Of a DNA stretch of 10,038 bases, positions 1 through 10,038 are shown piece by piece (within the stretch, counting starts at the first letter, position 1; the number at the start of each line of letters is the position of its first letter). Origin of the DNA: Nitrososphaerales archaeon TH5896 (GTDB lineage Archaea; Thermoproteota; Nitrososphaeria; Nitrososphaerales; Nitrososphaeraceae); the NCBI GenBank assembly GCA_014523625.1, contig JAATVP010000011.1:1-10038 (forward strand), written 5' to 3'. A program made the translations under genes and the position numbers. A model generated the notes under the pieces. It searched no databases and was not told the origin of the DNA. It saw only the letters and a list, made by a program, of their open reading frames with translations.

Positions 1-1
1 A

Positions 2-208
2 CAAGATTTTGGAAGAATGATTCGAGAGGCACGCATGAAAAAGGGGTTTACCCATGAACAGCTAGGAATAAAGATGAGTGAAAAGGCTTCACTCCTTAAG
101 AAGATAGAGACAGGGGCATTAAGGCCGGACGAGTTGCTAGCGAAGAAGCTTGAAAGGTACCTCCAAATAAAATTATACGTGTCAGCTGATGATGACGAAC
201 AAGAATAA
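2..208 (+). CDS. Archaeal MBF1 (multiprotein bridging factor 1), C-terminal part
   Basis: The last 68 residues of a helix-turn-helix protein are visible; the reading frame is open to the window edge, so the 5' end is missing. The visible part reads QDFGRMIREAR, then KKGFTHEQLGIKMSEKASLLKKIETG and LRPDELLAKKLERYLQIKLY, the normal order of the Cro/XRE-type HTH of archaeal MBF1: first helix, turn, recognition helix with the KIE(T/S)G signature, then the KLE..L.IKL ending. MBF1 in archaea is a general transcription-associated factor, usually also carrying an N-terminal zinc ribbon, which would lie outside the window. The acidic tail (ADDDEQE) ends the protein. The family call is from recognised motifs. 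A generic HTH regulator is the alternative, but the C-terminal pattern fits MBF1 well. Confidence 0.85.
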   Translation, partial: QDFGRMIREARMKKGFTHEQLGIKMSEKASLLKKIETGALRPDELLAKKLERYLQIKLYVSADDDEQE

Positions 209-539
209 GTCAGTCGGCAACTTTAGAATTATTTAGACTGATTCGCCTACAGATAATTGAATTCTATACGGAGATGTGCTGTATGGGGTGCAGAAAAGTA
301 AGAGGCACAAGCTGACTTGCCTGCTTGTTTCTATTCACTTATGGTTTTCCTATTCTTATTCTCATTTTGGTTATTCGATTAGGGTCCTTATGTGACTACT
401 ACATAATTTCAGAAGCTTACGTTAATTTCAAAGATAAATATGGTGATTTCATTCCAATAGTCTTTACTGATGAAGTCAGTGGTCCAGGATGATTCATCAG
501 TAGAAAAAGACTAATTTTCAAAGTGGGAGGAAAATTAGA
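209..539. other. Gene-poor convergent spacer
   Basis: This 331-bp gap lies between the convergent MBF1 gene and the Cache-sensor gene. It contains a T-rich stretch at about 343-373 on the + strand, which could end MBF1 transcription, and the hairpin terminator of the opposite operon at 501-538. One open frame (316-492, +) codes for a hydrophobic stretch followed by a short soluble part but has no ATG or GTG. I do not call it a gene. Confidence 0.6.
501..538 (-). terminator. Hairpin plus T-run terminator of the SBP/Cache operon
   Basis: Directly after the Cache-sensor stop codon (TAG, 542-540) the - strand has a perfect 9-bp inverted repeat. CTAATTTTC (511-519 on +) pairs with GAAAATTAG (530-538), with a 10-nt loop. 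On the - strand the hairpin is followed within a few bases by TCTTTTTCTA (T5 at 504-508). This looks like an intrinsic terminator and puts a clear 3' end on the operon, with no room for further coding sequence. Confidence 0.65.
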
Positions 540-1688
540 CTAGCCAGTTTGTTCTCTCTTAATTTCCTTCATTACTTCTTGCAAATAATTTTTCATTGCA
601 TCATATGAATCTTCCAATTCCCTTGCTTTAGTCTCTGATTCATGCAATTCAGTCGTTCTCCTTTTTACCTCTCTCTGTAATATGTGGTTCCATTCAACAA
701 GAATGAATACTAATACCACAATGGCCGCAAGTGTACCTGCGAGTAGAAGATAAATCTTGACCTCTTCTAAGTATAATGCATCCTGAATTTGAGAGTATAT
801 TTGAGTAGTCGGAGTAATGACCTGCAAGAAATATTGGGGTTCGCCGTTTACGAGCACAGGCTGTTGGGTATTGATCCTTTCTCCAGCACCAAAGTCGTAA
901 ACGGCGTATGAAGGCTCGGCGAATGTGATCAATGATTTTGTTAAATTGTTTGCGACCTCATTATGGTTGACAGCATCTTGAACCTCGGGACCAAAAAAGT
1001 TCAAACCAACTAGACTCTTATTTAGCCCATTGTACAGCAAATCCCCATCCTTGTTATATGAAACCAAAAATCCTTCCTCAAAGTTCTCTATATTTTTATA
1101 AAAGGAAAAAAAGGGATCAGCAAGAACTGAAGCCCCTATCGTCGCGATATAATCCCCAGAAAGCCTATCGAAAACCGGATATGAGATAAAGATCCTGTAA
1201 AGACCTTGTCTCTCAAAACCATCAGAGAAAACAGTAGAATTACTCTCTCTCGTCTTTCTTACCCAATCCCTAAATGACAAATCGCTACCTACAAGTGGTT
1301 CCCTTTCATTTGCTAGTCCAACTGTCATTACATCGTTATTGTCTAAAATAAAAAAACGATTTATGGTGTTATTGTATTTACCAAATTCTTCTTGCATCAG
1401 TTCCTTTAATGCTGGAGATGAGTACTCTCTTTCCTGCACATAAATTGAATTACCTAGACCATTCATCATGGCTATCACCCTTTCCAGATCAGAGCTCATA
1501 TGTGTACTAACTATCTTTGTATACTCCATCTGTCTTCCTTTTTGTTCTTCAAAAATCCTAGTTTCAATATCCTGTTTAGTAATATCCTGTATGAAAAATA
1601 GCGATGCAAATGAAAAGCTGACTATCAGCACTATTAGAACAAGTGCGATCTTTCTTATGTTCCTTCCTGCAAGATTAATTTTGAACAT
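540..1688 (-). CDS. Membrane Cache-domain sensor without a kinase or other output domain
   Basis: A 382-residue predicted receptor. Residues 13-33 form the first membrane helix, 34-310 a large extracytoplasmic domain and 311-332 the second helix; only about 50 residues (333-382) are cytoplasmic. The ectodomain has the double-Cache pattern: a long first helix, then DLSFRDWVRKT (136-146), FSDGF, RIFISYPVFD (165-174) and GDYIATIGASV (178-188). The tail (REVKRRTTELHESETKARELEDSYDAM in pieces) is a charged coiled coil like the linker that precedes the dimerisation/phosphoacceptor domain in archaeal sensor histidine kinases. Here the protein stops before any H-box, HATPase, HAMP or methyl-accepting region. 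It starts 16 nt after the solute-binding protein gene; a GGTGAT element lies about 15 nt before the ATG at the end of the upstream gene. The Cache fold is inferred from pattern; the ligand is unknown. Four N-x-S/T sequons lie in the ectodomain. Confidence 0.8.
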   Translation of the reverse strand: MFKINLAGRNIRKIALVLIVLIVSFSFASLFFIQDITKQDIETRIFEEQKGRQMEYTKIVSTHMSSDLERVIAMMNGLGNSIYVQEREYSSPALKELMQEEFGKYNNTINRFFILDNNDVMTVGLANEREPLVGSDLSFRDWVRKTRESNSTVFSDGFERQGLYRIFISYPVFDRLSGDYIATIGASVLADPFFSFYKNIENFEEGFLVSYNKDGDLLYNGLNKSLVGLNFFGPEVQDAVNHNEVANNLTKSLITFAEPSYAVYDFGAGERINTQQPVLVNGEPQYFLQVITPTTQIYSQIQDALYLEEVKIYLLLAGTLAAIVVLVFILVEWNHILQREVKRRTTELHESETKARELEDSYDAMKNYLQEVMKEIKREQTG

Positions 1689-1704
1689 AGTATCTTAACT
1701 ACCA

Positions 1705-3039
1705 TCACCATCCCAATTTCCTGGCCGACATCCCTGCTGCTTCATCTAATGCTTCTTTCGGGTCCCCATTATGGAAATAAACCTTATTAATAGCTTCCCG
1801 AATTTCATCTGCAACAAAAGGATATGCCGGTATAGCTGGTCTAATTCCCCCTAATGGGATCATAGAAACCATGTCATCATAGTATGGATTTATTTTCCTT
1901 AATTGTTCAGAGAATAGTCCCTCTCCTATAGTTAGCTGCGTAGGTAGATATCCACTCTTCGCCAACCAAGGAGATAGAATGGAAGGCTCTAGCATCAATG
2001 AAATTAGTTCCCATGCCAGATCTTTATTGGAGGATGTCTGCGGGATTGCAAATTCCCAACCACCCATTAGCGTTGCTGTGAGTGTATCATTGTCTGGCGT
2101 GGGAAACTTCGGGATAAAACCTACTTTAGAGAAATTCGTCGCATCTAGATTCGAGGGTAACCAAGATCCTTCAATCATCACTGAAAAATTTCTATCTGAG
2201 AATTCCTTTCCCCAACTGTGAGTCGTTTGAGGCTTTATTCCAGCTTTCACTTGGTCTTGGATAAATGAAAGGGCTTTAATGCCTTCAGTACTATTGAAGG
2301 CTGGAAACCAATAACTGCCTCCTGTCGGATATCCATCCTTTTGTTGGAGTATTTCTCCACCAAGTATCCACAGATACGGATACCACATATCAGCAGAATG
2401 ATTAGCGCCTGTGAGGTGAACTCCTTCAATACCTCTAGGTCCAAGAGTAGAATTTAGTTTCTTAGCAGCTTGAACATACCCATCCCATGTGGTTAATGAT
2501 GCGGGCTCTACCCCAGATTCCTCAAGTAAGTCCTTCCAATACCATATTCCTCTCACATCGGTCCACGCCCAAATACCATATAGCGTGTTATTATAAATCA
2601 TGCCATCTATGTTAGACTGGTAAAAATCTGGGAGCCTTCCCCAATTCTCAGCCTTCTCTGTAAGATCCGTCAATAGCCCCTTATCTGCAAGTTCACCTAG
2701 CCAAATCTGATCGACACTTACTATATCTAATTGGGTTCCGTTAGTTATAGAGTTCTCTATTTGCCTCTTTGTTTGAGAATAAGGGGTATCCATATATTCA
2801 ACATCGATATTGATATCAGGTTGGTTTAGCCTTAACTCCTCGAGGGCATTATCCACGAGAGATTTCCCCATTCCCTTTCTGTTAAATTCATCAAAAAGGA
2901 CTCTCAAAGTAACATTTTCCCCATTCCCCTTAGGGACTTGAGTTGTGGAAGCGAAGCTAGGAATTGACTCAAAAATGCAAAAGTAAGTGAGAAATATACA
3001 ATTGATAACTATTATAATACCAACTGAACGAGGCTCCAC
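1705..3039 (-). CDS. Secreted family-1-type (sugar-type) solute-binding protein, no transporter nearby
   Basis: A 444-residue extracellular solute-binding protein of the MalE/UgpB-like class. Residues 6-30 form a hydrophobic signal sequence with a likely cleavage near FAS-TT (29-33). No lipobox is evident at either Cys15 or Cys21, and there is no C-terminal anchor. Family features are the opening beta strand VTLRVLFDEF, LDIVSVDQIWLGELADKGLLTDL (104-126), YGIWAWTD (154-161), TTWDGYVQAAKKL (183-195), the Trp/Gly-rich middle, GGWEFAIPQTSSNKDLAWELI (326-346) and YLPTQLTI (364-371). The start is GTG at 3039: an in-frame stop lies seven codons upstream with no ATG between. There are nine N-x-S/T sequons. 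No ABC permease or ATPase gene is in the window; its only operon partner is the Cache sensor, so it may deliver a ligand signal rather than feed a transporter. The actual ligand cannot be read from sequence. Confidence 0.85.
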   Translation of the reverse strand: MEPRSVGIIIVINCIFLTYFCIFESIPSFASTTQVPKGNGENVTLRVLFDEFNRKGMGKSLVDNALEELRLNQPDINIDVEYMDTPYSQTKRQIENSITNGTQLDIVSVDQIWLGELADKGLLTDLTEKAENWGRLPDFYQSNIDGMIYNNTLYGIWAWTDVRGIWYWKDLLEESGVEPASLTTWDGYVQAAKKLNSTLGPRGIEGVHLTGANHSADMWYPYLWILGGEILQQKDGYPTGGSYWFPAFNSTEGIKALSFIQDQVKAGIKPQTTHSWGKEFSDRNFSVMIEGSWLPSNLDATNFSKVGFIPKFPTPDNDTLTATLMGGWEFAIPQTSSNKDLAWELISLMLEPSILSPWLAKSGYLPTQLTIGEGLFSEQLRKINPYYDDMVSMIPLGGIRPAIPAYPFVADEIREAINKVYFHNGDPKEALDEAAGMSARKLGW

Positions 3040-3057
3040 AACGGTACATTCTAGACT

Positions 3058-3070
3058 TTAAGTATTTATC
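3058..3070 (-). promoter_or_regulatory. Probable TATA box of the SBP/Cache operon
   Basis: On the - strand the sequence reads GATAAATACTTAAA, centred about 25 bp before the GTG start at 3039. This is the archaeal TATA distance for a leaderless or nearly leaderless mRNA and supports the GTG start. Confidence 0.45.
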
Positions 3071-3577
3071 ATTTTTGTTCTATCTATATGTTACTTTAAT
3101 AAAGCACGAATGGCAGACCATTGGAGAAATTCTAAGTACTCTAGGAGACAATTCGATTTGGTTTCCGCGGTTACTTGAGGTTGTACGATCCTTATTCGAA
3201 ATCATGGAGTTACCCTGCAAATGACTCTCATATTCTAGTCTCAACTCTATATTTGAGCCTCACAGTGAGATAGTTCGCAGTCACTTAAGAAAAATATCCA
3301 AAATGGAGTATGTGAAACATATTTAAAGGAATATTGGCGACCCGTCTGACTCATTTAAACAGTATTATCTTGTAAATTTTCACTTTAGCATAATTGTTCG
3401 ATAAGTTGAACTTGATTAGAATAATGCTACTCAAATGTGTATTAGAATCTTTCAAATAAGAATCCATATTACAAATATTTTCTAATTTCTAATTTCCTAG
3501 AGGCCGTATTCCTCATGACGAGTAATGGAAGCGTGTCAAAGTACAGATTCGAAGGAGAAAGTCAAGATCCGATCAAG

Positions 3578-3591
3578 TAAAATAAAAATAT
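3578..3591 (-). terminator. T-rich terminator after the zinc-finger gene
   Basis: About 10 nt after the stop of the small zinc-finger gene the - strand reads TATATTTTTATTTTA, a run of T5 and T4. T-tracts of this kind end transcription in archaea. Its position supports the small gene as a separate transcription unit. Confidence 0.5.
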
Positions 3592-3599
3592 AGAAGAAT

Positions 3600-3755
3600 C
3601 TATGCTACACCAGCTGGTGCATGGCTCGATTCGCTATGTTCCATTTTCTTGTGGATATTCAATGTTTCTTCCGATTCAAAATCTTTCCCACAAATACTAC
3701 AAACAGTCTTCTTGTGTCCATGTCGAGATTCAGGAGTTCCTGCTGTGGAATACAC
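3600..3755 (-). CDS. Very small C2H2 zinc-finger protein
   Basis: A 51-residue open frame ending in TAG at 3602-3600. It contains one complete classical zinc finger: VCSICGKDF (18-26), then SEETLNIHKKMEHS (28-41). The spacing is C-x2-C-x3-F-x5-L-x2-H-x4-H, with Cys19, Cys22, Phe26, Leu32, His35 and His40, so every metal ligand and core residue is present. The C-terminus is SSHAPAGVA. A GTG at 3755 is the only standard start before the in-frame TAA eleven codons further upstream; a TATA-like CATATCTTTAA lies around 3790-3800 and a T-rich terminator follows the stop. Stand-alone single-finger proteins of this size are common in Nitrososphaeria and are generally assumed to bind nucleic acid or protein; the role here is unknown. 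The opposite strand also has an open frame (3602-3811) that matches nothing I recognise, and I treat it as a shadow. Doubt remains over the exact start. Confidence 0.72.
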   Translation of the reverse strand: MYSTAGTPESRHGHKKTVCSICGKDFESEETLNIHKKMEHSESSHAPAGVA

Positions 3756-4268
3756 CTCTTGCTCATATTCTATACGAGAGCATCCTAGTTAAAGATATGG
3801 CCAACTACTGAATTCTCGGAAAGGTGCACCCAATGTTTCGATAGAGGTACTAAGTATCAGCTTAATCTTATATGTTCATAGTTGTTAATCAAATTAGGAA
3901 TTGAACCGTTAGGACCTTCAAACTAAGAAACATTTCGAATTTTAGTGTTCGATTCCGTGTGTTTGAAAGTGATAGACCACATCAAATGAATTTCCTTCTT
4001 TCTCGTGTCCTATAGAGTAGAGGTGAAGGAACTTGGAAATTCGAGTCCCACATCAGCAAAATTGCATTTTCTGGAATATGTCTTATTCGACGCCGTGAAA
4101 TAAAATAGGGCCTTAGTGGTCTCGTTTATTTCATAGTACAGTCCCAGTTAATTAGAATCCTATAGTAGTCATTAAGTACCTGCAATAAAGTGAAAATCCA
4201 ACTCCATTATCAATGTCCTAGCGTTAAATTGCGGTTGCATGATAAACGACTATTTCTGAATCTCTTCT
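3756..4268. other. Gene-poor intergenic stretch
   Basis: About 510 bp without a supportable gene on either strand. It contains the putative promoter of the zinc-finger gene near 3767-3801 and one 9-bp inverted repeat at 4096-4133. Two stretches that resemble tRNA T-loops (near 3948 and 4039) lack the matching T-stems and are not tRNAs. Confidence 0.5.
4096..4133. repeat. Inverted repeat TGAAATAAA / TTTATTTCA
   Basis: Perfect 9-bp arms at 4096-4104 and 4125-4133 flank a 20-nt spacer. The arms are AT-rich, so chance is possible. No T-run or neighbouring gene end assigns it a role. Confidence 0.3.
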
Positions 4269-4766
4269 TTATCGCTTCCCAGATGATTCCCTAACTGCGA
4301 GGCCATACTCAAGCTTCGTTTTTTTTCGCATATATGGAATAAGCCTATAGTGAATTGAGTAAACCCAGGTTCTGTGTTCGTAATCCTTCTTCAGGATATC
4401 TTTTATAATCAATGACACTAATCCGCCAGATAGCTTGGACACCGGAATGTCATTAATCTTACAAAATTCATTCCTTTTGCACTGGTATTCTTTAAGCGTA
4501 AAATAAGGACGATTTACTTGAATGATGAGAGGCCAAACTATATTCTCCCATACCAATCTTCGATAGTGAGTGGAGTGAGCATGCTTTCCTTTCTCCTTGG
4601 TTCGTGATCGCATCATTCGCAGGGGGGTAATAGGAAATGAAACACCAGAAGTTAATTTATTATTTTTGATTGACTTAGCCGATAACTTAGTATCTTCTGA
4701 AATTCTGACGAAAGTCACCTGATACATTTTGATTGACCAGCTCTTTAATGGTTGAGTTCGAGGCAC
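4269..4766 (-). CDS. Basic hypothetical protein, possibly DNA-binding
   Basis: I do not recognise this family with confidence. The longest form (GTG at 4766) has 165 residues. A TATA-like CTATATTATTTA at 4780-4769 would start transcription near 4750, which instead favours the internal ATG at 4727 (152 residues). The protein is strongly basic. The second half looks most protein-like: YFTLKEYQCKRNEFCKIND (88-106), PVSKLSGGLVSLIIKDILKK (108-127) and YSIHYRLIPYMRKKTKLEYG (136-155). The helix, short Gly-Gly turn and second helix followed by beta-like strands would suit a small winged-helix or other nucleic-acid-binding fold, but that is inference. The N-terminal third is low in recognisable pattern and may be poorly conserved or not translated. 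No clear terminator follows. It stands alone between the zinc-finger gene and the iron permease. Confidence 0.55.
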   Translation of the reverse strand: MPRTQPLKSWSIKMYQVTFVRISEDTKLSAKSIKNNKLTSGVSFPITPLRMMRSRTKEKGKHAHSTHYRRLVWENIVWPLIIQVNRPYFTLKEYQCKRNEFCKINDIPVSKLSGGLVSLIIKDILKKDYEHRTWVYSIHYRLIPYMRKKTKLEYGLAVRESSGKR

Positions 4767-4768
4767 CG

Positions 4769-4780
4769 TAAATAATATAG
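4769..4780 (-). promoter_or_regulatory. TATA box of the basic hypothetical gene
   Basis: CTATATTATTTA on the - strand is the best TATA match in this part of the window. It lies too close to the GTG at 4766 for that codon to be transcribed from it, but about 48 bp before the ATG at 4727. It therefore decides the start in favour of 4727. Confidence 0.45.
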
Positions 4781-4798
4781 GGTCCTAGCCCTAGACCC
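4780..4798. repeat. Imperfect palindrome next to a TATA box
   Basis: GGGTC (4780-4784) and GACCC (4794-4798) flank CTAGCCCTA, and the CTAG/CTA parts extend the symmetry with one bulge. It touches the upstream edge of the TATA box of the basic hypothetical gene and lies about 127 nt downstream of the FTR1 stop. It could be an operator or part of a 3' end; sequence alone does not decide. Confidence 0.35.
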
Positions 4799-4924
4799 AC
4801 CAACAGAGCCGAAGGCATTTGTATTACGAACAAACCATGTACGAGCTTGCGGTAGACAATCTACTCCCGAGGTCGAGTCACGGCAATAAGTATGTGATAC
4901 TGACTTTTCGAGCCTTGATCGAGT

Positions 4925-7336
4925 TCATCCCTCTTTCTTTCCGTGTAAATCAGCCATAGATTTCCGTGCACTTTCAATAGCTTTCTGTCGCCGGGGCTTC
5001 AGGATCAATATATAGAGTGATCCAACAAGGTATATAGCGAGAAGGATAACTTGTGCAACAACTGATTCCAGAGTGGGGTGAATCCCTGTCATTGTTGCCA
5101 AATTAATATCCAACCTTGGAACTATGCCGAACAGAGGAGTAGTGGGAACCACCCCTAATTCTTGTAGCTCTCTAACTGCATTTCCCATGAATGCAATGGA
5201 CATATATGCCCCTATACCCATGGTTAAGGCAAAGAGTGCTCTTAGAGGCAACCTTTTCCCAAGTTTGTTGACCAAAATTGCCACTCCAATGATGACCGCC
5301 AGTCCAATGACCAGACCTGCTACAACATATAGTTCCATATACCTTGCAAAGGATAGCATCGCCTGGTAAAATAGGACGGTCTCAAAACCTTCTCTATATA
5401 CCGTGAAAAATGCGAGAGCCGTGAATACGATAACGCTGCCTGTCGTGGTGGCCTTCCAAACCTTTGCTTTAACAAATTCGATCCATTTCTTGGTTTCAAT
5501 CTTATTTAAGACCCAGAAGCTAACCCAGAAAAGAACTGCGACAGCCGAGAGGCCAGCTATAGCTTCTATCAGTTCTCTGTTTGCTCCTGATATTTCGATT
5601 ATATACTGTGCTATGAACCAGGTTGCAGCCGTAGCAGCCACTGCAATAAGAATTCCATAGTATACATGCTTCTTGAAATGGTTATTCCTGGATGCTTGCA
5701 AATATGTAAGAATCGCACCTATTATTAGGGCAGATTCCAGCCCTTCTCTAAATATAATGGAGAATGAAGTTGAGAAAGCAATTGCCGGGGCAACTATTCC
5801 CACTCCTGAGACTAGTCTCTCGGATTCATCTAATCCTCTCCTAACTTCTACGGTCTTCTCTTCGACTTCCTGCAATGGTACATGCTGCTGAAGCAAATTC
5901 CTTAATTCCGCAAACTTAATCTCCATTTCAAGTGTAAAATCTGGGTCTATTGGCCTAAGTGGAATTTCAACGATTTCATAGCTATCCAAATATGCAGACC
6001 GTGCAGTCAATAGCGCACCTTCATAATTCTGTCTTTCATAGAGCCTAAGCATCTCACTTAGTTTGAGTCTTATCTGATCTATGTTATCTCTCACTGATTG
6101 TTTTGCTGGATCATCTGCTTCTCCAATTTGTCGAATTTCTCCTGTATAAGTACCAAAGCCCTGCCTCAATCCTTGAATATTCGCTAATGATGATCCGGCA
6201 GTAGTTGCTGTAGCGTTTGAGTTCATTCGGTATTCAAGATCATTTCTTAGCAAGTCTTCAGCTTGATCCAGTTTACCCATGATATTTTGAATAAATACGA
6301 CAATCTCTTGTGGGGAACGTTCCTCCCTTATCATCTGACGAAGTTCTTCTCGCATCGCTATCTCAATGTCTACCATAAGGTCAGGGTCATGTTTTTCGAT
6401 AGGTGACTCTAGATATTCATAGTTATCTAGGTATGCCTTAATTGCTGCTGCATCTGCAGCATCATAGTCTCCGGCATTCACCGAGGCAATACTACTATTA
6501 AGTAGTTCCCTAATGGTGGAAAAGTACTTTGCCTGTTCGGATCCACTCTCACTGCCACCACTTAAATTTAGTTCCTCTGAAAAATCTCGTTCTATCGCAG
6601 AAGCAATACTTGCAACAGTATCAAATGGTATATTATTTTCGATTCCTTCTTGCATTTGACCATAGAAGGATCTAACTTCCTCCCGTCTCGGATCTTCAAA
6701 TGAATCTGCAACTTTTTCAAAATTTACCATTGAACTAATTACCAATCCCAATGCATTCTGACGGTTTAATGTGCCAGAGTCATCCTGGGTGGCAGAGGCA
6801 TTTAGCTGCTGGTATGATTGAATTGCATCTTCCAAAAGAACAGCTGAGGTTTGAAGAAAGAATCCCGAATCTTCAATAGACCCTTGTGTAGCAGTTGAGT
6901 TTGAGATCGTATTCAGCAAATTGTTTATTGTGACTACATCAGATCTTATATTGGATTTTGCTTCTTCCGGGCTCGTCGAAGCTCGAATTTTTATCGGAAG
7001 ATCAGTAAGCAGGCCTTCCAGACTCTTTGACGACGCTGGGTCTACCTCGCTTAATATAGGTTTTAAAACTGGGAATGTGACTGAATGAGGAATATAAGCA
7101 TGCTGGAATGCGGCTTCAATATCACCGTTACTTAAACTATATTCTGTAAGGTTAAGCTGAGTCCCAATTCTTTGTAGATTAATGAATACAATAAGTGGAT
7201 CTGTCGATTGCTGGCTATTAACTGGTTGCTGTGCAATTCCACTATTAATAAATGATAAAGATAAAATTAGATTAATTGCAGCAAAAATTAAAAGTGATAA
7301 GAAACAAGATTTTGTAAAGCGTTCGCTCAAACTCAT
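4925..7336 (-). CDS. FTR1-family iron permease with a large repeated ectodomain
   Basis: An 803-residue membrane protein. Residues 10-35 form a signal sequence or first anchor; about 36-510 is a helical extracytoplasmic region; 511-780 is the FTR1 permease with about seven membrane helices. Both iron-binding REGxE signatures are intact: REGLE (530-534) and REGFE (648-652), each inside a helix. FTR1 proteins import iron after oxidation by a partner ferroxidase (yeast Ftr1, bacterial EfeU); no ferroxidase gene is in the window. The ectodomain appears to hold four related units, about 49-145, 155-250, 271-366 and 415-508. The last two are clearest: AYLDNYEYLESPI...DPD...EELRQ and AYLDSYEIVEIPL...DPDFT...AELRN. 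All six N-x-S/T sequons lie in the ectodomain. The ATG is 3 nt from an iron-box operator and about 29 bp from a TATA box, fitting a leaderless, iron-repressed transcript. Confidence 0.9.
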   Translation of the reverse strand: MSLSERFTKSCFLSLLIFAAINLILSLSFINSGIAQQPVNSQQSTDPLIVFINLQRIGTQLNLTEYSLSNGDIEAAFQHAYIPHSVTFPVLKPILSEVDPASSKSLEGLLTDLPIKIRASTSPEEAKSNIRSDVVTINNLLNTISNSTATQGSIEDSGFFLQTSAVLLEDAIQSYQQLNASATQDDSGTLNRQNALGLVISSMVNFEKVADSFEDPRREEVRSFYGQMQEGIENNIPFDTVASIASAIERDFSEELNLSGGSESGSEQAKYFSTIRELLNSSIASVNAGDYDAADAAAIKAYLDNYEYLESPIEKHDPDLMVDIEIAMREELRQMIREERSPQEIVVFIQNIMGKLDQAEDLLRNDLEYRMNSNATATTAGSSLANIQGLRQGFGTYTGEIRQIGEADDPAKQSVRDNIDQIRLKLSEMLRLYERQNYEGALLTARSAYLDSYEIVEIPLRPIDPDFTLEMEIKFAELRNLLQQHVPLQEVEEKTVEVRRGLDESERLVSGVGIVAPAIAFSTSFSIIFREGLESALIIGAILTYLQASRNNHFKKHVYYGILIAVAATAATWFIAQYIIEISGANRELIEAIAGLSAVAVLFWVSFWVLNKIETKKWIEFVKAKVWKATTTGSVIVFTALAFFTVYREGFETVLFYQAMLSFARYMELYVVAGLVIGLAVIIGVAILVNKLGKRLPLRALFALTMGIGAYMSIAFMGNAVRELQELGVVPTTPLFGIVPRLDINLATMTGIHPTLESVVAQVILLAIYLVGSLYILILKPRRQKAIESARKSMADLHGKKEG

Positions 7337-7339
7337 CTA

Positions 7340-7353
7340 TTAGGCTAACCTAA
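7340..7353. promoter_or_regulatory. DtxR/IdeR-type iron box in front of the FTR1 gene
   Basis: TTAGGCTAACCTAA is an inverted repeat of the form TTAGG-N4-CCTAA and is identical to one 14-bp half of the 19-bp DtxR/IdeR consensus (TTAGGTTAGSCTAACCTAA with S = G). It ends 3 nt before the FTR1 ATG and covers the predicted start of transcription, so a bound metal-loaded repressor would block initiation. No regulator gene is in the window. Confidence 0.8.
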
Positions 7354-7359
7354 GAATCA

Positions 7360-7370
7360 CAAATAAATAG
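7360..7370 (-). promoter_or_regulatory. TATA box of the FTR1 gene
   Basis: CTATTTATTTG on the - strand is centred about 29 bp before the ATG at 7336. This predicts a transcript starting at or within a few bases of the start codon, inside the iron box. Confidence 0.55.
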
Positions 7371-7418
7371 ATTTCTCTTTCTAATTGTCAAAAGTGCTTG
7401 TTGTGAACAATGATACTG

Positions 7419-7427
7419 TTTAAATAT
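7419..7427 (+). promoter_or_regulatory. TATA box of the small-protein operon
   Basis: TTTAAATAT is centred about 34 bp before the ATG at 7457, giving a predicted transcript start near 7449. The two adjacent iron boxes begin at its right edge. Confidence 0.55.
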
Positions 7428-7454
7428 TAGGATATCCTAATTAGGAAAGTCTAA
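7427..7454. promoter_or_regulatory. Two adjacent iron-box operators before the small-protein operon
   Basis: A perfect palindrome TTAGGATATCCTAA (7427-7440) is followed without a gap by TTAGGAAAGTCTAA (7441-7454), which keeps nine of the ten arm positions of TTAGG-N4-CCTAA. Together they fill the space from the TATA box to 2 nt before the ATG at 7457. Their junction makes a further palindrome, CCTAATTAGG. Tandem binding of DtxR-family dimers and strong repression under iron-rich conditions is the natural inference. Confidence 0.75.
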
Positions 7455-7456
7455 CT

Positions 7457-7642
7457 ATGGAAAAGGCTTCTAAATTTCTCAAAAGTATTAATAAGAATGA
7501 AAAAATTGAAGGAACCGATTTACTAACCTACATTTGCGATAATACGGACGGGGTTTTGGACCCTTTGGACCAGATCACTTATGGCATGAACGAAGTTCTG
7601 GTTTCCTATGGCCAAGTAGTAGTATTGAAAGATGCACCCTGA
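7457..7642 (+). CDS. Small unknown protein, first gene of an iron-box-controlled pair
   Basis: A 61-residue protein that I do not recognise. The N-terminus is basic (EKASKFLKSINKNEK). The rest is acidic and looks like a compact fold: DLLTYICDNTDGV (21-33), DPLDQITYGMNEVLVSYGQ (35-53) and a strand-like VVVLKD. There is one cysteine and neither a membrane helix nor a signal sequence, so it should be cytoplasmic. The ATG lies 2 nt after tandem iron boxes and about 34 bp after a TATA box, so it is probably made when iron is low. The next gene starts 6 nt after its stop and is surely in the same mRNA. It is divergent from the FTR1 iron permease. The regulation suggests an iron-starvation role; nothing in the protein shows a mechanism. 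Confidence 0.75.
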   Translation: MEKASKFLKSINKNEKIEGTDLLTYICDNTDGVLDPLDQITYGMNEVLVSYGQVVVLKDAP

Positions 7643-7648
7643 CCAAGT

Positions 7649-7909
7649 ATGTCTCCACCAAACACTCCTGATAAGAACCCCATTGAGGAAGACAAAGCAG
7701 ATGAGGTGAAGGCATTAATATCTCGATATATGCTTCTAAAGATAGAACAAAGAAAGATCGAGAACAAGTTGAACGAAGTAATCAAATACTATGATTCGGA
7801 ATCCCTTCGGACCATTTTCGAGCCGATCGGTGATTCTATAATGGGAACTATTGGTTTGGAGCTTCCTCATAGGAAAAAGGAAAAGGATATTTCACCTGAG
7901 CACACATAA
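7649..7909 (+). CDS. Small coiled-coil unknown protein, second gene of the iron-box-controlled pair
   Basis: An 86-residue, highly charged protein of unknown family. The N-terminus is Pro/Asp/Glu-rich (2-18). Residues 19-50 form a strong amphipathic or coiled-coil helix (EVKALISRYMLLKIEQRKIENK, in pieces, then LNEVIKYYD). A second segment, SLRTIFEPIGDSIMGTIGLEL (52-72), could pack against it, and the tail is basic then acidic (PHRKKEKDISPEHT). It has no cysteines, no metal-ligand cluster and no membrane helix. It follows the 61-residue gene by 6 nt and shares its iron-box promoter, so co-expression under iron limitation is expected. A dimeric partner or adaptor protein is plausible from the coiled coil but not shown. 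Confidence 0.75.
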   Translation: MSPPNTPDKNPIEEDKADEVKALISRYMLLKIEQRKIENKLNEVIKYYDSESLRTIFEPIGDSIMGTIGLELPHRKKEKDISPEHT

Positions 7910-7930
7910 CCCCCAAAATATCCAACGTTC

Positions 7931-7976
7931 CTTTTTATGTTAAAATTTGAGCATATCATACTTGGATTAGTATGAT
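7931..7976 (+). terminator. Probable terminator region of the small-protein operon
   Basis: CTTTTTATG (7931-7939) lies about 20 nt after the stop. It is followed by a perfect 8-bp stem-loop, ATCATACT (7955-7962) and AGTATGAT (7969-7976), with a 6-nt loop and then TTTC. Either the T-run alone or the two elements together could end the transcript. Confidence 0.45.
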
Positions 7977-8140
7977 TTCGGTTAAATGTTCGAAACAGCA
8001 CATATATTCATGCAGTCGCGAAAATTTCCATTTGTAGTTCTATAGAAACATTATTCCTATGCATCATATGCCCCACTGAAAAATATTTTCATTTTCCAAA
8101 ATTATTTTGGAATTCCTATAATACTGTCTATTCTTTATGC

Positions 8141-8154
8141 TTAGTTCGTACTAA
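8141..8154. promoter_or_regulatory. Iron-box-like palindrome upstream of the ferritin-like gene
   Basis: TTAGTTCGTACTAA has the same layout as the iron boxes near 7340-7454 (5-bp arms, 4-bp spacer, TTAG..CTAA) but with T/A in place of the inner G/C pair. It lies upstream of the likely TATA box (TTATTAAATA, 8167-8176), about 52 nt before the ATG. That is a position for activation rather than repression. Confidence 0.35.
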
Positions 8155-8206
8155 ATTGTTGAAAATTATTAAATAGGAGTTTATCCATATAGATATTGAA
8201 TATAAT

Positions 8207-8692
8207 ATGGGTAAAATGGGAAAAGAAATAGCCGGCTCCGGCGTAGAAGGCACAATAGAGATGCTCAAAACTGCGTATTCAGGAGAATTGTCGGCATTCC
8301 ATTATTTCTGGTACATTTCACAGAATATAGAAGGGCTAGGTGTATTGGAACAAAAGTTTTTTGAGGATCGAGCAGATGAGGAACTTGGACATGCAAAAAG
8401 AGTCTCTCTAAGGCTGATGCAGCTTGGGACAAACGCTAAAGACGACCCTTCATCGTGGGAACAGGACAGTGGACTGGGCAAACTTCAACCTTCAAGGTAT
8501 TTGACACTTCGCAGTGCTTTGGAAAAAGCATTGGAATTCGAAAGGAGTGTTATCAAGTTGTATAATGACCTTGCCAATAACGTTAAGGACAAAGATCACG
8601 GCACGTACCATCTAGCACTTGACCTTCTTGATGCAGAACTGGAAGACGAACAGACTATCGAGGATATTCTCGCGAAACTGGAAATCCGCTAA
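8207..8692 (+). CDS. Ferritin-like (bacterioferritin/Dps-like) four-helix protein
   Basis: A 161-residue protein of ferritin-like four-helix length. Helix A carries YSGELSAFHYFWY (24-36, Glu27), helix B FFEDRADEELGHAKRV (51-66) with the E-x-x-H pair Glu59/His62, helix C EKALEFERSVIKLYNDLA (106-123) with Glu110 or Glu112, and helix D LDLLDAELEDEQTIEDIL (138-154). These are the positions of the di-iron ferroxidase ligands in bacterioferritin and archaeal Dps-like proteins. In helix D the usual second E-x-x-H aligns as Glu148-x-x-Ile151, so one histidine ligand seems to be missing. Expected roles are iron storage or peroxide and iron detoxification in the cytoplasm; the altered site could reduce ferroxidase activity. 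It is a single gene with its own TATA (8167-8176) and a T8 run after it. The ATG at 8207 is the first start; an in-frame ATG follows three codons later. Confidence 0.82.
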   Translation: MGKMGKEIAGSGVEGTIEMLKTAYSGELSAFHYFWYISQNIEGLGVLEQKFFEDRADEELGHAKRVSLRLMQLGTNAKDDPSSWEQDSGLGKLQPSRYLTLRSALEKALEFERSVIKLYNDLANNVKDKDHGTYHLALDLLDAELEDEQTIEDILAKLEIR

Positions 8693-8700
8693 TTTATTCT

Positions 8701-8747
8701 TAGAATATTTTTTTTAAGAGCTGCAAATCACCCATTTAAGGGTGCAG
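8701..8747 (+). terminator. T8 run and hairpin between convergent genes
   Basis: A run of eight Ts (8708-8715) lies 16 nt after the ferritin-like stop, a typical archaeal terminator. A hairpin follows, CACCC (8729-8733) with GGGTG (8740-8744); an outer TGCA/TGCA-type pairing can extend it with a small bulge. It may also serve the convergent glycosyltransferase gene, although that strand has no T-run after the hairpin. Confidence 0.55.
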
Positions 8748-8785
8748 AATCGGAATAATCAACTTCTGCAAGTTATGTTATGGTT

Positions 8786-10038
8786 CTATCCCCATACTTT
8801 TTCCCCGAAAGTCCACCTCTTGTTAAGCATAAAGTTGCTAATTGACGCTGCCGCTACCGCACCGATTAGTGATAGGTTGTAGGACAATCCAGATTCTACT
8901 AAGACGTAGACTAATGTCAGCTGTATAGAAATGCCTAGAGAGCTGAACAGCAAAAATAGACCGTATTGCTTTAAACTATAGCCTGCAGAGAAATTCTTGT
9001 CTTCAAAAGTCCATATCTTGTTCAGAAGAAAGTTAGTAGTTATGGATACGGCTATTCCAATTGCAGTAGCCTGAACATACCAAAGACTACCCAAGGTCCC
9101 GTTAGAGAGTAAATAAGAGACCATGAAATTTACTATTAATCCACTGGCTCCAACGGTGAAGAATCTAGCTGCTTTCGATAAGAATAATACAGACTTTCTG
9201 TTTTCTGTGTTCTCCAGTCTTTTCTGTGATTTTCTTCCGTACTTGTAAAGACTCCAAACTGCCTTAATATAGTCAATTGAGACCTTCAGGTCTAACTTGC
9301 TATGTCCGTATTTTCTGTCAGTGAAGGTATACGGGATCTCTTTTACGGTTACATAACTTTGCTTCTTGACTAATATTTCGAGTAAGATCTTAAACCCTTG
9401 AGTATTAAATTCGATATCTTTCAAAATGTGACGGGGTAATGCAAAAAAACCGGACATAGGATCGCGAACTTCTTTTACCTTCAAGCCATACCTTGCAATT
9501 TCGGTGGCTCCAAAGCTAATTAAAAGTCTCTTTAATGGTACACCCACAGTTGTACCCCCCTTTGCATACCTTGATCCGATGACCACACAATTAGATTCGT
9601 TTTTGAGTTCGCTTATTATACGAGGTATAAGTTGAGGAGGGTGCGAAAAATCGGCATCCATTACTAAAATATTCTTACCCATGGAGGCCTTAATGCCATC
9701 AAGCACTGCACACATCAGGCCATCACGTACCGGCCTATGAATAACCCTGATTGTCAGTGCTCTACTGCTGTCAAGCGCTACGTCAAAATCATTCTCTAAC
9801 CTGGACTTGTTAGCTAATGAACCAGTTCCGTCTGGAGAATTATCATCGACGATCAAAATCTCTGTCCTAATATCTTGAGGAACCCAGTTGGTAATTTCGC
9901 TTATGAGCCTAATGATGTTTTCACTTTCATTATACGTAGGTATGACGATTGATAAGAAAGTTGAGGGTGTTTCTTCATTGTGAGATGTCTTATTTTCTCG
10001 ACGAGTTTGAACTATCTCCGCTGTTATTTGATCCCTCA
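8786..10038 (-). CDS. Dolichyl-phosphate hexose (mannose) synthase with GtrA membrane domain, 5' end at the window edge
   Basis: 416 codons are visible in one open frame. The first part is a GT2 glycosyltransferase: IVIPTYNESENI (30-41), ILIVDDNSPDGTG (60-72), the metal-binding VMDADFSHPP (125-134, DxD at Asp127/Asp129), GSRYAKGG (154-161) and YGHSKL near 243-248. These match DPM1-type enzymes that move mannose or glucose from a nucleotide sugar to dolichyl phosphate. The second part (about 285-416) is a four-helix GtrA-like domain with a duplicated motif, NFLLNKIWTF (335-344) and NFMLNKRWTF (401-410). The same two-part build is known from the Pyrococcus furiosus Dol-P-Man synthase. A TTG within the VDDN region is not the start, because the first GT2 motifs lie before it. 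No ATG or GTG precedes them; the last two bases (10038-10037) read TG on this strand, so the start codon may sit exactly on the window boundary. The product would supply lipid-linked sugar for glycosylation of surface proteins. Confidence 0.9.
   Translation of the reverse strand, partial: RDQITAEIVQTRRENKTSHNEETPSTFLSIVIPTYNESENIIRLISEITNWVPQDIRTEILIVDDNSPDGTGSLANKSRLENDFDVALDSSRALTIRVIHRPVRDGLMCAVLDGIKASMGKNILVMDADFSHPPQLIPRIISELKNESNCVVIGSRYAKGGTTVGVPLKRLLISFGATEIARYGLKVKEVRDPMSGFFALPRHILKDIEFNTQGFKILLEILVKKQSYVTVKEIPYTFTDRKYGHSKLDLKVSIDYIKAVWSLYKYGRKSQKRLENTENRKSVLFLSKAARFFTVGASGLIVNFMVSYLLSNGTLGSLWYVQATAIGIAVSITTNFLLNKIWTFEDKNFSAGYSLKQYGLFLLFSSLGISIQLTLVYVLVESGLSYNLSLIGAVAAASISNFMLNKRWTFGEKVWG

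Follow-up and report, generated by a model that had tools for sequence, protein, structure and literature searches.

Putative 14-bp DtxR-type operators at a divergent FTR1 iron permease promoter in Nitrososphaeraceae

Introduction

Iron is limiting for many microbes. In archaea, metal uptake is controlled by DtxR-family regulators such as MDR1 in Archaeoglobus, Idr1 and Idr2 in Halobacterium, and IdeR in Thermoplasma. MDR1 blocks the recruitment of the polymerase. The regulons of archaeal DtxR-family regulators were reportedly compared by Leyn and Rodionov in 2015. For ammonia-oxidizing archaea, our literature searches, which mostly did not cover subscription journals, returned no paper describing an iron regulator.

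The sequence TTAGG/CCTAA is the established DtxR/IdeR half-site (PMC10317159). For IdeR a 14-bp consensus, TTAGGNNNNCCTAA, has been proposed (PMC8464063). According to the passages of that study on which we draw, the affinity of IdeR is kept after a C-to-T change at position 1 of CCTAA, and specific binding is lost after a T-to-G change at position 3 (PMC8464063). Two questions are named as open in the parts of a 2023 review used here: the role of single-dimer sites and how IdeR activates genes (PMC10317159).

Here we analyze a stretch of DNA, hereafter the window, from a soil ammonia-oxidizing archaeon, in which boxes of this kind lie between an iron permease gene and a run of small genes. 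The window is the whole of contig C98 (10,038 bp) in a draft genome of 2.74 Mb that consists of 277 contigs and is 92% complete.

Results

On the minus strand, positions 4925..7336 encode an FTR1 iron permease of 803 aa. The FTR1 domain (PF03239, E 4.1e-17, residues 525-704) is preceded by a long N-terminal part. Relatives of the protein in named records come mostly from Nitrososphaeraceae or Nitrososphaerales archaea. A gap of 120 bp separates the FTR1 start codon (ATG at 7336, minus strand) from that of a 61-aa ORF (ATG at 7457, plus strand; 7457..7642). The plus-strand run continues with an 86-aa ORF (7649..7909) and a ferritin-like gene of 161 aa (8207..8692; PF00210, E 4e-18). We call the first two genes the small operon. 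Neither protein could be assigned to a family, and the first has no Pfam match. Elsewhere in the window, a 165-aa ORF without Pfam match lies downstream of FTR1 (4269-4766, minus strand), and a similar ORF follows FTR1 in genomes G128 and G160. By eye, a C2H2 zinc-finger-like peptide can be read at 3605-3720 on the minus strand, opposite a listed 69-aa ORF.

The initial annotation placed three boxes of the form TTAGG-N4-CCTAA, or nearly so, in the 120-bp gap, each behind a TATA element. Both the boxes and the TATA-like elements are found where it put them, two boxes being exact and one carrying a single mismatch. Box A, the putative operator of the FTR1 promoter, is an exact match at 7340..7353 (TTAGGCTAACCTAA, on the minus strand TTAGGTTAGCCTAA) and ends 3 bp from the FTR1 start codon. 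Its TATA-like element, TATTTATT, occupies 7362..7369 and is read on the minus strand as AATAAATA; box A starts 16 bp downstream of the start of this element. On the other side, the TATA-like element of the small operon, TTTAAATA (7419..7426, plus strand), is invariant in four aligned loci and directly abuts box B1 (TTAGGATATCCTAA, 7427..7440), another exact match. B1 in turn abuts box B2 (TTAGGAAAGTCTAA, 7441..7454) head to tail with zero spacer, forming a pair of 28 bp. The one mismatch of B2 falls on position 1 of its CCTAA repeat. B2 would be expected to cover the transcription start of the small operon.

The two exact sites and the one-mismatch site match the 14-bp single-dimer form of the IdeR/DtxR operator. 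The classical 19-bp two-dimer form, TTAGGTTAGSCTAACCTAA, which has four overlapping CCTAA repeats, is not found here: box A fits 14 of its 19 positions, and its flanks (ATCTA before and GAATC after, on the plus strand) do not extend the match toward the longer operator. As judged from its letters, the putative operator is of the 14-bp single-dimer form and not of the 19-bp two-dimer form. Three other genomes from this genus (L052, L053, L055) have all boxes at the same positions, with single-base changes within the pair in L055. Box A and the pair are separated by sequence that has diverged. The three boxes are almost certainly operators.

Conservation extends well beyond the genus, as the annotation had expected for FTR1 orthologues. 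FTR1 has matches in 30 Nitrososphaeraceae genomes, and one best-match locus could be taken for each of 28. At least 200 bp of upstream sequence exists for 27 loci, the window included, and in all 27 an exact box lies no more than 300 bp ahead of FTR1 (best copy per genome; further copies are not all covered). Elsewhere in these loci, 127,144 positions hold 0 exact sites. A second set, drawn from named records, comprises 34 loci, 26 of them with upstream sequence. An exact box is present in 20 of the 26, where 0.58 boxes would be expected from the 17 sites in 229,712 other positions. Twelve of the 26 duplicate loci of the family set, which leaves 35 of 41 distinct loci with an exact box. The remaining six have none in the 300-bp range: in L057 and L083 the box is more distant, and L062, L070, L076 and L078 have no exact FTR1 box at all. 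The pair near FTR1 in L134 lies downstream of the gene, and we do not count it as an FTR1 target.

The position of the box relative to the promoter is also constrained. In the 35 distinct promoters, the box begins 13-23 bp past the start of a TATA-like element (the nearer fit where there are two). Archaeal transcription usually begins about 25-30 bp after the TATA element. Hence, the expected FTR1 start lies in or beside the box.

Outside the family the picture is mixed. In the Nitrosopumilaceae (f9), neither of two FTR1 loci has an exact box; L051, from the same family, has a one-mismatch site. We placed 12 further Nitrosopumilaceae slices by extrapolation from partial FTR1 matches and listed all sites whatever the start. 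Six of these slices hold a related site, in five cases 11 bp after the start of TTTAAATA, and the other six hold none. An earlier approach, which defined the promoters in this family by the longest ORF, gave a site in 1 of 14; the starts were doubtful in most slices, and the approach was replaced.

The number of sites carries no signal. With up to two mismatches allowed, the window holds 8 matches for 5.4 expected. As a control for larger samples we reversed the TTAGGN4CCTAA pattern. The 2.74-Mb genome contains 3 exact sites versus 5 for the control, and 58 versus 132 when one mismatch is allowed. Across 61 family genomes, 268 exact sites stand against 329 control sites, hence the boxes are fewer than the control. 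Three complete genomes of genus g5 hold 11, 9 and 9 exact sites, versus 4, 0 and 2 for the control. We therefore reject site number as evidence, since the totals for window, genome and family do not exceed chance or the reversed control. The signal above chance consists of placement, the abutting pair and conservation upstream of FTR1.

Placement is best seen in the three exact sites of the genome. Two of them are the boxes A and B1 in the FTR1 gap. The third belongs to another abutting pair, on contig C99, whose surroundings include a broken copy of dtxR and a gene with an FTR1 domain. All three are thus in iron-linked gaps, which speaks against the random scatter that the annotation had named as a refutation; of the 55 other one-mismatch sites, the check covers few. 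Among relatives, some exact sites adjoin no evident iron gene (for example L136, L137, L140 and L146), and these may reflect chance or another function. One such sequence, TTAGGTGCACCTAA, recurs in four g2 genomes (L136, L142, L147, L152) beside genes for a 122-aa protein without Pfam match and a phosphodiesterase; no iron link was seen there.

The abutting pair itself is a distinctive feature. Pairs of the 7427-7454 type, with up to two mismatches, occur in 36 of 61 family genomes, compared to 0 of 61 for the reversed control. The spacing between the members is 14 bp (abutting) or, in genus g2, 17 bp (a gap of 3 bp). The 48 distinct pairs have 47 mismatches in total, 37 of them at position 1 of CCTAA and a single one at position 3; since the pairs are related, a binomial estimate overstates their independence. 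Most position-1 changes are from C to A (27 of 37), an exchange that is not among the changes in the passages of PMC8464063 used here. The clustering at position 1 fits the tolerance described for actinobacterial IdeR, as far as the bare letters of the sites can tell.

The 86-aa gene is present in 14 of 61 family genomes from four genera, and in 13 of these a site with at most one mismatch lies shortly upstream of the small operon; in the remaining genome, G086, there is no such site. The 61-aa protein aligns in other genera at 51-68% identity. Ferritin is found at E 1e-57 or better in all 14 genomes with the 86-aa gene and in three more, one of them as a fragment. Because 14 of 14 genomes that carry the 86-aa gene also carry ferritin, the two small genes appear to travel with it. 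Among 80 listed relatives of the 86-aa protein there is no Pfam domain, and the given names read hypothetical protein. Our guess is that the small-operon proteins aid iron release or storage.

Ferritin has a site of its own. A variant box, TTAGTTCGTACTAA (8141..8154), with position 1 changed in both half-sites, lies 13 bp upstream of the TATA-like element of the ferritin promoter, ATTAAATA (8168..8175, plus strand), which is invariant in four aligned loci. The variant box is conserved in three other loci of the genus. Across genera the site takes different forms. Four g1 loci have TTAGTTYGTACTAA, G154 has TTAGTTTGTACTAA, and G083 and G086 have exact TTAGGN4CCTAA. Five g2 genomes carry TTAATYTGTACTAA, as two or three copies at intervals of 21 bp. 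Counted by eye, 13-14 bp lie between the end of the site and the TATA-like element in g1, G154, G083 and G086. Variant-box matches in eight genomes lie before ferritin in 16 of 20 cases, and the reversed control has 9 matches. The other four are found near a 171-aa ORF (L269), inside a 543-aa ORF (L270) and, on the other strand, in L279 and L283. No site was seen upstream of ferritin in L203, L205, L206 and the more divergent L208-L213. We infer that the variant box is read by the same protein as the canonical box. Mycobacterial bfrB offers a parallel, as four IdeR boxes upstream of this gene serve its activation (PMC10317159). By analogy, a site ahead of the ferritin TATA element could point to activation, a fair guess that is less secure than repression at the other promoters.

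Boxes precede further genes in relatives. They are found before a second FTR1-like gene (L139, L154), in a divergent gap beside SufB (L138, L143, L145, L155; Pfam-tested for L143 only) and, in two genera, directly upstream of hydantoinase A (L175, L180, L184; named by resemblance to a C99 gene). The C99 hydantoinase A gene spans L007:4658-7258, and a one-mismatch site lies at C99:7278. A pair precedes a ZIP gene in L133 (G022). In several genera, an abutting or 3-bp-spaced pair precedes a gene for a 104-aa protein without Pfam match (L007:2775-3089 and orthologues), which is predicted to adopt an ArsR/SmtB winged-helix fold (Foldseek E 6.9e-4 to SmtB). In G128, hydantoinase A, the winged-helix gene, an FTR1-domain gene, the RNA element described below, ferritin, the small genes and FTR1 all lie within about 12 kb.

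The box pair on C99 (L007, 1592-1619) follows the element TTAAATA. No ORF comes after it, but a conserved stretch of about 150 nt does (L007:1592-1768). The stretch occurs in the five genomes of genus g1, from which we built an RNA model. A search with this model under stricter filters matched 5 of 70 genomes, namely these five, and thus 0 of 65 other family genomes. A separate search of 22 loci gave 0 matches. It contains two invariant blocks and a 3' hairpin, and its folding energy has a z-score of -3.47. Only one base pair shows changes on both sides, and there is no Rfam match. A coding role was considered: each sequence contains short ORFs, but no frame is kept. From its sequence, the element is a candidate for an iron-regulated RNA.

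Three observations concern its surroundings. A broken dtxR paralogue (L007:674-1125, with a frame break and an internal TAG) lies near the RNA candidate; a remnant exists in G163 (L285) and none is listed in the stretches from G128, G156 and G160. At L007:1961-2419, a separate gene encodes a 152-aa protein that resembles FTR1 residues 262-360 at 40% identity. In genus g5, the abutting pairs of L172, L182 and L185 lie more than 200 bp from the next ORF on the TATA side and give no match to the RNA model (R1).

The annotation called for a DtxR-family gene in the host genome, and such genes exist. PF02742 matches three places: an intact gene on C173 (159 aa), one on C184 (188 aa) and the broken copy on C99. 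The C173 protein matches PF01325 (E 2.4e-15) and PF02742 (E 1e-18), both above the curated cut-offs. In alignments with MntR chains, the positions that are Asp and Glu in MntR and in the C184 paralogue are Met and Cys in the C173 protein. We take a Met/Cys site to mark the iron type and an Asp/Glu site the manganese (MntR) type of DtxR protein. Because the genome has one Met/Cys-type and one MntR-type protein, the putative DtxR reader of the boxes can be narrowed to the former. The second metal site of DtxR is not plainly kept in the C173 protein. At 159 aa, compared to 226-230 aa for DtxR/IdeR chains, this protein is unlikely to have a third, SH3-like domain. The recognition helix reads P-S-V-[VI]-Q in six of six Met/Cys-type sequences, and by eye we equate its ends with Pro39 and Gln43 of IdeR. 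Contacts of Gln43 are not essential for IdeR binding in the passages of the S. erythraea study that we use (PMC8464063).

At E 0.001, a search with the C173 protein gives matches in 136 of the order's 151 genomes; the weaker matches are other DtxR proteins. FTR1 and a C173-type dtxR share a contig in 16 of the 26 family genomes for which both genes are listed, and lie within 6 kb of each other in 11 of the 26 (five at 150-177 bp). In four genomes of other families (G003, G020, G031, G011), 258-2709 bp separate a C173-type dtxR from a more distant match to FTR1. In genus g2 the C173-type dtxR comes after the winged-helix gene that a box pair precedes, and in G086 an exact box lies between ferritin and a divergently oriented dtxR paralogue. 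The 1500 bp upstream of the C173 dtxR contain no box, even when one mismatch is allowed. Since only 9 of 30 orthologue loci have an upstream box, autoregulation is not general.

Discussion

Judged by sequence comparison, the boxes very probably serve as operators for a DtxR-family regulator that responds to iron, and the C173 protein of 159 aa is its most likely identity. Conservation before FTR1, the abutting pair and placement make DtxR/IdeR-type boxes over a divergent iron promoter, as proposed at the outset, the best-supported reading.

The other readings explain parts of the evidence. The boxes could instead be read by the winged-helix protein, acting as an autoregulated metal sensor of the ArsR/SmtB fold. 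Its gene follows a box pair in eleven genomes (G000, G007, G041, G049, G063, G079, G056, G083, G086, G151, G155), and its predicted fold matches SmtB. However, TTAGG/CCTAA is an established DtxR/IdeR half-site, the mismatch pattern fits IdeR tolerance, and boxed FTR1 genes also occur in genomes without a pair (G092, G098, G110, G143), where a DtxR gene adjoins FTR1. We consider a winged-helix reader improbable.

A response to manganese through the MntR-type C184 paralogue is less probable still. This protein has the Asp and Glu of MntR and adjoins a putative ZIP-like gene, and the boxed ZIP gene of G022 points in the same direction. Yet most of the targets that have a name belong to iron metabolism (FTR1, ferritin, SufB), and the protein linked to FTR1 is of the Met/Cys type. 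Least credible of all is that the boxes are general promoter elements or chance AT-rich palindromes. Raw counts that do not exceed the reversed control, and sites that hug TATA elements, are what such an origin would produce, but it leaves unexplained why the genome's few exact sites all fall in iron-linked gaps, why they are conserved upstream of FTR1 and why the control yields no abutting pair in 61 genomes.

A DtxR reader suggests the following mechanism. When iron is plentiful, an Fe(II)-loaded DtxR dimer would bind the 14-bp TTAGGN4CCTAA site. Box A would cover the expected transcription start of FTR1, and B1-B2 would occupy everything between the TATA element and the beginning of the operon for the 61-aa and 86-aa proteins. 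Bound boxes would block RNA polymerase and switch off both directions; iron shortage would open both. The position of the sites at the expected start suggests repression under iron plenty. The related site, which lies about 13 bp ahead of the TATA element of ferritin, may extend this control to iron storage, where the same protein could be an activator. We infer operator binding, iron dependence and repression from sequence, and the ferritin effect most of all.

A wider scheme is conceivable. One DtxR-type protein would repress from sites past the TATA element (FTR1, the small operon and an ArsR-fold co-regulator), activate ferritin from a site before it (in one genus from two or three copies at 21-bp intervals) and, in the genus of the window, control the roughly 150-nt element as a non-coding RNA made under iron starvation, an archaeal counterpart of RyhB. 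As a whole this scheme is speculative, and we think it rather unlikely. On either scale, the sites supply a testable cis-regulatory code. They also bear on both open IdeR questions, and in this archaeal family the single-dimer site appears to be the operator in ordinary use.

How does the system compare with known ones? The likeness to MDR1, Idr1/Idr2 and Thermoplasma IdeR is that of DtxR proteins controlling metal uptake in archaea. With the actinobacterial IdeR/DtxR regulon, in the parts of the review consulted, it shares the TTAGG/CCTAA half-sites and a box over the start of an iron-uptake gene, a start that is predicted here (PMC10317159). Boxes upstream of the ferritin promoter and Fe-S assembly genes among the targets are further likenesses in the same parts (PMC10317159). 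By its sequence, we take the system to be a DtxR iron regulon and thus of a known kind; a 14-bp site as the usual operator, abutting pairs and an RNA candidate are unusual. The usual actinobacterial operator is a 19-bp palindrome that holds two overlapping dimers. The archaeal form, in contrast, is a 14-bp site that stands alone, in an abutting 28-bp pair or in a pair with a 3-bp gap. Its closest counterpart is the single-dimer IdeR site of Saccharopolyspora erythraea, whose 14-bp consensus for the half sites, as given in the passages used here, is letter-identical to the motif of this locus (PMC8464063). As the review presents them in those parts, the S. erythraea sites were new, with their wider occurrence and role left open (PMC10317159), whereas here such sites recur at several genes across a family.
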